Part shown: positions 1 to 64,000 of the stretch, in pieces
Numbering within the stretch: position 1 is the first letter of the stretch
Layout: every line of letters starts with the position of its first letter
NCBI RefSeq assembly: GCF_028728065.1
Contig: NZ_CP117812.1
Location: 496,001-560,000, forward strand
From: Lentisphaera profundi
GTDB taxonomy: Bacteria; Verrucomicrobiota; Lentisphaeria; Lentisphaerales; Lentisphaeraceae
DNA: 64,000 nucleotides
Direction of reading: 5' to 3'
Program-made: the position numbers and the translations under genes
Notes under the pieces: model-generated
Databases searched by the model: none
What the model saw: only the letters and a program-made list of their open reading frames with translations
What the model was told of the DNA's origin: nothing

Positions 1-20
1 TACCAGGAAATAATGTATAC

Positions 21-47
21 TAAACCCCACTGATTATTATTTGTTAG
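21..47 (-). promoter_or_regulatory. Two-box promoter-like motif, reading out of the window
   Basis: On the minus strand, CTAACAAA begins at 47 and GGGTTTA begins at 27, exactly 20 bp apart, the spacing found at five other sites in this window. The driven gene would lie to the left of position 1. Motif and spacing are seen; promoter function is inferred. Confidence 0.45.
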
Positions 48-211
48 AGAAAAATAGCAATATTTCTGTAAAATATGAATATCTTTAAGCTTTCACGACC
101 CAGTAAAGTGGATGAAATATATAGCGCTTTCTCCTGTAAATGATAAATTGATACTTGAGATTATAATCTCTTGAATATTTGACAGATGTTTGAAGAAGAT
201 TTTTTTTGCGT

Positions 212-238
212 GTTACAAATACAATATTTAAGGGTTTA
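212..238 (+). promoter_or_regulatory. Two-box promoter-like motif upstream of the lipoprotein gene
   Basis: GTTACAAA starts at 212 and GGGTTTA at 232, a start-to-start spacing of 20 bp. The second box ends 34 bp before the ATG at 272, the same distance as for the beta-helix gene promoter near 20.9 kb. The arrangement suits an ECF-type sigma factor, but no sigma factor has been tied to it. Confidence 0.5.
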
Positions 239-271
239 GTAAGGTAATATTAAAAAATCAAAGGATGAAAA

Positions 272-1468
272 ATGAAGTTTATACAAATGACAATTTTTAT
301 GTGCTTAGGGCTATTTATCAGTTCTTGTCAGACAAATGGAAAACCAGAGCCTTTAATAACGACAAATGGAGTCGTATTTACCCCAAAAGATTTTTATCCA
401 AAGTTCTCGTGGGAGACGGTACCAACTTACATGATGTTTGCGGATAATGATCGACTCTTGAAAGGCTCTGAAGTGAAGAAGATTTCTGCTGAAACAGGTT
501 TTATTTGCATTGAAAAAAATCATGGCTTATCAACTTTGGGTGATGCGGTTTTAGGACTGAAGCACGAAGGTCAAGTATTTAAAAAAGAGCAGGAGGGTAC
601 GGTAGTTTTGGGTTATCTAAACGGAGCCTTGACTTACCCTTTTACGCGTTATACAAAAATGCTTACGCCGGAAAAGATTGAGCAATACCCAGAAATGAAG
701 GCTTACTTAGTTAAAGATCCTAAAACGGGTGAACTGGCGAGAACGCGTGGTCTCTATGGCTATAATGTGCTCAATCCAGCTACGCGTAAATGGTGGTCAG
801 ATTCAGCTGCAGATATGGTTCGTGTAAGTGGAGCGGATGGTATATTCATCGATCAAATGCATGGTTTCTCCTGGTTGCACCCAAGCGAAAAACGATCTGA
901 AGTAGTTGATGGCGTTGCCGATATGATGGCACAATTAAAAGCGAAAATTGGGCCGAATAAAATCCTCTTAGCTAATAATGGAGCTCATATCGAAAAAGTT
1001 TTTGCTGTTTCAGATGCTTTTATGTTTGAGCACTACAAACGCAAGGTGACTCACTCCAAAGAGCAGTTGCTCAGGGATTGGGCGCTGATGGAAAAGATTG
1101 CCGATGCCGGGAAAATTTGTATCTATCGTTTTGGCGCATCGCCTGACAAAGGCTCTCCCTTGGCAGAAGTGAAAAATAAAAGTACCAAACACGATGAATT
1201 CGCAGCGCTCTCGAAGAAGCAGATTGAGCTGTACTTATCGTTTTATCTCATTGGTGCTCAACCCTACTCATATTTTCAATGGAATTGGGGCTGGAACTTA
1301 AGTACCGGTCCCTTAGAACATTACCCAGAACTTCACAAACCCTTAGGAAAACCTTTAGCTAAATATAAACGCACTTACGCAGATAAATGGGAATTCACAC
1401 GTGAGTTTGAGCATGCGAGTGTTTGGGTGGATACGGATAAATACGAAGCCAAGATTACTTGGAAATAG
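272..1468 (+). CDS. Secreted lipoprotein, putative TIM-barrel glycoside hydrolase
   Basis: The 398-residue product begins with a lipoprotein signal whose lipobox ends at Cys19 (FISSC), so it is probably membrane-anchored outside the cytoplasm. Around residues 186-197 the stretch SGADGIFIDQMHG resembles the beta-strand-ending acidic motif of TIM-barrel glycosidases (D189, D194 as candidate catalytic residues). The C-terminal half is rich in Trp and Tyr, as in carbohydrate-binding clefts. The ATG at 272 follows a purine-rich stretch (caaagg); an overlapping ATG at 265 opens only a short frame. I cannot name a GH family. Substrate is unknown, but the surrounding catabolic genes suggest a polysaccharide. 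A two-box promoter motif lies at 212-238. Confidence 0.6.
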   Translation: MKFIQMTIFMCLGLFISSCQTNGKPEPLITTNGVVFTPKDFYPKFSWETVPTYMMFADNDRLLKGSEVKKISAETGFICIEKNHGLSTLGDAVLGLKHEGQVFKKEQEGTVVLGYLNGALTYPFTRYTKMLTPEKIEQYPEMKAYLVKDPKTGELARTRGLYGYNVLNPATRKWWSDSAADMVRVSGADGIFIDQMHGFSWLHPSEKRSEVVDGVADMMAQLKAKIGPNKILLANNGAHIEKVFAVSDAFMFEHYKRKVTHSKEQLLRDWALMEKIADAGKICIYRFGASPDKGSPLAEVKNKSTKHDEFAALSKKQIELYLSFYLIGAQPYSYFQWNWGWNLSTGPLEHYPELHKPLGKPLAKYKRTYADKWEFTREFEHASVWVDTDKYEAKITWK

Positions 1469-1477
1469 ATTATTGAT

Positions 1478-1612
1478 CACGATTACCCACAATAAAGGCT
1501 ATGATGCGACCCATACGAGAAGGACGCTATCCCTCTCGAGCTCTCCCTGTAAGGATTTGCCAATCCTTAACCAGGCGATTAGGGGCATTGCTCCGCTTTA
1601 CAGGTAATCGTG
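1478..1612 (+). repeat. 135-bp inverted-repeat-ended element, copy 1
   Basis: The element starts CACGATTACC and ends GGTAATCGTG, a perfect 10-bp terminal inverted repeat. The interior includes a palindromic GGATTTGCCAATCC and a CGATTAGGGGC stretch. A second copy of identical length is at 5324-5458 and a diverged inverted copy at 13529-13685. It has no coding capacity and looks like a MITE or mobile hairpin. Confidence 0.75.
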
Positions 1613-1638
1613 TTATTTATTAATAATTGAGTTTTGCT

Positions 1639-1665
1639 GTTACAAATGAAAATCAGTGGGGTTTA
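1639..1665 (+). promoter_or_regulatory. Two-box promoter-like motif upstream of a prepilin
   Basis: GTTACAAA starts at 1639 and GGGTTTA at 1659, again 20 bp apart. The second box ends 77 bp before the prepilin ATG at 1742, so the leader would be longer than at the other sites. The flanking CAGTGGGG stretch also occurs in the minus-strand motif at 21-47. Confidence 0.45.
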
Positions 1666-1741
1666 GCCTATTTAATAGTAGAATTTTTAGATCACTTTTT
1701 AGTGACTAAAAGCAATCTTTTTAATATATGATAGGACTCGA

Positions 1742-2476
1742 ATGAAAAAATTCACGTTGATTGAACTCTTGGTAGTGGTCGCCATTATCGGAATACTCGC
1801 TTCTTTGCTGCTGCCAAGTTTAGGCAAAGCAAGAGCAAAAGCCAAGATGGCGGTTTGTAAGAGTAATATGAGGCAGATTAACACATGGATATTCATGTAC
1901 AGTGATGACCATGATGGCTATTACATCGACTATGACTGGGGTAATCAGATTTCATGGGATGATAAGCTTTCAGATTACGATGGTCGTAATATGTCTGATG
2001 GTCGAAAACGTAATGGGGCTGTCCCGGTTTGGTATGCTTATAATCCAGTGATTTACGCATGCCCTAGTGATGAGCTTCAAAGAAAGTGGGGGGCGAGTAC
2101 AGCTGTTTTTACTAGAACTTATGTTCTCTCAGAGAGAAGGATAAATGGTAGTGGTAATCTATTAGGTTGGGCTCCAGGTATATCTGGAAGTGGTTTGTCA
2201 CAAAAAATGACAAATATCAATTCCCCATCGAATACTTTAATCATGGCTGAAGTATCACATTCACTCAACCTCGTGGGACATATAGGCCTAAACACAGTCC
2301 CTCCAGGTTCCTATGGTACGTATGCCATTCCTCATGATGGTTTATTTGGTGCTAATTACTTAATGGCCGATGGTAGTGTCAAAAAACTCACTTATACAGC
2401 GACTCGACTACAAAGTGATGGAACAATGCCTAGTGGAATAAGCGGCTTGGGCAGCATGTGGGATGCGGGAGAATAA
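1742..2476 (+). CDS. Prepilin-like protein (DUF1559/type II secretion G-like)
   Basis: The 244-residue product has an N-terminal type IV prepilin methylation motif at residues 4-23 (FTLIELL followed by a long hydrophobic helix ending ASLLLPSLGKAR) and a C-terminal MADGSV motif typical of the DUF1559-like family expanded in PVC bacteria. Glu5 of the mature protein is present, but the residue before Phe is Lys instead of the usual Gly. Two Cys residues (CKSN, YACPSDE) could form a disulfide. It is expected to be a membrane-anchored pseudopilin with an exposed beta domain; its partner is unknown. The gene ends 2 bp from the 3' end of the convergent kinase gene. Confidence 0.85.
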   Translation: MKKFTLIELLVVVAIIGILASLLLPSLGKARAKAKMAVCKSNMRQINTWIFMYSDDHDGYYIDYDWGNQISWDDKLSDYDGRNMSDGRKRNGAVPVWYAYNPVIYACPSDELQRKWGASTAVFTRTYVLSERRINGSGNLLGWAPGISGSGLSQKMTNINSPSNTLIMAEVSHSLNLVGHIGLNTVPPGSYGTYAIPHDGLFGANYLMADGSVKKLTYTATRLQSDGTMPSGISGLGSMWDAGE

Positions 2477-2478
2477 AC

Positions 2479-4563
2479 TTAGGGTTTGATAATGACTTCA
2501 AGTTTTGGATTGAGTTTTTGAAGTTCAGCGTCGGAAAATTGTCCTTGATGAATAGAGAGTTTTTCGAGAGTCGTGAGGTCTTTTAAGATATTTGTGCTCC
2601 TTACCGCGGAATGACTGATATCTAAAATACGCAAGGACATGTTCCTTAATCTATGTAAATTAGAAATGGCAGTGTGAGAAATATTCAGAGAAATTAATTC
2701 CGGGTTATCTAAGCGATTGAGTTCAATGATGGGAGTATGACTCACGTTTAAAGAATGGAGTTCTTGCTTTTTAAAACAGATAAAGTTTGTGATGCCTGTA
2801 TGAGAAAAATCAGCACTGCGAGCGGGGAAATTCTGTAGGATAAGGGCGGTCTCCATCCAGGGGTTATTGGATAGATCTAAATACTTGCTTTTGAGATCAT
2901 AGTGAAACTGCATCTTGTTGCCCTTGAAATTGCGTTCCAGATTTTTTTTGTTTTGGAGAATAATGATGGCTTTGCACAAGGCGATGCGTTTTTCAATATC
3001 CATCACAGCATAAGCCTTTTGATGGGAGAGCCCTGCAGAGAGTTTGTAGGTATTTTCATCCAAGGAGCGTTGATAAAATTTCAAATATTGTTCGAGCGAT
3101 AAGGCTTGCTTATCATTCGCTTTAATTCGGTAGAAATCTTGTGCGATAGCGTGTAAAGGGCTATTAGATTGACTCTTCTCTAATGAGTCGAGTGCTTGGC
3201 CAAACTGTTCATAAATGAGATGCATTTGTCCTTTGAGTGCCCAAGCTTGTTTGAGGCTGGGATCGAGTTCGACTGCACTAGAAGAAAAATTGATGGCATC
3301 GTCAAAATTAAAAGCATTGAAGGCGATTTGAGCACTTTTGAAAAAGCGCGGGGCGGCATCCTTATTAAATTTTTTATGAAATTCATTTTCGAGCTTGAGT
3401 TTATCGGCCTCAAGGCGTAATTTTTGGGCATTTTGTACGGCATTAACTTTTTCTAAATTGAGATTATTAAAACTCAACCAAGTGGTGAAGAGGCTAATGC
3501 AGAAGATGATGATTGCGGCAAAACTCAAAGTTTTGTGACGTATTAACCAGAGCTTTATAATTTTAATCAAGGGCGCATTTTCGGCCTTAGTAGCAAAGCC
3601 ATTGCGATAATTTAAAATTTCTTTTTGTAGATTCAGGACCGATTTATAGCGATCTTCTGGATCCGTGGCCATGGCTTTTATGCAGACGGCTTCGAGAGAA
3701 GGGGGGATTGAGGGATTGATTTCGGAAGCTCTGTGGAAATGGCCACTCACGGTATTTTGCATAATTGCATAGACATCTTTGCCGGTGAAAGGCTTTTCAA
3801 AAGTCAAAATTTTGTATAAGACGCAGCCTAAAGAAAAAATATCTGTATGAATTCCCTTCTTAGTCTTTAATAAGGGTGTTTGTTCAGGGGCCATGTAGCT
3901 AGGAGTTCCCTTGACTAAGCCATCGAGGGTTAAATCAACATCTTTTGGATTGAAGGAATAGCACTCTAAGAGTTCTTCATCACATTCAGTAGCCATGACT
4001 TTTGCCAGCCCCCAGTCACACAAAAGTACGTCGCCATATTCGCTAATTTGAATGTTATCGGGTTTGATGTCGAGGTGCAGTACACCTCGTGAATGAGCGT
4101 AGGCGACCGCATCGCAAACTTTAATAAAAATATCCAAGCGAGTGTTGAGATCATGGGCTTGTTGAGATGCTCCTACTTTGACTTGTGCGATCAATTTTTC
4201 TAAAGAGGCACCCGAGATAAGCTTCATGGTGAACCATGGTTTTTGATCATGGAGGCCCAGGTCGTAGAGTGGAATAATATTGGGGTGCTGCAATGCCGCG
4301 GTGAGTCGTGCTTCTTTTAAAAAAGCTTCTTTTTGTTTATCGTTGACACTATTTTTTAGTGTGGCCATGGCAAGGAAACGCCCTGTTCGAAGATCTCTAC
4401 AGCTTTGAATGACTTTTAAGCCACCTTCATCAAGGTGTTTGAATTCACAATAGCGATCTTTGATTTTGGGGATTAATTCGAGCAGGGGGACTTCGTCAGT
4501 TGCTTCGACTTCATCAAAAAAATCGTCTAGTTTTCGGCTGAATAGCTCTTTTCTTTTACTCAT
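2479..4563 (-). CDS. Membrane Ser/Thr protein kinase with coiled coil, TPR-like and LRR-like regions (module 1)
   Basis: The 694-residue product has an N-terminal kinase domain: ATP-anchoring Lys70 (MATLK), Glu84 in the C-helix, HLDIKPDN at 163-170 as catalytic loop, CDWG at 182-185 (DFG replaced by DWG) and GTPSYMAPEQ as activation segment. One membrane helix follows at about 344-366 (LSFAAIIIFCISLFTTWLSF). After it come a short coiled coil (KLRLEADKLKLENEF), TPR-like helices and a C-terminal run of about 22-residue repeats with NISHTAI and DISHSAV, which resemble leucine-rich repeats. The kinase faces the cytoplasm and the repeats probably face the periplasm as a sensor. The gene lies 15 bp downstream of its sigma factor gene, so the two are likely co-transcribed. 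Confidence 0.88.
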   Translation of the reverse strand: MSKRKELFSRKLDDFFDEVEATDEVPLLELIPKIKDRYCEFKHLDEGGLKVIQSCRDLRTGRFLAMATLKNSVNDKQKEAFLKEARLTAALQHPNIIPLYDLGLHDQKPWFTMKLISGASLEKLIAQVKVGASQQAHDLNTRLDIFIKVCDAVAYAHSRGVLHLDIKPDNIQISEYGDVLLCDWGLAKVMATECDEELLECYSFNPKDVDLTLDGLVKGTPSYMAPEQTPLLKTKKGIHTDIFSLGCVLYKILTFEKPFTGKDVYAIMQNTVSGHFHRASEINPSIPPSLEAVCIKAMATDPEDRYKSVLNLQKEILNYRNGFATKAENAPLIKIIKLWLIRHKTLSFAAIIIFCISLFTTWLSFNNLNLEKVNAVQNAQKLRLEADKLKLENEFHKKFNKDAAPRFFKSAQIAFNAFNFDDAINFSSSAVELDPSLKQAWALKGQMHLIYEQFGQALDSLEKSQSNSPLHAIAQDFYRIKANDKQALSLEQYLKFYQRSLDENTYKLSAGLSHQKAYAVMDIEKRIALCKAIIILQNKKNLERNFKGNKMQFHYDLKSKYLDLSNNPWMETALILQNFPARSADFSHTGITNFICFKKQELHSLNVSHTPIIELNRLDNPELISLNISHTAISNLHRLRNMSLRILDISHSAVRSTNILKDLTTLEKLSIHQGQFSDAELQKLNPKLEVIIKP

Positions 4564-4578
4564 CAGCTCGCCAAACTT

Positions 4579-5178
4579 CTATCCGCCGAGTTCTTCGTTG
4601 AGACGAGAAATCTCTCTCAATAAAACTTTTTTAACTCGAGATTTATAAACTCGTACAGAGGCTTCGGTAATTTGGAATTTTTCTGCGATAAGCTCATTAT
4701 CCTCTTCATCTAATGAGTGTTCAAAAATTTCTATTGTACGCGGAGCAAATTCACTTGTGATATTATCCCATGCCATGTTGGAGATATAACTTTTCCATTC
4801 TAATTCGGCAATTTTATTGAGTTCGGGTTCTGAAATAGATACCCAGTCATTGAGCTCATCGTGACTGATAGTTTTACTTTGATTTTTTGTCGAGCGCTTG
4901 CGAAAGTGATTGGATACAGTGCTTTTGATTACGAGGCATAGCCAAGTCCTAAAAGTACATTCATTTTTTCGATACTCATACTTGGGTAAGGACTTCCATA
5001 TTTTAAGCAGTACTTCCTGTAGTAGGTCTTCGGCTGTTTGATTATCAATATTAAACTTCCTGATAACTACGTAAATATAGCCATCGTAGTGCTTTACGAA
5101 TTCGTCCCAGGAGCCTTCATCATTAGAATGAATGAGTTTCTCTAATAAAGTTTGTTTGGTATTGTATTGTTTGTCCAT
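4579..5178 (-). CDS. ECF-type RNA polymerase sigma factor (module 1)
   Basis: This is a sigma-70 family protein of about 199 residues. Region 2 spans about 25-95, with DLLQEVLLKIWKSLPKYEYR and the RTWLCLVIKSTVSNHFRK DNA-melting segment. Region 4 is at about 150-195 (ITEASVRVYKSRVKKVLLRE helix-turn-helix). No anti-sigma gene is next to it; the partner is instead the kinase 15 bp downstream, a context known for kinase-controlled ECF sigma factors. ATG 5178 is preferred over TTG 5181 by alignment with the other three sigma factors here (M-[ED]-K then Y-x-T-[KR]-Q-T-L-L). The target promoters may be the two-box motifs, but this is inference. Confidence 0.88.
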   Translation of the reverse strand: MDKQYNTKQTLLEKLIHSNDEGSWDEFVKHYDGYIYVVIRKFNIDNQTAEDLLQEVLLKIWKSLPKYEYRKNECTFRTWLCLVIKSTVSNHFRKRSTKNQSKTISHDELNDWVSISEPELNKIAELEWKSYISNMAWDNITSEFAPRTIEIFEHSLDEEDNELIAEKFQITEASVRVYKSRVKKVLLREISRLNEELGG

Positions 5179-5323
5179 CAATAGCTCGTTTAATCCGTGG
5201 TTGTAATGAAAGTATCATGAGTCCTTATGATTGCTATGACAAAAGACCTTGCCTAAAATCTTAAATGCCTTTTTCATTTGCCTCTGGGCTTGAATGAGCT
5301 AGAGTTGAGAATAAAAAAAATCA

Positions 5324-5458
5324 CACGATTACCCACAATAATGGGCATGATGCTTCGCATACTAGAAGGACGCTGTCCCTCTCGAGCTCACCCTGTAAGG
5401 ATTTGCCAATCCTTAAGCAGGCGATTAGGGGCGGTGCCCCGTTTTATGGGTGATCGTG
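5324..5458 (+). repeat. 135-bp inverted-repeat-ended element, copy 2
   Basis: It begins CACGATTACCCACAA and ends TTTATGGGTGATCGTG, imperfect terminal inverted repeats. It is the same length as the copy at 1478-1612 and similar throughout. It sits between a sigma factor gene and the dihydroorotase gene, just upstream of the latter, so it could affect that gene's leader. Confidence 0.75.
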
Positions 5459-5480
5459 AAAAATTAAGGGTTGAATAAAG

Positions 5481-6863
5481 ATGATTATCGAAGGTAGATT
5501 TTGTAACCATGACGGTGAATTTTGTGGTCAGGTAAAAGTGAATGAACAGGGTGTGATTGCAGCTACGGGAAAAGATTTAGGTACGGCTGATTATAAATTT
5601 GATGAAAAGCTAATGATCTATCCTGGCATGGGCGATATTCATATCCATGCTCGTGAAGATGTATCAGGCTCTCAGCTCTACAAAGAATCATTTAAAACAG
5701 CTTCGGATGCAGCGATTCACGGTGGCGTGGTTCATGTGGCCGATATGCCGAATAATCCTGAAGCACCTGTAGATGATGCGAAGTACGCAAAAAAATGCGA
5801 GCTCTGCAAAGATACGGATGTTCATTTCACGCTTTACGCGGGTATTGGTCCCGATACTTCGCCGCTTTCACAAAAAGTTCCTTACAAAGCTTTCATGGGG
5901 CCCTCTATTGGTGACCTCTTCTTTAATTCTCCACAAGAATTAGAAGAGACAATTGTGCGTTACAAAGGCTGTCATGTGAGTTTTCATTGTGAAGATCCTT
6001 ATATTTTGGAGACCTCCAAGAATAATGATACCCATAGTGATCGACGCCCACGTGGAGCGGCGAACACCGCAACTGCGTTTGCTCTTTACCTCATCGAAAA
6101 ATACGAACTCAAGGGCAAGCTCTGTCATTTCTCTACTGGCGATGGCTTGGAACTCGTTCGCGCAGCCAAGGCTCGCGGAGTGACTGTGACAGTTGAAACA
6201 ACCCCCCAGCAACTTTATTGGGATACTTCTTCACTCGATGAGAATAATAAGCCTTGGTTACAAATGAACCCAGCTTTCCGTGACGAAATTGATCGCAAAG
6301 GACTTCTTGAAGGCTTGCTCGATGGCACAGTTGACTTCATTGCCACGGATCATGCTCCACATAGAATTTGTGAAAAGCTTGGCCGTTACCAACCCATGGA
6401 AATCAGAAAAAAGATTGGCAATCTCGCGGCTCTTACTTTAGATGAAATCACCGAACTCGATCGCATTTGTTTAGAAAATTTCGAGAAAATGAAAGCAGAA
6501 GACAAAGAAGGCTTTGCATCTTTAGCCGATATAGACGGCGTTTCCGGTACTTCGCAGTTAGATACTTATGGCGCTTTTACAACTTGGTTGATGAAAGAGC
6601 AGGGCTTCACTTCTGCGGATGTCGCAAAAGTCACAGCTTGGAATCCAGGCCAATTCGTTAATCAATTCGATCAGTTTATCGATGCACCTTTCGGTAAAGT
6701 GGCAGAAGGTTATGTGGGTTCATTCACTGTGATAGACCCCAATACTCCCTGGACAGCAAAAAATGAAGAAATTCGCAGCCGCTCGAGCTGGACTCCTTTT
6801 CATAATGAAACTTTCCCCGGTAGCGTAGCTGCAGTCTTCCACAAAGGAAAACAGTTATCTTAA
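5481..6863 (+). CDS. pyrC: Dihydroorotase
   Basis: This 460-residue amidohydrolase should catalyse the reversible cyclisation of N-carbamoyl-aspartate to dihydroorotate in pyrimidine synthesis. Metal-binding DIHIHARED at 53-61 supplies the HxH pair. MPNNPEAPVD is the typical substrate-contact loop, YKAFMG holds the candidate carbamylated lysine, FHCED and HFSTGD carry further histidines, and DFIATDHAPH supplies the metal-binding Asp. Length matches class I dihydroorotases. It is the only clear housekeeping gene in the window and stands alone, flanked by repeat elements. No signal peptide is present. An allantoinase or hydantoinase is possible, but the motifs fit dihydroorotase better. Confidence 0.85.
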   Translation: MIIEGRFCNHDGEFCGQVKVNEQGVIAATGKDLGTADYKFDEKLMIYPGMGDIHIHAREDVSGSQLYKESFKTASDAAIHGGVVHVADMPNNPEAPVDDAKYAKKCELCKDTDVHFTLYAGIGPDTSPLSQKVPYKAFMGPSIGDLFFNSPQELEETIVRYKGCHVSFHCEDPYILETSKNNDTHSDRRPRGAANTATAFALYLIEKYELKGKLCHFSTGDGLELVRAAKARGVTVTVETTPQQLYWDTSSLDENNKPWLQMNPAFRDEIDRKGLLEGLLDGTVDFIATDHAPHRICEKLGRYQPMEIRKKIGNLAALTLDEITELDRICLENFEKMKAEDKEGFASLADIDGVSGTSQLDTYGAFTTWLMKEQGFTSADVAKVTAWNPGQFVNQFDQFIDAPFGKVAEGYVGSFTVIDPNTPWTAKNEEIRSRSSWTPFHNETFPGSVAAVFHKGKQLS

Positions 6864-6884
6864 ATTAGCCGGGAGCTCCCGACT

Positions 6885-7234
6885 GGGGCCCCTTTAATGG
6901 GTGGTAACTTAAGCACATGCCGAAGGTATGTAGTATGGTAGCCACCGGATTTATCCGGTGGTTAATGAGAAAAAAATGATATTCATGCCGAAGGTATGAA
7001 GGAAACGCTCTGCAGCGTACCTTCGGCACGCACGATGCTGTTATTCAAACACCACGGACTTACGTCCATGGCTACATTCCTAAGCTCTTCGAGCTCAAAT
7101 ATCTCTTAAATTCTACTCATTAGAGGCTCTGCCCCAGTATAAATACCTCCGGTGGCCGAGGAGCCCTCGGGGCCCTGCTAAAAAAGGTAGCAGCACGTAT
7201 AAATACCCTTAAGTTCCCATCCATTAGGGGCCCC
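6885..7234 (+). repeat. Composite hairpin element: 250-bp type A unit joined to a type B unit
   Basis: The left end at 6885-6913 (GGGGCCCC, then AATGG, ending AACTTAAG) is mirrored at 7208-7234 (CTTAAGTTCCC, CCATTAGGGGCCCC). Inside are palindromes: CATGCCGAAGGTATG twice, CCACCGGATTTATCCGGTGG, a CACGGACTTACGTCCATGG stem and a TTCGAGCTCAA stem. A degenerate inner right end (CTTAAATTC ... CATTAGAGGC) near 7104-7130 suggests a 250-bp type A unit followed by a type B unit (7131-7225, with ccgaggagccctcgg). Related copies are at 10628, 33798, 45826 and 63727. No coding capacity is seen. Confidence 0.75.
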
Positions 7235-7236
7235 TT

Positions 7237-7320
7237 GCTGGGCGCCCCGCATTCCATACGGATAAAATCCATTCTCCTTACTGGGAGCATCGTGCTGGGA
7301 GCCCCGCATTCCAATGCGGA
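7237..7320 (+). repeat. Two REP-like palindromes downstream of the transposase gene
   Basis: Units at 7237-7263 (GCTGGGCGCCCCGCATTCCA then a variant TACGG) and 7294-7320 (GCTGGGAGCCCCGCATTCCA, then ATGCGGA) share the core CCGCATTCCAATGCGG. A partial copy (CTGGGAGCA) is at 7281. They lie within 90 bp of the 3' end of the gene that encodes a REP-associated transposase, the typical position of such palindromes. Confidence 0.75.
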
Positions 7321-7325
7321 AGCTT

Positions 7326-8108
7326 TTACAGTACGGCACTCCAAGGCCATTTACCTTCAGAATTTACCAATCCCGCTTTTACGGGATTCTCCAGGATATA
7401 GTGGATCGCATTTTGAAAATGGTTTTCATTTCTGATAAAGCGATCCCAATATTCATTTTGCCATAGGTATATTTTTGAGCTGGGCGCCCCGCATTCCAAT
7501 GCGGATGGTTTAGTCCTGTTCTTTAGGTCGGATTCATTTTCACCTAAAGTTGATTTGTAGTTTAAAAAAGCTTTTCGATCCTGCAAGTATGACTCACGGT
7601 ATTGTTGCCATAAATCCTTGTCTTTTTGGACAAAGTAAGTGACATGCTTTTTCCACGACGCAACAAGCTGGGATAGAGGCCAACTTGGGTACGTTTTGAT
7701 CAATAAATGAACGTGATTTGGCATGACGACATAGGCAATGAGTTCATAGCGTTCGCCATTAAAGTATTCCCAAGCTTCAATTTGTTTTTGGGCTACTTTT
7801 GGAGTTTGAAGAAGGCATGAGCCATGTGATTGATCGAGAAAATTTTCAGTCAATTTTCTTTTTTTCGTCATTTCATCCGCATTGGAATGCGGTGCTCCCA
7901 GCGGGGATAGGTCGGCTTTTCTTTTTTTCGTCATTTCATCCGCATTGGAATGCGGTGCTCCCAGCTTTAAAGCATCAATGGGCAGACTGTCAGCTAAGCG
8001 ATAGGTGACCATCTGATATTTATCACTCGCATCATAGTGAGGGATGAAGCCTCTACGGTGCCAATTACGTGCATCTTCAAATTCTTTTCTCTTCATCCAT
8101 TTCTCCAA
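7326..8108 (-). CDS. REP-associated tyrosine transposase (RAYT, Y1 family)
   Basis: The 260-residue product carries the Y1/IS200-type signature MPNHVHLLIK (HUH metal-binding histidines) at about 127-136, preceded by YELIAYVV. A later motif, NEYWDRFIRNENHFQNAIHY, resembles the helix carrying the catalytic tyrosine in RAYTs, and IHYILENPVKAGLV is also typical of the family. Such proteins nick and move single-stranded REP palindromes. Oddly, the gene itself contains three REP-like units: two in a 63-bp tandem repeat giving the 21-residue repeat starting LGAPHSNADEMTKKRK (about residues 49-90), and one at 7479-7507 giving SALECGAPS. The frame stays open, so the gene may still work. It stands alone on this strand. 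Confidence 0.82.
   Translation of the reverse strand: MEKWMKRKEFEDARNWHRRGFIPHYDASDKYQMVTYRLADSLPIDALKLGAPHSNADEMTKKRKADLSPLGAPHSNADEMTKKRKLTENFLDQSHGSCLLQTPKVAQKQIEAWEYFNGERYELIAYVVMPNHVHLLIKTYPSWPLSQLVASWKKHVTYFVQKDKDLWQQYRESYLQDRKAFLNYKSTLGENESDLKNRTKPSALECGAPSSKIYLWQNEYWDRFIRNENHFQNAIHYILENPVKAGLVNSEGKWPWSAVL
7479..7507 (-). repeat. REP-like palindrome inside the RAYT coding region
   Basis: GCTGGGCGCCCCGCATTCCA followed by ATGCGGATG matches the downstream REP units and is read as SALECGAPS in the transposase. It lies in the C-terminal third, between the HUH region and the putative tyrosine helix. Confidence 0.75.
7854..7965 (-). repeat. Tandem pair of 49-bp REP-containing repeats inside the RAYT gene
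   Basis: Two identical 49-bp copies at 7854-7902 and 7917-7965 start 63 bp apart (21 codons). Each contains CCGCATTGGAATGCGG followed by TGCTCCCAGC. Because the period is a multiple of three, the reading frame is kept. Confidence 0.85.
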
Positions 8109-8396
8109 GTCTAAGTACTTTAATGTGGAGTCTACTTAATCACAAATAATTCTACACGAAAATTGATGCAGAGAGCTACAGGGGTATTCTGCGATGTGTT
8201 TAGAAACAGAATTTCTTATTCCTGTATCAAAAATAGATATACCTTGTTTATTAATGCAATTGAATTAAGAGAAAAGTCAACAAACTGAAGTTTGAACTAC
8301 GTACCTTTTTCTGTAGGTAGTACACACTTTAGTGTGCGTGATTTAAAAGCTTATTTCAAGGATATTTATGAATCCTTAAATTAAAGAACTCATTTT
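8109..8396. other. Intergenic stretch with clustered small hairpins
   Basis: No gene is visible. Between about 8278 and 8345 three small palindromes follow each other: AAACTGAAGTTT, an ACTACGTACC/GGTAGT stem and CACACTTTAGTGTG. They resemble other hairpin-rich repeat fields here but match no other copy in the window. Confidence 0.4.
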
Positions 8397-9344
8397 ATGA
8401 AATCAATCTTATTTACCTTGCTTAGCCTATTTTTGATAAGCTCAGCGTTTGCAGACACAAACAAAAGTAGCAAGCCTCAAGTTAAGCAAAAGAAGGATAT
8501 ATATTATAATCCTCCCGCTAGTGTTGCGGATGTAAGTTATGGCAGCGATGAACGCAATGTTTTAGATTTTTGGCAAGCTCCCGGAGAGGGACCTCATCCA
8601 CTCTATTTTTATATTCATGGAGGTGGTTGGCTTGGTGGTGATAAAAGTCGAGTATTTCGCGTACAGGATTATTTAGATAAAGGGATTTCGGTGGCGTCGA
8701 TTAATTATCGCTTAACGAAGACTGATATTCTTCCTGCTCCGGTTCATGATGCCGCTAGAGCACTGCAGTTTGTGCGCTCCAAAGCTCAAGAATGGAATAT
8801 AGATAAAAAGAAAGTTGTCTTAGCTGGTGGTAGTGCAGGTGCCTGTACGGCCATGTGGATTGCTTGCCATGATGATTTAGCTAATCCCGAATCAAGTGAT
8901 CCAGTCGAGCGTGAATCAACTCGAGTTTCTGGCATTGTCGTCGCAGGTGGTCAAACATCGATTGATCCTAAGCAGGCGGGCCCGTGGATTGGACCGAAAG
9001 TTTATCATGGCATGATTATTATGGCTGTGGGGGAACAAAATATTGAGGCAGTGTTTAAAAACTATGCTCAGCATGAAAAGCTTTTCAAAGAATTCTCTCC
9101 TATTAATCACCTAACGCAGGATGATCCACCACTCTACCTATCTTATGGTGATCACATGGAAGTGCCCGCGGCGTCTTTTGGAAGTGGGATTCATCATGGC
9201 ATGTTTGGTATCAAAATGAAAGAAAAATCGGAGCAAGTGGATCATAAGAAAGTTTTTCTTAATATTAGCAAGCATCAAAAATCAGAGGCTTATTCTGATC
9301 CGAAGGCCTTTATTTATGAACTTCTCTTAGGCGAGAAGAAATAA
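8397..9344 (+). CDS. Secreted alpha/beta-hydrolase, esterase/lipase-like
   Basis: The 315-residue product has a signal peptide (residues 1-19, ending SSAFA). The oxyanion-hole motif HGGGW is at 74-78 and the nucleophile elbow GGSAG at 144-148 (Ser146), as in the BD-FAE/carboxylesterase branch of alpha/beta-hydrolases. In sulfatase-rich PVC genomes such proteins are thought to remove acyl groups from polysaccharides; that role is inferred. The stretch around YLSYGDHMEVP probably carries the acid residue, and the final His is likely in the GSGIHHGMFG stretch. It stands alone, flanked by repeat-filled spacers. Confidence 0.75.
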   Translation: MKSILFTLLSLFLISSAFADTNKSSKPQVKQKKDIYYNPPASVADVSYGSDERNVLDFWQAPGEGPHPLYFYIHGGGWLGGDKSRVFRVQDYLDKGISVASINYRLTKTDILPAPVHDAARALQFVRSKAQEWNIDKKKVVLAGGSAGACTAMWIACHDDLANPESSDPVERESTRVSGIVVAGGQTSIDPKQAGPWIGPKVYHGMIIMAVGEQNIEAVFKNYAQHEKLFKEFSPINHLTQDDPPLYLSYGDHMEVPAASFGSGIHHGMFGIKMKEKSEQVDHKKVFLNISKHQKSEAYSDPKAFIYELLLGEKK

Positions 9345-9746
9345 TAATAAGCCCTGAAACTGTAAGATGTATGCGCAGCTAGTCCGCCTGCGTAGGCTCT
9401 CCGCCCGCCGGAGGCATTTATAGATTTTAGTATATATGGGGCTCCGCCCCAGGCCCCGTTTAAGGGTCCGAAGCACCCTTAAAAATCCCAACGCTTGTCG
9501 CACGCTCCTACGCTTAATCTTAGCTGAACTGAGTACCGTATTATATTCAATTCATACTTAATTCATCCTTTTAAAATCCCTTGAAGTACAGTACAAGGGT
9601 GCCGACGTACCCTTGGAAATCCAAAGGCTAGACATAAAATGTATTTTAGGATTAACATCCTAAGCTGATATATATATATATTATGGCTTTGCCATATATC
9701 CTATAAACTAAATGAAAACTAGATATCATAATATAGCGAGTGAATC
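9345..9746. other. Repeat-filled spacer without a gene
   Basis: I see no gene. At 9401-9426 the block ctccgcccgccggaggcatt recurs near 10975. At 9465-9530 the block CACCCTTAAAAATCCCAACG and a following CGCTCCTACGCTTAAT recur in altered form at 11165-11214. A CAAGGGT/ACCCTTG hairpin lies at about 9594-9617. An AT-rich TATATATATATATT run follows near 9670. Confidence 0.5.
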
Positions 9747-10583
9747 ATGATGCGATTTTTAAAGACTCTAGACCCATCGAAGCCTCATTTGTTAGTGCTA
9801 ATCACTCTGTTTAGTCTAAGTCTCTTAGGAGATGATCAGCCAAGCTCCAAGCTCAATACAGTTTTAAAAACGATCCCAGTCAAAGTGAGTCAGGGTGTGG
9901 CCGTGGATGAGAAGTATTTCTATGGCATCAGCAATACCCGTATTAGCAAGCATGATAAACTCACGAATAAAATTGTCGCGACTTGGCAAGCTAAAGGTGA
10001 GAAGTTTAAACATTTCAAACATATGAATAGCGGGACAGTGATTGATGGTAAACTCTATTGCGCTCATTCGCGCTTTGCAGTGGATCCGAATGATTGCACA
10101 GTGGAAATATGGGATGTTCAGGGAGAAAGACTCGTATATGAGCGTTCGATTTCCATGCCCCGAAAACATGGGTCTTTAACTTGGATTGATCAAAGCCCTG
10201 ATGGCTTTTGGTGGATGTGTTATGCCGTTTACGGCAAAAACAATCATAAAACAAAGCTCGTGAAATACCGTTATGAAAATAATAAGTTTATTGAAATTGA
10301 TTCTTATTTTTTTCCTCAGCAAGTCATTTCGCAATGGGGACGCTGGAGTTGCTCAGGCGGATCTTGGGATGCAGATCAAAAGCTATACACCACCGGCCAT
10401 GATCATGGCCGTGCTTATGTCTTAGAAATTGCTAAAGACAATAAATTAACTTATGTACGAACAGAGAAGGACTTAGGGTTTTACGGTCAAGCCATCGCCT
10501 GGGATCGCTTTTCTGAAAAGCCTATGCTTTGGGGTATTATAAAGAACAAGTCTATTTCCCTGACTCATATTCCCCGAAAATGA
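9747..10583 (+). CDS. Secreted protein of unknown function, beta-propeller-like
   Basis: The 278-residue product has a hydrophobic N-terminal segment (about residues 14-28) consistent with a signal peptide. The rest alternates short beta-strand-like stretches with repeated patterns such as GVAVDEKYFYGIS, GTVIDGKLYCAHS and WDADQKLYTTGHD, which suggest propeller blades of the NHL/WD type. Trp and His are frequent near the middle. It could be a sugar- or ligand-binding protein or a lyase-like propeller; no catalytic motif is recognised. It stands alone, with an ATGATG start. Confidence 0.55.
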   Translation: MMRFLKTLDPSKPHLLVLITLFSLSLLGDDQPSSKLNTVLKTIPVKVSQGVAVDEKYFYGISNTRISKHDKLTNKIVATWQAKGEKFKHFKHMNSGTVIDGKLYCAHSRFAVDPNDCTVEIWDVQGERLVYERSISMPRKHGSLTWIDQSPDGFWWMCYAVYGKNNHKTKLVKYRYENNKFIEIDSYFFPQQVISQWGRWSCSGGSWDADQKLYTTGHDHGRAYVLEIAKDNKLTYVRTEKDLGFYGQAIAWDRFSEKPMLWGIIKNKSISLTHIPRK

Positions 10584-10627
10584 ACGATTAGCCATAAAGC
10601 GGGGCAAAGCCCCGATTGCCTAGTCAA

Positions 10628-10976
10628 GGCTCTTTAATGGGAGGTGACTTAAGGGTATTTATACCTGCGGTTAACTTTTTTAGTAGGGCCCCGAGGGCTC
10701 CTCGGCCACCGGAGGGTGCTGCCACACAGCCGATAAAAATATCTGGGGCTCCTCCCCAAACTTCACTTAAGGTTCTGCCGTACGGGCCAATAATTTTTAT
10801 CCACCTGTGTGGCAACACCCCTTAAGAATCCCTACACTCGGAGCTTCGCTCCAACGCTTTACCGTCATACCTTCGGCATGAATATCATTTTTTTAACAAT
10901 ACCCACCGGATAAATCCGGTGGCTACCATACTACATACCTTCGGCATGTTCTTAAGTTCCCACTCATTAGAGGCCC
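10628..10976 (-). repeat. Composite hairpin element, inverted copy (type B then partial type A)
   Basis: The ends are TTTAATGGGAGGTGACTTAAG (split at 10633-10653) and CTTAAGTTCCCACTCATTAG (10951-10970), inverted relative to each other. The order, type B (10640-10770, with ccgagggctcctcgg) then type A (10862-10950, with CCACCGGATAAATCCGGTGG and CATACCTTCGGCATG), is the reverse of the 6885-7234 copy. Total length is almost the same (about 349 bp). The middle (10770-10860) differs. Confidence 0.7.
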
Positions 10977-11021
10977 TCCGCCCGCCGGAGGCATTTATAG
11001 GTTTTAATATTTAGGGGGCCC

Positions 11022-11126
11022 TAATGGATGAGAACTTAGGTTTTTTGCGAAGCAAGTCGCCCGCGGAGGCATTTAAATCAAATACTAATTTTCATCATCC
11101 GCATAGGAATGCGGAGCGCCCAGGTT
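11022..11126 (+). repeat. Repeat block with end-like motif and REP-like palindrome
   Basis: TAATGGATGAGAACTTAGG at 11022 resembles the element ends. The block GCGAAGCAAGTC ... CGGAGGCATT, an AAATCAAATACTAATTTTCA stretch and CCGCATAGGAATGCGG (REP core, 11098-11113) recurs at 29755-29835, so the REP unit travels with a longer conserved flank. Confidence 0.65.
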
Positions 11127-11215
11127 TTGCCGTACGAGTAAAGGATTTGCACCCGTAGTTTGAGTGCCCTTAAGAATCCCTGCGCTAGTTGTGGCGCTCC
11201 TGCGCTTAATTTTAG

Positions 11216-11473
11216 CCTTGTCTTTGCTTAGGTCTCCTCCCATTTATTACCTCATGGCCACAAGGGGGAATCATGGACGGTCGCGAGATTGATGCCCTTA
11301 TCTGCTTGACGGATCTTTTTGCGACTATCGCAGCTATTGTGGAAGCACCTTTAGTGGATGGGCTGGCGACGGATCTCGAACAAAAAAACAATTTATATGA
11401 TAAATTTTCAGAACGTGCCAAGCAGATGGCGAATCATTTGAAAGCACTTGAGCAATCGAAGGCGACGCGCTAA
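11216..11473 (+). pseudogene. Sulfatase C-terminal remnant with internal deletion
   Basis: The frame open from 11216 reads PFITSWPQGGI (11240 on) then GREIDALICLTDLFATIAAI, which matches the late core of type I sulfatases (PFIVRWPG ... TDLFAT). It then jumps to DLEQKNNLYDKFSERAKQM, which resembles the final residues of sulfatases. The active-site CxPxR half is missing, and so are roughly 100 residues between the two blocks. An ATG at 11273 gives a 66-codon frame but probably no working protein. The upstream break abuts a repeat block (11160-11214). Confidence 0.75.
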
Positions 11474-11518
11474 CAAGCACTAAGTGAATAGGTGATTTGT
11501 AATAATAAATATATTTAT

Positions 11519-11544
11519 GCAGTAAATATTTTAACTATACTGTA
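11519..11544 (+). promoter_or_regulatory. ACAGTA-type promoter-like motif upstream of a prepilin
   Basis: GCAGTAAAT at 11519 and TATACTGTA at 11536-11544 end 68 bp before the prepilin ATG (11612). Comparable paired boxes precede the prepilins at 30154 and 46940 at almost the same distance. Here the second box is in the opposite sense (ACTGTA). Confidence 0.4.
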
Positions 11545-11611
11545 TCAGTTCGAATATTCATGGGTTTATTGTTTTAACATATATTATAACTAATTGTATT
11601 TGGAGCTTATT

Positions 11612-12322
11612 ATGAGAACAATAGAGTTTAAAAATAAAAAAGCACGTAGCCTGTACAAGCCTTTCACTTTGATTGAATTGCTCATTGTAGTCGCGATTAT
11701 CGGTATCTTGGCCAGCTTGTTATTACCCGTTTTAGGCAAGGCGAGAAAAAAAGCTAAGCAAACAGTTTGCAAGAGTCAGCTTAAACAAATTCACTTAGCT
11801 ATGACCATGTATGAACTCGATAATGATCAATACTTACCTTATGTCAGAGTTGATCCCCCCGCCCACTCTCAACCATGGTATTGGACTTTAGCACCTTATT
11901 TAGGCATAGACCGTGAAGAAACAGGGACGATGCGAGAGGTTGAGATCAGCCTGGGTAGTAATGTATTTAAGTGCCCCAGTAATGATTCACTTAATGTTCC
12001 TGTATATGGAACCAGTACCAATATAACTGGTTATGCCATGCCTCAATGGGCCGGCTGGGGCGGTAAAGGTGCCCTGTATGCCCCTATTAAAATCACAAAT
12101 GTTTCGGAGCCTTCACATGCCATGCTTCTCGGTGAAACTGACCTTAAGTATTATTTAAATGGAGGTGATACTAATTTTTTAAATAGTCTTTATCACGACG
12201 GTCTTAATAATCGTTTATTCATTGATGGTCATGTGGGTCAAGGATTTCAAAACCAGGGTTTTGTTGCCGTAGCAATAAAATCACCTTATTATTTCAGTTG
12301 GTCTAAAAATTCAGGATATTGA
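11612..12322 (+). CDS. Prepilin-like protein (DUF1559-like)
   Basis: The 236-residue product has a basic leader ([17 protein letters not shown]), then [20 protein letters not shown], Cys in CKSQLKQIH and FKCPSND, and a C-terminal [10 protein letters not shown] motif. ATG 11612 is chosen because ttggagc lies 8 bp upstream; the longer frame starts at a TTG (11594). The residue before the cleavage-site Phe is Pro, not Gly. It resembles the prepilin at 46254-46940 and the fragment at 13147-13467 in its second half, so these three form one subfamily. The next gene downstream is an acetylesterase. Confidence 0.85.
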
Positions 12323-12398
12323 TCAATTTAAATTTAAGTGATACCCCATTTAATTACATCACAATTTTAGAGAAATAAAATATGAAAGGTACAAAAAA

Positions 12399-13112
12399 AT
12401 GAAATTACTCTGTATAGCTATTTTAGTCGTACTAACAAGTCTATCATCTGTTAATGCTGCAGAGAAAGGGAAGCATCTTTTTATTCTTTCAGGTCAGTCG
12501 AATATGAAGTATATGGATCCAAATATTTCTTTTATACCAGCAGTTGAAGAGGCTTTTGGGAAAGACAATGTCATTGTGGTACATGATGCCCAAGGTGGTC
12601 AGCCAATACGTCGTTGGTATAAGAACTGGACACCAGAAAATGGAGAAAAACCCACATCAACTGGCACACTCTATAAACGTATGATGAGGAAGATCTCACC
12701 GATTGTAAAAAAGCATAAATTTAGTTCTGTGACATTTATCTGGATGCAGGGAGAGGCTGATGCGCAAGCTAAGCATGGAAAAGTTTATAAGAAGAGTTTA
12801 CTCGGTTTGATAGAACAACTTAGCAATGATCTAGGGCGCAAAGAAATCAACGTCGTCATTGGACGATTGAGTGATTGTGATATGGCCAACAAACACTTCC
12901 CTCATTGGACAATGATTCGTGATATCCAAGTAGAACTTGCAGATGCTAATCCACGTAGTCTTTGGGTAAATACAGACGATTTGAATGACGGAAAGGGTAA
13001 AAATGGCAGACAACTAAAAAATAATCTTCATTATTCTGTCGAAGGCTACAAAAAACTCGGCGAACGTTTCGCTGCAAAATCCATTGAGTTAATCAAAAAG
13101 CATGAGCAATAA
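12399..13112 (+). CDS. Secreted SGNH-type carbohydrate acetylesterase (SASA/CE6-like)
   Basis: The 237-residue product has a signal peptide (about 1-20, ending SSVNA) and the SGNH nucleophile motif SGQSNM at 31-36 (Ser34). WMQGEADAQ matches the second family block, and LHYSVEGYKKLGERFA near the C-terminus holds the catalytic His. This is the short, single-domain form of the sialate O-acetylesterase/CE6 superfamily. It should remove O-acetyl groups from a polysaccharide or sialic-acid-like sugar; the substrate is inferred. The gene lies between a full prepilin and a prepilin fragment, as if inserted into an older prepilin pair. Confidence 0.78.
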   Translation: MKLLCIAILVVLTSLSSVNAAEKGKHLFILSGQSNMKYMDPNISFIPAVEEAFGKDNVIVVHDAQGGQPIRRWYKNWTPENGEKPTSTGTLYKRMMRKISPIVKKHKFSSVTFIWMQGEADAQAKHGKVYKKSLLGLIEQLSNDLGRKEINVVIGRLSDCDMANKHFPHWTMIRDIQVELADANPRSLWVNTDDLNDGKGKNGRQLKNNLHYSVEGYKKLGERFAAKSIELIKKHEQ

Positions 13113-13146
13113 AGTAGAGAAGTTAATAAGATCATAAGCGTTAGAT

Positions 13147-13467
13147 ATGATTCGAGATTATGGTGAAGATTCGAGCTTTACGGGATATACTATGCCTATT
13201 TTTGCTGGCTATCCTCCCGGAGTAGGATCAAGCTATGAAGCAGTTAAACTTACAAATATTTCGAAGCCGTCAGATGCCATGTTTCTCGGAGAAAGCAATT
13301 ATCACTATTATAATGGAGGTGAAAGTGGCTTTACGTCCAGTTTCTATCATAATGGTCTTTATAATCGCTTGTTTATAGATGGTCATGTAGGACAGGGATT
13401 TCAAAATCAGGGTTTTTCAATTCCAGGAGGCTATTATTATCAATGGTCCTATGAAACAGGGCTATGA
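13147..13467 (+). pseudogene. C-terminal half of a prepilin-like gene
   Basis: The 106-codon frame lacks the N-terminal prepilin helix. It matches the C-terminal halves of the prepilins at 11612 and 46254: FTGYTMPIFAG, LTNISKPSDAMFLGE and the run [16 protein letters not shown] are shared almost residue for residue. With no membrane anchor or export signal it is most likely a remnant, possibly used as a donor for gene conversion. The ATG start has no clear ribosome-binding site. Confidence 0.8.
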
Positions 13468-13528
13468 TAGGACTGTGTAGAGAGGCGTCCGCCTAGCACG
13501 GCAAGTTCCAAAGATAAACATAATTATT

Positions 13529-13685
13529 CACCATTACCCATAACAAGGGGCAAAGCCTCTTAGTCGCCTGGTCAAGGGTCTTGCCAGGCAGGCGGATAAC
13601 AAGCATTTGCCCATACGGCAGTTCTTGCTAGTGGAGCTCGAGGGGGAGGATCCCCTCTCGCACGGGTCGCATCATGCCCTCTATT
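13529..13685 (-). repeat. Diverged inverted copy of the 135-bp element
   Basis: CACCATTACCCATAA at 13529 is an element end (cf. TTTATGGGTGATCGTG). The inverted stretch around 13650-13680 (GAGCTCGAGG ... GGGTCGCATCATGCCC) matches the other end region of the copies at 1478 and 5324. The middle has been replaced and one terminal repeat is missing. Confidence 0.6.
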
Positions 13686-13764
13686 CTGCAGCTTCAAATG
13701 AAGTCTACTTGAGTCATTCGATAATTCACAAAGTCATATATCATAACTAATTAGGAATACATAA

Positions 13765-15369
13765 ATGAAACAGCTACTCGCTATTATAATCTTCATCTCC
13801 ACTATGTCAGTTTCTTGGGGAGCTATCGAGCTGCCAGCAGTATTTTCAGATGGTGCGGTGCTTCAATGTGATAAGGAGCTACCTATTTGGGGTTGGGGAA
13901 AAGCTGGTGAGAAGGTAGCGGTAAGTTTTGCTAATCAAAGTGAGACAAGCGAAGTCAAGCCAGATGGGAGCTGGATGGTCAAACTTAAGCCTATTAAGCC
14001 ATCCTACGAGAAACATATTATCTTAATCAAAGTGGGCGCTGAATCACTGGAATTAAAGAATATCCTGGTCGGTGAGGTCTGGTTTTGCAGCGGGCAGTCA
14101 AATATGCTCTATACCCTAGGCGCGGTATCTAATAAAACTAAAGACCAAGGCTATGAATCGGTTCTTGAATACATGAGGAAAGAAAAAGATACTGCCAAGG
14201 ATGAATTTCTGAGACATATTAAAGTGCCCAATGTAGCGTCGGTACTAGAAAGTAAGCGTAATTTCACAGGGAATTGGATCAGTTCTGCACCCGAAAATAA
14301 TAGTGAATTCACCGCGGTTGGGTATTTTTTTGCGAAAGAAATTCGCAAACATTTAGATTGTCCAGTGGGCTTGCTCAATTGCTCATGGGGCGGCAAGCGC
14401 ATTGATCCTTTCATCCCCCCTTCACAGTTGAAAAGCCCTGGCTATGATCAAATGCTTGCCACTATTAAAAAGCAGGTGGAAAATTATGACCTCAAAGACG
14501 AGCAGGCGAAATTAAAAAAGGCTTTGGCAAACTTTAAAACTGAGGGAAAAAGCGCTAGGGAGATAAGATTAAGTCAACCCCGGATGCGCCCCTCGCCCAA
14601 CTCGGCATCAAATACAGCAGGGGCTATCTATAATGGCATGACTCATCCACTCGTTCCCTATGCGATACGCGGTATGTTGTGGTATCAGGGCGAATCTCAC
14701 AATCATTCCAAGCCGGCCACTTACGGGGGGCTGCTGAAGAAACTCATTGCTGGTTTGAGAGCCGAATGGGGGCAAGGAGATTTCCCTGTTTACTTCTGTC
14801 AAATAGCAAATCTGACTGCTTCGAGTTCTAAGCCCGCGACAAAAAAGAACTCTTGGGTCACGATCAGCAATCAGCAGCGCCTCTCGATGAAGATTCCCAA
14901 TACCGGAATGGCTGTGCTCAATGATATTGGACAAGTGAAAGATATTCATCCTTTGAACAAGTTAGATGTCGGCAAACGGCTTTCTAAGTGGGCCTTAAAC
15001 AAGACTTATGGCTTTACAGAGATCGTTGCTAGTGGTCCGCTTTATCAATCATCTGAGCAAAAAGCTAAGTCGATTATAATTAAGTTCGATTACCCGGGTA
15101 GCGGTTTGATGATCGGCAAGAAACATTTACTCGAGCCGGTTAAACCCTTAAATGTTCCTCTCGGAGGATTTGAGATATGTGGTGAGGATAAAGTTTGGAC
15201 TTATGCAGAGGCCAAAATAATTAGCCAAAACGAGGTCGAAGTCTCCCATCAATCCATTGATAAGCCTCTTGCCGTTAGGTATGCCTGGCAACAAAATCCC
15301 GCGAATGCCAATTTATACAATAAAGAAGGATTGCCCTCTAGCTTGTTTTCTACCTTAGACTCGGAATAG
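13765..15369 (+). CDS. Secreted sialate O-acetylesterase-like protein
   Basis: The 534-residue product has a signal peptide (1-19) and an N-terminal beta-sandwich-like region (LPAVFSDGAVLQCDKELPIWG is a family hallmark of sialate O-acetylesterases; split at FSDG). SGQSNM near 111-116 holds the catalytic Ser, MLWYQGES is the second SASA block, and DIHPLNKLDVGKRL carries the catalytic Asp/His region. It is homologous over its length to the N-terminal half of the fusion protein at 53929 and to the protein at 62122. It should deacetylate sugars outside the cytoplasm. The gene is monocistronic; a duplicated block begins within its last codons. Confidence 0.85.
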   Translation: MKQLLAIIIFISTMSVSWGAIELPAVFSDGAVLQCDKELPIWGWGKAGEKVAVSFANQSETSEVKPDGSWMVKLKPIKPSYEKHIILIKVGAESLELKNILVGEVWFCSGQSNMLYTLGAVSNKTKDQGYESVLEYMRKEKDTAKDEFLRHIKVPNVASVLESKRNFTGNWISSAPENNSEFTAVGYFFAKEIRKHLDCPVGLLNCSWGGKRIDPFIPPSQLKSPGYDQMLATIKKQVENYDLKDEQAKLKKALANFKTEGKSAREIRLSQPRMRPSPNSASNTAGAIYNGMTHPLVPYAIRGMLWYQGESHNHSKPATYGGLLKKLIAGLRAEWGQGDFPVYFCQIANLTASSSKPATKKNSWVTISNQQRLSMKIPNTGMAVLNDIGQVKDIHPLNKLDVGKRLSKWALNKTYGFTEIVASGPLYQSSEQKAKSIIIKFDYPGSGLMIGKKHLLEPVKPLNVPLGGFEICGEDKVWTYAEAKIISQNEVEVSHQSIDKPLAVRYAWQQNPANANLYNKEGLPSSLFSTLDSE

Positions 15370-15691
15370 ATCAGAGAAAGCTCAATAACATGTGGGATAC
15401 AGGGAAATAAAGAGCTTGTTATTTTCTTAGGGTTTTATAATGACTTCAAACTTTGATTTCAGCTCTTGAAGTTCGGTATCAGAAAATTGACCTTGATGTA
15501 TAAAGATTTTTTCCAGAGTAGTGAGCTCCTTTAAAATATGGGTAGTCCTTACATCGGAATGACTGATGTCTAAAATACGTAGTGACAACTCTCTTAATTT
15601 ATGTAAATTAGAAATGGCCGTGTGAGAAATATTAAGCTCAATTAGATCGTGATTATGTAAGCTATTAAGTTCATTACCTTTACGGATAGAT
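15362..15691. repeat. 330-bp duplication of a prepilin-tail/kinase-tail junction, copy 1
   Basis: From 15362 to about 15645 the sequence matches 24905-25188 with almost no differences (I see one, near 15520), then diverges after about 15690. The constant offset is 9,543 bp. It carries the 3' end of a prepilin frame (NNMWDTGK then stop) and the 3' end of a kinase gene on the other strand. Confidence 0.9.
15427..15690 (-). pseudogene. Kinase C-terminal (LRR-like) fragment
   Basis: On the minus strand the frame gives LIELNISHTAISNLHKLREL and onward to a final FEVIIKP, identical to the C-terminal end of the kinase at 24970-27078. No kinase domain, membrane segment or sensible start is present; the apparent ATG at 15729 lies in unrelated sequence. 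It is a truncated duplicate that may take part in gene conversion with the full gene. Confidence 0.88.
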
Positions 15692-15863
15692 TCCGTATAA
15701 TCACGAATCAGGTGCAAGTAAGTTATCAACTTACGATATTCAAAACACTTATTATTCAGTAGGCCCTATGTAGATAAGCCGCTATTTATTCTTATAGTGC
15801 TTCGAAATCAACTTACGCAGTTAATCGTCTTAAGTTGTTCACATAGCTGACAGAGTTAAAGAC

Positions 15864-17429
15864 TTATTCCTTAAAAGATAGAGTGATTTTGTCTAAGATT
15901 GGTTTTGAATTGTTGTCAGTCGTATCCGTCATTTTGACTTCAAACTGAAAGACGTATCCTTTGGGTAAAGATGAAAGATCGAGTGCCGCAGCTGATTTTG
16001 CCACTTGCTTGGCGAAACCAGTGATGTAGTCGTATTTTTCTTTAACAGTTTGCCAATCAGTCCATTTGTTAATTTGACCATCTTTATTGGTGTCGACTCC
16101 AACGCGAACTTCGACTGTCTCGACCCAAGGACCCGGGCTGACAAAGTCAGTTCTCAACTGCGTCGTTAGATAAAATTTTCCTTCTGCAAAGGCAATATCA
16201 GGATCGGGGTGACCCTTGCCAATCTCACCACAAAAAGCAAAGGGCTTGTCGAGACTAGAAGAGGTGAACCAGCCGACGCGAATTCCGCTATTTGCTTTGT
16301 GATAATCCCCGAAGAGGTAGTACTGACCACCAATACTAATGGAGGCCCAGTCACCGTAGGCGTTTTGTACAGGATCATGAATTTCGTACTTCGCAAAAGC
16401 CTTGACATCACCTTTCTTTATTCTGTGCATAGGGACATCGACGGGCGAAGCTTTGCCAGGAAATTTTTTTGGGTCTGCTTTGTACCAGTGTGGATGGGCA
16501 TATTCAGCAAATTTACCTGTGGGAGTCGTTCGTTCATCAACTGCAGGTGGAAGTATTTTAAAATTCCCTATACCATCAGAACTAATGGCGTGCCCTGCTA
16601 AAGGTGAATCCCATGAATGCTTACTGGCATCAATCGGACTCCAATCTTCATAGATCACATGAAAGTTTCCTTCTAGATCACGAATAAAGGCACAATCCGA
16701 ACCATCTGATGGATCTTTGAAGGCCATACCCATATTCTTGCCAGGAAGACCATCGGTGAGATCTTCATCTATATAGAGATGGGGGTCCTGATCATTTGGG
16801 AAATCATAATAGATGTGAACTTTGCCATCGACATACTCGGCGGTGGTAACCCAACTTGAGAAACCCTCAGTTACTGGGCCGTGGTGTACCCAGTTAAGCA
16901 TATCTTTACTCTGCCAGGCATGATAGCCACCGAGGCCTTTTTTTAGACCACCAGGTGCATCGTATTGATTGGCAAAGGGAGTGGTCTTTAAAGGAATATC
17001 AAAGCCCTTTAATTCAGCAGTTTCTGACTTGAAGTCTTTTTTTTGTGGAGCCCTATAGCGGCCAAACATCCAATAATTACCCGGACCCATGGTGAGCATT
17101 ACCGGAGCATCACCCAAATTGATGGGTTTGACTCCCTTGATGGGTGCCCAATTATGCCAAACGGGTGATTGCGCTAGAGTGATCGACTTCGCGGAGCGTT
17201 GCGTACTAAAAGTTTTTAGTGTGCTTTTAAAAGTTGCGTGTTTCGATTTTGGGCTAATCATTCCATCTTTTAAGTCAAGCTGATCATTCGAGGTGATACT
17301 CTGCTTCCACTCAACCTGGCTATCAATTATCCACGATTCATTTTCTCCTTTGGAGTAGGCACATGATGCCAATGCGATACTTCCACATACTTTAATAATG
17401 AGTGAGGTAGCTTTATTGTTGTTTATCAT
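15864..17429 (-). CDS. Lipoprotein, putative beta-propeller glycoside hydrolase (GH43/GH117-like)
   Basis: The 521-residue product has a lipoprotein signal (ALASC lipobox near residue 23). The body has blade-like motifs: LGDAPVMLTMGPGNYWMFGR, DMLNWVHHGPVT, KVHIYYDFPNDQDPHLY, FIRDLEGNFHVIYEDWSP and GHPDPDIAFAEGKFYL. Such repeated acidic, aromatic-rich motifs suit five-bladed propeller glycosidases related to GH43 or GH117; this is recognition by pattern only. A paralog is at 39796-41394 with the same motifs in the same order. ATG 17429 is preferred over GTG 17432. It probably acts on marine polysaccharides outside the cytoplasm. Confidence 0.6.
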   Translation of the reverse strand: MINNNKATSLIIKVCGSIALASCAYSKGENESWIIDSQVEWKQSITSNDQLDLKDGMISPKSKHATFKSTLKTFSTQRSAKSITLAQSPVWHNWAPIKGVKPINLGDAPVMLTMGPGNYWMFGRYRAPQKKDFKSETAELKGFDIPLKTTPFANQYDAPGGLKKGLGGYHAWQSKDMLNWVHHGPVTEGFSSWVTTAEYVDGKVHIYYDFPNDQDPHLYIDEDLTDGLPGKNMGMAFKDPSDGSDCAFIRDLEGNFHVIYEDWSPIDASKHSWDSPLAGHAISSDGIGNFKILPPAVDERTTPTGKFAEYAHPHWYKADPKKFPGKASPVDVPMHRIKKGDVKAFAKYEIHDPVQNAYGDWASISIGGQYYLFGDYHKANSGIRVGWFTSSSLDKPFAFCGEIGKGHPDPDIAFAEGKFYLTTQLRTDFVSPGPWVETVEVRVGVDTNKDGQINKWTDWQTVKEKYDYITGFAKQVAKSAAALDLSSLPKGYVFQFEVKMTDTTDNNSKPILDKITLSFKE

Positions 17430-17458
17430 CACTGAGTTCCCTTTAGTGTTATTTTTTA

Positions 17459-17845
17459 TTATTTGCGAGTGACCGCTTTAAGATCTTTTAATAATTCGTA
17501 GGAATCGGTTGAGACGGAGCCATCTTCGTACATCTCAAGGTTGATTAAGATTGGGTAACGATCTTTTTGAGCTTTCTTTACCAAGCTAATTAATTGCAGT
17601 AATTTATATTTTGCTTTGGCAATAGGGGTATCTTCATCGATATGTCCACATCTTCGCTCTAGTGTAAAGCAACCATGGGCTTGAAGTCCTTGTTGACGGC
17701 CACTAATGAAGACGCCATCTTTGAGTTCATTGGCCTTAAAGCTGGAGTTCCCGCGGGCGAGATAATCTTGTATGGTTTTTGAGGCAGAATTTTTATAACG
17801 GCTTGATTGTGGAGTCTCTAGTCCTAATGAATTATTGTTGCTTTT
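17459..17845 (-). pseudogene. Gene remnant of unknown family
   Basis: On the minus strand a frame runs from just after a stop at 17846-17848 to a stop at 17459-17461 without any ATG near its start. It reads NSLGLETPQSSRYKNSASK, later GVFISGRQQGLQAHGCFTLE and KDRYPILINLEMYEDGSVS, ending ELLKDLKAVTRK. The PILINLE strand followed by a helix resembles the last strand of a TIM barrel, so a lost glycosidase-like gene is possible. It lies directly upstream of the propeller lipoprotein gene in the same orientation. Confidence 0.5.
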
Positions 17846-17883
17846 TCACGAAGTCATCTCTTTGGTCACTCGCTTGGAATTGT

Positions 17884-17914
17884 CAAAACACCTATTGCTG
17901 GAATAGGCATTTTG
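17884..17914 (-). terminator. Hairpin after the beta-helix gene
   Basis: CAAAACACCTATT pairs with AATAGGCATTTTG around a 5-base loop. On the plus strand it is followed by seven T (17918-17924); on the minus strand it begins about 20 bp after the stop of the 17934-20861 gene. It is probably a bidirectional or minus-strand terminator. Confidence 0.45.
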
Positions 17915-17933
17915 AGGTTTTTTTGATGGCGGT

Positions 17934-20861
17934 TTAAAAGTCGGTTTCGTATTTTGCAACTTCGACGGCAAGTTCTTGAAAAGCGGTGTTTTCTCCACCA
18001 TCATTACTGCTTATTGGAGAAACGGCCCAGATTACCCAACGAAATTTACCGAGTGATTCACTATTAATGGAGCGAAGTGAGGCCGCCGTATAGTGGGCTT
18101 TTTTATTTAAGCTCGTATCGATAAGTCCTAGAGAAGTGAATTTACTCAAGTCCCAAGCGGGATCAGTGTTGGAATTACTTGCATAAACTTGGATCTTTTG
18201 AGCACCACGGTTACCGCCTTGATTATAGGACCAGCTCGTGATTGATGCGATGTTTTGCGGACGACCTAAATCCATTTTATAAGCACCATTTTGTATTCCA
18301 TTAGCAAAAATGGGGCCGTAACTTGCTTTTAACTTACCATCTAGAAGGATTTCAATTTTATCATTACCCGTCTTCGTATTAGTAGAGATGGAGTAAGTAG
18401 AGCTGCGAGGGACTTTTAAGTTGCGAAAACCATTTATTTTTGAGGAGGTCTCAATTTGAACAAAAGTATTAACTTTTATAGTTATTTCAGTAGGTTCTTG
18501 GTTGCGAATGACCTTAAGAATTACTTTTGTTTTGCGGTTTTCAGATAAAGCCTTGAAGAATTGTTCAATATCTTTAACTGCTTTTCCATTTACCGCTTGA
18601 ATCAAGTCATTTTGTGCAAAGCCGGTTTTTGCTGCGGAAGATGAGTTTGGAACTTGGGTAAGAGCAACACCACCATCAACTTTACGTGTGCCATAAGCAG
18701 AAAACTCTTCTCCCACAATGGAATGAATTGTAGCACCTAGATAAGTTGAATCAAGGTTTTTTAAGGGAGCTATTTTAGCGTGTGATTTACTTTTTACTGG
18801 AGCGGCTAAGGCTGGAATAATAGGTGTTCTAGCAATGGCCTTGAGCGATGGCTTTTTAACGCCAAATTGATCCATGGGAAAGTTTTTGAAACCAATTTTA
18901 AAGGCTGGAGAGCCTTTTTTGACCCGGAAGTCACCATTAGCTGGATCCACAAATAAAGGATCCCCAATAAGTGAGTTTATATCCCAGCCAAATTGTGTAT
19001 GGCGCCTAACTTGTGATTCTGGTACATTAAAAAAAAGATTACTATCGACTCGTTTGCCTTTAGAAACGGCGCTGGGCATACGGGCCCCACGTGCGGGTGC
19101 CATAAAGATATTTGAGAAGACTTCATCTTCACTATTATTATACCAAACGTGGGGATGTAAGCCATTATTGACCGTGATATTATTCCAAGCACGACGACGG
19201 AAACCCTCGCGAAGCTTTAAGCCACGTGCGAGGAGTAGGTTATTATAAATATCGTAATTACTTGAGCCATCATCAAGGTCAATATCCCAACCGTGATCAC
19301 AGCGCCAGCGACTATCGCGAATAGTGGTGGTCTTGATAGCATCAAGGAAGGGCAAGCTCGGGTCTTCATCAACCGCCTTCTGAGTTGGTTTTACATCACT
19401 TCTCCAGAAACGGTCACGTCCCCATGAATTGAAAGAACCATGATCATGGGTTTCTAAGACTGTATCAAAAACATCGCAACGTTCAATGAGGTGACCACCC
19501 CAAGCACCATCACCAATATTAATTCCCGAGCGAGCACAATCGTAAATCGAACAATCACGTATGGTGATTTCCGAGGCCATGTCCATCATTACGCCTGCGG
19601 GCTGACGTTCTACTATTCCAATCCCATGAATCAAACAGTCTTCAACGACTCCGAAAGCGGGGTAATTGTTTGTTTTTGGACCTGGTGTGCGATCTATTTT
19701 AGAGAGGTCATTTTTTTCACCATATTCAAATAAAGGATCGCGTACGGCATTGGGATCACCTACAAAGCAGACACCACTAGCACCGACGTTATGAATATGG
19801 CATCCTTTAATGAGTGTGCGCCTATTGTAATTGTTGACGAAAATGGCATTGCCACCAACTTGATCAAATTCACAATCGAGGATACTGATATTCTCAGTTC
19901 CTGTCAACATAAAGGAGCCACCACGATATATAGCCCAATCGGAGCGGAGCAATTGTTCTTTACAATCCATGAAAGTACGGGCGGCGTGACGAACGATAAA
20001 GCCTTTGAATGAAATATGCTTAACAGGTTTTTTTTCACTTCCTTGAAACTCTAGCAAGTGTGCTAATCGTACAACTTCAACACTAGCTTTATCTAGCTCT
20101 GTCTTAGCTTCTGGTTTATAATAAAGTGTATTAGTTTTTGCATTATGATACCACTCTCCGGCGGCATCGAGTTCCTCGAAAATGTTTTCCACCATGCGAA
20201 AACTTTTATGCATGCCCATTTTACGGTTATTCTGCCAGCCGCCTTCATAGGTGACCTCGCCCTTGGCATCCTTGCCAGTAATTAAGTAATGATAACCACC
20301 CCATCGATGAGTATGCATGGCATGAATATAACCACCCGCGGGATCCGCCCAAGCAAGGGCTCGCTCTTTGGAGAATGCGTCAGCTGCAAAGCCCTGATAA
20401 GCAGCCGTTTTTTTACTAGCATCATAATTTGGATAACGCGCCATGCGTTGACTCTTGCCATTAATAAAGAGTTGATCGATTTTTAGCTCTTCGGGAGTCT
20501 TTGATTGAAAGATGCCATCTTTATAGGCTTTCCAAGTTAATTTTAGTTTTGAGCCACCACTCAGTACTACTTGCTCATCTTTATAAGCTAAATAATTGAC
20601 AGGTGCATCCTTGGTTCCTGAATCCTGTGGGGTGAAGATCAAAGTGTTATCTAGATAATAAATACCTTCACGAATGTAAATATTACAGGTTTCACGACCA
20701 ATATTTTGCGATTTACGCAAAGCCTTTTGTGCTTGTTCAAGGGTTTTAAAGGGTTTTGCCTGACTACCAATATGAGTGTCGCTACCTTTAGTTGATACGT
20801 AGAAATCTGCAGCATAAGTTTGCGTACAGAGTAGTGAAAAACAAAGTAATAACTTTTTCAT
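17934..20861 (-). CDS. Secreted right-handed beta-helix protein with PDZ-like and discoidin-like C-terminal regions
   Basis: The 975-residue product has a signal peptide (1-17, ending QTYA) followed by FYVSTKGSDTHIGSQAKPF, the usual start of parallel beta-helix carbohydrate-active enzymes. Residues about 250-680 carry typical coils (SILDCEFDQVGGNAIFVNN, TIRDCSIYDCARSGINIGD, TTTIRDSRWRCDHGWDIDL). About 715-800 resembles a PDZ domain (GVALTQVPNSSSAAKTGF ... NDLIQAVNGKAV). About 840-960 resembles a discoidin/F5-8C-like fold (LGRPQNIASITSWSYNQGG). The N-terminal part recalls GH141-like enzymes, but a lyase is equally possible. A two-box promoter motif ends 34 bp before the ATG. Confidence 0.7.
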   Translation of the reverse strand: MKKLLLCFSLLCTQTYAADFYVSTKGSDTHIGSQAKPFKTLEQAQKALRKSQNIGRETCNIYIREGIYYLDNTLIFTPQDSGTKDAPVNYLAYKDEQVVLSGGSKLKLTWKAYKDGIFQSKTPEELKIDQLFINGKSQRMARYPNYDASKKTAAYQGFAADAFSKERALAWADPAGGYIHAMHTHRWGGYHYLITGKDAKGEVTYEGGWQNNRKMGMHKSFRMVENIFEELDAAGEWYHNAKTNTLYYKPEAKTELDKASVEVVRLAHLLEFQGSEKKPVKHISFKGFIVRHAARTFMDCKEQLLRSDWAIYRGGSFMLTGTENISILDCEFDQVGGNAIFVNNYNRRTLIKGCHIHNVGASGVCFVGDPNAVRDPLFEYGEKNDLSKIDRTPGPKTNNYPAFGVVEDCLIHGIGIVERQPAGVMMDMASEITIRDCSIYDCARSGINIGDGAWGGHLIERCDVFDTVLETHDHGSFNSWGRDRFWRSDVKPTQKAVDEDPSLPFLDAIKTTTIRDSRWRCDHGWDIDLDDGSSNYDIYNNLLLARGLKLREGFRRRAWNNITVNNGLHPHVWYNNSEDEVFSNIFMAPARGARMPSAVSKGKRVDSNLFFNVPESQVRRHTQFGWDINSLIGDPLFVDPANGDFRVKKGSPAFKIGFKNFPMDQFGVKKPSLKAIARTPIIPALAAPVKSKSHAKIAPLKNLDSTYLGATIHSIVGEEFSAYGTRKVDGGVALTQVPNSSSAAKTGFAQNDLIQAVNGKAVKDIEQFFKALSENRKTKVILKVIRNQEPTEITIKVNTFVQIETSSKINGFRNLKVPRSSTYSISTNTKTGNDKIEILLDGKLKASYGPIFANGIQNGAYKMDLGRPQNIASITSWSYNQGGNRGAQKIQVYASNSNTDPAWDLSKFTSLGLIDTSLNKKAHYTAASLRSINSESLGKFRWVIWAVSPISSNDGGENTAFQELAVEVAKYETDF

Positions 20862-20894
20862 TTGATCCTTATTTTTTTTTAATTGTGTTAGGGA

Positions 20895-20921
20895 TAAAGA
20901 AATAAAATTGATTGTTGTAAC
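20895..20921 (-). promoter_or_regulatory. Two-box promoter-like motif upstream of the beta-helix gene
   Basis: On the minus strand GTTACAA begins at 20921 and TTCTTTA at 20901, 20 bp apart. It ends 34 bp before the ATG at 20861. The second box matches the one upstream of the 24050 prepilin exactly and differs from GGGTTTA only in its first three bases. Confidence 0.5.
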
Positions 20922-21000
20922 AAAATAAAGCCATAAAAATAGATGTTTTTAACAGCAAGTCTTACTATATTAAATAATTATAAACCTTTAAGATAAATCT

Positions 21001-21603
21001 ATGAATTCTTCGACCCGACTCACACTTATAGAACGTGTTCGCCAAGCCGATCGCGATGAACGCTGCTGGGAAGATTTTGTCGACTCTTACAAAAATTATA
21101 TCTATGTTATTATTCGCAAATTTAAGCTGAGCAATGAGCTGTGTGATGATATGTTGCAAGATATTCTAGTTCAACTCTGGAAGTCACTTCCCCAGTTTGA
21201 TTACCGACCACAAGAATGTCGTTTTCGTACTTGGTTAAGTATTGTTTGTTGTAGTGTGGTAAAAAATCACCTCAAATCAAAAGCAGGACGTAAAATGCTT
21301 AAAGAGACTGAATATGAGGAATCAATTCATGCCTTGGATCAATTTTCAGAACCAGAAATAGAGCGTATAGCCGAAAGCGAATGGAAAAATTTTATTGCCG
21401 AGAAAGCTTTCGATAATATCCGTCCTCGCCTCACAGATAAAATGCTTTTGGTCTTTGAGGCATCAATCGAAGAGCGCCCGGATAAAGATGTTGCTAGTGA
21501 GATAGGATGTAGCGAGGCCTCTGTACGCGTTTATCGTCAACGAGTGCGGAATTCTCTAATGAAAGAAATTATTCGTCTCAATGATGAATTAGATGCGGGT
21601 TAA
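21001..21603 (+). CDS. ECF-type RNA polymerase sigma factor (module 2)
   Basis: The 200-residue protein has region 2 at about 25-95 (DDMLQDILVQLWKSLPQFDY, then RTWLSIVCCSVVKNHLK) and a region 4 helix-turn-helix at about 155-195 (IGCSEASVRVYRQRVRN). It is the most diverged of the four sigma factors here and the only one on the plus strand. It converges with its presumed kinase partner at 21729 instead of preceding it, so the pair cannot share one transcript. The gene starts 139 bp from the divergent beta-helix gene; the two-box motif in that spacer points to the latter. Confidence 0.87.
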   Translation: MNSSTRLTLIERVRQADRDERCWEDFVDSYKNYIYVIIRKFKLSNELCDDMLQDILVQLWKSLPQFDYRPQECRFRTWLSIVCCSVVKNHLKSKAGRKMLKETEYEESIHALDQFSEPEIERIAESEWKNFIAEKAFDNIRPRLTDKMLLVFEASIEERPDKDVASEIGCSEASVRVYRQRVRNSLMKEIIRLNDELDAG

Positions 21604-21728
21604 ATAAATTCCAACAGAGTTAATGCGTGTTTACTCCTTAGCCCATGCTAATATAGTTTGTCGCTCTGCGACAGTATTAAATCGGATACTCGGAGCAAGT
21701 GAGTCGTAGGCATGCTGAAAGCACAATT

Positions 21729-23816
21729 CTATTTCACGATCGTAATTCCAACATGAGCGGGGATTAAGGCTAATTGAACAGCACTAAATTGATTTTTATG
21801 AATTGTGAGATTGCGTAGGAATTTCATATTTTTAATAGGAAGGAGAGACGTAATGGGGCAAAAACTAATATCTAGAATCTGTAGCGGTGATGCGCTTAGA
21901 GGCTTAAGATCTTTGATGTTAGTGTGAGAGATATTGAGGCTACGTAAATTTTCTACCGTAAGATCATTGAAGTTTTGCATAGCTGTAAAGCTGACATTAA
22001 GTTCTTGTACTGGGATAGTCATAATATTTTGGAAACTATGCACATTTGTATGAGACATATTGATACTTTTGGCGGGGAAATTTTGTAGTGCGTAAGCCCA
22101 GTTAAGTTGTTTATTTCCAGATATATCAAGGTGCTGACTGACTTCCTCAAAAGAGAAGTTCAGTAGCTTTTGCGGAGGATTGAAGAGTTTGAGGACTTCA
22201 CGCACAAATATAAGTCTTTCATCTAAAGGTAGATTCGAATATACTTGATGATGGACAAAATCACTTGAAGGACGATTAGGGCCATGTTTCTTCATAGTTT
22301 CAACAATCACTTCTACTTTAAATTGAGCATCAATGATCCGCGGATCATTGACATACTTGAGTGCTATATCATAAAGAGAATCAGTACTCTTCGCTTTTTC
22401 ATAAGCCTGTAGTGATTTATCAAACTCATAGTTGATACAGTGGCATCGTGCTTTATTGAGCCAGGCGAGTTTATTAGTGGGATCAAGCTTCACCGCCGAG
22501 TTAAGGTAATCTAGTGAGTCGGGGATGTTATACACCGAGTAGGCCTTAACATACTTATTGAAAAACTGAGTCGAGAGGACTTTACCACGTTGATCGTTTA
22601 CCTTCTTTTCATGAAGATATTGTAGATTGAGATCTATCGCCTCAGCCTCTGCTTTTTCGGCAATTGACTGAGCTAACAAGGCTTGCTGGCGTGACTCTTC
22701 TAGTCCTCTGATAAAGCCCAGGGTTAAAATCACCATAGTTAAGCTCGAAAAGAACACAACACTAGCGAGGATTTTATTACGTTGAATAAAAAGACCAAGT
22801 AATTTAATGAAGCTGGCATCTTCTGCACTCGTGGCGTAACCATTGCGATATGCGAGTATATCTTCATGTAATTCCTGTACAGTTTGATAGCGATCTGAGG
22901 GGTCTAGGCTCATTGCCTTTAAGCATATAGTTTCTAATCTAGCCGGCAACTTGGGCTTAATTTGTGAAGGTGGAGGGAAGGTACCCCTTGCAGTTTTTTC
23001 CAGAATCTGTTCAAGATTTCCCGAGAAAGGCTTTTCATAACAAAGCAGTGAATAAAGTAAACAGCCCAAGCCATAAGTATCCGTGGTAATCCCTTTATGG
23101 GCCTTGTAGCGACCCGTTTGTTCAGGTGCCATATAACCGGGAGTTCCTTTGATAAAACCATTGAGAGTTTTATGGTTGAGATCAACTTTACTCAAGGAGT
23201 AATTATCCAAAGACCCAAAATCATCGTTAATATTTTCATGCTCATCGAGGATACGCGCTAAGCCCCAATCACAGACAAGCACGTCTCCGAAATTGTTGAT
23301 TTGAATGTTGTCAGGTTTTAAATCCAAATGCAAGACACCCTGAGTATGGGCATAGGCGATGGCATCACAAAGTTTTAAAAAAATATCCAGAAAGGTCGTA
23401 GAAGAAAAAGAACTAGGCTCAGCTTTTTGCTTTTGAAGAATCTCTTCTAGTGACTCACCGTCAATGAACTTCATGCAAAAATAGGGGGCTTGCTTGATTA
23501 AACCTATATCATAAATGGGGACGATATTAGGGTGTTGAAGTTGAGCGTTTATACGGGCTTCCCGCAAGAAAGCATCGATATCACTCATTCCAGCTTCATC
23601 AGGTAAACGAGCAAGGGCAACAAGTCGACCCGTGCGTTGGTCTTTAGCTTGATAAATGATTTTGCTTCCACCGCATTTATAAAACTCGAGGTCAGTATAG
23701 CGATCGGTTGATTTTTCTAATTCTTCTAATAAAGGGCTCGTAGCAAGTGATGATTCACTATTTACGACAATGGCCTCGTCAAAAATGGCGGAGAATTTAT
23801 ATTTTCGATTGCTCAT
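21729..23816 (-). CDS. Membrane Ser/Thr kinase-like protein lacking the ATP-anchoring lysine (module 2)
   Basis: The product is 695 residues if translation begins at ATG 23816 (MSNRKYKFSAIFDE), chosen by alignment with the MSKRK/MSKRQ starts of kinases 1 and 3; an upstream ATG at 23897 would add 27 residues. HLDLKPDN, CDWG and GTPGYMAPEQ are intact. The position of the VAIK lysine holds Pro72 (ALARLP against MATLK or MASLK in the relatives; codon 23601-23603). One membrane helix, a coiled coil, TPR-like helices and LRR-like repeats (MSHTNVHSF, NISHTNIKDL) follow. It may be a pseudokinase or use another lysine. It lies head-to-head with the prepilin at 24050 and converges with sigma factor 2. 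Confidence 0.85.
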   Translation of the reverse strand: MSNRKYKFSAIFDEAIVVNSESSLATSPLLEELEKSTDRYTDLEFYKCGGSKIIYQAKDQRTGRLVALARLPDEAGMSDIDAFLREARINAQLQHPNIVPIYDIGLIKQAPYFCMKFIDGESLEEILQKQKAEPSSFSSTTFLDIFLKLCDAIAYAHTQGVLHLDLKPDNIQINNFGDVLVCDWGLARILDEHENINDDFGSLDNYSLSKVDLNHKTLNGFIKGTPGYMAPEQTGRYKAHKGITTDTYGLGCLLYSLLCYEKPFSGNLEQILEKTARGTFPPPSQIKPKLPARLETICLKAMSLDPSDRYQTVQELHEDILAYRNGYATSAEDASFIKLLGLFIQRNKILASVVFFSSLTMVILTLGFIRGLEESRQQALLAQSIAEKAEAEAIDLNLQYLHEKKVNDQRGKVLSTQFFNKYVKAYSVYNIPDSLDYLNSAVKLDPTNKLAWLNKARCHCINYEFDKSLQAYEKAKSTDSLYDIALKYVNDPRIIDAQFKVEVIVETMKKHGPNRPSSDFVHHQVYSNLPLDERLIFVREVLKLFNPPQKLLNFSFEEVSQHLDISGNKQLNWAYALQNFPAKSINMSHTNVHSFQNIMTIPVQELNVSFTAMQNFNDLTVENLRSLNISHTNIKDLKPLSASPLQILDISFCPITSLLPIKNMKFLRNLTIHKNQFSAVQLALIPAHVGITIVK

Positions 23817-23976
23817 CATGGCCTCTAGATTTACGGTGGGGGGAATGATTTTACTATAGTGCATGAAATCATTTTTCAAGACCACACTCTCAGTCACTAA
23901 TTGTAAAAAAATGATTACTTACTTGGAGAAGTCCTTGGCTTTGAATAAAGAATAATAAAATATTTTCGCCTTATTT

Positions 23977-24003
23977 GTTACAAGTCAAAAATTTCTTTCT
24001 TTA
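23977..24003 (+). promoter_or_regulatory. Two-box promoter-like motif upstream of a prepilin
   Basis: GTTACAA starts at 23977 and TTCTTTA at 23997, the same 20-bp spacing as elsewhere. The second box ends 47 bp before the ATG at 24050. The motif lies in the spacer shared with the divergent kinase 2 gene. Confidence 0.5.
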
Positions 24004-24049
24004 TATCTATAAGTATTATATTAAATTTATAGATTTGGAGCCGAGAAAA

Positions 24050-24733
24050 ATGAAAAAGAAATTTACTCTAATTGAAGTCTTGGTTGTAGTCGCGATTATA
24101 GGTATTTTAGCCAGCCTTTTACTGCCCGTCTTAGGACGAGCACGTAAAAAAGCTCGACAAGCAGCCTGTCTCTCGAACCAAAAGCAAATGATGGTAGGTA
24201 ATATTATGTTTTCTGAGGATAACAATGGGATCCTGCCTTATGGCCCTCCCAATAGAACTCCGCACAGTGGTGATTTAAGTGCAAAAGGAAACGGTGTTTT
24301 GAAATCGGCTGGATGGATTGGCTTAGGGTTTTTAATCGGCGAAGGCTATCTCTCCACGCCAGAAATTTTTTACTGTCCATCAGAAGCTGTAGAAAAAATT
24401 AATATAAGTGGTCAATACGGTTATGATAATATTGCTACATCATCTTGGACAGCTACTTCATATTTTTATTTTGCTAACTTTGATCATCAAACAGGTACAC
24501 GCTGGGGCCGGACAGTAACAGCTAGTGATCCCGCAAATACGGCAATAATTGCAGATCACTTTGCATATCAAGGAGGTGCTTTTAATGGACATAATCACAG
24601 CGGTTATAATGTAGCTTATTTAGATGGATCAGCCAGTTTTTATAAAGATTCCAACAATGCCTTGTCCTATATGCCTATTCACCATGCGGATTTCAATGGA
24701 ATGTATGAAATATGGAAGCGTTTTGATCGTTGA
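24050..24733 (+). CDS. Prepilin-like protein (DUF1559-like)
   Basis: The product is 227 residues from ATG 24050, chosen because ttggag lies just upstream and the longer frame (from 23975) adds an implausible leader through the promoter region. The N-terminus is [20 protein letters not shown], with Lys instead of Gly before Phe. Cys occurs in AACLSNQKQM and FYCPSE, and the C-terminus carries the family motif YLDGSASFYKD. It lies head-to-head with kinase 2, which suggests a shared regulatory unit. Confidence 0.84.
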   Translation: MKKKFTLIEVLVVVAIIGILASLLLPVLGRARKKARQAACLSNQKQMMVGNIMFSEDNNGILPYGPPNRTPHSGDLSAKGNGVLKSAGWIGLGFLIGEGYLSTPEIFYCPSEAVEKINISGQYGYDNIATSSWTATSYFYFANFDHQTGTRWGRTVTASDPANTAIIADHFAYQGGAFNGHNHSGYNVAYLDGSASFYKDSNNALSYMPIHHADFNGMYEIWKRFDR

Positions 24734-24748
24734 TCCCTCTCCGAGTGA

Positions 24749-24853
24749 GGTGAGAAAATAAGATCTGGCGATGTCCTCGAAAATGGGCCAACACGATCAG
24801 CAATCTTTGATGGACGTAGCATTGATTCTGTTTATCTGGTCGTAGGCGGCTAA
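24749..24853 (+). pseudogene. Short C-terminal gene remnant of unknown family
   Basis: A frame open after a stop at 24746-24748 reads GDVLENGPTRSAIFDGRSID and then SVYLVVGG before a stop at 24851-24853. It has no start codon. The beta-strand-like ending suggests the tail of a secreted beta-rich protein. It sits between the prepilin and the duplicated prepilin-tail/kinase-tail block, so this spacer seems to be a junction of several broken genes. Confidence 0.35.
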
Positions 24854-24904
24854 TATGATAAGCTCCGGGGTTTAAGTAAAAAGTAGCCTGTCCCCAAAAC
24901 TCTG

Positions 24905-25234
24905 CGGAATAGATCAGAGAAAGCTCAATAACATGTGGGATACAGGGAAATAAAGAGCTTGTTATTTTCTTAGGGTTTTATAATGACTTCAAACTTTGAT
25001 TTCAGCTCTTGAAGTTCGGTATCAGAAAATTGACCTTGATGTATAAAGATTTTTTCCAGAGTAGTTAGCTCCTTTAAAATATGGGTAGTCCTTACATCGG
25101 AATGACTGATGTCTAAAATACGTAGTGACAACTCTCTTAATTTATGTAAATTAGAAATGGCCGTGTGAGAAATATTAAGCTCAATTAGACCAAGATTATG
25201 TAAGCTATTAAGTCCAATAACTTTACTGAAGCTG
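24905..25234. repeat. 330-bp prepilin-tail/kinase-tail junction, copy 2
   Basis: This copy matches 15362-15691 at an offset of 9,543 bp and includes the intact 3' end of the kinase gene at 24970. The prepilin tail (NNMWDTGK, stop at 24951-24953) is only a remnant: the rest of that prepilin gene is gone. An intact version of the same arrangement is at 2455-2500. Confidence 0.88.
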
Positions 25235-27078
25235 ACGTTTAAAGAGCGTAGAGGCTGTTTTTTAAAGCAACTAAAATTTTTGATGCCTGTATTAGAGAAA
25301 TCGGCACTATGCGCAGGGAAGTGCTGGAGGATAAGCGCGGTCCGTATCCAAGGGTTATTTGATAAGTCTAAATGTTTACTTGTGGAATCATAATGAAAGT
25401 TCATTTTCACACTTCCCTTGAAACGCCGGTCAATATTTTTTTTATTATGCAGTAGGATAACTTGCTTACATAAGTCAGTCCGCTCTTTAAGAGCAAGACT
25501 AGATTCTGACTTGTGATGCGCAATGCCGCCGGTTAAATAGTAGATTTTTTGATCTAAGGAACGTTGGTATAATTGCAGGAAATCCGGAAGACTTAGAGCT
25601 TGAGTATCATCCTTTTTTATCAAATAGTAATCCTTTGCTAATTGATATAAAAGTTCTTTTGATTGACTCTTCTCGAGGGATTTAAGAGCTGCGCCAAATT
25701 GCTCATGAATAATATGCAGAAGCCCCTTGAGTTTCCAAGCATCTATTAAAGTGGAGTCGAGTTGAACCGCACTATCGACAAAATTGAGGGCATCCTCAAA
25801 GTTATAAGAACTGAAGGCACTTTGAGCTCTTTGAAAAAAGCGTGGGGCAGACTCTTTATTGAATTTTTTGTGGAACTCATTTTCGAGTTTCAGTTTTTCT
25901 GACTCAAGTTTCAGTTTTTCTGACTCAAGTTTTAGTTTTTGTGCATGTTGCTGAGCATTAATCTTTTCGAGCTTGAGGTTACTGACTGCAAACCAAGAAG
26001 TGAAAAGACTAATGCCGAGGATTATAATCGCCGCAAAGCTTAAAGTTTTGTGGCGTATTAACCAGAGCTTTATAATTTTAATCAAGGGCGCATTTTCGGC
26101 TTTGGTGGCAAAGCCATTGCGATAATTTAAAATTTCTTTTTGGAGGTTAAGAACAGTCTTATATCGGTCATCTGGATTAACTTCCATTGCTTTTATGCAA
26201 ACGGCTTCGAGAGATGGAGGAATAGAGGGTTTGATTTCGGAAGCTTTGCGGTAGTTACCACTCACTGTATTTTGCATAATTTCAGTTATATTACTTCCAC
26301 AAAAGGGCTTCTCAAAAGTAAGGATTTGGTATAAGACGCAGCCCAAAGAAAAGATATCGGTATAAATGCCCTTTTTGGACTTTGATAGGGATGTTTGTTC
26401 AGGAGCCATATAGCAAGGCGTTCCCTTAACTAAGCCATCGAGGGTTAAATCAATATCTTTTGGATTGAAGGAGTAGTATTCTAAAAGTTCTTCATCGCAT
26501 TCCGCGGCCATGACTTTGGCTAAGCCCCAGTCACATAAAAGCACGTCGCCATATTCACTGATTTGGATATTATCGGGTTTTATGTCGAGGTGGAGGATAC
26601 CTCGTGAATGAGCGTAGGCGACCGCATCGCAAACTTTAATAAAAATATCTAGTCGGGTATTGAGATCCTCGGCTTGTTGAGACTCGCCTGCTTTGACTTG
26701 CGAGATCAAATTTTCTAAAGAGGTCCCAGAGATAAGCTTCATGGTGAACCATGGTTTTTGGCCATTGAGACCCAGATCGTAGAGTGGAATGATATTGGGG
26801 TGCTGTAAGGCTGCAGTGAGTCGTGCTTCTTTCAAAAAAGCTTCTTTTTGATTGTCGCGGGCTTTATTCTTGAGGCTGGCCATGGCGACAGTACGGCCCG
26901 TTTGGAGATCTCTGCAGGTTTGGATGAGTTTCAAACCACCTTCATCAATGTATTCAAAATCACAATAGCGCTCCTTAATCTTGGGGATTAATTCAAGTAG
27001 GGGAGCCTCATTCGTTTCGTCTACGTCATCAAAAAAACTGACTAATTTTCGACTGAATGTTTGTTGTCGTTTACTCAT
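24970..27078 (-). CDS. Membrane Ser/Thr protein kinase with coiled coil, TPR-like and LRR-like regions (module 3)
   Basis: The 702-residue product is very close to kinase 1. Lys70 (MASLK), HLDIKPDN, CDWG and GTPCYMAPEQ are present. The membrane helix (LSFAAIIILGISLFTSWFAV) is followed by a coiled coil in which KLKLESE is repeated twice, adding one heptad compared with kinase 1; the DNA shows a perfect 21-bp tandem at 25891-25932. TPR-like and LRR-like regions follow (NISHTAISNL, DISHSDVRT, ending FEVIIKP). It lies 15 bp downstream of sigma factor 3 and is probably in one operon with it. Its 3' end is duplicated at 15427. Confidence 0.88.
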   Translation of the reverse strand: MSKRQQTFSRKLVSFFDDVDETNEAPLLELIPKIKERYCDFEYIDEGGLKLIQTCRDLQTGRTVAMASLKNKARDNQKEAFLKEARLTAALQHPNIIPLYDLGLNGQKPWFTMKLISGTSLENLISQVKAGESQQAEDLNTRLDIFIKVCDAVAYAHSRGILHLDIKPDNIQISEYGDVLLCDWGLAKVMAAECDEELLEYYSFNPKDIDLTLDGLVKGTPCYMAPEQTSLSKSKKGIYTDIFSLGCVLYQILTFEKPFCGSNITEIMQNTVSGNYRKASEIKPSIPPSLEAVCIKAMEVNPDDRYKTVLNLQKEILNYRNGFATKAENAPLIKIIKLWLIRHKTLSFAAIIILGISLFTSWFAVSNLKLEKINAQQHAQKLKLESEKLKLESEKLKLENEFHKKFNKESAPRFFQRAQSAFSSYNFEDALNFVDSAVQLDSTLIDAWKLKGLLHIIHEQFGAALKSLEKSQSKELLYQLAKDYYLIKKDDTQALSLPDFLQLYQRSLDQKIYYLTGGIAHHKSESSLALKERTDLCKQVILLHNKKNIDRRFKGSVKMNFHYDSTSKHLDLSNNPWIRTALILQHFPAHSADFSNTGIKNFSCFKKQPLRSLNVSFSKVIGLNSLHNLGLIELNISHTAISNLHKLRELSLRILDISHSDVRTTHILKELTTLEKIFIHQGQFSDTELQELKSKFEVIIKP

Positions 27079-27093
27079 TGGATTACCCGTATA

Positions 27094-27693
27094 TTATCCG
27101 CCTAAGTTTTTATCTAAGCGCGAAATCTCTCTTAATAAAACTTTTCTGACGCGAGATTTATAAACGCGCACAGTGGGTTCTGAAAGCTGGAATTTTTTTG
27201 CGATAAGCGCATTATTTTCTTCGTCTAAAGAGTGTTCAAAAACTTCGATGGTATTTGCGGTGAATTCACCTTTGACATTCTCCCAAGCCATATTAGAAAT
27301 GTAACTCTTCCATTCTAATTCAGCAATTTCGTTGAGTTCGGGTTCTGAAATATTTTCCTGTAGTATAAGGGTGTCGTGACTGATATTTTTACTTTGATTT
27401 TTGGTTGAGTTTTTGCGCAAATGATTGAAGACAACGCTTTTTATAACTAAGCAGAGCCAAGTTCGAAAAGTACAATTATTTTTTCGATACTCGAATTTAG
27501 GCAAGGATTTCCAAACTTTGATTAGAACTTCCTGTAATAAGTCTTCTGCGGTTTCATTGTCAACATTAAAGCTTCTGATAATTACGAAGATGTAGCCCTC
27601 ATAGTAAGCTACAAATTCATCCCAGGAACGTTCGTCCTCAGAATGAATGAGTTTCTCTAATAAAGTTTGTTTCGTATTGTATTGCTTTTCCAT
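27094..27693 (-). CDS. ECF-type RNA polymerase sigma factor (module 3)
   Basis: The product is 199 residues from ATG 27693 (MEKQYNTKQTLLEK), chosen by alignment with sigma factors 1 and 4; ATG 27705 would add MSLL. Region 2 (DLLQEVLIKVWKSLPKFEYR, RTWLCLVIKSVVFNHLRK) and region 4 (LSEPTVRVYKSRVRKVLLRE) are intact. It is very similar to sigma factor 1, in line with duplication of the whole sigma/kinase module. No anti-sigma gene is adjacent. Confidence 0.87.
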   Translation of the reverse strand: MEKQYNTKQTLLEKLIHSEDERSWDEFVAYYEGYIFVIIRSFNVDNETAEDLLQEVLIKVWKSLPKFEYRKNNCTFRTWLCLVIKSVVFNHLRKNSTKNQSKNISHDTLILQENISEPELNEIAELEWKSYISNMAWENVKGEFTANTIEVFEHSLDEENNALIAKKFQLSEPTVRVYKSRVRKVLLREISRLDKNLGG

Positions 27694-27705
27694 CAGAAGG
27701 CTCAT

Positions 27706-28079
27706 CTTAGTCGGTAATTAAATTAAAAGTAACATGCTTGTTGGTGTTTGCCATCAAAATATAAAAGTCTAGAGTGAAAGCTTTATCTATTCTTGCTTGC
27801 CTCAATAAATCTATGACTTAGAGCAGTCAGCAAAAAATCAAGGCCTAGGGCTCTTATAGAAAGCTATACAAGAGTGAAGCTTATTCGGCAATTTATAAGG
27901 GGAGTAGACGATACTATTTATGTTTATCCCGCATGGTTTTAGTTACATGAGTATTAATTTAGCCTGATAGTACGCTTAGCCAAGTACCGCACTGAGTAAT
28001 ATCAGCGTGGAAATTTGGCAAAGAACGAGGCAATGACCTTTATTGAAGTTTCACACAAACAAAAAAAGGAAATTGCCTC
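27706..28079 (+). ncRNA. IS110 5' noncoding region, possible bridge-RNA locus, with a palindrome at the transposase start
   Basis: No gene is seen in this stretch. IS110-family elements are known to encode a bridge/seek RNA in the noncoding end before the transposase gene, so one is expected here. An 8-bp perfect inverted repeat, GAGGCAAT at 28027-28034 and ATTGCCTC at 28072-28079, ends directly at the ATG and encloses the aaaaaaagga ribosome-binding site. The left end of the element cannot be placed without an empty site. Confidence 0.35.
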
Positions 28080-29177
28080 ATGGAAATGTATAACTCAAAA
28101 ACGAAATATCATTGTGGAATTGACCTTCACAAGTCATCTGCTCATATTTGTGTCATGGACAAGGAAGGAAATATAATGCTGCATAAAAACATCCGAGATA
28201 ATAATTTTGTCTATATGAAGAAGGTCTTGGCGCCTTATGTCGATGACCTCACTATTGCTTGTGAGAGCACTTATAATTGGTACCCTCTTGCAGATTTTTG
28301 TCGTTCAGAGAATATTGAATTCACTCTTGGTCATGCGCTCTATATGAAATCTATTCACGGAGGAAAAGCTAAAAACGATAAAATTGATAGCAAAAAAATC
28401 ACTGATTTATTACGCACGAATTTATTGCCTCACGCCTATGCTTGCCCAGCAGAATACCGCTCTCATAGAGACCTCTTACGAAGGCGTATAAAGTTAGTGC
28501 AGTCCAAGTCTGGAATATCAGTCTACATGAATATTTTTGAGCAACAAAACGAGCTAAAAGAAAGTACTTTATACATGAGGTCAAAACCAGATAAACTAGA
28601 AAGTCTAGTAGAACATCAGGACTTTTCTGGGATAGGTGGCATCGCGATGGAACGGAACTATCAGCTCAACACAAATCTATTGATGGCTTATACAAAAGAG
28701 TTGATCGCAGTGGATAAAGATCTCAAAGAATTCACTTTAAATAGTGCCTACAATGAAGAATTTGAAATAGTAAAGTCAATGCCTGGAGTAGGCGATACCC
28801 TTGGTATGGTCATTATCTATGAAACTCACGACATCAAAAGGTTTAAAAGCCCAGGTAAGTATTCAAGTTATTGTCGAGTGATTAAATGTAAAAAAGAAAG
28901 TGCGGGTAAAAGTTATGGTTATAGTGGAGCAAAAATAGGTAATCCATTTTTAAAATGGGCCTATAGTCAGGCTGCCGTACTATCAAAAAGAAACCCTTTG
29001 ATGAAAGCTTTTTCAAATGACCTAATAAGGCAACACGGCGAACGTAAAGCTAGAGCTATTTACACTCATAAGATTTGTCGATCAATTTATTTCATGCTCC
29101 AGAGAAAACAAAAATTTGATCCCATTGATTTTTTTGGAAGACAAAAATATGAACGTTTACAAAGACTAAATAATTAA
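28080..29177 (+). CDS. IS110-family transposase (DEDD)
   Basis: The 365-residue product has an N-terminal RuvC-like DEDD domain: GIDLHKSS at 14-21 (first Asp), ACESTYNWY (Glu) and KNDKIDSKKI (paired Asp). The C-terminal transposase domain (about 230-320) has SMPGVGDTLGMVIIYE and KKESAGKSYGYSG, where the Ser is the likely nucleophile. Length is typical and the frame is unbroken, so the element may be active. It would insert by bridge-RNA-guided recombination without terminal inverted repeats. It lies between sigma/kinase module 3 and a large degraded spacer. Confidence 0.88.
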   Translation: MEMYNSKTKYHCGIDLHKSSAHICVMDKEGNIMLHKNIRDNNFVYMKKVLAPYVDDLTIACESTYNWYPLADFCRSENIEFTLGHALYMKSIHGGKAKNDKIDSKKITDLLRTNLLPHAYACPAEYRSHRDLLRRRIKLVQSKSGISVYMNIFEQQNELKESTLYMRSKPDKLESLVEHQDFSGIGGIAMERNYQLNTNLLMAYTKELIAVDKDLKEFTLNSAYNEEFEIVKSMPGVGDTLGMVIIYETHDIKRFKSPGKYSSYCRVIKCKKESAGKSYGYSGAKIGNPFLKWAYSQAAVLSKRNPLMKAFSNDLIRQHGERKARAIYTHKICRSIYFMLQRKQKFDPIDFFGRQKYERLQRLNN

Positions 29178-29754
29178 AAAATCTGGAATCTTTTGCAGTG
29201 AAGCCGTCAATGGGGACTTGGACTTTGAGCCTCTATCACCTGATTAGATCGCTGTAAAAGGTTTCTTTAAATCAAAAGAAGTTTAGATGATGACTCACCC
29301 CTTACTGAGCCCGATATGTACTGGACGATTCCACATGATAGAATTGAGCCTTGATTTACACCTGAATAGGACAGCGAGGGATTGACCGCAAGTAGTTTCT
29401 AAGGCGTCGGTTAGCAGCTAAAAAGAAAAGCTGAATAGATCGACAGGGCTCCTTTAAAGCCTTTGACCTTATATGGATGTCTGGAGGGACTTCACATTAA
29501 GTGAAAGACCCGTACCCGAAAAGAAGAAACAAAGATGAGCTGAACTAAACATTTTTAAGCACAAGTCGTTTTGAAAATCAAAAAAACGGATACAAAGATT
29601 TATTGTCTACTTGACAAATTTGGCTAAATGGATGTCCCCATTTTGCACTTGTCCCCATTTTGCACAGGATACTGATCAATTTAAATTTTAGTTTTTATCC
29701 GCCTGTTTGACAGGACCATATGGATGGGGACTTAAAGGTTTTTAGGTGGTTTTT
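29178..29754. other. Spacer downstream of the IS110 transposase gene
   Basis: No gene is visible. It contains two 16-bp direct copies of TGTCCCCATTTTGCAC at 29633-29648 and 29650-29665. Directly after them, CAGGATACTGATCAATTTAA at 29665 resembles the 3' end of the 11612 prepilin gene and its flank (12315 on), so a prepilin tail was probably once here. The right end of the IS must lie in this stretch. Confidence 0.4.
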
Positions 29755-29990
29755 TGCGAAGCAAGTCCACCCGACGGAGGCATTAAAATCAGATACTAAT
29801 TTTCATCATCCGCATTGGAATGCGGAGCGCCCAGCTTTTGTCACATGGACGTAAGTCGGTGGTATTAGAATAAAAGAAAGAGGCGTGCCGAAGCTACGCA
29901 GCAGAGTTTTTCCTTCATAGCTTAGGTATGAACATCATTTTTTAACAATAAGCAGCGGATAAATCCGTTAACTACCTGTTAAATGCCTCC
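29755..29990 (-). repeat. Repeat block with REP-like palindrome and decayed type A hairpin element
   Basis: 29755-29835 repeats the 11042-11126 block, including CCGCATTGGAATGCGG (29809-29824) with the AGCGCCCAGC flank. From 29845 to 29990 a worn, inverted type A unit follows (a CGTAAGTCGGTGG stem, GTGCCGAAGCTACGC, TAACAATAAGCAGCGGATAA), with several palindromes no longer perfect. Confidence 0.6.
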
Positions 29991-30056
29991 GCGGGCGGAC
30001 TAGCTTCACAAAAATGTACCTAAAAAAAGACTTTTATTGATATTTAGTAGTATTTT

Positions 30057-30083
30057 ACAGTAAATTAAAATAATTATACAGTA
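30057..30083 (+). promoter_or_regulatory. ACAGTA-type promoter-like motif upstream of a prepilin
   Basis: ACAGTA occurs at 30057-30062 and 30078-30083 in the same sense, 21 bp apart, as TTACAGTAAATT and TTATACAGTAG. The second box ends 71 bp before ATG 30154. GGGTTTAGTA at about 30102 is a match to the second box of the other motif, but no GTTACAA stands 20 bp before it. Confidence 0.4.
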
Positions 30084-30153
30084 GCACCGTGAAAGCTTAA
30101 GGGGTTTAGTAAGTCAAGAGTAGTAGACATCGAATTTAATTTTGGAGCTTTAT

Positions 30154-30930
30154 ATGAAAAAAACAGACTTTAAAACGAAAAGACCTCGTTGCTTGCACAA
30201 GCCTTTCACTTTGATTGAATTATTAGTTGTGATTGCGATTATTGGGATTTTGGCATCCCTACTTCTGCCTACTTTAGGTAAAGCTAGAAAAAAAGCCAAA
30301 AACGCCCAATGCGTTAACAAACTAAAACAACTAGGTGTAGCCATATTCATTTATACTACTGATTCTGATGGCCATTTCCCAGTAAATTCTATCAATCCTA
30401 CTAGAAGGACTTGGGATGATCAACTTGCTGGCTACGATGGTCGTGATACATTAACGCCAGGTCAAAGAAACGAGAATGGCTTAGCTATAGCTACATATGG
30501 CGATGATTATGGTCAATTGTACCGCTGCCCAAATGAGATATCAGGTAAGTGGGGTGGAAGGGTAGGTCGTACTTATATTCCAAGCTATGACACAGACAGA
30601 CCTAGTCGTGGTGAGATAGGTATTCTCTGGAGTACTAATGGCATTTCAAAAAATCTTGGCCATATAGGGGGCGCTGCTCAAACAATAATGCTTTTTGAAT
30701 ACAGTAATGGTAGTAACAATCTGGGTAGACATGCAAATCTAAGTGCTCGGTCGGCCGATCAACTTAGAGCCAACAACAACTCGAATCCGATGCTACATGA
30801 TGGTGGTAATAAGCAGAACTACCTTATGGTCGACGGCCATGTCGAGGGTTTGACATTCCCAAGTACTTATGTGCCCTTTGGAGGAACAACTAGGAATGTT
30901 AACGGAACTCTGTGGGATGCGACAAGATAG
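30154..30930 (+). CDS. Prepilin-like protein (DUF1559-like)
   Basis: The product is 258 residues from ATG 30154 ([17 protein letters not shown]), with ttggagc upstream. [20 protein letters not shown] is preceded by Pro, not Gly. The C-terminus carries [14 protein letters not shown] and ends LWDATR, like the 1742 prepilin (MWDAGE), so these two and the duplicated MWDTGK tail form a second subfamily. The gene is followed closely by a sulfatase gene and could be co-transcribed with it. Confidence 0.85.
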
Positions 30931-31037
30931 AATTGGCTGAAAATTATTTAAGCCATGGCGGATTAAGTCAGGCCTTATTAGCTGGATATGGAAGCGACTA
31001 TGATCCTGTGAAACTAAAAAACAGAAATCTAGCATAG
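30931..31037 (+). pseudogene. Possible gene-tail remnant between prepilin and sulfatase
   Basis: In the frame that ends at a stop at 31035-31037 the spacer reads [20 protein letters not shown] and on to DPVKLKNRNLA. The composition is protein-like and no start codon is present apart from the overlap with the prepilin gene. I do not recognise the family. It ends 12 bp before the sulfatase ATG. Confidence 0.3.
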
Positions 31038-31049
31038 GATAAAAATAAA

Positions 31050-32903
31050 ATGCCCTTTCAAAAAGCACCTTTACTGAGCCTACAATTTTGGCTGATCTTG
31101 TTGTGTTCTTCAATGATTTATGCCGATAAGCAAAAGGATTTTCGACCCAATATAATCATTTTCTATGTGGATGATCTCGGTTGGCAGGATACGCCACTCA
31201 ATAATTTGGATGATCCCTGTCCTTATGAAATGCCCAACCTAATGAGACTCGCTGAATCAGGGATGAATTTGACACAAGCTTATTCGCCGGCGCCCTCGTG
31301 TTCGCCGTCTCGTGCGGGGATTTTTACGGGGCAGCATCCCGCTAAAATTGGTCTCACTCATGTCGAATTAGGAGCTAGAAAGCTTGGACGCCCAAGTGAG
31401 CGTGTCGTCGCCCCTTATTTAGAGACTCATTTAAATTTAGATTTATTTAATCTTGCCGATGCGATGAAAGAAAATGGCTATTACAGCGGTCACGTCGGTA
31501 AATGGCACGTGGGACTGAGTGCAGAGGCTTACCGCTTTGATTTTGTTGATCAAACTCGTGGGATTCACCGAGGCCTTAAAGATCGAACTAAAGATTTTGC
31601 TCAAGCTAATGATAAAAGCTATCCTCTGAGTAAAAAGAAATATCCTCCTTTTAGTGAGAAGAAGCCTCAGGGGATTTCTTATCCCTATGATCAGCTCACT
31701 GAATCGGCACTCGACTTTATGAAAGAGAGTAAAGATAAACCTTTTTTTCTAAATCTCTGTCACTGGATGGTTCACTGGCCCGTGGTCACCCGCAATGGTG
31801 AATTATTAGAATATTACTGCGACAAAATGGGTCAAGATTTTCCACCAAAAAAAGGAGATATGACGCTTCCGGGGCAAAATAATCCTTACTTTGCGGCTAT
31901 GGTAACATCTGTTGACTGGAGCCTAGGGCGCGTTATGAGTTTTCTGCAAGAAACAGATGATCCTAGAAACAAAGGGAAAAAACTTATCGAGACCACCTAT
32001 ATTTTCTTTAGTTCAGATAATGGAGGGGCTGAAAAGAAGGCTAAGGAAATCATTTCGGATAATGCACCGCTCAAATATGGGAAAACAAATCCAGAAGAGG
32101 GGGGGATTCGCGTCCCGATGGTAACTGCCGGCCCAAGTATTGCTGCGGGCAGTCAATTTGATGGGCTCGTCAATCAACTGGATTACTTTCCAACTATTCT
32201 GAAACTGACTCATTCGAAAATCAGTCAAAAGAATTTCGATGAGCTGAGCGGGCTTGATATTTCTCAAGTGCTCTCAAGCGAGAGCTCAACTATCTTGGAT
32301 GCCAAAGGCAATGAGCGCAAAAACCTTTTTTGGCATTACCCCCATGGTAGCAAGATGAAATCAGCCATTCGCCAAGGTGATTTTAAGCTCTATAAAAATT
32401 ACATGAGCGAAAGCTATGAACTCTATCAACTCTACAAGAATGGCAATCGCCAAGACATTGAAGAGCAAAATGATTTAGTCAATGAAGCTGAATACGCTTC
32501 GGTCCTCAAAGAGCTGAGCACGGAACTCGATCGACTTTTAGAGGACAATAATACTGAACCGATCCATTTAAATCCGGCCTATACTCACCGAGAAAAAGCC
32601 TTTGCGCTTATCGCAAAATCTCACTTCGATAGCACCAGCCGCAAAGCTACTTTGACTTTAAAAAGCTCAGGCCCCGCGGCAGACAAAGCCTTTATCATCT
32701 ACCTTAACGATCCTAAGAAGGTCATTAAAAGACATTCTCATGAAGCAAAAAGTACTTTGATCGGAATGAGAAGGCCTGCGAAGCTCACAAAGTCTTCGTA
32801 TGAACTTTCAGCGCAGGTTCCCAAGGGGATTGATGCTTACTGTTTCCTCTTTATTGATGAGAATAATTTTCAACATTACAGCCAAAGCTATAGCGCTAAA
32901 TAA
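31050..32903 (+). CDS. Secreted type I sulfatase
   Basis: The 617-residue product has a signal peptide (about 1-25, ending SSMIYA). Metal-binding VDDLGW is at 40-45 and the formylglycine motif CSPSRAG begins at Cys84. GHVGKWHVG, typical of sulfatases, is near residue 150, and SSDNGG, the second metal site, is near residue 325. The last 100 residues (about 510-617) form an extra beta-rich region beyond the usual sulfatase length. The Cys must be oxidised by a formylglycine-generating enzyme encoded elsewhere. It should remove sulfate from a polysaccharide. It converges with an AraC-type regulator gene. Confidence 0.88.
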   Translation: MPFQKAPLLSLQFWLILLCSSMIYADKQKDFRPNIIIFYVDDLGWQDTPLNNLDDPCPYEMPNLMRLAESGMNLTQAYSPAPSCSPSRAGIFTGQHPAKIGLTHVELGARKLGRPSERVVAPYLETHLNLDLFNLADAMKENGYYSGHVGKWHVGLSAEAYRFDFVDQTRGIHRGLKDRTKDFAQANDKSYPLSKKKYPPFSEKKPQGISYPYDQLTESALDFMKESKDKPFFLNLCHWMVHWPVVTRNGELLEYYCDKMGQDFPPKKGDMTLPGQNNPYFAAMVTSVDWSLGRVMSFLQETDDPRNKGKKLIETTYIFFSSDNGGAEKKAKEIISDNAPLKYGKTNPEEGGIRVPMVTAGPSIAAGSQFDGLVNQLDYFPTILKLTHSKISQKNFDELSGLDISQVLSSESSTILDAKGNERKNLFWHYPHGSKMKSAIRQGDFKLYKNYMSESYELYQLYKNGNRQDIEEQNDLVNEAEYASVLKELSTELDRLLEDNNTEPIHLNPAYTHREKAFALIAKSHFDSTSRKATLTLKSSGPAADKAFIIYLNDPKKVIKRHSHEAKSTLIGMRRPAKLTKSSYELSAQVPKGIDAYCFLFIDENNFQHYSQSYSAK

Positions 32904-32924
32904 GAGCTCTCTTAAGCTCATCTT

Positions 32925-33710
32925 TCAGATGCTAGGATTTTGATTAAGTCTCTTTAAAAAACTTTTGGGGGTCTCGTTCATTTCTTTTTTGAAGATGCGA
33001 CAAAAATGTGAAGTATCATAGAAGTCGAGTTCTTGAGTGATTTTCGATACGTTCACGTGATTAGCGAGCATATTACAAGCGGCCTTTATCTTGCGTTGTT
33101 GAATATATTGACCTGGAGAAAGACCCATACTTTTACGGAAGAAGCTATTGAAATAATTTTTATCAAGATCAATGAGCTTGGCTAAATCGTCTAGTCGAGG
33201 CGAGTACTTTATATTCTCTTCGATATAGTCGAAAACGGGGACTAGCCTGCTAAGAGCTTGGGCGCCTTCTTTTTTTTGTGCGAGTTTGAGAAAAGGACAG
33301 AGCAGGAGTTGGATTATTGTAGCTCGCTCAAAAGCGTCTTGCTGATTCTTATTGATAAGTTGTTTAAAGAGTTGCTCAGTTAATAAGCTCTTCTCAGCTT
33401 TAAGAAAGTGGGGGAGCTGAATTAAGTCAAAGAGATCTAAGTTTTGATAGACCTTGGCATCAAAGCTACACTTGAATAATTTACCCTTGGATTTTCCTTG
33501 CAAGGCAATGGGCGTAGCTGCGGGAATTAGGCAAAGTGAATTTTTTTTGAGTGTCAAAACTTTGGAATCCATCGTGAGCAGAACTTCACCATCACTCAAG
33601 TAGTAGAGCTGATGTGAGCTGGAGCTATGAAGCGCTTTTTGCCAAGTGGAAGCAAAGTTAACTTGAGAACCCTTGAGATAAGTAAATTGACTATTGTGAT
33701 AAAAATCCAT
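32925..33710 (-). CDS. AraC-family transcriptional regulator
   Basis: The 261-residue product has an N-terminal cupin-like sensor region (about 1-140, with LYYLSDGEVLLTMDSKVLTL) and a C-terminal double helix-turn-helix at about 165-255 (LDDLAKLIDLDKNYFNSFFR, then ITQELDFYDTSHFCRIFKKE). The second helix-turn-helix fits the AraC/XylS signature well. It probably senses a sugar. Its neighbour is the convergent sulfatase gene 21 bp away, so that gene is a reasonable but unproven target. Confidence 0.85.
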   Translation of the reverse strand: MDFYHNSQFTYLKGSQVNFASTWQKALHSSSSHQLYYLSDGEVLLTMDSKVLTLKKNSLCLIPAATPIALQGKSKGKLFKCSFDAKVYQNLDLFDLIQLPHFLKAEKSLLTEQLFKQLINKNQQDAFERATIIQLLLCPFLKLAQKKEGAQALSRLVPVFDYIEENIKYSPRLDDLAKLIDLDKNYFNSFFRKSMGLSPGQYIQQRKIKAACNMLANHVNVSKITQELDFYDTSHFCRIFKKEMNETPKSFLKRLNQNPSI

Positions 33711-33797
33711 GAATTAAAATAGGGCCGTGAAGCAATCTATCAATAGATTATACATTCTTATCAGATGTTTTATACAGTGAATCACGGTGTGTGTGAG

Positions 33798-33960
33798 TCA
33801 TGGCTGGGAACTTAAGGGGTTTTATACGTGCTGCCACCTTTTTTAGTAGGGCCCCGAGGGCTCCTCGGCCACCGGAGGTATTTATACTGGGGCTCCGCCC
33901 CAAACCTCGCTTAAGGTACTGTCGTGCGGGCCAATCATCTTTATCCGCCGGGGGCATTAT
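33798..33960 (+). repeat. Type B hairpin element
   Basis: ATGGCTGGGAACTTAAGG at 33799 resembles the element ends. The GTAGGGCCCCGAGGGCTCCT core with a CGGCCACCGGAGG stem (33846-33879) matches the type B parts at 7131-7225 and 10640-10770. TGGGGCTCCGCCCCA (33889-33903) is a further hairpin. The element separates the AraC gene from kinase module 4. Confidence 0.65.
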
Positions 33961-34008
33961 TATGTTAAATTCCCTGCCCTATACAACTTATTGAAAATAT
34001 CTTGAAGA

Positions 34009-36141
34009 CTAATTTTTATGGATAAGGACTTTTGTTGCAGGATTTAATCTTTTTAGGTCACTCTCAGTGAGTTGTCCCTGGTGAATAGTCAGCGTCTCAA
34101 GCCCATTCAAATCTTTTAAGATGGCGCTGCTCCTAACGGCAGAATGACTTATGTTGAGTGTCTTAAGCAGGGTAAAATCTTTTAGTTTTCTGAGGTTGCC
34201 AATGGAAGTATGGGATATGTTCAAGGCTATTAAGTTGTGATTCTCTAGAGTGTGAAGTTCTATAATGGGTGTTCCGCTGACATTGAGCGACCTGAGTGGC
34301 TGCTTTCTAAAGCAGATGAAGTTTTTGATTCCTGTGTAAGAAAAATCTGCCGCATAAGCGGGGAAATTCTGTACAATCAGAGCGGATTGCATCCACGGAT
34401 TACCCGAGAGATCGAGTTTTTTAATTTTTGGATCATAGGAAAAATTAATGGTTTTACCGCCTCGGAACCTTCGTAAACTTTTTTCATTGTGGATTTCGAT
34501 CATGCCTTTACAAAATTCAATACGTTGGTCGAGGGGCATTTCACTGTAGGCTTTGTGGTGAATTAAGCCTCCGCTTAGCTTTACTTGACCTGTAGTTAAG
34601 GATCGCTGAAATAGCTTGAGGTAGTGACTTAAAGAGAGTCTTTGGCTATCATCGTTTTTGATTTGATAGAAGTCTTTGGCCAGTTGCTTTAAAGCATTCT
34701 TTTTCTTGCATTTATTTAAAGCATTTAGCGCCGCGCCAAATTGCTCGTGAATTATGTGGAGAAGGCCTTTTAAGGCCCAGGCATCACTTAAACTCGGGTC
34801 GAGTTCAACCGCACTATCGCAGAAGTTTACGGCATCGTCAAAATTATAGGACTCGAAGGCAATTTGGGCACGTTGCAAAAAGCGTGGGGCGGCACCTTTA
34901 TTAAATTTTTTATGAAATTCATTTTCCAATTGTAGCTTATCGGCTTCGAGTTTTAATCTTGCGGAACTTTCTAGGGCGTTAAGCTTTTCGAGTTGAAGTT
35001 TTTCTGCCATTTGTAAAGCGTTGATTTTTTCGAGTTTAAGACTGTTAATGGCAAAAAAGGCGGTAGAGAAGCTGATTAATAGAATGATGATGCCAGCAAT
35101 ACTGAGCGTGCGGTGCCTGTTGTACCATAGGCGCGTCAGTTTCAGCAGTGTGGCATTTTCTGCGTTGGTCGCAAATCCTTGGCGATAATCCAAGATTTCT
35201 TTTTGTAAATCGATGACGCTCGCATAGCGATCTTGTGGATCAGGGGCGAGGGCTTTTAAGCAAACGGCTTCAAGGGATAAAGGAATATCAGGATTAAGGA
35301 CACTAGGTTTCGGGAACCTACCATTGACCGTATTATTCATTATAGCCATCAGGTCAGCACCCTTGAAAGGTTTTTCTAAAGTCAAAATCTTGTAGAGAAC
35401 ACAGCCTAAAGAAAAGGTGTCAGTAGCGATGCCTTTCTTAGCTTTGACCAAACGGGTTTGTTCGGGAGCCATATAACCCGGCGTTCCTTTGACGAGGCCA
35501 TCAATAGTCAAGTCTAGCTCTTTGGGGTTAAAAGTATAACACTCCAAAAGTTCCTCGTCACAAACTGAGGCCATAACTTTCGCGAGTCCCCAGTCACAGA
35601 GCAAGACATCGCCATAATTACTGATTTGTATATTGTCAGGTTTAATGTCGAGATGAAGCACGCCTCTAGAATGGGCGTAGGCCATCGCATCACAAACTTT
35701 TATAAAAACATCGAGGCGCTCACTAAGCGTATTTAGTTGCTGAGAGCGACCGTCTTTCAAATCCTGTAAAACTTGTTCTAGCGATGCGCCAGAAATGAGT
35801 TTCATGGTAAACCAGGCTTGTTCTCCTTTGAGGCCGAGGTCATGTAACGGAATGATATTGGGGTGCTGCAGAGCTGCGGTAAGACGGGCTTCTTTGAAAA
35901 ATAATTCTTTCTGTGGATCCTTGGCGCACTCTTTTAAACTGGCCATGGCGACTTCACGTCCCGTTTTTAAGTCTCGGCAACGGTGGATGATTTTAATGCC
36001 GCCTTCATCGAGGTATTGGAAATCGCAGTAACGATCGGTGATAGAGGCAATGGTATCTAGAAGTGGTAGATTATCGAGATCATCGAGATCATCAAAGAAG
36101 TCCGCGAGTTTTTCATCGAAATAATCACCTTCTTTAGCCAT
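34009..36141 (-). CDS. Membrane Ser/Thr protein kinase with coiled coil, TPR-like and LRR-like regions (module 4)
   Basis: The 710-residue product has Lys in MASLK (position equivalent to Lys70 of kinase 1), HLDIKPDN, CDWG and GTPGYMAPEQ. The membrane helix is about 344-366. The coiled coil between LEK and NEF is 40 residues, two heptads longer than in kinase 1 (26) and one longer than in kinase 3 (33). TPR-like helices and the LRR-like repeats (NVSGTPIIEL, NISHTSIGNL, NISHSAVRS) follow. It lies 11 bp downstream of sigma factor 4, so the two are probably one operon. Its 3' neighbour is a type B repeat rather than a prepilin. Confidence 0.88.
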   Translation of the reverse strand: MAKEGDYFDEKLADFFDDLDDLDNLPLLDTIASITDRYCDFQYLDEGGIKIIHRCRDLKTGREVAMASLKECAKDPQKELFFKEARLTAALQHPNIIPLHDLGLKGEQAWFTMKLISGASLEQVLQDLKDGRSQQLNTLSERLDVFIKVCDAMAYAHSRGVLHLDIKPDNIQISNYGDVLLCDWGLAKVMASVCDEELLECYTFNPKELDLTIDGLVKGTPGYMAPEQTRLVKAKKGIATDTFSLGCVLYKILTLEKPFKGADLMAIMNNTVNGRFPKPSVLNPDIPLSLEAVCLKALAPDPQDRYASVIDLQKEILDYRQGFATNAENATLLKLTRLWYNRHRTLSIAGIIILLISFSTAFFAINSLKLEKINALQMAEKLQLEKLNALESSARLKLEADKLQLENEFHKKFNKGAAPRFLQRAQIAFESYNFDDAVNFCDSAVELDPSLSDAWALKGLLHIIHEQFGAALNALNKCKKKNALKQLAKDFYQIKNDDSQRLSLSHYLKLFQRSLTTGQVKLSGGLIHHKAYSEMPLDQRIEFCKGMIEIHNEKSLRRFRGGKTINFSYDPKIKKLDLSGNPWMQSALIVQNFPAYAADFSYTGIKNFICFRKQPLRSLNVSGTPIIELHTLENHNLIALNISHTSIGNLRKLKDFTLLKTLNISHSAVRSSAILKDLNGLETLTIHQGQLTESDLKRLNPATKVLIHKN

Positions 36142-36152
36142 GGGAGTAATGA

Positions 36153-36755
36153 TTAAGCTCCGAGGTCGTGATTTAAGCGGGACATTTCCCGCAGTAAGAC
36201 TTTTCTGACTCGTGATTTATAAACGCGAACTGAACTAGAACTTATGCCAAAGCGTTCTCCTAGGATGTCGGAACTCGCTTCGTGAATCGAGGCTTCAAAT
36301 ACTTCTCGGCAGCGCTTAGGAAATTCATCTTTGACATTATTCCAAGCCAGATTGGAAACATAAATTTTCCATTCTTTTTCGGCAATGATATTAATTTCGG
36401 GCTCTGTAATGGTATCGAGTGCATGAAGAGTTGCATCGTAATCGGTATTCTTAGCATCATTTTTTGTCGATTTTTTTCGGAAATAATTATAAACAGTACT
36501 TCGAATGACAAGGCATAGCCAAGTTCGAAAAGTACATTCGCCTTCACGGTATTCATACTTGGGCAATGACTTCCAGACTTTAATTAAGACGTCTTGTAGT
36601 AGATCTTCAATAAATTCTTGTTTAACCCCAAGGTTGCGAATGACCGCATAGATGTAGCCTTGGTAGTATTGAACAAAATCCTCCCAAGAGCGATCATCAT
36701 CGGCCCGCGCAATTTTTGACAGCAGTGTTTGGCGTGTGTGGTAATTTTTTTCCAT
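36153..36755 (-). CDS. ECF-type RNA polymerase sigma factor (module 4)
   Basis: The 200-residue product shows region 2 (DLLQDVLIKVWKSLPKYEYR, RTWLCLVIRSTVYNYFRK) and region 4 (ISSSSVRVYKSRVRKVLLRE). It starts MEKNYHTRQTLLSK, in register with sigma factors 1 and 3. The gene is divergent from the secreted protein gene at 37024, whose upstream spacer holds a two-box promoter-like motif; control of that gene by this sigma factor is a reasonable guess. No anti-sigma gene is adjacent. Confidence 0.88.
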   Translation of the reverse strand: MEKNYHTRQTLLSKIARADDDRSWEDFVQYYQGYIYAVIRNLGVKQEFIEDLLQDVLIKVWKSLPKYEYREGECTFRTWLCLVIRSTVYNYFRKKSTKNDAKNTDYDATLHALDTITEPEINIIAEKEWKIYVSNLAWNNVKDEFPKRCREVFEASIHEASSDILGERFGISSSSVRVYKSRVRKVLLREMSRLNHDLGA

Positions 36756-36944
36756 GAAAAGCTCAAGCTTATATACAATGCTAAAATATAACTCGAGGTA
36801 TAAAAATAGAAAACTGAAATAGCTTCATTAAAAGATACTTAGCTGAATCTTGACATTAGGTCTTCAACTAAGGGTGTGATGCTGATTAATGGTCCTTGAT
36901 CACAAGAAGAGTTTGATTTTACATCTATATATGTGTTTTATACC

Positions 36945-36971
36945 GTAACAAAAGGGCTCGTTAGGGGTTTA
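36945..36971 (+). promoter_or_regulatory. Two-box promoter-like motif upstream of a secreted protein gene
   Basis: GTAACAAA starts at 36945 and GGGTTTA at 36965, spaced by 20 bp. The second box ends 53 bp before ATG 37024. It lies in the spacer with divergent sigma factor 4. Confidence 0.5.
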
Positions 36972-37023
36972 GTATAAGCATATCCAAATTATTTAAGTCC
37001 ATAATAAATTCAAAAGGTGCCCT

Positions 37024-37545
37024 ATGAACAAGATTTTGATACTCTGCTTTTTTCTCACTTATACTCTCATGTCTAAAGAACTCATTAATGACACGAAATT
37101 CAAAAACATTGGTAAAGATTGGATATTTCGCAAAGCTCCGGAGTATAATTATATTAAAAAAGCCGATGTTAAGCGCGGGATTTTTAGTATAAAGACGATT
37201 CAAAGTTCAGAGGCGCGTCTGCTTTCATTGTCTACGGCAATTGAACTCAAAGCCAAAAGTAAATATACGCTCAGTTTTGAAATCAGGGGGAAGGGCGAAG
37301 GTAAGGTTTATTTCCAAGCACGTAGAATACGTGATCCCAAAAATAAAAAACTCCGTTTAGTCGTGGGTTTAAATAAAGCAATCGAAGTGACAGATGAATG
37401 GGCGAAACAAACTTTGACGTTTGAAGTGACGGAAGATTTGAGGATCATAGATAAAACATATTTGTGTATCTATTATGGTATATTTCTTGGTGAGACCCAA
37501 GTAAAAAATATCAGTCTCATAGAAGATAAATCCTTGGGTATTTGA
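37024..37545 (+). CDS. Secreted beta-sandwich protein, carbohydrate-binding-module-like
   Basis: The 173-residue product has a signal peptide (about 1-17, with a hydrophobic ILILCFFLTYTL run). The rest reads as a single jelly-roll domain: LLSLSTAIELKAKSKYTLSF, then GKVYFQARRI and WAKQTLTFEV, a pattern common to CBM4/CBM16-like modules. No catalytic motif is present. It is likely a small binding or surface protein. It leads the 37-45 kb catabolic run, 31 bp before the dehydrogenase gene, under a two-box promoter-like motif. Confidence 0.6.
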   Translation: MNKILILCFFLTYTLMSKELINDTKFKNIGKDWIFRKAPEYNYIKKADVKRGIFSIKTIQSSEARLLSLSTAIELKAKSKYTLSFEIRGKGEGKVYFQARRIRDPKNKKLRLVVGLNKAIEVTDEWAKQTLTFEVTEDLRIIDKTYLCIYYGIFLGETQVKNISLIEDKSLGI

Positions 37546-37576
37546 AAGCAGATCGCGGATTCAGGATAAAATATAA

Positions 37577-39799
37577 ATGAAGAGAAATTTAATGAACTTT
37601 AACGACAAGATAATAATCAAAAAAACTTTTGAGTTTACACGGACTCATCTACTATTGCTAATAATTTTTTCCTTTTATGGGAACGCAGCGGATAAATATG
37701 CTTCAGTCAAAGCCTTAAGCCCAGAAGAAAGCTTGAAGACAATTCAAGTTCCCGAAGGCTATGAGCTCCAAGTTGTCGCATCTGAACCAATGATCCAGGA
37801 GCCCGTCGATTGTGTCTGGGATGCCAACGGCAATCTCTATGTGATTGAAATGAGTACCTACATGCAGGATGCAGATGCCACTGGGCAATTTGATCGTACA
37901 AGCCGGGTGATGAAGTTGTCTGATACAGACGGAGATGGCAAGATGGATAAATCTTCTGTTTTTATTGATGGACTTTTACTACCTCGAATGATTCTTCCCT
38001 TAGATGATAGGATTTTAATTTGTGAAACGAATACGCTCGATATTTATGCCTATCGTGACACAAATAATGATGGTAAAGCCGATGAGAAAAAAATCTGGTA
38101 TAAGGGCGGTCCCAAGCAGGGCAATTTAGAGCATCAGTCGAGTGGCTTAATCTGGAATTTAGATAACTGGATTTACATCACCAAAGGAGCAAAACGTTTC
38201 AAAATTGTTGATGGAGAAGTGATTACTGATGAGCGTGGTTCGGTGAATACTCAGTGGGGTTTGGGCTGTGATGATGATGGCCATTTTTCTAGCGGATTTT
38301 CAGGAAGAGAAGAAAGTTTTCAGTACTTTCAAGTGCCGACAAAATATACGCGGGCTAAATTCCCCGATGAGTTAGAAAAAGACTTTAATGAAGTTTGGCC
38401 TATTGATAATATCCCCGATTCACAAGGAGGACTTGCGCGTATCCGCAAGGATAATACATTAAACCACATGACCGCTGCATGTGGGCATGCTGTTTATCGA
38501 GGTGAGCTCATGCCTGAGTTTTACGGCAATTATCTCATCTGTGAGCCGGTGGGGCGTTTAGTTCGCATGGCAAAAATCGACACAAGTGAGGGTTATCGTC
38601 AACTTAAAAATCCTTATCCCAAGAGTGAATTTATTCGTGCGACAGATGCTAACTTCCGTCCAGTCAACCTTAAAACGGGTCCCGATGGCGCGCTTTATAT
38701 AGTGGATATGTATCGCGGTATTATTCAAGAGGGCAATTGGACGGCTAAAGGTTCTTATTTACGTGGTGTGATCGATGAATATGGCTTGGCTAAAAATAAA
38801 AAAATGGGACGGATCTATCGCTTAGTGCCCAAAAATCATCAGGAAAAATTTAGCCATCCCCAATTTTTAGAAATGAGTTCAAAAGAATTGATTCCTTACT
38901 TAGGGCATAAAAATGGTTCCATTAGAAGCACGGTACGTAAACTCATCGTTTTGAGAAATGAGAAGACTTTGCATACGGATTTAAGGCAGGCTTTAAATCG
39001 TTCAGAGAATACCCAAGAAAAAATCGAGCTTTTATGGACCCTTGATGGCCTTGGCGTCATCGGTCCTAGCTTTTCTTTAAAATTCCTGAAAAATAAATCA
39101 GGTCTGCGTTTAGCAACTCATGGACTTCAGTTAGCAGATCCTTCCTTAGCTAATGCGAATAAGGGAACACTGAAAGTCTATGAAGGTATTCTAAAAAATG
39201 AAACGAGAAGAGAAATTTTGATTCAAGCTTATTGGAGTATGATTAGTTTTGGTCCAGAAACTATTGCTAAAAACTTTTTAGGTGAATTTGAAGAAAAACA
39301 CGCTCTGGATCCTGTCTTGAGTTTGCATATAGCGCAAAAAGCTCGAGATGATGAAGCCAAAAGAAAATATCAGGAATTTAGGGATGCACTCAAAGGCAAG
39401 GGGCCCCTATTTGAGAAGACCATGCAAGCCGGAGAAAAACATTACAAATCTTTGTGCTTTGCCTGTCACGGTTTAGATGGAGCAGGGGTGCAAATGGCGG
39501 GGACCGATATGATGTTGGCGGCGCCTTTGAAGGGATCCAAGAGAGTTCTTGGAGCACCAGATAAACTTGTCCGCATTGCTCTGCACGGCTTAACAGGTCC
39601 GATAGAAGGCAAAACTTATCCCGGGGCCATGGAGGCGTTAAAGGGCCATGATAATAAATATTTGGCAGAAGTTTTGACTTATATTCGCAATTCATGGGGA
39701 AATTCTAGTCGAATGTTGACAGATAATGATGTCCGACAAGTCCGTAAGAAGTATCGTAAACGCAAAACACCATGGACTATCGAGGAATTAGAAAAATGA
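37577..39799 (+). CDS. PVC-type membrane-bound dehydrogenase with C-terminal cytochrome c
   Basis: The 740-residue product has an N-terminal signal or anchor (about 20-37) and a propeller domain at about 50-410 (ELQVVASEPMIQEPVDCVWD, GPDGALYIVDMYRG) as in sorbosone/glucose-dehydrogenase-like proteins of PVC bacteria. A helical, HEAT-like region spans about 420-600. A class I cytochrome c domain follows, with CFACHG near residue 632 and a Met-rich TDMMLAAP loop. It probably oxidises a sugar or sugar alcohol in the periplasm and passes electrons to the respiratory chain. The next gene starts in its stop codon (ATGA overlap), so translation is coupled. Confidence 0.78.
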   Translation: MKRNLMNFNDKIIIKKTFEFTRTHLLLLIIFSFYGNAADKYASVKALSPEESLKTIQVPEGYELQVVASEPMIQEPVDCVWDANGNLYVIEMSTYMQDADATGQFDRTSRVMKLSDTDGDGKMDKSSVFIDGLLLPRMILPLDDRILICETNTLDIYAYRDTNNDGKADEKKIWYKGGPKQGNLEHQSSGLIWNLDNWIYITKGAKRFKIVDGEVITDERGSVNTQWGLGCDDDGHFSSGFSGREESFQYFQVPTKYTRAKFPDELEKDFNEVWPIDNIPDSQGGLARIRKDNTLNHMTAACGHAVYRGELMPEFYGNYLICEPVGRLVRMAKIDTSEGYRQLKNPYPKSEFIRATDANFRPVNLKTGPDGALYIVDMYRGIIQEGNWTAKGSYLRGVIDEYGLAKNKKMGRIYRLVPKNHQEKFSHPQFLEMSSKELIPYLGHKNGSIRSTVRKLIVLRNEKTLHTDLRQALNRSENTQEKIELLWTLDGLGVIGPSFSLKFLKNKSGLRLATHGLQLADPSLANANKGTLKVYEGILKNETRREILIQAYWSMISFGPETIAKNFLGEFEEKHALDPVLSLHIAQKARDDEAKRKYQEFRDALKGKGPLFEKTMQAGEKHYKSLCFACHGLDGAGVQMAGTDMMLAAPLKGSKRVLGAPDKLVRIALHGLTGPIEGKTYPGAMEALKGHDNKYLAEVLTYIRNSWGNSSRMLTDNDVRQVRKKYRKRKTPWTIEELEK

Positions 39800-41394
39800 T
39801 TAGTAAAAATAGATTTTTTAAAAGGGCTCATCTCGTTCTTGTTTTTGCATTGCCGCTTTTTGGACAAGAAAAAATAAGCGATGATAAGGGCTATATAGCA
39901 AAGCATGCCCAGTCCAATAAAAACTGGCGAATTACAAGCTCTGAGGACTGGAAGGGCGCTACCCAAGAAATCAAAGGACTGACAGTTGACGACGATTTAC
40001 TCAGCTTAGTCGATCAAGAGGGTGTCTATCACAGCAAACTTCAGCGTTTTAAAGAAAAGCGCTCGGCTCAAACAATGAAAATCAGCGCATCGACCAAGTG
40101 GGAAAATTGGGAACCGACAAAGGCAAAAATAACACCTCCCACACTTGGTGACGCACCGATTTTTCTCGTCAAAGGACCTAATGATTATTGGATAATGGGC
40201 CGCAATAGGGCTGCAAAAGCTAAGGGCTTTAAATCCAAATCAGCAAGCTTAGAAGGCTTTGATATACCTTTAAAAACAACTCCCCATCCCCACCTCTTCG
40301 ATGCTCCCGGTGCTGCGCAGAAAAACCAGGGTGGCTACAACGCTTGGCAAAGCCATGATATGATTAACTGGGTGCACCATGGCTCAGTCACTGCGAAACA
40401 CGCAAAATGGTCAACAACGGCAGAATTCGTCGACGGAAAAGCCTATATTTATTATGATTTCCCCAATGACCAAGATCCCCACCTTTACATCGACGATGAC
40501 CTCACCGATGGCAAGCCAGGCAAGGATATGGGATTAGCCTTCAAAGATCCTTCCGATGGCTCAGATTGTAGCATCATTCGTGACCTAGAGGGTAAATTCC
40601 ATCTCATTTACGAGAATTTCAGCCCGATCAATGCGCGAAAGCATTCTTGGGATTCTCCCTTAGCAGGACATGCGGTCAGCGAAGATGGTAAAGGCGATTT
40701 CAAAATCCTCGCCCCTGCAGTGGATGATCGTACTGAACCGACGGGAAAGTTTGCCGAATACCCCCACCCACACTGGCACGAAGAGGACCCCAAAAATTTC
40801 CCCGGAAAAACGATGCAAGAAGCCAATCGCGAGTATCGCCTCAAAAAGGGCGACACCCGAGCCTTTGCCAAATACGAAATACACACTCCCGCACAGAATG
40901 CTTACGGCGATTGGGCTTCCATTGCAATTGGTGGCCAGTATTACCTCGTAGGCGATTATCATCCCGCTCACAAAAAGATTCGCATTGGAATATTCACTTC
41001 GCCAAGCCTAGATCAGCAGTTCGAACTGATCGGCGAACTCGGAGAGGGTCACCCAGACCCCGATATTGGTTTTGCCGAAGGTAAATTCTATCTCATCAAC
41101 CAAACGAATGAGGATTACGTCAGCCCCGGCCCATGGGTCGAGAAAGTAGAAGCCCGCGTCGGTGTCGATACGACAAATGACGGTAAAGTAGATAGCTGGA
41201 GCGATTGGCAAGAAGTCAAGGAACAATACGACTACATCAAAGGCTTCTCCAAGCAGGTCAAACGCATCCCAGCTTCAATGGACCTAAGCAGACTCCCAGA
41301 GGGCTACGGCTTCTGCTTTGAACTCAAATTACAAGATACGACAAAAAATAAATCCAAGCCGATGCTCGATAAAATCGAAATCCAGTTTGAATAG
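39796..41394 (+). CDS. Secreted putative beta-propeller glycoside hydrolase (GH43/GH117-like)
   Basis: The product is 532 residues from ATG 39796, which overlaps the upstream stop codon (ATGA); an earlier in-frame start at 39772 is less likely. The leader (MISKNRFFKRAHLVLVFALP) looks like a signal peptide. It is a full-length paralog of the lipoprotein at 15864-17429, sharing LGDAPIFLVKGPNDYWIMGR, MINWVHHGSVT, AYIYYDFPNDQDPHLYIDDD and GHPDPDIGFAEGKFYL, but without a lipobox. Translational coupling to the dehydrogenase suggests that its product is oxidised by that enzyme. Confidence 0.62.
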   Translation: MISKNRFFKRAHLVLVFALPLFGQEKISDDKGYIAKHAQSNKNWRITSSEDWKGATQEIKGLTVDDDLLSLVDQEGVYHSKLQRFKEKRSAQTMKISASTKWENWEPTKAKITPPTLGDAPIFLVKGPNDYWIMGRNRAAKAKGFKSKSASLEGFDIPLKTTPHPHLFDAPGAAQKNQGGYNAWQSHDMINWVHHGSVTAKHAKWSTTAEFVDGKAYIYYDFPNDQDPHLYIDDDLTDGKPGKDMGLAFKDPSDGSDCSIIRDLEGKFHLIYENFSPINARKHSWDSPLAGHAVSEDGKGDFKILAPAVDDRTEPTGKFAEYPHPHWHEEDPKNFPGKTMQEANREYRLKKGDTRAFAKYEIHTPAQNAYGDWASIAIGGQYYLVGDYHPAHKKIRIGIFTSPSLDQQFELIGELGEGHPDPDIGFAEGKFYLINQTNEDYVSPGPWVEKVEARVGVDTTNDGKVDSWSDWQEVKEQYDYIKGFSKQVKRIPASMDLSRLPEGYGFCFELKLQDTTKNKSKPMLDKIEIQFE

Positions 41395-41397
41395 CAG

Positions 41398-42363
41398 ATG
41401 ATGAAAATATTCAGACTCATTATTCTTTCCTTGATTTTTGCAAGTGCCATGGCTTTGCAGGCAAATCAAGCCTCGCAGCATACGCCAATCAATCTGAAAG
41501 CGGACATCGTCTACAAGACAAGTGCAGAAGGAGCGCTGCACTTGGATCTCTTCTATCCAGCGTCTGAACTTAGCGGTCTCTACCCCCTGGTGGTCTACAC
41601 TCATGGCGGAGGCTGGGCTGCGGGCAGTAAGAATAAGGCTCAAGGGCGATCAAATATTGCCCGGACTGTGCGGGGCTTAACTGAAGCAGGCTTTTGTGTG
41701 GTCGCAGTACAATACCGGCTCTGCAAAGATGGGAAAACGAGTATCCGCGATTGTGTGACGGATTCCATGGATGCAGTGCGCTATCTTGCCAAATACAGCA
41801 AAGAACTCCATCTCGATTCAAGCCGAGTCTTTAGCTATGGCGACTCTGCTGGTGGTCAACTCGCTCAAATGTTATTACTGACCCAGCCGACTGACTTTCC
41901 AGGTGCTGCCGAGCTTGCCGGCCAGCGCTACACCATGCTTGCCGGTGTTTCCTGGTATGGCCCTTGTGACTTCGAGAAGACCGCGCTATTCAACCACGAT
42001 GGTCGCGCGAAATTCCGCGATCGCTTTGGGCCGCGTGTACTCAAGGCTGGAACTCCACCCGAAGATAAACTACGCTTGTACCGCGAAGTCAGTCCAGTTA
42101 ATTACCTTCGCAAAGGCAGTCCTCCACTACTGATGATTCAGGGTGATGGAGATACGACTATCCCCCTTAAGCATGCTTATTATATGCAAGAAAAGGCTAA
42201 GGCCTGCGAGGCACCGGTGGAAATCATGATTATCAAAAATGCCGGACACAATTGGCGGCAGGCCGACGGTTCCACCCCCATCGAGCCATCGCGTGAGAAA
42301 ATCATCCAGCGTACCATCGATTTTATGCTGAGTGAACTGCATCGACTTAGAGACTCAAAATAA
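41398..42363 (+). CDS. Secreted alpha/beta-hydrolase, acetyl- or feruloyl-esterase-like
   Basis: The 321-residue product has a signal peptide (1-22). The oxyanion-hole motif HGGGW is at 69-73, the nucleophile GDSAGG begins at 148 (Ser150), [12 protein letters not shown] holds the likely Asp near residue 242, and NAGHNW holds the catalytic His near residue 281. This is a complete triad of the BD-FAE/esterase D-like branch. It starts 4 bp after the propeller hydrolase and belongs to the same operon. It should free acyl groups from polysaccharide so that the neighbouring hydrolase and sulfatases can act. Confidence 0.82.
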
Positions 42364-42408
42364 ATTTTAATACACCAAAACTTAAGCCAATACAGGATAT
42401 CCCCCCCC

Positions 42409-43875
42409 ATGATTAGAAAAATAATAACTCAAATGCATTCTTGTCGTGGAGCCTTTATCGCGATGATCTTTATGGGGGCAATGACTATGGGTGGATTCAC
42501 TGGTCGTGCTGCTGAATCATCCGTGGATAAACCCAATATCATCTTCATCATGCTAGATGACCTCGGCAAGGAATGGGTGGGATGCTATGGAGCTGAAGAC
42601 ATCAAAACCCCAAACATTGATGCGCTAGCTGCTGGTGGCATGATCTTTAATAATGCCTACTCCATGCCCTCCTGTACCCCTTCGCGTACCACCGTCCTGT
42701 CGGGGAAATACCCGTGGCGCACCGGATGGACGAGTCACTGGGATGTTCCGCGCTGGGGAGTCGCCTACTTTGATTGGAAGAAAAAGGGAAACACTACCTT
42801 TGCTAGCCTCATGAAAGCCAATGGTTATTCCACTTGTGCGGTAGGCAAATGGCAGATCAATGACTTTCGCCTCGAACCTCATGTCCTGAAGAAGCACGGC
42901 TTCGATGACTGGGCGATGTGGACGGGCTGTGAGACCGGTAACGAAAAAGTAAGTGCGAGCCGCAATTATGACCCTTACATCAATACGCCTGCAGAGGGCA
43001 GCAAGGTATACAAAAATAAGTTTATTGCAGACGTATGCACCGACTACCTGATCAATTACATGCGTCAGCACAAAGACGAACCGATGTGCCTCTATTACCC
43101 GATGCCACTTCCGCATCCTCCGCTGGTTGCCACCCCTGATGAGCCTAAGCTAAAGACCCGACTCGATAAGCACAGGGCCTTGGTGCGCTACGTGGACAAG
43201 TGTGTTGGTCAGATAGTTAATACTCTTGACGAGCTAAAAATCCGTGATCGCACCATCATCATCATCTCAACAGATAACGGCACGATCCCTGGTATCACAG
43301 GCACCGTGAACGGGCTTCCAGTCAGGGGAGAAAAGGGACGAAAGTCGGAACGAGGAGTTTGCGCTCCCTTCATTGTCAACGGTCCAGGTCTCGTTCCCGC
43401 TGGGATCCAAACCGACGCCCTCACCGATTTCTCTGACTTACTCCCTACCTTCCTAGAACTCGCAGGCGGTCAGATGCCCGAGGACCTCGTTATCGACGGA
43501 AAATCGTTTGCTCCCTTGATTCTAGGCAAAGCGCAGGATTCAGGCCGCGAGTGGATCATGTCCATCGGCGAAAGCGCCGGTCTGATCACTAAGGACGGAG
43601 TGCGTAACAAAGATACCTTTGGCAAGCGCGTCATTCGCGATAAACAACACAAAGTTTGGGTCTCGGAAGATAAGCAGATCATTCGCCTGCACGACCTCAA
43701 TGCAGACCCTCTAGAGAAAACAAACCTTCTTAATAGCGAGCTTGTCGCGCACAAAGAAGCTCTGATGAAGTTTCAGGCTATCGTCGATTCGCTTCCCGAT
43801 AAGGATGCCCACCGTTTATACACACCAAGAGCTGCCAACCCATGGGACATGAAGCTTAAGAAAACAAAAAATTAA
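42409..43875 (+). CDS. Secreted type I sulfatase
   Basis: The 488-residue product has an N-terminal hydrophobic signal (about 13-35). Metal-binding LDDLGKEW is at 49-56, the formylglycine site CTPSR at 89-93 (Cys89), AVGKWQIN near residue 144 and STDNGT near 290. It closely resembles the sulfatase at 47312, so the pair comes from duplication. A run of eight C (42401-42408) abuts the ATG and no ribosome-binding site is obvious, which is unusual. It continues the 37-45 kb operon-like run. Confidence 0.88.
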   Translation: MIRKIITQMHSCRGAFIAMIFMGAMTMGGFTGRAAESSVDKPNIIFIMLDDLGKEWVGCYGAEDIKTPNIDALAAGGMIFNNAYSMPSCTPSRTTVLSGKYPWRTGWTSHWDVPRWGVAYFDWKKKGNTTFASLMKANGYSTCAVGKWQINDFRLEPHVLKKHGFDDWAMWTGCETGNEKVSASRNYDPYINTPAEGSKVYKNKFIADVCTDYLINYMRQHKDEPMCLYYPMPLPHPPLVATPDEPKLKTRLDKHRALVRYVDKCVGQIVNTLDELKIRDRTIIIISTDNGTIPGITGTVNGLPVRGEKGRKSERGVCAPFIVNGPGLVPAGIQTDALTDFSDLLPTFLELAGGQMPEDLVIDGKSFAPLILGKAQDSGREWIMSIGESAGLITKDGVRNKDTFGKRVIRDKQHKVWVSEDKQIIRLHDLNADPLEKTNLLNSELVAHKEALMKFQAIVDSLPDKDAHRLYTPRAANPWDMKLKKTKN

Positions 43876-43887
43876 TAGGGTAATCAA

Positions 43888-45396
43888 ATGAAATTTAGAT
43901 CTCTTTTAACTAGCCTCAAACCAGCAACTCGTCTCTTAGCAATCATAGGATTATTAAGCTCAGGCTCACTACTTGCCAAAGACATCAAACAAAAGCCCAA
44001 CTTTGTCATCTTGCTAGCGGATGACGTAAGCTCAGATAGCATCGGCTGTTATGGTTCTCCTAATCCCCATACAACACCCCACATAGACAACTTGGCTCAA
44101 AATGGCATTAAATTCTCCAATATGTTTGTGAGCGAAGCCATGTGTGGCCCTGCAAGAGCAGAGCTATACACTGGTCTAATGCCCCAGAGAAATGGGACTT
44201 TTCGCAATCACAAGGCCTCTAATCCCGATGTTAAAAGTGTGGTGCATTACCTTAGCGACCTTGGTTATCGCGTTGGCCTCGCAGGAAAAAAGCACATCTC
44301 ACCGGAGAAAGTATACCCATTTGAAACAATCCCTGGAATATGTGGTAAAGCTGCTGAAGCAAAGCCCAAGCCCGATGACTGGCGCGGAGTTCAAAGCTTT
44401 ATCAAACGCGACCCCAAGCAGCCCTTTTGTCTTGTCATTGGCTCCATTCATGCCCATTCACCCTGGACTGTCGGGGATACCAAATACTGGAAAGAAGAGG
44501 ACGTCGTCCTGCCGCCAAACCTAGTTGATACGCCACAGACAAGATCCGCCTATTGGCGCTACCTAGCCGAAGTAAGAGAATTTGACCGTCAAGTGGGCGA
44601 CACCCTGAAAATCCTTAAAGACAATAAGAAATTGGATAACACAATCATTATTGTACTGGATGAAAATGGCACTGGTATGGTGGGAGGTAAATGGACGGTC
44701 TTTGACTGGGGAGTTCGCTCAGCCTGTGTCATTAAATTCCCCGATAAGTGGCAAGCTAAGTTTGAGACTGATGCCATCGCTCAGTACTGTGATATCGTGC
44801 CGACTTTGATCGATGCCGCTGGAGGCACGCCCCCCTCTAGTCTAGATGGTAAAAGTTTACTCCCTCTCATAAAAGGAGAAACAAAAACTCATCGCAAACA
44901 AGCCTTTTTTCTCTTTAATAACCGCGTCCACCAAAGTAAAGGAGATCCCCATTTCAGCATACGAGCCGTTACCAATGGCAAATATAAATTGATTTGGAAT
45001 CTAACCCCAGATAACCTCTACGTGGTCAATGTCACTTCCACCGATTTAACTGGGAGAGTACGACCCACAGATCATGGCCGCATATATGCATCCATGATTG
45101 ATCGCATGAAGATGGATGAACATGCCGAAGCAATGGTCAATAGGATCCGATCCAGACCACAGTATCAACTCTATGATTTACAAAACGATCCCTATGAACT
45201 TAAGAGCCTTGCAGAAAATCCCGAATATTCTGCCATGATTTCAAAATTCAAAAAGGACATCAAAAAATGGATGAAAGATCAAGGAGATGACGGCCATGTA
45301 GATCCTGAAGGGATGAACGTCATTAAATATAATGAGTATCAATTCCCCTATCCCAGAAAAACGAAGGCAATCAATAAAAACAAGACCAAAAAATAA
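43888..45396 (+). CDS. Secreted type I sulfatase of another subfamily
   Basis: The 502-residue product has a signal peptide (about 1-30, ending SGSLLA). LADDVSSDSIGCYG is at 43-56 and the formylglycine site CGPAR at 86-90 (Cys86). IVLDENGTG replaces the usual TDNG second metal site; the spacing is right but the sequence is divergent. It has an extended C-terminus rich in Lys. It resembles the heparan-N-sulfatase-like branch. It starts 12 bp after the previous sulfatase and is probably co-transcribed. Confidence 0.85.
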   Translation: MKFRSLLTSLKPATRLLAIIGLLSSGSLLAKDIKQKPNFVILLADDVSSDSIGCYGSPNPHTTPHIDNLAQNGIKFSNMFVSEAMCGPARAELYTGLMPQRNGTFRNHKASNPDVKSVVHYLSDLGYRVGLAGKKHISPEKVYPFETIPGICGKAAEAKPKPDDWRGVQSFIKRDPKQPFCLVIGSIHAHSPWTVGDTKYWKEEDVVLPPNLVDTPQTRSAYWRYLAEVREFDRQVGDTLKILKDNKKLDNTIIIVLDENGTGMVGGKWTVFDWGVRSACVIKFPDKWQAKFETDAIAQYCDIVPTLIDAAGGTPPSSLDGKSLLPLIKGETKTHRKQAFFLFNNRVHQSKGDPHFSIRAVTNGKYKLIWNLTPDNLYVVNVTSTDLTGRVRPTDHGRIYASMIDRMKMDEHAEAMVNRIRSRPQYQLYDLQNDPYELKSLAENPEYSAMISKFKKDIKKWMKDQGDDGHVDPEGMNVIKYNEYQFPYPRKTKAINKNKTKK

Positions 45397-45456
45397 AGAT
45401 CACAAAGCTAGTCATATTTTTGACTTTTGTACAAGTGCTTGCGAGTTCCGCATAAG

Positions 45457-45555
45457 TCTAAGCAACAAGGGCTAAAAGCAGGTATATCCACCTGGATGAA
45501 GCAGCAGGGAGATGATGCTATTAAGTTCTTCAAAAACAAGACCGTGAGAGGGTAA
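45457..45555 (+). pseudogene. Sulfatase tail remnant
   Basis: The frame reads LKAGISTWMKQQGDDAIKFF and NKTVRG then stop. ISTWMKQQGDD resembles IKKWMKDQGDDG near the end of the sulfatase just upstream (43888), so this is the tail of a lost tandem copy. It begins without a start codon. Confidence 0.5.
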
Positions 45556-45825
45556 CTTTTTGTGAACAAAGCCGCAAAGCGGCATTTATAAATCAGGCTT
45601 TGCCTGTTTCCCCCTCAAACTCCCCCTTCAAAAAAACTTTAATCATTTGGATTCGAGTCTGAAATGAAGAGGAACTTAAGGAGGAAGTCGCGGAGCTACA
45701 AGCTACTTTTTGGCCATATCTATTAAGTTCACAAGAAGCATCTTGCCTGGGAGCGCGGGCGGCTCGCCCGCATTTATCATAAGGACTTACATTCGAATAA
45801 GTAAAGGGACTTAATAGCATTGAGC
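45556..45825. other. Spacer with gcggcattt-type repeat fragments
   Basis: No gene is seen. Fragments such as GGCGGCTCGCCCGCATTTAT (45758-45777) resemble the ccgccggaggcatttat fragments near 9405 and 10980. The spacer leads into the type A element at 45826. Confidence 0.35.
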
Positions 45826-46080
45826 GGGGAGCCCCCGTAATGGTGGAGAACTTAAGAGAATTTGATAGGTATTTTAGCTCGAAGAGCTTAGGAATGTAAC
45901 CATGGACCTAAGTCCGTGGTGTTTGAATAAGAGCATCGTGCGTGCCGAAACTACGCTGTAGAGCTTTAGCTTCATACCTTCCGCATTGATATCATTTTTT
46001 AACAATACCCACCGGATAAATCCGGTGGCTACCATACTACATACCTTCGGCATGTGCTTAAGTTCCCTACCATTAGATCC
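45826..46080 (-). repeat. Type A hairpin element, inverted copy
   Basis: It is about 255 bp. The ends are TAATGGTGGAGAACTTAAG (45838-45856) and CTTAAGTTCCCTACCATTAG (46057-46076), with GGGGAGCCCCC just outside the left one. Internal palindromes include a CATGGACCTAAGTCCGTGG stem (45901-45919), CCACCGGATAAATCCGGTGG and CATACCTTCGGCATG. It is inverted relative to the 6885 and 63727 copies and of the same length as the latter. It has no coding capacity. Confidence 0.75.
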
Positions 46081-46253
46081 GTCGCTGATCGAGCTGATCG
46101 CCGTAGAGGCGAATAGTTTTTATCTGCCCGTCCGGCAGGAACTTGTCAGCTCTTGACCCGACAAATATTTGCGCTTCGCGCAACAATCTGCAAGATGCGC
46201 TTAGTCTTCAAAAAAGACAAGTATGAAATACCCAAGAATTGTTTAAAATCTCT

Positions 46254-46940
46254 TTATTGTCCTTGGCCATAGGACCACTGGTACCAGTAATTGTTCGCTC
46301 CTGCGAAATTCTGGTCTAGCAAACCTTGGCCTACATGGCCATCGATGAACAAACGATTAGCGTTACCACTATGAAAACCACCGCGGCCTACTCTCCAGGA
46401 TCTATCATATGTGTAACTTGTCCATTCACCTAATAACAGGGCCTCATGTGGTGCCGAAATACTGTTGATATTAACCTGTTCATAATTGCCTGGTCCTTTT
46501 TGCAACCAACCTGCCCAGATGGGGTAGGTATAACCCGTCCAGTAGTGCTGGGTTCCATATCTTGATATAATGTCATTACTCGGGCATTTTAAGACACGAA
46601 CAGCGTCAGACATTTTAAGTCGAAGTGTATCCTGTTGCTCTATTTTTAAATATGGCGCCACGCTCCAAAACCACGCCTTGTAATGGCCGCCGGCTACACG
46701 TCCTCGAACGGCAGGCAATTCACCTTTATTGTCGTCAGTAAACATATATTTTGCAGAATAGATCTGTTTAAGCTGACTCTTACACACGGCTTGCCGAGCT
46801 TTTTCACGAGCCTTACTTAAACCGGGTAAGAGTAGACTTGCTAGAATTCCAATAATTGCCACCACCACCAAGATTTCAATCAAAGTAAAAGATTGACTAA
46901 ATTTTTGAGTTTCTTTATTTTTGCCGATTATCGTTCTCAT
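46254..46940 (-). CDS. Prepilin-like protein (DUF1559-like)
   Basis: The 228-residue product has a basic leader ([17 protein letters not shown]) followed by [20 protein letters not shown]; Ser, not Gly, precedes Phe. [19 protein letters not shown] and the C-terminal [12 protein letters not shown] motif place it with the prepilins at 11612 and 13147 (leader MRTI shared with 11612). It is the only prepilin on the minus strand and is divergent from the 47312 sulfatase gene. An ACAGTA-type motif lies 68 bp upstream. Confidence 0.85.
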
Positions 46941-47007
46941 CTCAACCTCAGGATTTAATTTGATCTTATCTGATCTAAACTAATAAACCCATATAAAACG
47001 ACAGTGA

Positions 47008-47035
47008 TACTGTATAATTATATATATTTTACTGT
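47008..47035 (-). promoter_or_regulatory. ACAGTA-type promoter-like motif upstream of a prepilin
   Basis: On the minus strand ATTATACAGTA occurs twice, the ACAGTA cores being 22 bp apart (47035-47030 and 47013-47008). The nearer copy is 68 bp from the prepilin start. The rest of the 46941-47311 spacer is very AT-rich with no further gene. Confidence 0.45.
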
Positions 47036-47311
47036 ATAATCAAATTATATAGCTTTTATTAGGGTAATTTGGACGGTAAGCCTCAGATTTTTACACATTT
47101 CTACAATTAAGGCCTTTTTTATTAGCGGCGTCTAATCTTTTATGAAAAAACATTAAATTATCTTCGTCAATAGTAGTAGCACTCTTAAAAAACTCTGGTT
47201 TAACAGACTTAAGTAAGTATAAACAAACTCTATTTTAACTGCTGCCCACAAAGAAATCGGAGTGATAAGCTCTCAAGCCTATTGTGAAAAAGTACAATAT
47301 TATAAGGAACA

Positions 47312-48799
47312 ATGATGAATAAAATATTTTTAATGAATAAAAGCTTGATGGCAGGGGCAATGCTTTTTTTAAGCCTCGGAACGACCTTTGCAGCTGAGAG
47401 TGCGAAGCCAGCAGCCAAAAAAATCATTAAACCCAACATCCTTTTCATTATGGTTGATGACCTCGGAAAGGAGTGGGTCAGCTCCTACGGCTCAGAAGAT
47501 ATCAAGACCCCGAATATCGACGCTCTAGCCAAGAATGGCATGACTTTTAACAACGCCTACTCCATGCCCTCATGTACCTCTTCACGCACGATGTTGCTGA
47601 CCGGAAAATACCCTTGGCGCAATGGTTATGTGAGTCACTGGGACGTCCCACGCTGGGGAGTCGCCTATTTTGACTGGAAACAGAAGGAAAACACCACCTT
47701 TGCCCGACTGATGAAGAATCTTGATTACAAAACTTGTGCCGCAGGTAAATGGCAGATCAATGACTTTCGCATCGAACCCCAGGCGATGAAGAAGCACGGT
47801 TTTGATGACTGGGCGATGTGGACCGGCAGTGAGACTGGTAACGCAGCCAGTGACAAGCGTTATTACAACCCTTATATCAATACTCCAGAGGGTAGCAAAA
47901 CCTACGCCGGAAAGTTCGGTCCAGACGTTTATAGCGACCACATAATCAAATTCATGACCAAGCATAAAGAGGACGCCATGTGTATCTATTACCCCATGGC
48001 ACTCGTGCATAGAAAGTGGGTAGCTAGCCCGGATGAACCCAAGGCAAAGAGTCGCCTCGAAAGACACATTTCCATGGTTCGCTATGCGGATAAGATGGTG
48101 GGTAAATTGATGAGATCACTGGATGATCTGAAGATACGTGATCGCACTATTGTTATCTTTACCACCGATAATGGCACCACTGGCCCTCACCTAGGATTCA
48201 GCGCTATGCGCAACGGAAAAATGGTCGTAGGAGCCAAAGGTGAACTATCTGAAGCCGGCGTTTGCGCACCCTTTATTGTCAACTGTCCGGGACTCGTTCC
48301 GGAGGGTGTCGAAAGCGATGCACTGACTGACTTTGCCGATATGCTACCCACCTTCGTAGAACTCGGAGGCGGCGAGCTTCCTGAGGGCCTCATCATCGAC
48401 GGAACTTCTATTGCTCCTGTGATTCTAGGTAAAAAGCAGGATTCAGCTCGCGATTGGATCATGTCACTTGGTGGCGGTGGCGGACGAATGACTGAGCACG
48501 GGGTGCGAGGCGCAAAAGTTTTTGGCTCTCGAGTCATTCGCGACAAGCAGTACAAAGCCTGGGTCTCTGAACAGAAGCAGATCACCCGCCTACACGATCT
48601 CAAGAAGGATCCATGGGAAAAAACAAATCTACTTGATAGCGAGCTCGCTGAACACAAAGTGGCGCTGCAAAAGTTTCAGGCTGTCGTTGACTCACTTCCC
48701 GATCAGGATGCTAGCCCTCTCTATGAAGCACGAGCGGCCAATCCATGGGATATGGAGATTAAGAAAGCAAGAACGTCCAAAAAAATAAACAATAAATAG
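47312..48799 (+). CDS. Secreted sulfatase-like protein with altered formylglycine motif
   Basis: The 495-residue product has a signal peptide (about 1-28, ending TTFAA). It keeps VDDLGKEW at 48-55, AAGKWQIN near 143 and FTTDNGTTG near 289. The maturation motif reads CTSSR at 88-92: Ser90 (codon 47579-47581) replaces the Pro of the canonical CxPxR, while the close paralog at 42409 has CTPSR. Pro or Ala is normally needed there by formylglycine-generating systems, so activation may be poor or unusual. The gene is followed 4 bp later by a GH20 gene and is presumably co-transcribed. Confidence 0.85.
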   Translation: MMNKIFLMNKSLMAGAMLFLSLGTTFAAESAKPAAKKIIKPNILFIMVDDLGKEWVSSYGSEDIKTPNIDALAKNGMTFNNAYSMPSCTSSRTMLLTGKYPWRNGYVSHWDVPRWGVAYFDWKQKENTTFARLMKNLDYKTCAAGKWQINDFRIEPQAMKKHGFDDWAMWTGSETGNAASDKRYYNPYINTPEGSKTYAGKFGPDVYSDHIIKFMTKHKEDAMCIYYPMALVHRKWVASPDEPKAKSRLERHISMVRYADKMVGKLMRSLDDLKIRDRTIVIFTTDNGTTGPHLGFSAMRNGKMVVGAKGELSEAGVCAPFIVNCPGLVPEGVESDALTDFADMLPTFVELGGGELPEGLIIDGTSIAPVILGKKQDSARDWIMSLGGGGGRMTEHGVRGAKVFGSRVIRDKQYKAWVSEQKQITRLHDLKKDPWEKTNLLDSELAEHKVALQKFQAVVDSLPDQDASPLYEARAANPWDMEIKKARTSKKINNK

Positions 48800-48803
48800 A
48801 GAA

Positions 48804-50489
48804 ATGATTATGCATAAACGACTAATGACAGCTTGGATGCTTTCTATGAGTATTCTAAGTAGCTTTGCGGCTGAACGAACACCAGAAAATGGCTTTGGCA
48901 TTGTGCCGATGCCCTACGAAGCGAAGACCAAGGCGGGTAAGTCTTTTCTTATCACCAAAGATACCGTCATTATCGGCCAAGCTGAAGCAAGCAAAAATTG
49001 CGCAAGCTATTTACAGCAACGACTCCGTAAAAGTTGTGGTTTAACTCTTAAGAGAAAAGGGGCCGCAAGCGGGACCTCTATTGTTTTAAGCCTATCCGAT
49101 GATGCGCACGCCTTCACTGAAAACGATGCCTACAGTCTCGAAAGTACTGCGGAGAAAATCATCATTGCCGCGAAGACCGAACGGGGGCTATTCTACGGCG
49201 TTCAGTCACTGCTTCAACTCTTGCCGCCCGCCGTCTACGGCGACAAGATCCAGGCCGGACTTGAACTCAAAGTTCCCGCACTCAGCATCAAGGATAAGCC
49301 ATCCATGGACCGCATCCGTGGACTACATGTAGATATCTCACGTCATTTTCGTACCAAAGAAGAGTTACTCAAGATCATCGATAGCATGGCGATGCACAAG
49401 CTCAATACCCTCCACCTTCACTTGACCGATGATGATGCGTGGCGGATCGAGATCAAAGCCTACCCGAAATTGACGACTGTCGGCGCCATCGGTTCCCGAA
49501 GCAACCCCAAAGCTCCCGCTCAATTCCTAACACAGCAAGATGCCAAAGAGATTTACACCTACGCCAAGAGCCGTTACATCTCCATTATTCCCGAGATTGA
49601 CATGCCAGGGCACATTGCGTCCGCAATCCGAGCCTACCCAGACTTAAAAAATCCGAAAGAATTGCGTCAGCCAGGCAAGGTCATGCGCGGTGATGCTCAG
49701 GGGCTTGAGTTTGCCAAAAAGGTTTTGAGCGAGATTAACGAGCTCTTCGATCCCGAATATATCCACATTGGCTGTGACGAGGTGAATTATAAAGTGAAGT
49801 CAGAAATATATTCAAAGAAAGAACTTGTTGCCTTTGCGACTGAGCTCTCTTCTTTCATTAAAAATGACCTGAAGAAAACGCCAATTGTTTGGGACGATGC
49901 CTTCATGCATGGTTTTCATGACAAAGGAGCTGTGGTTCAATGGTGGCGCTACGGTAAAAAATACTGGTGGAAAAAACTCAAAAACACGGTCGATGAAGAA
50001 GCGAATCTTCGCCAGCAACCCTTCATTCTTTCCCCAGCTTATTGGACCTATTTCGATATGAAAAATTCGGGTACACGTGGCGGATGGGCTAAGCCAATTT
50101 CACCTGCCCAACTTTATAACTGGGATCCCTTTGGCGACATGCTCGGAAAAACAGAACAGACTCGCAAACTCGTAGTAGGTGCCATTGCCTGCACTTGGAG
50201 TGAATCAATCAAAACCATGAAGGATTTCGGCGACCGCACTTATCCGCGCCTAGCTAGTTTTTCCGAACGGACCTGGCGTGGTGGAAAACTGGAAGCCCCG
50301 AGCATCCTGAGCTGGCCGGACTACCGCGACCAAGTACTCATTCCCTTCCAATTGAAACGCTACGATGCCCTAGGCGTATGGTACTGGAGCAAGGACAAGC
50401 CTCAAATGCTTTTAGATCTGCCGGATACTCACAAAAAATTAGCGACTAAAGCGCCAACAAAGAAGAGCCCGAAAAAAACGAAAAAATAG
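48804..50489 (+). CDS. Secreted beta-N-acetylhexosaminidase (GH20)
   Basis: The 561-residue product has a signal peptide (about 1-23), an N-terminal GH20b-like domain (about 30-165, with IVPMPYEAK) and a TIM barrel starting RIRGLHVDISRHF. HLHLTDDDAWRIE at 204-216 and HIGCDEVNY at 321-329 carry the family motifs; Asp325-Glu326 are the catalytic pair of substrate-assisted hydrolysis. The C-terminal Lys-rich tail (KAPTKKSPKKTKK) is unusual. It releases terminal GlcNAc or GalNAc, probably after sulfate removal by neighbouring sulfatases. Confidence 0.9.
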   Translation: MIMHKRLMTAWMLSMSILSSFAAERTPENGFGIVPMPYEAKTKAGKSFLITKDTVIIGQAEASKNCASYLQQRLRKSCGLTLKRKGAASGTSIVLSLSDDAHAFTENDAYSLESTAEKIIIAAKTERGLFYGVQSLLQLLPPAVYGDKIQAGLELKVPALSIKDKPSMDRIRGLHVDISRHFRTKEELLKIIDSMAMHKLNTLHLHLTDDDAWRIEIKAYPKLTTVGAIGSRSNPKAPAQFLTQQDAKEIYTYAKSRYISIIPEIDMPGHIASAIRAYPDLKNPKELRQPGKVMRGDAQGLEFAKKVLSEINELFDPEYIHIGCDEVNYKVKSEIYSKKELVAFATELSSFIKNDLKKTPIVWDDAFMHGFHDKGAVVQWWRYGKKYWWKKLKNTVDEEANLRQQPFILSPAYWTYFDMKNSGTRGGWAKPISPAQLYNWDPFGDMLGKTEQTRKLVVGAIACTWSESIKTMKDFGDRTYPRLASFSERTWRGGKLEAPSILSWPDYRDQVLIPFQLKRYDALGVWYWSKDKPQMLLDLPDTHKKLATKAPTKKSPKKTKK

Positions 50490-50502
50490 CCGTTATCCCT
50501 GA

Positions 50503-50610
50503 TTCGCTTCACTTCACATGCTTTCGAGTTTGAAACTTGCGCAGTGAGCGAATCTTCAAGATTGTAAACAGTTCTAGGAACTCAGCACGCACTAACTTTG
50601 ACAATAGGAA
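50503..50610 (+). repeat. About 105-bp upstream repeat, copy 1
   Basis: The stretch with ATTCGCTTC ... CTTTCGAGTTTGAAACTTGC, AGTGAGCGAATCTTCAAG and TTTGACAATAGGAA recurs at 52826-52930. It can fold by pairing ATTCGCT with AGCGAAT. It ends with the ribosome-binding site of the following gene in both cases. Confidence 0.8.
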
Positions 50611-50620
50611 GAAAAATAAT

Positions 50621-51754
50621 ATGAAAAGACTGAAACCAATGATGAACCTCTTTATGATCCCATTTTGTATTGGCATCTTGTTCTGCATCGATGTGCATGC
50701 GGCAGACGCTAATCAACAAGCTGACACAGAGTCTTCAGAGTCTTGGACATTCTGCAGTATTCCCGACTTTCTGAACTTTGATATAGAGTACCCTCAGAAG
50801 GGTTGGGAAGACGCCTTGGGATTCATTCTCGATTCAATGAAGAAGGAGAACCCCGCTTTCGTGATGGTCGCGGGTGATCTTGTCATGGGCCATTGGGGAC
50901 CGACAAAGGAGGACGTCAACAAATGGGCCGACCTTTACTACCCTCAATGGAGCAAGCGATGGGCTGATCATAAGCTCAAGGTTTACACCGCCCTCGGTGA
51001 TCACGAGATCGGCGACAATCCTTGGCGTGGCAACAAGGCCAAGCTGGTACCACATTACAAGGAAGCCTTCCGACGCCATCTCAAAATGCCGCTCAACGGC
51101 CCCGATCACATGAAAGGCACCGCCTTTCACTGGACCCACAAAAATGTCCTCTTCGTCTCCGTCGATGTTTTTGAAACCGGCAAAAGCAAGCAAGGCGAAA
51201 TCGCCGCCGGAGTGACCGGCGCGCAGCTCAAGTGGTTTGAAGGAGTCCTCAAAAATCATCGCGACCAAGTCGATCACATCATCGTGATGGGTCACACACC
51301 CGTCCTCCGCCCCGTGCGAACGTTCAGCTCCTCCGGTATGCTCATGGTGCAGGGACCGGAATCCGCCTTCTGGAAAACGATGGTGAAGTATGATGTCGAC
51401 CTCTACCTCTGCGGCGAAGTCCACGCCGTCACCTGCAAGCAACAGGACGGCATTATACAAGTCGCCCACGGCGGCTTGCTCGGCCGCACCGACAAACCGA
51501 ACTACATGCTCGTGACGGTAAAAAAGGACCGCCTTGAAGTCACCCTCAAGGAGATCGATCTCATCAACGGCAAGGGTAGCCTCTGGCAGCAGAAAAAGAG
51601 AAAAGGTCCTTGGGACACGATCACAATAACCGATGAGCGCAAGAAGCAAGGCTTCACCGCAATCGGCCATGTGAGCATTATCAAAGAGGACGGCAAAAAA
51701 TCCTTTGAATCAATCTCAGGTTTCTTCGATGAGAAGAACAATCCGACGGAATAG
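50621..51754 (+). CDS. Secreted calcineurin-like metallophosphatase
   Basis: The product is 377 residues from ATG 50621 (MKRLKPMMNL), preceded by aggaag; the frame continues upstream through the repeated leader, which is unlikely to be coding. A signal peptide (about 5-27) leads to a metallophosphoesterase domain: MVAGDLVMGHWG, ALGDHEIGDN, MGHTPVLRP and LCGEVHAV are the metal-binding blocks (GDxxx, GDHE, GHTP, GEVH). It should hydrolyse phosphate esters outside the cytoplasm, perhaps from phosphorylated or sulfated glycans. It opens the higher-G+C section of the catabolic region. Confidence 0.82.
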   Translation: MKRLKPMMNLFMIPFCIGILFCIDVHAADANQQADTESSESWTFCSIPDFLNFDIEYPQKGWEDALGFILDSMKKENPAFVMVAGDLVMGHWGPTKEDVNKWADLYYPQWSKRWADHKLKVYTALGDHEIGDNPWRGNKAKLVPHYKEAFRRHLKMPLNGPDHMKGTAFHWTHKNVLFVSVDVFETGKSKQGEIAAGVTGAQLKWFEGVLKNHRDQVDHIIVMGHTPVLRPVRTFSSSGMLMVQGPESAFWKTMVKYDVDLYLCGEVHAVTCKQQDGIIQVAHGGLLGRTDKPNYMLVTVKKDRLEVTLKEIDLINGKGSLWQQKKRKGPWDTITITDERKKQGFTAIGHVSIIKEDGKKSFESISGFFDEKNNPTE

Positions 51755-51842
51755 ACTAAGAACCGCCCAACAAAGCGCTGCACAGCGACGCGGTAGACAA
51801 GGCGCATCAACACGACTGTTAACATAGGAAATATTACTTATT

Positions 51843-52820
51843 ATGAAGAAATCAATTCACACAATGACGACCTTAGGAAGGGTGTTCGCAGTAGCGCTGG
51901 CATTTGTTACACCCCTGCACGCAGAAAACGAAAAGCTCGGCGAAGAGTCCATCGTGAGGGTCATGACTTACAATGCCTGTCGTGGCGGCACCTATCTGGG
52001 ACAAGCCTTATCCCAATCGGCCAAGATGATCCAACTGGCGAAGGCGGACATTGTTGGCCTGCAGGAAATCGGGGAGAATGTCCCGAAGCTAGCGAACTTA
52101 CTGGCTTGGAATCATTGGGGCCCCTTTCTTAGCCGATATGAAATTGTGGATCATGCTCAGGGTATGGGCAAAAGACCTTGGTATGGGATAAAAGTAAAAC
52201 TGCCTTCGGGGCAGCATGCCTATGCCTTCAACGCTCACCTGCCAAACCCACCCAATCAGGCCTACCAGTTATTGGGTCTCAAAGGCGGCTACAGAACTTA
52301 TCCCAAAATCGACACCGAAGAAGAAGCGATTGCCGGGGCAAAGAAAGCGCGTGGAAAATACATCAGCCGCCTTCTAAAGCTCATCAAAAGTTTCGCGCTT
52401 ACTGATGATCCTATTTTTGTAGTCGGAGATTTCAATGAACCCTCCCATCTCGACTGGACCGAAGCCGCAGCCAAGGCAGGACATCACCCCATGAAGGTGT
52501 CATTCCCCACCTCGCTGATGATGGCCGAGGCAGGCTTCACCGACTCGTATCGCACGATCCATCCCGATGAAGTAGCAAAGCCCGGCCTCACCTGGTCCCC
52601 TGTGTATGAACCTGCACACCCCGATCATCACCTTATGCGTATTGATTACGTTTATTTCAAAGGTAAGGGCGTCAAAGTCACCGGCTCAAAAATTATCGGC
52701 GAAGATAAAGAACATGCCGACATCGTCGTTGCTCCTTATCCCTCTGACCACCGCGCCGTGGTGGCCACCTTCACACTAGCCAAGCAAGCAGACTCAATGA
52801 AGCTAAATACTAGCAAGTAG
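51843..52820 (+). CDS. Secreted endonuclease/exonuclease/phosphatase-family protein (copy 1)
   Basis: The 325-residue product has a signal peptide (MKKSIHTMTTLGRVFAVALA, ending LHA) and EEP-fold motifs: RVMTYNACRGG, LQEIGENV (metal-binding Glu), VGDFNEPSHLDW and YPSDHRAVVATF (catalytic Asp/His). Such enzymes cleave phosphodiester or phosphate bonds in nucleic acids, lipids or sugars; the substrate is not clear. It is paralogous to the proteins at 52933 and 61178. The stretch after the signal, ENEKLGEESIVRVMTYN, is nearly constant among the three. Confidence 0.84.
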   Translation: MKKSIHTMTTLGRVFAVALAFVTPLHAENEKLGEESIVRVMTYNACRGGTYLGQALSQSAKMIQLAKADIVGLQEIGENVPKLANLLAWNHWGPFLSRYEIVDHAQGMGKRPWYGIKVKLPSGQHAYAFNAHLPNPPNQAYQLLGLKGGYRTYPKIDTEEEAIAGAKKARGKYISRLLKLIKSFALTDDPIFVVGDFNEPSHLDWTEAAAKAGHHPMKVSFPTSLMMAEAGFTDSYRTIHPDEVAKPGLTWSPVYEPAHPDHHLMRIDYVYFKGKGVKVTGSKIIGEDKEHADIVVAPYPSDHRAVVATFTLAKQADSMKLNTSK

Positions 52821-52825
52821 ATTCT

Positions 52826-52930
52826 GATTCGCTTCATAAGCTTTCGAGTTTGAAACTTGCGAAGTGAGCGAATCTTCAAGTTTGCGAACAGCTCTAGGAA
52901 CTCAGCACCTTAACTTTGACAATAGGAAAA
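52826..52930 (+). repeat. About 105-bp upstream repeat, copy 2
   Basis: It matches 50503-50610 over its length, including GATTCGCTTCATAAG, GAAGTGAGCGAATCTTC and GACAATAGGAA, with a few changes. It precedes an EEP-family gene here and a metallophosphatase gene at the other copy, so the leader has been joined to unrelated genes. Confidence 0.8.
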
Positions 52931-52932
52931 AT

Positions 52933-53916
52933 ATGAAAAAAACAATGCGCACGATTACATCTATCGGAATACTATTCGCTCTTGGGATGGCATTTATCAC
53001 ACCCCTACACGCAGAAAACGAAAAAACCGGCGAAGAATCCATCGTAAGGGTAATGACCTACAATGTCTGCCGTGGTGGCACCTATTGGGGGCAACCCTTA
53101 TCCCAATCGGGCAAGATGATCGAGCTGGCACAGGCAGATGTCGTTGCTCTGCAGGAGATGGGCAAAAACACTACAGCGGAGCTGGCGAAATTGCTGGGGT
53201 GGAATCACACCGATACCTTCTTGACGCGCTATGAAATTGTCGAGGAGTTCAAAGGTGGTGGCAGAAGACCGTTCCACGGCATAGTGGTCAAACTGCCTTC
53301 AGGCCAGGAAGCCCGCTTCTATAGCCTGCACCTGCCCCACGGTCCGTATCAGCCCTACCTGCTATTGGGTCTAACCGGCGGCAGAAGCTATGCCTTCATC
53401 AAGACCGAAGCCGAGGCGATTGACAGCGCAAAAAGGAATCGAGGCAAACACCTTGCAAGAGTTTTGAAACCGATCGCTGCTCTCCCTAACAAAGAGGCTC
53501 CTGTTTTTGTGATAGGCGATTTCAACGAACCCTCACACCTGGATTGGACTGAAGCCGCAGCCAAGGCCGGTCGCCACCCCATGAAGGTGGACTGGCCATG
53601 CTCTTTGATGATGAGCAAAGCAGGATTTACGGATGCCTATCGCACGGTCCATCCCGACGAGATGGCAAAGCCCGGCTTCACCTGGAACGCCAGGGTTAAA
53701 CCGGATGACACCAGTAACCACCGTGATCGTATTGATTATGTTTACTACAAAGGCAAAGGCCTGAAAGTGACCGACGTAAAGGTCATCGGTGCAAACAAAG
53801 AAAACGGCGACATCGTCGTTGCCCCTTATCCCTCTGATCACCGCGCCGTGGTCGCCACCTTCACGCTAGCCAAGCAAGCAGACTCAAAGAAGCCGAATAC
53901 TGGCGACGGCAAATAA
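52933..53916 (+). CDS. Secreted endonuclease/exonuclease/phosphatase-family protein (copy 2)
   Basis: The product is 327 residues from ATG 52933 (MKKTMRTITSIGILFALGMA), preceded by aataggaaa; the longer frame reads through the repeated leader. The signal ends LHA. EEP motifs are RVMTYNVCRGG, LQEMGKNT, IGDFNEPSHLDW and YPSDHRAVVATF. The middle loop (about 105-150) differs from the copies at 51843 and 61178, which may mean a different substrate. It ends 13 bp before the esterase-GH28 fusion gene. Its last codons contain the 30-bp block found again at 58816 and 63695. Confidence 0.84.
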   Translation: MKKTMRTITSIGILFALGMAFITPLHAENEKTGEESIVRVMTYNVCRGGTYWGQPLSQSGKMIELAQADVVALQEMGKNTTAELAKLLGWNHTDTFLTRYEIVEEFKGGGRRPFHGIVVKLPSGQEARFYSLHLPHGPYQPYLLLGLTGGRSYAFIKTEAEAIDSAKRNRGKHLARVLKPIAALPNKEAPVFVIGDFNEPSHLDWTEAAAKAGRHPMKVDWPCSLMMSKAGFTDAYRTVHPDEMAKPGFTWNARVKPDDTSNHRDRIDYVYYKGKGLKVTDVKVIGANKENGDIVVAPYPSDHRAVVATFTLAKQADSKKPNTGDGK

Positions 53917-53928
53917 AGGAGAAAAAAT

Positions 53929-56874
53929 ATGAAAGTAAAGCTATATGAATTGATTGCTTCGCTGCTTATCTTCATACCATTTTCCGGAATGGCCGATGTG
54001 AAGCCCGCGGGATTGTTTGCCGATGGCATGGTGATCCAGCGCGAAACAACAGCGCCTGTCTGGGGGACCGCTGAAGCGGGTGAAAAAGTGTCTGTCACCG
54101 CAAGCTGGGGTGAAACTGCGGCCGTTACGGCAGGAGAAAAGGGGAAGTGGATGGTAAAGCTCCAGACACCCTCAGCAGGAGGTCCGCACAGCTTGACGAT
54201 CAAAGGGAACAACACGCTTGAAATAAAAGACGTGCTTTCGGGTGAAGTGTGGTTCTGTTCCGGTCAGTCCAATATGGCTTTTGAGCTGAAAATGCTGGCG
54301 AAAACCAACAACCATCGGACGGAGAATAGATATAAGCCCGCCGCAGCCTATGTGAAACAGGAAATGGAGACGGCCCGGGATGAGATGCTTCGACAATTTA
54401 CGGTCAGCGCTAACACGTCGCCGCTGGAGCCCTTGGAAACTCTGAGCGGTCAGTGGATGTCTTCATCGCCGCAAACCAATCCAGACTTTTCGGGTACAGC
54501 CTACTTTTTCGGTCGCGAGCTGCGTAAGGAGCTGAAGGTTCCAGTCGGTCTGATTCTGTGTGCCTGGGGCGCGACCCGTGTGGAACCCTGGATTCCGGCA
54601 GAAGCGTATCAGCAGGATGAGGAGATGACCCTATATTACCAGAATAATATGGTGCAGGAGGAAGAGGAGAGCGCTGAAAGGAAAGCCACCAGGCGGGGCT
54701 GGCGCCCGACGGCTCCATCCACAATTTTCAATGGCATGGTCAAGCCGGTGATCCCTTACGCCATCAAGGGCGCTATCTGGTATCAGGGTGAAGCCAATTC
54801 TGACCATAACCCCAATAAATATGAACGTAATTTTCGCGCGATGATCAGTAGTTGGCGCGCGCATTGGGGCCAAGGCGACTTTCCGTTTTACTTCGCTCAG
54901 CTGGCGAACTATGCGAAACCGGCTCCTGGGACGCTTGCGTTCGATGGATGGCCCACGGTCTGCGATCAGCAACGCCGAACGCTCGGACTGAAAAACACCG
55001 GCATGGCGGTGCTGCGTGATATCGGCGAAGCCCGGGACGTCCATCCGCACAACAAAATGGATGTCGGCAAGCGTCTGGCTCTGTGGGCCTTGAAAAACGA
55101 TTACAAACAGAACATCCCGGTCTGTAGCGGTCCGCTCTACAAGAGCCACAAAATCAAAGGCGATAAAATGATCATCAAATTTGATTCGGCCGGTTCTGGG
55201 CTCATGACCGGAGAGAAGCCGGTAATGGAAGCTACGCGGGAAACCAAGACACCATTAAAACATTTCCAGGTCTGCGGGGCTGCTCGCCAGTGGAAATCGG
55301 CACAGGCTGAAATCTCCGAAAAAGACACGGTAACGGTCTCGCATCCGGAGGTGCCGAAGCCGGTCGCTGTCCGCTATGCCTGGGCACCGAATCCGGAAGG
55401 CGCCAACCTGTATAACAAGGAAGGCCTGCCGGCCTCCACCTTCACCACGGGGGCCGAGATTCAAGCTACAGCATCGAGCTCATCGCCAAGCACCTATAAT
55501 ATCGAGGATTATGGAGCGGTAGCAGACGGCAAAACACTCTGCACCACCGCCATACAGAACGCCATTGATGAGTGCAATAAAGCCGGGGGCGGCCAGGTTG
55601 TTGTTCCTGCAGGAAAGTTTCTGACCGGCACCATCGTGCTCAAAAGCAAGGTGGAATTGCACCTGCAGAAGGATGCGGTGCTTCTGGGAAGTTTTGATCT
55701 TAAGGATTATCCGGTGAAACTGGTCAAGTACCGCTCTTATACCGATAAATATACCGACAAGAGTCTGATTTTTGCCGAGGAGCAGGAGAATATTTCCATT
55801 ACAGGAAGCGGCATGATTAATTTTCAGGGGGAGAAATTTCCTCCTAGCCCCAGAAGGAACTGGTACAAAACCAAACCCTTCGGAATACGTGTCACCTCCT
55901 GTAAAAACGTTACGGTTACGGGAGTGACCCTGCGGAATTCTGCCATGTGGATGCAGCTTTATCTCAATTGTGATGGGGTGCATGTCGAAGGGATCACCGT
56001 CTGGAACCATGCTCAGCGATGCAATGATGGGATTGATATCGACAGCACCCGTAATGTGAAGATTCTCAACTGCAAAATCGACGCCTTGGATGATGGAATC
56101 TGCATGAAAAGTACTGGCCCTGACCCGACTGAAAATGTCTTGGTCAGTGATTGTGTCGTCAGTAGTCGTTGTAACGCGCTGAAAACCGGAACCGAATCTA
56201 CGGGTGGATTTAAGAATATACGATTTACCAATTGCAAGGTAGTGCCGTCCAAGGGAACGATGCATGTGCGAGGTCATCAAGAGAAAGGAATCGGCGGAGT
56301 TTGTATTGGCGCTGTAGATGGTGGCGTCTGTGAAGATATTACAGTCGATAACATTACCATTGAAGGGACACTAGCTCCGATCTTTGTGCGCCTTGGCAAG
56401 CGCAACCGTCGCTATCATCCCGATGTAGAAATACTAAAAGACGGCACGATGAAGAATATATCCTTCTCCAATATTACCGTAACAGGCGGTACACATAACT
56501 ATGGATGCGCCTTTCTCGGTCTCCCGGGCAACCCGATCAAAGGACTAAAACTGAGCAACATCAATATTGAATCCCCCGGAGGAGGCACAAAGAAAGATGG
56601 TGAACGAGTGATTAAAGAACTCGCCGGCGCGTATCCCCAGGCGACCTACTGGGGGAAGTTGCCGGCATACGGTTTCTTTGTCAGGAACGCGGATGATGTA
56701 GAGATTGAAAATGTGCGTTTCACAAACATTCAGAAAGATGAACGTCCCGCATTTGTCTTGGAAGAAGTGCATGGTTCTATCTTTCGCAACATTGAAACGA
56801 AGAGCGTTACCGGGACTCCTCTTGTCACCATAAGAGAGAACTGCAAGGATATCGATCTAGGAGGAAAAAAGTGA
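53929..56874 (+). CDS. Fusion of sialate O-acetylesterase and GH28 pectinase-like enzyme
   Basis: The 981-residue product joins two enzymes. Residues 1-22 are a signal peptide. Residues about 25-505 are a sialate O-acetylesterase: SGQSNM at 111-116 (Ser114), IWYQGEANSD and DVHPHNKMDVGKRL. After a Ser-rich linker (ATASSSSPS), residues about 523-975 are a GH28 right-handed beta-helix: YNIEDYGAVADGKT, DGIDIDST, DALDDGICMKS (Asp pair), NALKTGTES and MHVRGHQEKG. The GH28 part has no signal of its own, which supports a true fusion. It should deacetylate and cut galacturonan- or rhamnogalacturonan-like chains. The sulfatase gene starts in its stop codon. Confidence 0.85.
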   Translation: MKVKLYELIASLLIFIPFSGMADVKPAGLFADGMVIQRETTAPVWGTAEAGEKVSVTASWGETAAVTAGEKGKWMVKLQTPSAGGPHSLTIKGNNTLEIKDVLSGEVWFCSGQSNMAFELKMLAKTNNHRTENRYKPAAAYVKQEMETARDEMLRQFTVSANTSPLEPLETLSGQWMSSSPQTNPDFSGTAYFFGRELRKELKVPVGLILCAWGATRVEPWIPAEAYQQDEEMTLYYQNNMVQEEEESAERKATRRGWRPTAPSTIFNGMVKPVIPYAIKGAIWYQGEANSDHNPNKYERNFRAMISSWRAHWGQGDFPFYFAQLANYAKPAPGTLAFDGWPTVCDQQRRTLGLKNTGMAVLRDIGEARDVHPHNKMDVGKRLALWALKNDYKQNIPVCSGPLYKSHKIKGDKMIIKFDSAGSGLMTGEKPVMEATRETKTPLKHFQVCGAARQWKSAQAEISEKDTVTVSHPEVPKPVAVRYAWAPNPEGANLYNKEGLPASTFTTGAEIQATASSSSPSTYNIEDYGAVADGKTLCTTAIQNAIDECNKAGGGQVVVPAGKFLTGTIVLKSKVELHLQKDAVLLGSFDLKDYPVKLVKYRSYTDKYTDKSLIFAEEQENISITGSGMINFQGEKFPPSPRRNWYKTKPFGIRVTSCKNVTVTGVTLRNSAMWMQLYLNCDGVHVEGITVWNHAQRCNDGIDIDSTRNVKILNCKIDALDDGICMKSTGPDPTENVLVSDCVVSSRCNALKTGTESTGGFKNIRFTNCKVVPSKGTMHVRGHQEKGIGGVCIGAVDGGVCEDITVDNITIEGTLAPIFVRLGKRNRRYHPDVEILKDGTMKNISFSNITVTGGTHNYGCAFLGLPGNPIKGLKLSNINIESPGGGTKKDGERVIKELAGAYPQATYWGKLPAYGFFVRNADDVEIENVRFTNIQKDERPAFVLEEVHGSIFRNIETKSVTGTPLVTIRENCKDIDLGGKK

Positions 56875-58469
56875 TGAAGAAAACATTGCGCACGATGAGT
56901 GCTATAGGAATGCTGCTCGCTGTGGGGCTGGCGTTTGTAAGTCCGTCTGGAAATGTTCATGCGCAAACTTCTGCATCAGCAGGAAGAGAACGCCCCAACA
57001 TCCTCTACATCTTTACCGATGATCAGTCGACGCGTTCGGTCTCCTGTTACGAAGACGCCCGTCCCTGGGCTCAGACGCCCAACATCGATAAGCTGGCCGA
57101 TTCAGGGATGCGCTTCACCACCTGCTATACGGGAGCCTGGTGTCAGCCGTCACGGGCAAGTGCCCTTTCTGGCTTGCTTCAGCACTCCGTAAAGAGCCTG
57201 ACGTATACTACGGGCAGTCACTACGCGGTATCATACGATCCCGAGCAGTTACGGTTCTTCCCATCCGTATTCAGAAAGAACGGCTACGAGACCGCCTGTA
57301 TAGGGAAATGGCATCTTGGCGAAGATGTCGGGCACGGCCGAGACTGGGACTACTCGGTCATCTGGGATCGCGGCGGCAGGGATCGCCGCGGCAGAAATAA
57401 CGTAATGGCCTATTATAAGGGTACACTCGTCAGGACCAACGGCGGTGATCGTAAGCCGCTCGGAGGATACAGCACCGACCGCTATACCGAACTGGCGGTC
57501 GATTACATCAAGGAAAAGAAACGCGCCGAGAAACCCTGGTACCTTTGGCTTTGCTACGGGGGCGTGCACGGCCCCTACACACCTGCACCAAGGCACAACA
57601 GATCCTATAGCGATGCTCCTTCATCTAACGTTCCAGTCGATATTTTCGGCCCACGCCCGACCAAGCCCGATCATTTGAAAAACTTCACCCGCTGGAAAAA
57701 GGATGAGCATGGAAAACCAAAGGGTTATGACAGTGCGGTAAAGAAATATCACAAAGCGGTCAAATCTCTGGACGATGGAGTCGGTGCCCTTGTCAAAGCG
57801 CTGAAAGAAAGCGGCCAGTTGGATAACACCGTGATCATCTTCACATCCGACCAAGGCTACGCCTGGGGACAGCACGGATCAAATGAAAAATGGATGCCCT
57901 ATGATTCAAACATCCGCGCCCCGCTCATTTTCTCAGCGCCTGGACTCGTCAAGCCGGGGACCGTCTGCAAGGAAGCCGTTAACGGGGTTGACCTCGTAAG
58001 CACGATTCACTCGCTTGCAGGCATTGAACCCGAATGGAAGCTGCACGGGCGCGACCTGCTGGGGCTACTCAAAAAACCTGAAGGGAAACTCAACGAACCG
58101 ATGCTCATGATCAATACGACTTACGAGTACGGTGATAACGTTATCGAGAAGCTGAAATCGAAGAACTACGACGCTTTCGAGCGTAGAGACCTGTATGCCT
58201 GGATGATGATGAGGGACGGAAAATACAAATATATCCGGCACTTCAAAGACAACGTCATTGAGGAACTCTACGATCTGGAAAAAGACCCCGATGAGCTGAA
58301 CAACTTGGCCGTGAACCCTGAGTATCATACAAAGCTGACCAAACTCAGACTCAAAGCCGTTGAAGAATTCCGGAAGAAGGACGGCGACTTTGTTGACTAC
58401 TTGCCGGAGCCCGGGACCATGGCATCGTTTCGAGGTCCATCACTCAACCACAGAGCCCAGGAGGATTAG
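56874..58469 (+). CDS. Secreted type I sulfatase
   Basis: The product is 531 residues from ATG 56874, which overlaps the fusion gene stop by one base (TGATG); a GTG at 56871 is possible. The signal (MKKTLRTMSAIGMLLAVGLA) is nearly the same as in the EEP proteins and the 58886 glycosidase. FTDDQSTRSVSCYED carries the first metal site, CQPSR is at about 90-94 (formylglycine Cys90), GKWHLGEDVGHG is near 142 and FTSDQGY is near 320. SDQG in place of the usual DNG is worth noting. It sits inside a tightly packed operon. Confidence 0.88.
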   Translation: MKKTLRTMSAIGMLLAVGLAFVSPSGNVHAQTSASAGRERPNILYIFTDDQSTRSVSCYEDARPWAQTPNIDKLADSGMRFTTCYTGAWCQPSRASALSGLLQHSVKSLTYTTGSHYAVSYDPEQLRFFPSVFRKNGYETACIGKWHLGEDVGHGRDWDYSVIWDRGGRDRRGRNNVMAYYKGTLVRTNGGDRKPLGGYSTDRYTELAVDYIKEKKRAEKPWYLWLCYGGVHGPYTPAPRHNRSYSDAPSSNVPVDIFGPRPTKPDHLKNFTRWKKDEHGKPKGYDSAVKKYHKAVKSLDDGVGALVKALKESGQLDNTVIIFTSDQGYAWGQHGSNEKWMPYDSNIRAPLIFSAPGLVKPGTVCKEAVNGVDLVSTIHSLAGIEPEWKLHGRDLLGLLKKPEGKLNEPMLMINTTYEYGDNVIEKLKSKNYDAFERRDLYAWMMMRDGKYKYIRHFKDNVIEELYDLEKDPDELNNLAVNPEYHTKLTKLRLKAVEEFRKKDGDFVDYLPEPGTMASFRGPSLNHRAQED

Positions 58470-58470
58470 G

Positions 58471-58869
58471 ATGCCGATTATGCTACCACCGATCACTCGC
58501 CGTCAATTCGTTAAGGGCTCGCTCGCCCTTGGCGGGACTGCTCTGCTGAACGCTCGTGCGTTGGCCGCCGTCCCGGATAGCGACCATGCTGGCTTGGACC
58601 CAAACCGAGTGGCGTTGCTTGCGGATACCCACATCAGTGCCAATCCCAACCTTGTCTACCCGGGGACGAAGTGGCCCGGTTCGCCCGTCAAGGAGGACGA
58701 GCATGAGGTGGTGAACATGGCGGATTGTCTTGCAGAGGCGGCCAAGAGCGTCATCGCGCTCACGCCTCGACCGGCTCACCTGATCGTCAACGGCGACTGT
58801 GCGCTCAGCAATGGTAAAGAAGCCGAATACTGGCGACCGCAAATAGTCGAGCCTGATACGCAAGCTTAA
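58471..58869 (+). pseudogene. Truncated Tat-exported metallophosphoesterase
   Basis: ATG 58471 follows aggagg at 58459-58464, so the gene is translated. The product begins with a twin-arginine signal (ITRRQFVKGSLALGG). Metallophosphoesterase block 1 (LLADTHISANPN) and block 2 (LIVNGDCALSNGKE) are present. The frame then ends after 132 residues in a 30-bp sequence that is repeated elsewhere (58816-58845), so the remaining two-thirds of the domain is missing. It appears broken by recombination at that repeat. Base composition is the most G+C-rich in the window. Confidence 0.7.
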
Positions 58870-58885
58870 CACAGGAGAATTAGAT

Positions 58886-61051
58886 ATGATGAAGAAAACA
58901 ATTCGCACAATGAGTGCTATAGGAATACTGTTTGCGCTTGGGCTGGCTTTTACTACGCCCCTGCAGGCCAAAAATGACGATAAAAACAAAGCCAATATAT
59001 CCATCCTGCTCCCAGTGCAACTGGAGGCGGATGCCGGATATGATCTGGCGCTGAAAGAATTAGAAAGTGTATTGAAAAAGAAAGGCTATCAGGCAACTAC
59101 TCGCTACCTCGGTAAGGTTGATCCCTTGCCGGATGGGAACAGCATTATTGTGGGTGATTTGGGGCAGGACAACACCATAGATTCCACCCCCTTGAAGGAT
59201 GAAGCTTACCGAATTTTCCAGGCCAAGGGGCCAACAGCGAACACCCTGAAAATTGAAGGCGATCGAAGAGGGGGGATGTACGGTATTTTCAAATTAGCCG
59301 AGCAGCTTCAACTGGGCAACAAGCTATGGGAGATCAAGATCGAACGGGCTCCCGAATTTTCCATGCGCATGTATACCGAGCTAGGTCAGTTGTTTGATTT
59401 ACCGTCGGTTGGCTATCACCTTTTTGAAGAGCCCTGGGTAAATCATGAAAGGTTCGAAGCAGAAAAAGAGGAGCTCAAACGACTCATCGATCAGGTCGCG
59501 AAACTTGGATTCAATACTTTCACTATTATGCATGTGAATTTCGAGGACTACATCACCTACAAATACCTTGATAAGGAAGTGTATGGCAGCGACGATGTCC
59601 ATCGTATTAAGGCAAAGCATTTTGCCAAACATCTCACAGATCTCATCGACTACGCCCACGAGCGTCACATCGATGTTTTCATGCAGGTGTATGAATTTCA
59701 GTATCCGCCGAAATTGGCCGAATTGTACAAGCTGGACCTTGCGAACCCGGATATGAAAACCATCATCGAAGCCAAAATCAAAGAGCTTTTTGAAGTGATT
59801 CCCCTCGACGGCCTGGTGATTACTGCCACCGAGTCGCTGCCGCGCTCAGGTTACAAATCTGTGAAGCTTTGGAAAAAATACGGCAAAGCTGGCGCCGGGC
59901 AGATGATGACGATGTATCACAATGCCGGAAAAAAACAGGACAAGAAAGTTATTTTTCGGTCCTGGATGATTGCGTACGGTGCTAAGGATTCGGATCAGGT
60001 GATTGCCAACACACCAGAGGATGCCGAGTTTGAAATCAAACATACCGGTGACGATTATTGGCTCAGTTTTCCGCTTACCGATGCCATCGAGAACGGCTTG
60101 GGAAAAAAACGTCCGCTTACCATGACATTTGATGTCTTTCCAGAATTCTACGGCTGGTCACGGTTACTCTGTTACCAGCAGCGCTTTGCCGAAGAGACTC
60201 GGATAGCTAAAGCGAATGGTGTAAAAGGTATTCAGGCCTGGGGCGCCTGGGCGCCGGGTGGTATATGGAGCGACGCTCACCCCGGATATTTGCCCAACGG
60301 TCAGTTAAAGCCGCATGATAAGCCTTTTTACGATATGGCGGGCCCATGGAATAACTTCAGGATATATAGCCGTGGATTTACCCCCGGGCAGATGAATTCC
60401 TACCTCGTAGCGCGCCTCACATGGGATGTGAATTTAACGGCAGAGCAAGTTGCCGCCGATTGGGGAGCCCTCCATTTCGGGCAGGAAAACGCAAGCGCCG
60501 TTTCTGAAATACTGATGAATAGTCAGGCTGCCTTCCGTGAACTTTACCTGGGTGGACAAAGGGAATTCTCTCATCATCCAGTTTATTTTAAATGGGCGAC
60601 CACTGTAAATATGAGCAATGGTGGGATGGAGAAGATATACAAAAAACTTCCTTTAGCTCACATTCTTGAACGGAATCAGGTCGCCTATGAATACATGGCA
60701 AGGATGGAAGCTGCATTTGCCCGTATCGATGCAACAAAAGCTCCCTCCCAGAAAGATTACCAGGCACTCAAAGAAGGACTTGAAAAAACCCAACTCTATT
60801 TAAACATATTTTTTAAGTACCGCGAGATGTGGTGGAGAGGCAGAGAGCTGAAAGATCTTGAAAAAGACAAAGTTGCGGTGAAAAAACTAGAACATGAAAA
60901 AGCAACAGCCTCTTTTAAGGAGGTGATGGAAAAATGGCAGAAATACCCTGAAGAGTGCAGATTCTGGGGCATTAATGAAAACGGCTTTAACGGGCGTCGG
61001 GGGCGGCACAAATGGAGAAAAAATGTGCTGCGACCATTTCAAGCTGAGTAG
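58886..61051 (+). CDS. Secreted glycoside hydrolase with GH20/GH67-type N-terminal domain, family not assigned
   Basis: The 721-residue product has the shared signal (MKKTIRTMSAIGILFALGLA, ending LQA). Residues about 35-150 form an alpha/beta domain like those at the N-terminus of GH20, GH67 and related enzymes (SIIVGDLGQDN, GDRRGGMYGIFKLAEQL). From about 165 a TIM barrel follows (NTFTIMHVNFEDYITYKYLD, GLVITATESLPRSGYKS, IQAWGAWAPGGIWSD). Glu in ATES is a good catalytic candidate. A C-terminal helical region ends the protein. It may be an alpha-glucuronidase- or hexosaminidase-like enzyme; the family needs a profile search. Confidence 0.65.
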   Translation: MMKKTIRTMSAIGILFALGLAFTTPLQAKNDDKNKANISILLPVQLEADAGYDLALKELESVLKKKGYQATTRYLGKVDPLPDGNSIIVGDLGQDNTIDSTPLKDEAYRIFQAKGPTANTLKIEGDRRGGMYGIFKLAEQLQLGNKLWEIKIERAPEFSMRMYTELGQLFDLPSVGYHLFEEPWVNHERFEAEKEELKRLIDQVAKLGFNTFTIMHVNFEDYITYKYLDKEVYGSDDVHRIKAKHFAKHLTDLIDYAHERHIDVFMQVYEFQYPPKLAELYKLDLANPDMKTIIEAKIKELFEVIPLDGLVITATESLPRSGYKSVKLWKKYGKAGAGQMMTMYHNAGKKQDKKVIFRSWMIAYGAKDSDQVIANTPEDAEFEIKHTGDDYWLSFPLTDAIENGLGKKRPLTMTFDVFPEFYGWSRLLCYQQRFAEETRIAKANGVKGIQAWGAWAPGGIWSDAHPGYLPNGQLKPHDKPFYDMAGPWNNFRIYSRGFTPGQMNSYLVARLTWDVNLTAEQVAADWGALHFGQENASAVSEILMNSQAAFRELYLGGQREFSHHPVYFKWATTVNMSNGGMEKIYKKLPLAHILERNQVAYEYMARMEAAFARIDATKAPSQKDYQALKEGLEKTQLYLNIFFKYREMWWRGRELKDLEKDKVAVKKLEHEKATASFKEVMEKWQKYPEECRFWGINENGFNGRRGRHKWRKNVLRPFQAE

Positions 61052-61177
61052 GCTTGTGACGCTCACACTACCCAATCATCTGGCACTTGAAGAGTAAAAA
61101 GATGCCCAACAAAACCTTAGGCAGCGCCGCGGTAAACCGCGCGCATCTAGGCAAGCCTTAACACAGGAGAATTAGAT

Positions 61178-62122
61178 ATGATTAAGAAAACAATTCGCAC
61201 AATGACTACCACAGCAATGCTGCTCGCTGCAGTGGCGTCTGTTGTCACACCCCTGCACGCAGAAAACGAGAAGCCCCGCGAAATCACCACCCTAAGGGTC
61301 ATGACTTACAATGTCTATCGCGGTGGCACGAGCCGTGGGCAAAGCTTGTCCCAAACGGCCAAGGTGATTCAAGAGGCAAAGGCAGATGTGGTCGGCCTTC
61401 AGGAGATCGGCGCCAATGCGGAGAACTTGGCACAGTTACTAGGTTGGAATCGCTACGGCAATATCTTGACGCGTTATGAGATTGTCGAGGAGAAGAGAGA
61501 TGGCATCAAGATCAAACTCCCATCGGGCCAGGAGTCCTACATCTTCAACCTTCACCTGCCATCCAACCCTTATCAGCCCTACCAGCTTATGGGCATTCGA
61601 CCAAAGTTTAAGAAACACAGGGATACCCCCTTCATCAAGACCGAGGCTGAGGCGATAGACGGCGCAAGAAAGGCGCGCGGTAGAGACATCGCAAGACTTC
61701 TCAGGGTGGTACGGTTCCTCCCCGACAAAGAGGTACCTGTTTTTGTGGTCGGCGATTTCAACGAACCCTCGCACCTTGACTGGACCGAAGCAGCAGCCAA
61801 AGCCGGTCGCCATCCCATGAAAGTGGAATATCCCAGCTCTAAGGCCATCGCCAAAGCAGGCTTTGGCGATGCCTATCGCACGATCTACCCCGACGAAATG
61901 AAAAAACCCGGCTTTACCTGGTCGCCCATTTACAAAGCCGATGACTCCAAGACCCACCATGATCGCATTGATTTTATCTACTTCAAAGGCAAGGGAGTCA
62001 AAGTGACCGACGCAAAGATCATCGGTGAAAACAGCGAGAACGCCGATATCGTCGTTTCCCCTTATCCCTCTGACCACCGCGCCGTGGTCGCGACTTTTAC
62101 GCTAGCTAATCAAGGAAAATAA
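61178..62122 (+). CDS. Secreted endonuclease/exonuclease/phosphatase-family protein (copy 3)
   Basis: The 314-residue product has a variant of the shared signal (MIKKTIRTMTTTAMLLAAVA, ending LHA). EEP motifs are RVMTYNVYRGG, LQEIGANAE, VGDFNEPSHLDW and YPSDHRAVVATF. The leader DNA (ACACAGGAGAATTAGATATG) is the same as the one in front of the 58886 glycosidase gene. The stop codon overlaps the next ATG by one base (TAATG), so it is translationally coupled to the acetylesterase gene. Confidence 0.84.
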   Translation: MIKKTIRTMTTTAMLLAAVASVVTPLHAENEKPREITTLRVMTYNVYRGGTSRGQSLSQTAKVIQEAKADVVGLQEIGANAENLAQLLGWNRYGNILTRYEIVEEKRDGIKIKLPSGQESYIFNLHLPSNPYQPYQLMGIRPKFKKHRDTPFIKTEAEAIDGARKARGRDIARLLRVVRFLPDKEVPVFVVGDFNEPSHLDWTEAAAKAGRHPMKVEYPSSKAIAKAGFGDAYRTIYPDEMKKPGFTWSPIYKADDSKTHHDRIDFIYFKGKGVKVTDAKIIGENSENADIVVSPYPSDHRAVVATFTLANQGK

Positions 62123-63633
62123 TGAATAAAGTAAGTGAAACACTAATTATACTAATGCTTGCGGGTCTCTCAATAACTATCGCTAATGCAAAGCCCAATC
62201 AGGAAAAGGCTCAAGAGAAAGCAAAGGCTGCGCCTTCAGCAGGCACATTGCGTTTACCAAAAATTATTGGGTCAAATATGGTTCTGCAACGAAACAGTAG
62301 AATTAAGATCTGGGGTTGGGGTAAGGTCGGAAGCACGGTTTCTGTGAAAGGCAGCTGGTTGGATAAATCAGAAACAGGCAAAGTGGATAAGGATGGTTCA
62401 TGGAACCTGTTTTTGCAAAGTGCAGGAGCGGGTGGTCCCCACAAGATTCAGATTACTGACAGCGTATCTAATGTTGTTCTGGACAATATACTATTCGGCG
62501 AAGTCTGGATCGCTTCAGGGCAGTCAAATATGGAAATGACGGTGGGAAAAGTGAGTGGGGTTTACAAGGGCGTTATTGATTATGAGAATGAACTCAAAAA
62601 TGCCGTCTATCCTGAGATTCGCCTGTTTCAGGTCGGTAATTTCAGCAGCAAGATCCCCATGAACGATGTCGAAAATGGTATCAGCATGTATAAAGTCCCT
62701 GTTTCAAAGTCGACTTGGGGTTCTTGCACACCGGAGTCTGTCAGGGTTTTTGCCGCATCGGCATATTTCTTTGCCCGCGAGATCCATCGCGAACTGAAAG
62801 TACCTGTCGGCATTATTGATTCTTCATGGGGTGGAACGCTTGCTGAAGCCTGGACGCCGCTTGAGACGCTAAAGGAACTGGGGTATACCAAAGAGGTAAA
62901 TAAGGCGAAGACCGCCAAGCAAAACCCCCGTGCAAAGGTCCCGTCCCGACTTTACAATGGCATGATTCACCCACTTACTTCACTGAAGATTCGTGGCGTG
63001 ATTTGGTATCAGGGTGAGGGCAATACAGGTAGAGCAGCCGGTAAGTACAAAACATTATTCACAGCAATGATTGAATCATGGCGTAAGCAATTCGCTTATG
63101 AATTTCCTTTTTACTTTGCCCAGATTGCTCCCTGCAGAAGTTATGGGAAGAAAGAGTCGGCCTATCTCAGAGAGGCTCAGTTTCAGTCTTTGGAACTCAG
63201 CAAAACCGGGATGGTCGGAACCATGGATATTGCCACGGTCGAAGATATTCATCCCCCGAACAAGCAGGATGTCGGCCGACGCTTTGCGCTACTGGCATTG
63301 AAAAATGATTACGGCAAGTCCGTGGTTTCTATGGGACCGCGCTATAAAAGTTTTAAAATAGATGGGAATAAGATCTCCATTCAATTCGAGGACTCAGAAA
63401 GCCCCCTGGCAACACGTGACGGCAAAACACCGAGTCACTTTCTTGTCGCTGGTGAAGATAAAGTTTTTCATGCCGCTACGGAGGTTCTTATGAAGGATGA
63501 TGAGGTCGTCGTGCACTCGGAAAAAGTCTCTGCCCCAAAAGCTGTGCGTTTCGCTTTTGACAATATCAGTGTTTCAAACCTGATGAATAAGGAAGGCTTG
63601 CCTGCATTTTCATTTAGAACGGATCGTTGGTAG
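62122..63633 (+). CDS. Secreted sialate O-acetylesterase-like protein
   Basis: The 503-residue product has a signal peptide (about 1-23, ending TIANA) and the family start LPKIIGSNMVLQRNSRIKIW (split at IIGSN), a beta-sandwich insert, SGQSNM near residue 133 (catalytic Ser), VIWYQGEGNTG and DIHPPNKQDVGRRF. It ends MNKEGLPAFSFRTDRW, as other members do. Overlap with the upstream EEP gene (TAATG) shows that both are made from one transcript. It is the third full-length acetylesterase domain in the window. Confidence 0.86.
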   Translation: MNKVSETLIILMLAGLSITIANAKPNQEKAQEKAKAAPSAGTLRLPKIIGSNMVLQRNSRIKIWGWGKVGSTVSVKGSWLDKSETGKVDKDGSWNLFLQSAGAGGPHKIQITDSVSNVVLDNILFGEVWIASGQSNMEMTVGKVSGVYKGVIDYENELKNAVYPEIRLFQVGNFSSKIPMNDVENGISMYKVPVSKSTWGSCTPESVRVFAASAYFFAREIHRELKVPVGIIDSSWGGTLAEAWTPLETLKELGYTKEVNKAKTAKQNPRAKVPSRLYNGMIHPLTSLKIRGVIWYQGEGNTGRAAGKYKTLFTAMIESWRKQFAYEFPFYFAQIAPCRSYGKKESAYLREAQFQSLELSKTGMVGTMDIATVEDIHPPNKQDVGRRFALLALKNDYGKSVVSMGPRYKSFKIDGNKISIQFEDSESPLATRDGKTPSHFLVAGEDKVFHAATEVLMKDDEVVVHSEKVSAPKAVRFAFDNISVSNLMNKEGLPAFSFRTDRW

Positions 63634-63694
63634 CTTTGGTTTGTGTCAGCCCAAGCAGAATATTTCAGGACGGAATATTGATGTAGCGTGAGGT

Positions 63695-63724
63695 AAAGAA
63701 GCCGACTACTGGTGACGGCAAATA
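63695..63724 (+). repeat. 30-bp repeated block, copy 3
   Basis: AAAGAAGCCGACTACTGGTG followed by ACGGCAAATA matches 53886-53915 (end of an EEP gene) and 58816-58845 (break point of the truncated phosphoesterase). Here it lies outside any gene, probably the tail of another lost EEP copy. Confidence 0.7.
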
Positions 63725-63726
63725 AA

Positions 63727-63982
63727 GGGGGGAAGTAATGGTAGGGAACTTAAGCACATGCCGAAGGTATGTAGTAGGGTAGCCACCGGATTTATCCGGT
63801 GGGTATTGTAAAAAAAATGATATTCATGCCGAAGGTATGAAGGAAACGCTTTGCCGCGTAGCTTCGGCACGCACGATGCTCTTATTCAAATACCACGGAC
63901 TTAGGTCCATGGCTACATTCCTAAGCTCTTCGAGCTCAAGTGTCTGCCAATATATCTTAAGCTCCCTAAGATTAGGAGCCCC
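63727..63982 (+). repeat. Type A hairpin element at the right edge
   Basis: It is about 256 bp. The left end TAATGGTAGGGAACTTAAG (63736-63754) and right end CTTAAGCTCCCTAAGATTAG (63956-63975) are inverted repeats, with GGAGCCCC outside the right one. Internal palindromes are the same as in the 6885 copy and in the same order: CATGCCGAAGGTATG, CCACCGGATTTATCCGGTGG, CATGCCGAAGGTATG, CACGGACTTAGGTCCATGG and TTCGAGCTCAA. Confidence 0.78.
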
Positions 63983-64000
63983 GCGGGCGGGTGAAAAATC

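Follow-up and report, generated by a model that had tools for sequence, protein, structure and literature searches.

In-frame copies of its own REP unit at two loops of a REP-associated tyrosine transposase gene from Lentisphaera profundi

Results

The DNA analysed here, referred to as the window, is a stretch of 64 kb (G000:C2:496001-560000) from the 5.46-Mb, two-contig genome of Lentisphaera profundi (G000). It carries a gene which, judged from its sequence, is a REP-associated tyrosine transposase (RAYT/TnpA_REP), a putative nuclease-strand transferase acting on single-stranded DNA (Table 1). The open reading frame 7326-8108(-) matched Pfam Y1_Tnp (E=1.8e-7) and also NCBIfam REP_Tyr_transpos (E=1.8e-22), where its 79.8 bits fell 0.2 bits short of the cut-off of 80. 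When the AlphaFold model of the protein (mean pLDDT 84.4) was compared with the PDB, the top fold match was 4ER8, the E. coli TnpA_REP complexed with a REP hairpin (E 8e-6). These data agree with the preliminary description, in which the gene was already called a RAYT. The motifs PNHVH, WQNEYWD, and YILENP are all present, so that the HUH Y1 transposase fold is accompanied by intact HUH and Tyr motifs. The gene is also flanked by REPs that are dispersed genome-wide, and within 2 kb these lie on its downstream side only. Its true start is probably the ATG at 8096 rather than the annotated TTG at 8108.

Table 1. Features of the RAYT locus (positions refer to the window)
Feature	Position	Strand	Remarks
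RAYT/TnpA_REP gene	7326..8096	(-)	256 aa from ATG 8096; TTG 8108 is an alternative start
HUH motif PNHVH	7707..7721	(-)	residues 126-130; invariant or nearly so in alignment
Predicted catalytic Tyr233	7398..7400	(-)	in YILENP; from alignment
Internal REP, site 1, copy A	7937..7965	(-)	GCTGGGAGCACCGCATTCCAATGCGGATG; read LGAPHSNADE, residues 45-54
Internal REP, site 1, copy B	7874..7902	(-)	identical to copy A; residues 66-75
Internal REP, site 2	7479..7507	(+)	opposite orientation to gene; read SALECGAPS, residues 198-206
Intact flanking REP	7294..7320	(+)	just downstream of the RAYT stop codon
Half unit	7281..7292	(+)	foot only, CTGGGAGCATCG
Degenerate flanking REP	7237..7262	(+)	
49-bp exact direct repeat, copy 1	7917..7965	(-)	start-to-start spacing 63 bp
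49-bp exact direct repeat, copy 2	7854..7902	(-)	REP plus EMTKKRK codons

The REP unit consists of a foot and a hairpin (CTGGGAGCNCCGCATTCCAATGCGG). Its layout is C|T-GGGAGC-N-CCGCATT-CC-AATGCGG, in which six to seven base pairs form a stem behind the foot, and it folds as single-stranded DNA. Three intact copies lie within the reading frame, and behind the stop codon one intact and one degenerate copy were found, which is the number of units counted in the preliminary description (three inside, two after the gene). Every internal copy is in frame and the peptides had been read correctly, LGAPHSNADE twice and SALECGAPS once. In contrast, the two copies of site 1 had been described as a perfect 63-bp tandem; here, we found that the identity covers 49 bp only and that the 14 bp separating these repeats are unrelated and not repeated. 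The REP orientation at site 1 is opposite to that at site 2. When the whole window was searched for the 16-bp core with up to three mismatches, six copies (five of them perfect) were detected vs 0.8 expected by chance, and none of 100 shuffles reached six. An Rfam search over the RAYT gene yielded no known RNA. The region 6900-7160 is rich in other palindromes, for instance CATGCCGAAGGTATG at 6916 and 6984, which possibly represent another repeat family. Segment 6916-6961 (-) gave a weak Rfam match to Acido-Lenti-1 RNA (RF01687; 30.4 bits, gathering 37, E 1.5e-4).

Pattern searches of the genome yielded about 29 REP copies which keep foot and hairpin and belong to the same family as the internal and flanking units. 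Nearly all of them have GGGAG or GGGCG as their foot, and CT directly precedes it on the 5' side in 23 of the 25 distinct REP contexts. The copies show a strong strand bias (23 reverse, 6 forward), and an array of six copies in one orientation, spaced by about 99-118 bp, is located at G000:C1:1041005-1041574. A genome search for REP copies in other proteins, as proposed in the preliminary description, detected no further copy inside a convincing gene when the open frames were judged by eye (two weak copies lacked a locus). The frames over the remaining copies are small or spurious-looking, and a 430-aa frame overlapping a poor two-mismatch match (L098) was taken as chance.

In the structural model, site 1 is located before helix A, after the first strand, and site 2 after the HUH strand, ahead of the WQxEYWD motif. 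AF2 pLDDT values were 53-63 over the REP-coded segments vs 92-98 over the catalytic core. These predictions fit flexible surface loops beside a high-confidence core, as had been suggested before.

A syntenic RAYT was found in genome G002, where it adjoins the same amidohydrolase gene (93% identical) as the window RAYT. At site 1 this ortholog has one intact REP with a half copy before it. Its site-2 REP is decayed (19/27), and here STLEHKDPS is read in place of SALECGAPS. Thus, DNA decay and peptide change went together in this ortholog, and a conserved peptide without REP-like DNA, which the preliminary description had named as evidence for a protein domain, was not seen there. From the protein alignment the site-2 insert appeared to be absent from the ortholog, as in a lineage-specific gain, but this was rejected because the DNA alignment shows the decayed REP. 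In a genome of the same genus (G001:C1:282500-289500, L234) both neighbour genes are present, and between them we found neither a RAYT nor a REP, but an insertion-sequence-like transposase gene. Ten REP copies exist elsewhere in this genome, which suggests that the RAYT was lost and the REPs persisted.

For comparison, we used about 100 RAYTs; a foot-plus-hairpin scan covered 95 RAYTs. Within the RAYT domain, REP-like units were detected at sites 1 and 2 only, the boundaries of which had been defined after the first cases had been seen; matches at the N- and C-termini fall in extensions of unsure coding status. Neighbouring open reading frames, a mixed and partly spurious control, gave 0.25 matches per kb. 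In homologs of the same family and class, the internal segments matched the REPs flanking their own gene with scores of 20-45 vs mostly 9-14 for swapped flanks. The own-flank match ranked among the top 5% across all loci for 21 of the 29 internal REPs (26 RAYT loci), and the eight that missed this range include L103, L114, L149, L167, and L118. In a set drawn from many phyla, 12/80 loci had own-flank matches vs 3/238 swapped-flank controls; two of these 12 matches (L154, L171) take in a duplicate gene copy that lies in the flank.

The same two loops of other RAYTs hold different REPs in different frames, which are read as different peptides. Each of the three reading frames is used, and at some loci the frame is broken at the internal REP. 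The counts of frames and orientations are not independent of descent: one phase is shared by 16 of 22 units at site 2, and survey-wide this site was - in 22 cases and + in six, all six genes with + also carrying -. Since one phase prevails at site 2, the peptides are not fully neutral. Throughout the clade of the window gene, site-1 units are invariably + and site-2 units invariably -, and many RAYTs have site 2 alone. In a quick tree the site-2 label was clustered, yet it changed at least six times on strongly supported branches (18 changes in all), which does not favour one insertion in the common ancestor of all RAYTs.

Four RAYT relics were chosen by inspection for partial tblastn matches. 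L117, located in the window's own genome (G000:C1:750898-754197), retains only about residues 55-158, with the site-1 REP at one end and a broken site-2 REP at the other. This fragment of about 100 residues sits between a RhuM-like and an ExbD-like gene (names assigned by eye). What remains of L121 and L124 begins with the REP of site 2, and the scar of L121 is a fused double-foot REP (TTGGGCGCACCGCCGGCGCTCCCAA). In L127 the deletion begins shortly after the site-1 REP and ends within the core, not at a REP. L125 starts at a contig edge and is uninformative on ends. The syntenic counterpart of L121 in G000 holds just a REP array.

Discussion

Our data are best explained by a REPtron-type RAYT that has its cognate REP hairpin incorporated in its own gene at two surface loops, as tolerated insertions and not as a protein domain; we assign this reading a probability of about 0.78. 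Comparison at the DNA level identifies the internal segments as REPs read in frame at two sites and favours DNA insertions over a protein domain, because other RAYTs have different peptides in these loops, use all three frames, and carry units that usually match their own flanking REPs. Such REPs may have entered the gene when the RAYT cut and joined its own REPs at the home locus, presumably at the C|T by the foot, which is the cleavage dinucleotide of the E. coli TnpA_REP (PMC8266576). The WQxEYWD segment, which lies beyond site 2, would read the foot. Ordinary tandem duplication could then have produced the 63-bp-spaced repeat of 49 bp at site 1. Insertions out of frame or beyond the two loops would be lost by selection, and those in frame would be tolerated as flexible linkers in an enzyme that probably retains its nuclease activity. 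Tolerance acting as a filter does not by itself account for the orientation. For REPs to recur in one loop with one orientation, insertion must have been targeted there repeatedly, or else the units are an ancient inheritance and have changed in concert.

The internal REPs might also be a self-limiting device or a weak point of the gene, a role already raised in the preliminary description. According to this idea, which we regard as unlikely but as the strongest alternative, a REP-to-REP deletion, carried out by the RAYT or by recombination, excises part of the gene and leaves a scar. Such a deletion would remove part of the gene because the catalytic HUH half is bracketed by REPs whose feet point outward, + at site 1 and - at site 2. 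This arrangement is constant in the window's clade and site 2 is mostly - in the survey. Moreover, relics L117, L121, L124, and L127 have ends at internal REPs, the double-foot scar of L121 is of the type that, according to Quentin 2018 (PMC6006769), could arise by central deletion between inverted REPs, and REPs alone remain at the syntenic G000 site. On the other hand, there are only about four relics, L127 has no REP at the far end of its deletion, and ordinary recombination between repeats would yield the same ends. In addition, the window gene is intact, and G001 has neither an orthologous RAYT nor a REP scar. Thus, fragment ends that fall mostly at internal REPs are consistent with a self-limiting role but are no proof of it, and the earlier suggestion has gained indirect evidence while remaining unproven. 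It is somewhat more doubtful still that the foot-outward REPs flanking the HUH half serve, via REP-to-REP deletion, as a built-in off switch and as a source of double-foot REPs.

Compared with insertion and tolerance, retention of the internal REPs for RNA or single-stranded DNA control appears improbable. Here, the complementary sites 1 and 2 would close the HUH region in a long-range mRNA duplex, or the RAYT would bind its own transcript or gene. Folding of the whole reading frame as RNA did pair site 1 with site 2 (z = -5.1, 20 shuffles), but this pairing is automatic given the opposite REP orientations. The site-1 codons are identical to those of the ortholog in 9/10 cases vs 86/140 elsewhere, a difference that is not significant (Fisher p = 0.09). 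Moreover, the site-2 hairpin has decayed in the G002 ortholog, and the many RAYTs with site 2 alone do not fit such a duplex. It is hardly credible that the segments are an ancestral protein motif (LGAP.../SALECGAPS) whose DNA is palindromic by coincidence: G-A-P or A-G-x-P-A peptides do occur at these loops in many RAYTs, but frame and own-flank data refute this explanation, since one DNA unit is read in all three frames and both orientations and internal units match the flanks of each gene, and REP copies also exist outside genes and the peptide is not conserved in the ortholog.

The window gene is a well-resolved case of a transposase coding sequence that holds its own substrate, with a syntenic ortholog and a gene-less relative at the same place. 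Its two-site pattern of opposite orientations, together with the REP-ended fragments, makes self-limitation or loss of RAYT-REP systems testable in a simple assay.

Protein genes with short palindromes inserted in frame, some of them as tandem or grouped copies, have been described before for intragenic REPs (Opitutus terrae and others) and for Rickettsia palindromic elements (PMC3733652). Those elements sit in unrelated genes, many of them for DNA repair, whereas the gene studied here encodes the transposase of the REP itself. With the E. coli REPtron TnpA_REP (PDB 4ER8; PMC8266576) the window RAYT shares the fold, the HUH and Tyr motifs, the foot plus hairpin, and the C|T by the foot. The E. 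coli foot, in contrast, is GTAG, and internal REP loops are not reported for its subclass.

The interpretation put forward in the preliminary description is supported, but it had overlooked that frame-preserving REPs inside tnpA_REP genes were published as a unique feature of TnpA_Y1 subclass 2.4, which corresponds to Bertels RAYT group 4 (Quentin et al. 2018, PMC6006769). According to the main text of that paper, these insertions generally lie between HuH and Y, where the protein is predicted to be peripheral, and this "generally" may cover further insertion sites in its supplement. A literature search yielded no activity reports for subclass 2.4 enzymes. The window RAYT resembles this subclass in its NHVH, WQ, and YIxxNP motifs, its REPtron context, and its predicted peripheral loop, and its site 2 corresponds to the long variable frame-kept REP insertion between b3 and aC. 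The motifs NH[IFV]H, WQ, and YIxNNP (Table 1 of PMC6006769) were recovered, YILENP having E for N at one position. However, the foot is GGGAG/GGGCG and not 5' GT[AG]G, and because of this difference we do not count the window RAYT as a strict subclass 2.4 member. It also differs in its Lentisphaerales host, in the opposite REP orientations at the two sites, and, as far as the main text goes, in a second site, which is located before helix A and carries a tandem duplication. In the main texts of the literature, supplements aside, we found neither site 1 nor the orientation rule nor REP-ended fragments described earlier, and within this scope site 1 with its duplication, the recurrent foot-outward orientation, and RAYT fragments ending mostly at internal REPs are possibly new. 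Taken together, in-frame REPs in RAYT genes are already on record, and the window gene is a further case which adds detail on sites, orientation, and broken copies.
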